Source of the DNA: Lampris incognitus
Lineage: Eukaryota; Chordata; Actinopteri; Lampriformes; Lampridae
Direction: 5' to 3'
Length of the DNA stretch: 64,000 nucleotides
Assembly (NCBI RefSeq): GCF_029633865.1
Contig: NC_079220.1
Location: 56,836,356-56,900,355, forward strand
The notes beneath the pieces were generated by a model. That model had not been told where the DNA came from, made no database searches, and saw nothing but the letters and a program-made list of their open reading frames with translations. Made by a program: the position numbers and the translations under genes. Positions 1 through 64,000 of the stretch are shown piece after piece. The stretch's first letter is position 1, and every line of letters begins with the position of its first letter.

Positions 1-30
1 ACACTGGTTGCATGTTAAAAGCTCTTAAAT

Positions 31-549
31 GACTGGTCAGCACCAGCAATAGTGCGGTATAACTGGTCAGCACCAGCAGAAGTGCAGTATAACTTGTCAG
101 CACCAGCAATAGTGCAGTATAACTTGTCAGCACCAGCAATAGTGCGGTATAACTGGTCAGCACCAGCAGAAGTGCGGTATAACTGGTCAGCACCAGCAAT
201 AGTGCGGTATAACTGGTCAGCACCAGCAGAAGTGCAGTATAACTGGTCAGCACCAGCAGAAGTGCAGTATAACTGGTCAGCACCAGCAGAAGTGCAGTAT
301 AACTTGTCAGCACCAGCAATAGTGCAGTATAACTGGTCAGCACCAGCAGAAGTGCAGTATAACTGGTCAGCACCAGCAGAAGTGCAGTATAACTGGTCAG
401 CACCAGCAGAAGTGCAGTACGACTGGCCAGCACCAGCGGAAGTGCAGTATAACTGGTCAGCACCAGCAGAAGTGCAGTATAACTGGTCAGCACCAGCAGA
501 AGTGCAGTACGACTGGCCAGCACCAGCGGAAGTGCAGTATAACTGGTCA
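31..549. repeat. 30-bp minisatellite, about 17 copies
   Basis: Consecutive 30-base units of the form aactggtcagcaccagcaga plus agtgcagtat follow each other without spacers. Variants differ at a few fixed positions (ctggtc/cttgtc, cagcaga/cagcaat, gcagtat/gcggtat). Because 30 is a multiple of three, one plus-strand frame stays open across the array and would read a ten-residue repeat, but there is no ATG start. A periodic array, not a gene, is the simplest reading. Confidence 0.95.
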
Positions 550-712
550 CAAAAGCCATTGTGTTTTTTAAGGGGGATAAGAAGCTGCAGAATACCTGCA
601 GTCTGTTAGGCATCACACCGTGTCAACTTCTCAAACAGATTTAACTGGCATCCGCTGTGGACTGCCTTCTTTTGGTTTTGTTGATCCCAACCACATCTTA
701 TACAGAAACTTT

Positions 713-1107
713 GGTAACACTTTCTATGAAGCTTGCATCTATAACGCCCTATAACTGCAGCTATAAGTCATTGTAAGAGTCATTATAACCATGTATAGTA
801 CGCCCTCACAACACCTCATAACCACCTTTACGATACATTGTCAATTTAATTTTATGCATTATAAATATGTCATCAGCCTGTTTATCTGTCAAATGTCATA
901 ATGCATCATAGCCAACTTGTTTTGCTGAAGTTGTGTAGAGGTGCATAATGAGACTTCAGTGCTATTTCAGTCTTCAGCCATAACCGTTAGTCATTGTAAT
1001 ACACATTATAGGAAAGTATGGGCGTTATAGATGCAATAGATGCTTATAGGGCATTATAGATGTTTATAGAGTGTTATAGATGCAAGCTTCATCGAAAAAG
1101 TGTTACC
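713..1107. mobile_element. Nonautonomous DNA transposon (MITE)
   Basis: The ends are imperfect inverted repeats. The left end reads ggtaacactttctatgaagc and continues gcatctataac. The right end is its reverse complement with a few mismatches, ending gtgttacc. The interior is AT-rich with repeated ttata/cattata words and has no coding potential. The superfamily is not resolved. Confidence 0.7.
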
Positions 1108-2390
1108 GAAACGGTTTTTTTTGGGGGGGGGGGTTACGAAGTGGAGGAGTTAAATGGTTAAACTGTCCTTGAAACATGTACCCTCTCCTTTGTACTCTTA
1201 AAAACAATCAATAAACGAGGGGTTAAGTACATGAACAGGTTGGCAAACCTGTTTTGGTAAACAATCTATTTCTGCACATTTTGTACAACATTAAATGAGA
1301 AAATGGCCATTTTACAACTCCCCGGTGTCAAATAAAGTCTGGTGCTGCCTTCTAAAGCCGGATTCTTTGAATCCGTTCGAGTCTTTAAATCTGATGAATC
1401 CAGTAGGACTGACATGTCAGGACTACAGTAATTCAGTTCACAGAAAAGCACCATGCACATCCACGTTCAGTGTCTGGGCCACTCAAGATGGTGTCACCCT
1501 GGAATACGCCTCAACTCCAGTTTCCCCACATCTTGAGTTTCTGCCTTGCTCTTGGTAAGTGAGCCTAACAAAGCAAAGCTCTTCGTGAGATCAGAAGAGA
1601 CCCAAACACAATGACATCACATATTCAGTTACAGGAGAGTAAAAATTGACATTCATTTCTATTATTTATACTTTTTTTTGTTTTGTCCCAGGTCTGCTCC
1701 CTTCAACCAGACCAACTGAGGGTCGTGGGAAAGGAAAACTACTTAAGAGTCTGGCTCCTCATCTACTCCACTGACTCTTCAGCAACTTGCTACTGCTTGG
1801 ACTGGCTTTTGGATAGAAGTCGTGTCAAACCCAACCTCGGTTTACACAGTCCCATGAGCGAACGTGCTCCGCTCCAGCATACAGTATGTGAAGGACAAGT
1901 TAGTAGAACACGACACCCATCGTGACGCGTCCTTAGCTAACAGTACATAAGGGTGCTGCATTACCCGTCCACAACGCAGAGTAGCAGCATGGAGACAAGC
2001 TGCGGAACGCCTCCAACACACACACACGCAAGTATGTCTTCACCAATCAGAGGATGAAGACTGCCACTTCTCCATCAGCTCTCTTACTCTGTAAACAGTG
2101 TGCACTGAAAAAACTGAACCGGACATTACCCGGGTCCTCTGATCAGAACCTCAACTGCTGGTGTCTGAAGTTCCCACACGGGGACACAAAAGAACCAGCC
2201 AAACACATTTATTATTTGTGTACCATTTGTGACCACCACCCACTTTCATTACCCGACAGCGCGTGGTAAACATTCCCACAACATCCCGAGTAACACAACA
2301 CATAACCTGGAGCACTAACGCTGTGAACTGGTGTGGGTGTGTGACCTGGGACACAGTTTGCGATCATAAATTGACTGATGACCAAGATTT
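1108..2390. other. Intergenic sequence downstream of xpo6, no gene seen
   Basis: No conserved exon, RNA gene or recognisable transposon was found here. Short open frames on both strands lack any family resemblance. A G-run lies near 1,125-1,132. Confidence 0.5.
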
Positions 2391-2403
2391 AACAAAAACG
2401 CAC

Positions 2404-2409
2404 TTTATT
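2404..2409 (-). promoter_or_regulatory. xpo6: Likely xpo6 poly(A) signal
   Basis: The plus strand reads tttatt, that is AATAAA on the minus strand, about 540 bases downstream of the xpo6 stop codon. This would give a 3' UTR of roughly 0.55 kb. No transcript data were available to confirm the cleavage site. Confidence 0.6.
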
Positions 2410-2946
2410 AATCAAGCATGGTTTTTTCCTGTCTCAGAATGGAATGATATGAGAGAAATTAATTCGAGAGTCTGTCTCCTTTGGAGATGAAAAAAACTGA
2501 AGGCAAGTTGAATCAAAGCAAACATTTTTAAACACCCAAACCGAGTTGGAAAGTGCTCAGCCCAGCCTTGTTGCTGAGGCATGGGACATGCAGCCTGGCT
2601 CAGACGGCTCCAAGTCTAAGTAAAAAGCTCATTTTAGACCAGGTTCATCCTTCTTGCCAAATCATCATTGGCAACAGGTAAATGAAGGAAGGCTCCGCTT
2701 AAAATTAAAAAATACAAAAACACGCCAACCCTCTACAGCAGAAATCAAAGAGAACCATAAGCAGCATCTTCAGTCTTCAGTCGCCCAACCAGACAATTCA
2801 TCCTCTGTGGTGCTCCTTCCTATTCCCTAGAACAGGTGGAGCTGGGTTGGATGATGGGCCAGGAGGCATGTGGGGCAAAGTGGTCAGAACAGGTAATTCT
2901 GTTAAGATCCTAGTCGATGTGTGGAGTGGTTCAAGCAGACGGTGTG

Positions 2947-42196
<39,250 letters not shown>

Positions 42197-43109
42197 GCTC
42201 AGCTCGGGCGCGGTGCCCCCCCCGAACGATTTAATGTCCTGCCGATGCGAGTAGCGGGGCAACGCGTAGCTAGCTGGCTAGCCGCCTCAGGAGCTAGGGG
42301 ACGGGTCGCAGGCTGACGTGACAGCACCGGGGTTTCATGGTCCGCTCGCCTCGCCTCGCGTCGACGGCAGTCCGGACGCAGCCAGCTAGCTCGCTAACAC
42401 CGCCCGTACTCAGCGCGGCGCAACACTCCGAGTTCACGTTAGCCGGCGAGAGATACACGTAAAGGCGCCTGTTCCGTACGCGCTGCGGCTGCGGCTGCGT
42501 CGCCGTACGGACGAAGTTTGCGTCAATTCAACAGAAACGGTGCCGCTTTTTTTGAGCGTCGGCGGGCTAACGGCTGCGCGGAGTGGCGCGGCGGCGGCGG
42601 AGGAGCGCTCCGATGGTGGCGTTGGAAGTTACGGCACTGCTAGCATATCCGCCGCGGCTAGCTAACTCTGTTAGCTCGCCCACTCTGATGAAGGCATGTC
42701 AAACTGCAGACGCTACGCTTCTTTGGCGATCACTCGCGTCCACCTCATGCCGACGTCGTTTGCCAATTTAAAACGAACATGTGTTTCGACGCGCCGGTCG
42801 ATCTAACGGGACATAGTTACGCTGAAGAAACGTAATCGTGCTCGACTGTTCCTGTTTTTCCGTTTCGGGCGGCTCTGCTCTACAGCCAGCCAGCCCCTGC
42901 TTAAGGGCTTTGCGTCGCCACTTCCTGCTTTACGGCAGAAACGGAACACAACTGCGCTGCGCTCTGGCCGACGAGTACGAGCGTACGCACGCACACGCAC
43001 GTACACGCACACGCCCGCTTCAGCATAAACCGGATGTAAGTTATCCTTTTCTCTGCAAAGTGCCGAAATGTTGTCGCTTTATCCAAAGTGCCATTACTCG
43101 CATCTGGCA

Positions 43110-43465
43110 GCCAGGGGCGCCCCCAGACATGTTTCATCGGGGGGGGGGGGCAAATGGGGCCACTGACAATCTTGGGGTGGCACACCAAAATCAAAAGCCA
43201 TGACTGAATTTCAGGAATTCTATGCTGCTGTTGTAGTATACTGCATAGGCTAGTTGAAAACTGTCAATATGAGAGTTAAAAAATATATACATTATTGATT
43301 TAAATGAACAGCAACTAATGTAAGATATCAGATAGAAGCATATTATGCATAATCAGAAGCATATTCTGCATATGCGACTCGTGGCTGGGGGGTAGCGGGG
43401 GGGGCAGGGATGGTATCAGGGTGGCCGTGGCCACCCCTGGCCACCCCTTGGTGGCGCCACTGCTG
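43110..43465. mobile_element. MITE with short inverted ends
   Basis: It begins caggggcgcccccag and ends ggtggcgccactg, and ctggcag flanks both ends. G-runs are near 43,139-43,150 and 43,397-43,406. No coding potential. Confidence 0.55.
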
Positions 43466-43764
43466 GCAGGCAACCTGCAAGCCCGTATTAATGTAACGGG
43501 GCCCACGAGGCTCGGGGTCTTCTGTGTCTGTACTCCCAATTGATGTGCGTGTGTGCGTGTGTATGCGTGTGTGTGCGTGTGTATGCGTGTGTGTGTGTGC
43601 GTGTGTGGTGGCCGCTGGCCGCCCTCGGGGGCGTGGGGTGCTTAATACCTGACAAATTACAATGTCAGACCCGTTGATTGACGGGTCTGACAGTTACATT
43701 AGGCTACCAATCACATGTATGACGTGTCTGTCAAGGCTGTCATTACTGTCCATTTCCATTCGAT

Positions 43765-43875
43765 CCATTTTCCAAACCGCTTATCCGGCTCTCGGGGTGG
43801 CGGGGATGCTGGAGCCTATCCCAGCAGGCATTGGGCTGCAGGCGAGATGACACCCTGGACAGGCCATCACAGTAC
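43765..43875 (+). mobile_element. SINE fragment
   Basis: Contains ctggagcctatcccagcagg and gacaccctggacaggccatc, as in the composite SINE at 7.0 kb. Confidence 0.7.
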
Positions 43876-44074
43876 AAACCGTAACAGTTGAAGCTCTATA
43901 CCAAAAACAGTTGAAGCTCAATAACTCTCATAAATTCACCAAAACTCACTAAAGTGCATCAAACATGTTACACGAATAACAGTGCAAAACATATTACAAC
44001 ATGTGATACCACAGTATTAGCACAAAATGCTCAAAACTTGACATTATAGAGAAAAACAACAGCGAGCTTTTTTG

Positions 44075-44520
44075 GGGGGGGGATTTTTCCCCGTTTCTCC
44101 CCAATTGTATCTGGCCAATTACCCCAATCTTCCGAGCCGTCCCGGTCGCTGCTCCACCCCCTCTGCTGACCCGGGGAGGGCTGCAGACTACCACATGTCT
44201 CTCCCCATACATGTGGAGTCACCAGCTGCTTCTTTTCACCTGACAGTCAGGAGTTTCACCAGGGGGACGTAGCGCGTGGGAGGATCATGCTATTTCCCCC
44301 AGTTTCTCCTTCCCCCCGAACAGGCACCCAGACCGACCAGAGGAGGCGCTAGTGCAGCGACCAGGACACATACCCACATCCGGCTTCCCACCCACAGACA
44401 CGGCCAATTGCGTCTGTAGGGATGCCCGCCCAACCCAAGCCGGAGGTAACACGGGGATTTGAACCAGCAGTCCCCGTGTTGGTAGACAACAGAATAGACC
44501 TCCACGCCACCCGGACACCC
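44075..44520 (-). mobile_element. tRNA-headed SINE, nearly complete
   Basis: On the minus strand the tRNA-like head is followed by gtgttacctccggcttgggt and the conserved body to caattggggagaaac. It sits in the intron just after the third coding exon of the truncated myosin gene. Confidence 0.85.
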
Positions 44521-44604
44521 CAGATTTTATGTAGTTTACAAAATGGTATCATGAGGTTATCGATGCTATCCAGTGCTCATACAGGATCCATCGGTCGGTC
44601 TTAC

Positions 44605-44761
44605 CTGTGAGCATATTTTGATATGCCTTATCAGAAACTGAGAAAATGTGGGGCGGTGCCTCCATGCGCTTTTTGCCCCTGTAGGCGACCACCACCAGTG
44701 GGTCATACACTGGCAGCCACTTGTAGGGGTTCACAGTGACACAGAACAGCCCAGAGTAGGT
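44605..44761 (-). pseudogene. Truncated myosin, coding exon 3
   Basis: Reads [36 protein letters not shown] and ends MLT plus one base at a GTAAGA donor, 157 bp. No partner exon follows. Confidence 0.9.
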
Positions 44762-44842
44762 CTGCAAATGAAAATCCACAAATAAGACGCACATATAACG
44801 GACAGATGAGTGCAACTGTCCTCTGCTGAAGACCTTACTCAC

Positions 44843-44986
44843 GTAGACCATCCGTGCTGCACAACCTTCTTCGAGGTTAAACAGCACAGAGGGCTCGCTG
44901 AGGTGGGTCATCATGGCCATGTCCTCAATCTCCTCATACTTTGGTGGGTTCATAAGATGGCAGCCATCCTCTGTAGCCGTTACAGG
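44843..44986 (-). pseudogene. Truncated myosin, coding exon 2
   Basis: Reads [20 protein letters not shown] and onward to ARMVY. Acceptor tgtcag, donor GTGAGT, 144 bp. Confidence 0.88.
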
Positions 44987-45084
44987 CTGACAAACACAGC
45001 GACAAACCCTTCAGGGAACACAGCGCTGCCGTACACGTTTATCTTTGTCACACTAAGTCATGTGAAGCTTTATTCCAGCATCAC

Positions 45085-45288
45085 CCCCCCAGCGTCAGTC
45101 TTCACTGTGGCCTGGCCACCGTCTTGGTTCTGGATGACACCTCTGATGTACAGGTCTTTGGCATCCGGCGCAAAGCGAGCTGATTTGGCGTCGAAGGGCC
45201 GGTTTTGAGCCTCGGTCCTTTCCTCCTCAGGTTTGCGGAGGTACATGGCTGCAGGCCCGTACTGGGCCATCTCAGCATCAGAGCTCGT
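45085..45288 (-). pseudogene. Truncated myosin, coding exon 1
   Basis: From the mutated start (ACG) through [20 protein letters not shown] to VKTDAGG, then a GTGATG donor. The next in-frame ATG is the M of AEMAQ, seven codons in. Confidence 0.85.
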
Positions 45289-45385
45289 GGTGACCACAGT
45301 GACTCAGGATGGCAAAGTCCTTTTAAACCACTTCAGTCTGTTGTTATTTTACATCAAGCCGACCAGATTTATGTCTCTGCCTTAC

Positions 45386-45430
45386 CGTGCTCAAGACCCC
45401 CAGGTGATTTGTTTTAGATGTTCTGCAGTC
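45386..45430 (-). other. Predicted 5' noncoding exon 2 of the truncated myosin gene
   Basis: A 45-bp segment lies between a strong acceptor (tttgatttgcag) and a GTAAGG donor, at the place where sarcomeric myosin genes have a short noncoding exon. Confidence 0.6.
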
Positions 45431-45535
45431 CTGCAAATCAAACACAGGGAAACTCTTTTGCTGATACGCTGAGGATGACACGCAAGGCGACGTCAGTGCA
45501 GATGGAAGACGGGAGATGTTGGATGTAAATCTTAC

Positions 45536-45676
45536 CAGCGGTTAGTCGGGGACAGGCCTCTCTCTCGGTGAGCACCACGGAGACGCGGAGCTCCTTTTAT
45601 TGAGACGAATGTGCCGGTCGAGTGAAAGGGACACTCCATATTTGGTAACGTCCTCCCGTTCAAATGTCAATCAAGA
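45536..45676 (-). other. Predicted 5' noncoding exon 1 of the truncated myosin gene
   Basis: It starts about 25-30 bases downstream of a TATA box and ends at CGCTG|GTAAGA. The upper boundary is an estimate. Confidence 0.5.
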
Positions 45677-45701
45677 CACATTATGGACTTCTGGTCAGCA
45701 C

Positions 45702-45708
45702 TTATATA
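45702..45708 (-). promoter_or_regulatory. TATA box of the truncated myosin gene
   Basis: The minus strand reads CGTATATAAG, with a CACCTG E-box about 45-50 bases further upstream (near 45,753). This is the layout of a muscle gene promoter. Confidence 0.65.
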
Positions 45709-47344
45709 CGGCACAGCGTCTCCAAGCGGTAACAGGAATATGTCACCAGACACAGGTGATGATCCTCAAGCCTCCCATCCTGTGAAGTAGGGCTGTTGGC
45801 CACTCTTACTTTCCCAAGACACACCTACGGTTTAGTCACCGATGCTAAATCTGAGTAAGCGACAACGTACGCCACCTTCTGCTCTCTCACATTATGTGCA
45901 CGACTGGGGGGTAACTAGTTATGCATGTACACAAACGCTCTGTTATATTTGCTTTCAATTGAGGAGGCCTGTATTTTGTGTGTAAAGCTTAATTAATTGT
46001 TTAACTATAATAGTTTGTGTATTAGCATTCATTTAAAGGCAACAACTGTCAGTGTGTGTATCTTTGGCTGCAAAAAACACGACGCCACGGTCCCTCTGTT
46101 CAAAGAGGATCCACGAGATCCTTCTTGACCGAAGTGGTCCCGCAGGCCTGGAGGAGCACCTGCTCAGCCCTGCAGGGCACCTTGTCGGAGACTTGGTGGC
46201 GTTCACTAGTTGATGCACAGTGTGTGGTAAAATGGGGTTGTGATGTGTTGGAAAACAAAACATGGACCACACCGTCACTGAAAACGTTCTCCTGTGGTTT
46301 GCGTAATTAGACGCAGGGGGACGCTCTCCCTACTTTAAGCCGTTAAGTTCTCAAGATTTTTAAAAATGCAACCCGTAATCACCTCGTGCAACTGCACTGC
46401 CGAGGTGTTCAGAAATTGGGTGTAATTGAAGCATCGGGGGTGATGACATCATTTGGTTTTTAGTTTCTTTTGCTTTTGTTTTTGATTGGAAAAGAGGATT
46501 TTGTGGTGACCCACATCTATATAACGGGAGACGTTCACCTAAGAGGACGGTGTACCTTTAAGGGAAGAGGCGAGGGGTCAGATAATGCACTTCCGCTTCC
46601 GGTTCAGCGTTCAGTATCGTTGTCTAAACGTATGACATGCTAAGTTGGAGCTAGTAAACTACCTCGACTACGTCTACTCTCACGTCTCCTGTCTCGTTGT
46701 TTTCTAACTCCACAATTTCCAGGAATCCCAAAACATCAGTGTGAAAACTGTCCTGACATGATGTCGAGCTCTTGTGTAAATCTGGAACAAGTGTTGATTT
46801 TCAACGAGCGCGCCCCTAAACTGACGCGGCCCCTGCAAGTCACCATATTTACACCACTGCCCATGCAGCAGTTCACTGTACAGATAGACGTGTGTAACCA
46901 GGTTACAATTAACGTTTTTATTTTATTCTGTTTGAGTAGGAAATATCACCAAATCCTGTCTGTGTGCTGCTATTTGTGTTTACTACGTTTTATTTTATGT
47001 CATTATTTATTTCTATGTATGTTTTACAACGGCCGTCACATACCTGTACTGTCTCTTTAAGAGATTCATGTTTGGTTTACGGTTGGTCTGTCAAACTCTC
47101 AGCTCGCGTGGCTGTAGAGCTGAGGGGTACGTTTTTCTGTTGCTCCGCCAAATTCGTTAAATTTAATATGTTATATAGATTGTTTTTCAATTGTAATGAA
47201 TGATAAATGTTAGGTAATATTGTAAGCTTATAGCTGGGTGTGATTTGGGGAGTATTTATAGGGAATTTATAATTATTTTGTTAGTCGGGGAAGTGTCGCC
47301 GGTGATGCTAGCTAACAAGCTGGTTAATGTTGTCTGCTAACAGG

Positions 47345-47673
47345 TGACTGTCCTATAGCCGCGTTATGAGACAGACAACGTTGTATTTCCTTTTCTTTCC
47401 TGTGATTTCGTACAGGTATGTGTGTTTTCATTTCAGTAATGTTATCTTGTTTTCTTGTGATGTTTTGTAATGTTTAATGTAACGGCCGTTGGTCATAAGC
47501 GTTAGCTAGGCTCTCCTGTTGCTAAGAAAGTTGGTTGATTGGTTGCTAGGGTATGCTGTTGTTACTATAGTTCGCAGCTCGCGGGCTATAGAGCTGAGAG
47601 GCGACTGTCCTATAGCTGCGTTATGAGACACACGACATTGTATTTCCTTTTCTTTCCTGCGATTTCGTACAGA
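47345..47673. repeat. Direct repeat pair of about 70 bp
   Basis: gcgttatgagacagacaacg with ttgtatttccttttctttcc at 47,359-47,400 recurs with few changes at 47,617-47,658, both ending gatttcgtacag. agctcgcg(t)ggct followed by gagctgag precedes both. Possibly an LTR-type remnant; not resolved. Confidence 0.65.
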
Positions 47674-48044
47674 AAATAAATGGCGAGGTGGGCCAAATAG
47701 AGTCCTGTGTGCCCCCCCTCCTTCCTTGATCATGATGATGATGATGATGATGATGAGAGACTGAGGGCTCCCCACAACACCTGGGGCCCCACCCAAACTA
47801 GAACACAACGCAGAGCTAATGATGAGAGTGACGGGCGTGCAGCAGGCTGACCAGCGTAGAACAGCATAGAACTGCCCCCGTTACACGTGCAACGTTCCAG
47901 AGAGCCGGTATGCCTGCCTTGATTTTAATGCATTGAAAACGTTGCTACATCTGGTAAACGGCAAGTAAACAGAACAAATGAAACGCATCACCTCTTCTTT
48001 TTAATCCCAGGGAACTGTGCTACATTAGTAATGTTATTTTTAAC

Positions 48045-48150
48045 CCCCCCCCCCCCCAAATTGTACCGGCCAATTACCCCACCCTTCCGAGCCGTCACGG
48101 TCAGCCCCTCCACTGATCTGGGGATGGCTGCAGACTACGGTACCATAGCC
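48045..48150 (-). mobile_element. SINE fragment
   Basis: Complement of the SINE body: ccggccaattaccccaccct, gagccgtcacggtc and ggctgcagactac, after a C-run. Confidence 0.7.
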
Positions 48151-49484
48151 CCACGCTGAGCGGTACCACGTCTTTTTACCTGCTCAACAACCTGTAACGT
48201 GACAGAACAAGAATCACTGAGTAAAGAGTCACCTTAACGAACACATGCACTCATCAAATAATAATAATAATAATAATATATCTATGACAGATAGCAAAAC
48301 AAAGCTTCTTACCACAAGTTTCAACATCTCCGGAAATATTTCGGGCGAGGGGTTTGCCTCTGGGTTGTCTAACGAACAGCAGCCCAGTATAATAAAGACA
48401 AGAAGGCAAACAAGTGTAATGACAAAAAAACAAAAACAACAAATTGGCGAATTCTACTAGTGTTCATGCTCCAAGTTCATTTGCATATTACCCACGATGC
48501 AACTGAAGTGTCGATGTTTTGGTTATGTTGTGGGATATTGAACATGTTAAAAACGGGCATATCTGTTACAGATAGTGGGGATGTGGTGGAAGGTAATGGG
48601 GACGTTATGAGAGAAGTAGTATTAGACAACATGCTATTTCCCACCATGAAGGTAAAGAGTAGGCAAATAGATAAGGTCGCTTCTGTGGGCAAGAAAATGA
48701 TTGAGCTGAGACCAGTATAAACTTGTGTCTGTTATGACTAGCTTGGCACACGGTAATTAAAAGCTGTTTGTTAACTCTGAAAGGTTTTCTAAGAAGCCTA
48801 TTATTTGACCACGTCACAATAGATTTCTATTTGTCTGGTGCTGTTTTTTGTTTTATTGCTTGTTTGCATGAATATTGACAAAAAAACTGAATTCTCCTAA
48901 TTATGTTAACTGTTGCAATGTATATAATAATAATAATAACAAAAATAATAATGTTATTTACAGGTGTGTGATTTTAGTCATCTGAAAAAACAGATCTTGT
49001 TTGGGGAAACATGATGTTAGAGTTACAGTTTTCATTGGTTAAAAATGTTGGAGGTGTCTCCATCTCTTGGCCGTCAAACTAGACTGCAGTCAGATGAGAC
49101 TGAGGAAATGAGTTTAGTCTTTCTCACACCAGCACCCGTTTTATAATTCTGAGTACAACTTTCTGGGTATATCTCTGGGTGGATTATTATGGGCGGCAAA
49201 TCAGTGCAAAACGCCATGATGAGCCGTGGCGATTTTATTATCGTAGCATTTCCCCTAAATTGCGATATCAACGTGCAATGAGAAGATGCTTTGAAGAGGT
49301 TCGACGTAATGATTTCTGCATCGCTCAGCATTTGAATGTGAATTGGTTGAATGTTTTACTCGGGGAGGCAGAGTCATATGTTAAGCTATTGTAACATAAA
49401 TGTATTTTGTCGCCCACTCTCTTTGAATTATTGCAGTTTTTACATTTTACTGTAAATAAGACGAGTAATAACAGGAGTAATAAC

Positions 49485-49662
49485 CCTAACATGCATGTCT
49501 TTTTGATGGTGGGTGGAAACCAGAGCACCCGGAGGAAACCCACGCTGACACGGGGAGAACATGCAAACTCCACACAGAAAGGACCTAGGACGGCCTGGGG
49601 ATCGAATGCAGGACCTTCTTGCTGTAAGGCAACAGTGCTAACCACTGGCCCACCGTCCTGTC
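49485..49662 (-). mobile_element. tRNA-headed SINE (DANA/HE1-like), partial
   Basis: The complement carries ggtgggccagtggttagcac and gcaagaaggtcctgc, with the cccggaggaaacccacgctg module. Confidence 0.8.
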
Positions 49663-49732
49663 ACATTTCCATTGTTACAAGAGTATTTGAAGATGGAAAA
49701 ACAATGACACAGATTCATAATTTTGTCAATTC

Positions 49733-49738
49733 TTTATT
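49733..49738 (-). promoter_or_regulatory. Likely myosin poly(A) signal
   Basis: AATAAA on the minus strand about 190 bases beyond the myosin stop codon, giving a short 3' UTR. Confidence 0.65.
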
Positions 49739-49924
49739 TTACTCTTACGGTCATTTATATAGCAGCCTGCAGAAGTTGCACCATAGACCCCACTAACTAT
49801 GATTCCCTCTGACCATCCCATAAAGAAAATGAAATGGCACAAACTAAATCTAAATCATAATGCATGTCACCTACTAGTTGGATCTTTTGACAAGGTGAGA
49901 TAAAACAGTAGAAGCTGCCGATAT

Positions 49925-62533
<12,609 letters not shown>

Positions 62534-62682
62534 CTGTACAACGACAAAGTAAAACGGGACATTAAATCTGTAATTTAAAACTTAACGGTATCAGAATCAG
62601 GCTTTGTTGGCCAAGTACACTTTTACACATACAATGAATTTGTCTTGGGTTGTCAGAACTCAGAACGTACTTTACATACAAA

Positions 62683-62742
62683 CATACATACATACATACA
62701 TACATACATACATACATACATACATACATACATACATACATA
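62683..62742. repeat. (CATA)n microsatellite, left
   Basis: About 15 units of cata, directly abutting the (tag)n tail of a LINE copy. Confidence 0.95.
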
Positions 62743-63515
62743 CTACTACTACTACTACTACTACTTTCGGCTGCTCCCGTTAGGGGTCGCCACAGCGGCT
62801 CATCCGTTTCCATTTCTTCCTGTCCTCTGCATCTTCCTCTGTCACACCAGCCACCTGCATGTCCTCCCTCACCACATCCATAAACCTCCTCTTTGGCCTT
62901 CCTCTTCTCCTCTTCCCTGGCAGCTCCATATTCAGCATCCTTCTCCCAATATACCCAGCATCTCTCCTCCACACATGTCCAAACCATCTCAATCTTGCCT
63001 CTCTTGCTTTGTCTCCAAACCGTCCAACCTGAGCTGTCCCTCTAATATAGTCGTTCCTAATCCTGTCCTTCTTCATCACTCCCATGAAAATCTTAGCATC
63101 TTCAACTCTGCCACCTCCAGCTCCACCTCCTGTCTTTTCATCAGTGCCACTGTCTCCAAACCATACAACATAGCTGGTCTCACAACCATCTTGTAAACCT
63201 TCCCTTTAACTCTTGCTGGTACCCTTCTGTCCCAAATCACTCCTGACACTCTTCTCCACCCACTCCACCCTGCCTGCACTCTCTTCTTCACCTCTCTTCT
63301 GCACTCCCCGTTACTTTAGACAGTTGACCCCAAGTATTTAAACTCATACATCTTCGTCACCTCTACTCCTTGCATCCTCACCATTCCTCTGTCCTCCCTC
63401 TCAGTCACACATATGTATTCCAGCTTGCTGCTACTGACTTTCATTCCTCTTCTCTACAGTGCATACCTCCACTTCTCCAGGCTATCCTCCACCTGCATCC
63501 TACTACTACTACTAC
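62743..63515 (-). mobile_element. RTE-like LINE, 3' copy between CATA arrays
   Basis: The minus strand reads GWSGWRRVSGVIWDRRVPAR, LYGLETVALMKRQEVELEVA and RRRGRPKRRFMDVVREDMQV. The (tag)n tail is at the low end. It is 5'-truncated in the reverse transcriptase region. Confidence 0.9.
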
Positions 63516-63535
63516 AACTACCCTACCACCCACAC

Positions 63536-63640
63536 ACATACATACATACACATGCATACATACATACATACATACATACATACATACATACATACATACA
63601 TACATACATACATACATACATACATACATACATACATAAG
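63536..63640. repeat. (CATA)n microsatellite, right
   Basis: About 24 units of cata with minor interruptions, beyond the 5' end of the LINE copy. Confidence 0.95.
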
Positions 63641-63937
63641 TATACATACATCTATACTGAAATACATTATGTGCCTTCAACAGCAATGAAGGGGGAATTC
63701 ACAGACCACAGGGGTGTGAAGTGTAAATGGATTATCTGCACAGCTGTCGCACAATAAGCACATTTACGGCAACAAGTGCTGTGTATGGAGCAGTGCAAGA
63801 CGAAGCTGAATATGAAGCTGAATAAATAAATGATTTTAAACAGATGGAAATTATGTACAGCTATTGTCCAGCAAACATGTCATGAAGCTGAATATAAATA
63901 AATGATTATGTATGGATGATGATTATGGATGTGCCCT

Positions 63938-64000
63938 GTGATGGCTTGACGGCCTGTCCAGGGTGTCTCAACGCCTGCCACCCTAATGACTGCCGGGATA
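63938..64000 (-). mobile_element. Composite SINE fragment at window edge
   Basis: Contains cctgtccagggtgtctc and atgactgccgggata, the complement of the module at 7.03 kb. Continues off the window. Confidence 0.6.

Follow-up and report, generated by a model that had tools for sequence, protein, structure and literature searches.

The window analysed here, that is, the whole 64,000-nucleotide stretch C13:56,836,356-56,900,355 of the 1.48-Gb genome of Lampris incognitus, carries on its minus strand a short remnant of a myosin heavy chain gene. On one side of the remnant, and on the same strand, lie coding exons (2950..40522) of a gene which we take to be xpo6, since they were found by tblastn with a human XPO6 sequence. 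The first coding exon of xpo6, with its ATG, was not located with this query, and searches of PDB and Pfam both failed to recognise the gene. A CpG-rich stretch (41901..43100, no strand assigned), likely to be the xpo6 promoter, precedes it about 1.5 kb from the remnant. On the other side lies the 3' part of a neighbouring myosin gene (50608..64000, minus strand), whose head lies outside the window, near C13:56.911 Mb. This neighbour has both motor and tail exons and is apparently complete, and it was the sole other myosin found in the window and in the 200 kb that follow on the upstream side of the remnant.

Several repeated elements were also observed in the window. An intron of xpo6 contains an inverted repeat (17525-18067 and 18195-18737) with 543-nt arms that are 99% complementary and 127 nt apart, and two arrays of 30-bp tandem repeats are present at 29-639 and 27959-28588. 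The only Rfam match at threshold in the whole window was a U6-like sequence on the plus strand in an xpo6 intron (31664-31758; 44.8 against a threshold of 44 bits), probably a U6 pseudogene. Between 42,000 and 50,500 there were three Rfam matches, all far under threshold, and thus no family at threshold near the remnant; retention of the remnant because of an intronic miRNA was rejected on this ground.

The remnant comprises three coding exons on the minus strand. Exon 3 (45085..45302) has a 14-nt leader after a GAG acceptor, followed by 204 nt (68 codons) from an ACG triplet; exon 4 (44843..44986) has 144 nt and carries an altered form of the KERYAAWMIY block; exon 5 (44605..44761) has 157 nt and ends in the donor G/GTAAGA. 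The joined exons give 168 codons with no stop and no indel, the same length as residues 1-168 of rabbit Myosin-4. Pfam recognised Myosin_head (E 4.9e-27) and Myosin_N (E 3.6e-9) in them, and the best PDB match was Myosin-4 (E 1.2e-69, for a query that was short of five exon 4 residues and hence shows a gap there). Because of these matches, the myosin identity of the remnant is far beyond chance. What is preserved is the N-terminal SH3-like domain and the start of the motor, in the exon structure of the fast-skeletal family, with introns 3 and 4 of 98 and 81 nt, similar to those of compact paralogs. The rest of a complete motor (P-loop, switches) and the coiled-coil tail are missing from it.

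An earlier note on this DNA had read the start codon as ACG in a preserved GTCACC context, and the ERYAAWMIY motif of exon 4 as EGCAARMVY. Both readings were confirmed, the former at 45,288-45,286 (GTCACC/ACG), and the junctions 45,085/44,986 and 44,843/44,761 were likewise found in the sequence at these coordinates. The further claim that the exon lengths are exactly those of the family needs qualification: the lengths of 204, 144 and 157 nt stand, and exon 3 has the same 204 nt in the paralogous loci L039, L047 and L049, but it measures 207 nt in the copies shown from chromosome 15 (C15). The splice sites, described as intact, do retain their GT and AG dinucleotides, and the exon 5 donor is good; at exon 3, however, the acceptor is GAG and the donor GGG/GTGATG is weak, without +5G and -2A. 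The corresponding donors are AAG/GTGAG in L039 and L047, AAG/GTATGT in L049, and GAC/GTAGG or GAG/GTAGG in the C15 copies. If the exon 3 donor is not used, the reading frame continues as VMLE and then meets a TAA, which overlaps an AATAAA placed just inside intron 3 (45069..45074, minus strand).

No further part of the gene follows exon 5. A tblastn search with motor exons 6 onward against window positions 1-44,600 (E<=10) gave three matches, all with E of 7 or more; these are at chance level, and the absence of a P-loop or any later myosin exon before xpo6 was thereby borne out. A SINE-like repeat (44068..44521, minus strand) begins 83 nt past exon 5, at the truncation point. Exon 5 and exon 6 are 92-95 nt apart in L031, L034 and L039 (more in L047), and these distances make intron 5, up to the start of the SINE, the most likely site of the break. 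No target-site duplication was found adjacent to the SINE; this is weak evidence, because a clear duplication is present in only 8 of 19 other full-length copies of the element. The truncation is unique among the 45 exon-5 places examined (hand-selected from 88 matches, and thus a lower bound): only the remnant lacks following motor exons within 15 kb. Conversely, among 47 exon 7/8 places, taken from the matches listed, none was an orphan. Those on C6 and C12, unpaired at first, have exon-5 matches of lower identity.

The genome search returned one 100% match, the remnant itself. The best exon matches to paralogs are 82-87% (on C2), and the C15 copies match at 71-74% over exons 4-5 including intron 4. 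At the protein level, exon 5 is nearest to copies on C15 and C5, with up to 90% identity. In the trees, the remnant groups with the fast-skeletal set rather than with slow/cardiac copies, and the neighbouring myosin and locus L001 fall outside this group (support 98 for nucleotides and 86 for protein). The 10 rows behind the trees and branch tests come from a 168-column alignment without start codons, in which the 69th codon of the C15 exon 3 was cut. Three of the 17 C15 loci (L030-L038, L040-L046 and L048) entered the trees and branch tests, and four entered the count of invariant residues given below. Exon 3 could not be found in L040, L041 and L045, and a usable exon 3 of L050 is absent from the alignment.

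An origin as a recent duplicate of the neighbouring myosin was rejected, given that the neighbour groups outside and the best exon match is 87%. A retrocopy was rejected too, because the introns and exon lengths are kept. It had also been suggested that the remnant is the decaying tail of a tandem myosin array. The decay of a truncated copy is upheld by our data, but there is one local neighbour, of a different lineage, and the large array lies elsewhere. Since this neighbour groups outside the fast set and is the sole other myosin found in the window and the next 200 kb, the remnant appears to be the last piece of a separate copy and not the tail of a local array.

Analysis of selective constraint revealed that the remnant has changed 10 of 88 otherwise invariant residues, including radical changes in the KERYAAWMIY block. 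In the controls the numbers were 3 for C15, 2 each for L039 and L047, 0 for L049 and L050, 3 for the neighbour and 1 for rabbit (of 60-81 residues), and 6 of 84 for L001, the most divergent of them. On the nucleotide tree, omega (dN/dS) of the remnant branch was 0.28 versus 0.117 elsewhere, with 2dlnL of 5.56 against equality and 7.96 against an omega of 1; on the protein tree it was 0.23 versus 0.114, with 2dlnL of 4.1 and 13.75, respectively. Equality is thus rejected weakly and an omega of 1 more strongly; the values lie between the background and 1, so that the loss probably came late. Six other branches were tested in the same way. Four did not differ in omega, the internal branch x4, which leads to intact genes, had an omega of 0.46 (2dlnL 4.02), and the L001 branch had a much lower omega with saturated dS (2dlnL 8.74).

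Simulations in which indels were assumed to occur at 0.08-0.15 per substitution put the neutral distance compatible with the open frame at no more than about 0.04-0.06. By our arithmetic, the surplus of replacements points to a distance near 0.09, and at that distance the simulated frame stays unbroken with a probability of about 0.01 or less. The two values would be reconciled if relaxed evolution came first and the loss late. Substitutions specific to the remnant favour A/T to G/C changes about two to one per site; the neighbour shows a like bias at a looser threshold, and L047 a similar ratio on few changes. Biased gene conversion in the remnant and its neighbour is a possible cause, and the bias may add to the replacement excess. 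Because omega is also raised on branch x4 and G/C changes are favoured at the remnant, its neighbour and some further rows, part of this excess may not stem from loss of function.

Upstream of the coding exons, the motif TATATAA, which had been taken as a retained TATA box, is indeed present (45702..45708, minus strand), but it is weak evidence alone, because six of the seven rows scanned (787 to 1,500 nt per row) have a TATAWA ahead of the start, five of the six other rows among them. Downstream of it, a perfect CArG box, CCAAATATGG (45636..45645, minus strand), which matches the SRF-type consensus and may belong to the true proximal promoter, and an alternative TATA-like core, ATAAAAGG (45593..45600, minus strand), may together form the real promoter core, judging by these motifs. 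The neighbouring myosin has CCAAATATAG upstream of ATATAAAAG with a spacing like that of the remnant's pair, but the alignment of the two promoters is not significant (55 of 200 mononucleotide shuffles reach its score).

Two noncoding exons had also been proposed. Exon 1 probably spans 45536..45570 (minus strand; donor CGCTG/GTAAGA); its 5' end is uncertain and would lie at about 45,675 should transcription depend on the upstream TATA. Exon 2 (45386..45430, minus strand) is a probable 45-nt exon with AG/GT borders, flanked by TTTGCAG and GTAAGG, and resembles in size and place the probable 44-nt exon 2 of L039. The proposal is plausible to this extent, but convincing DNA similarity to the upstream regions of six paralogs was not found. 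With 200 mononucleotide shuffles per paralog, the alignment score was reached by 2 shuffles for L031, 10 for L034, 9 for L038, 43 for L039, 180 for L047 and 55 for the neighbour. The matches to L031 (with a nominally low shuffle count) and L034 were discounted, because mismatched regions are paired in these alignments: the promoter/exon-1 side of the paralog lies against the intron-2/exon-3 side of the remnant.

Taken together, these data indicate that the remnant is very probably an unprocessed pseudogene, young and truncated, derived from a fast-skeletal myosin heavy chain gene. It is most likely what ordinary gene turnover left behind fairly recently, broken but with its frame still open. 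It keeps the introns of its parent, and its disabling lesions are the truncation after exon 5, the ACG start and the weak exon 3 donor; the 168 codons without a stop or frameshift count against this reading. On this view, the space between xpo6 and the neighbouring myosin once held a full myosin gene, which would have lost exon 6 and everything beyond it at the breakpoint of a deletion or partial duplication. That breakpoint would lie in intron 5, where the SINE now sits, and recombination between SINEs may have been the cause. The remaining 5' piece would then have lost its ATG and several residues of the motor core. It would now have no selected product, and any transcript would be short, poorly spliced and unstable.

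The unbroken frame could also mean that a short protein is still made, starting from the ACG or from Met7 (GAG ATG G) and ending in intron 3 (the VMLE stop) or in intron 5, which would constitute an isolated myosin N-terminal SH3-like domain. This agrees with an omega significantly below 1 across the whole branch and with the AATAAA and in-frame TAA just past the weak donor. We nevertheless consider it very unlikely: the otherwise invariant KERYAAWMIY block is radically altered, loss of the ATG and the weak donor would lower the output, and the low omega is explained by past constraint on the full gene. Repetitive gene families are error-prone in genome assembly, and a misassembly that placed the rest of this gene elsewhere would account for the truncation. 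The window, however, contains no N, none of the 47 exon 7/8 places examined (from the matches listed) is orphaned, and the one 100% match in the genome is the remnant itself; such an error is very unlikely.

The proximity of xpo6, on the same strand with its CpG-rich stretch about 1.5 kb away, raises the question of transcription running into that gene. A muscle-type promoter might still fire, giving a spliced RNA that interferes with xpo6 or yields chimeric MYH-xpo6 transcripts in muscle. The CArG and TATA-like motifs and the good exon 5 donor would allow this, and so would the frames: a junction of exon 3 or exon 4 with xpo6 exon 2 is in frame, and one out-of-frame ATG of exon 5 continues into the xpo6 frame. 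(The slices of exons 1-3 used in this check had 1-2 extra nt at some of their leader ends, which leaves the frames after the start unaffected.) But splicing from exon 5 to xpo6 exon 2 leaves the myosin frame, there are many upstream ATGs, the weak exon 3 donor is closely followed by a stop and AATAAA, the promoter motifs either are widespread or show no significant arrangement, and no Rfam family matches at threshold nearby. On balance, read-through of this kind is very unlikely. Exportin-6 is the export receptor for actin. If the remnant had been retained to supply xpo6 with alternative first exons specific to muscle, with exons 1-3 or 1-4 spliced in frame to xpo6 exon 2, the result would be a fibre-type-controlled, N-terminally altered or repressed exportin-6; this variant is extremely unlikely.

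The truncated pseudogene we favour is a new instance of birth and death in the known myosin families of fish. In the stickleback MYH3C cluster, a partial tandem duplication of MYH3C2 has been described, for which MMBIR and NAHR were proposed (PMC12776057). Like the remnant, it is an incomplete fish myosin copy, there connected with a change in copy number; it belongs, however, to a recent array expansion, whereas the remnant, with a best exon match of 87%, has diverged and stands alone beside xpo6. In medaka, MYH14 was lost with retention of miR-499 expression (PMC3716903), a case in which the locus of a lost teleost myosin gene keeps regulatory DNA. The remnant differs in that no Rfam family, miRNAs included, reaches threshold near it. 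We found no paper combining xpo6, myosin heavy chain, cluster and teleost, and no title or abstract opening concerned with this remnant. The breakpoint, the flanking SINE and the open frame should make the order and date of the loss readable once sister species are compared. The remnant would gain in importance only if RNA from muscle showed its orphaned promoter to be feeding xpo6.

Fast-skeletal MYH genes of teleosts form clusters A, B and C, together with single D-type loci (PMC3869912; neither 'xpo' nor 'exportin' occurs in its main text). The remnant belongs to the same gene family, and its exon 5 most resembles copies on C15 and C5. The C15 array itself (G000:C15:27.04-27.75 Mb), on a contig other than that of the remnant, is very large: at least 22 places in it match exon 5 and belong to fast myosins that closely resemble one another, and one more is interrupted by a stop. 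Exon 4 looks defective in two of its members, L040 and L041. Finally, L001 (G000:C18:48,624,887-48,629,920) encodes a sarcomeric myosin of 1,953 aa in one open frame, which covers the motor-domain model (2-679) without introns and resembles an intact retrocopy of the slow/cardiac type.
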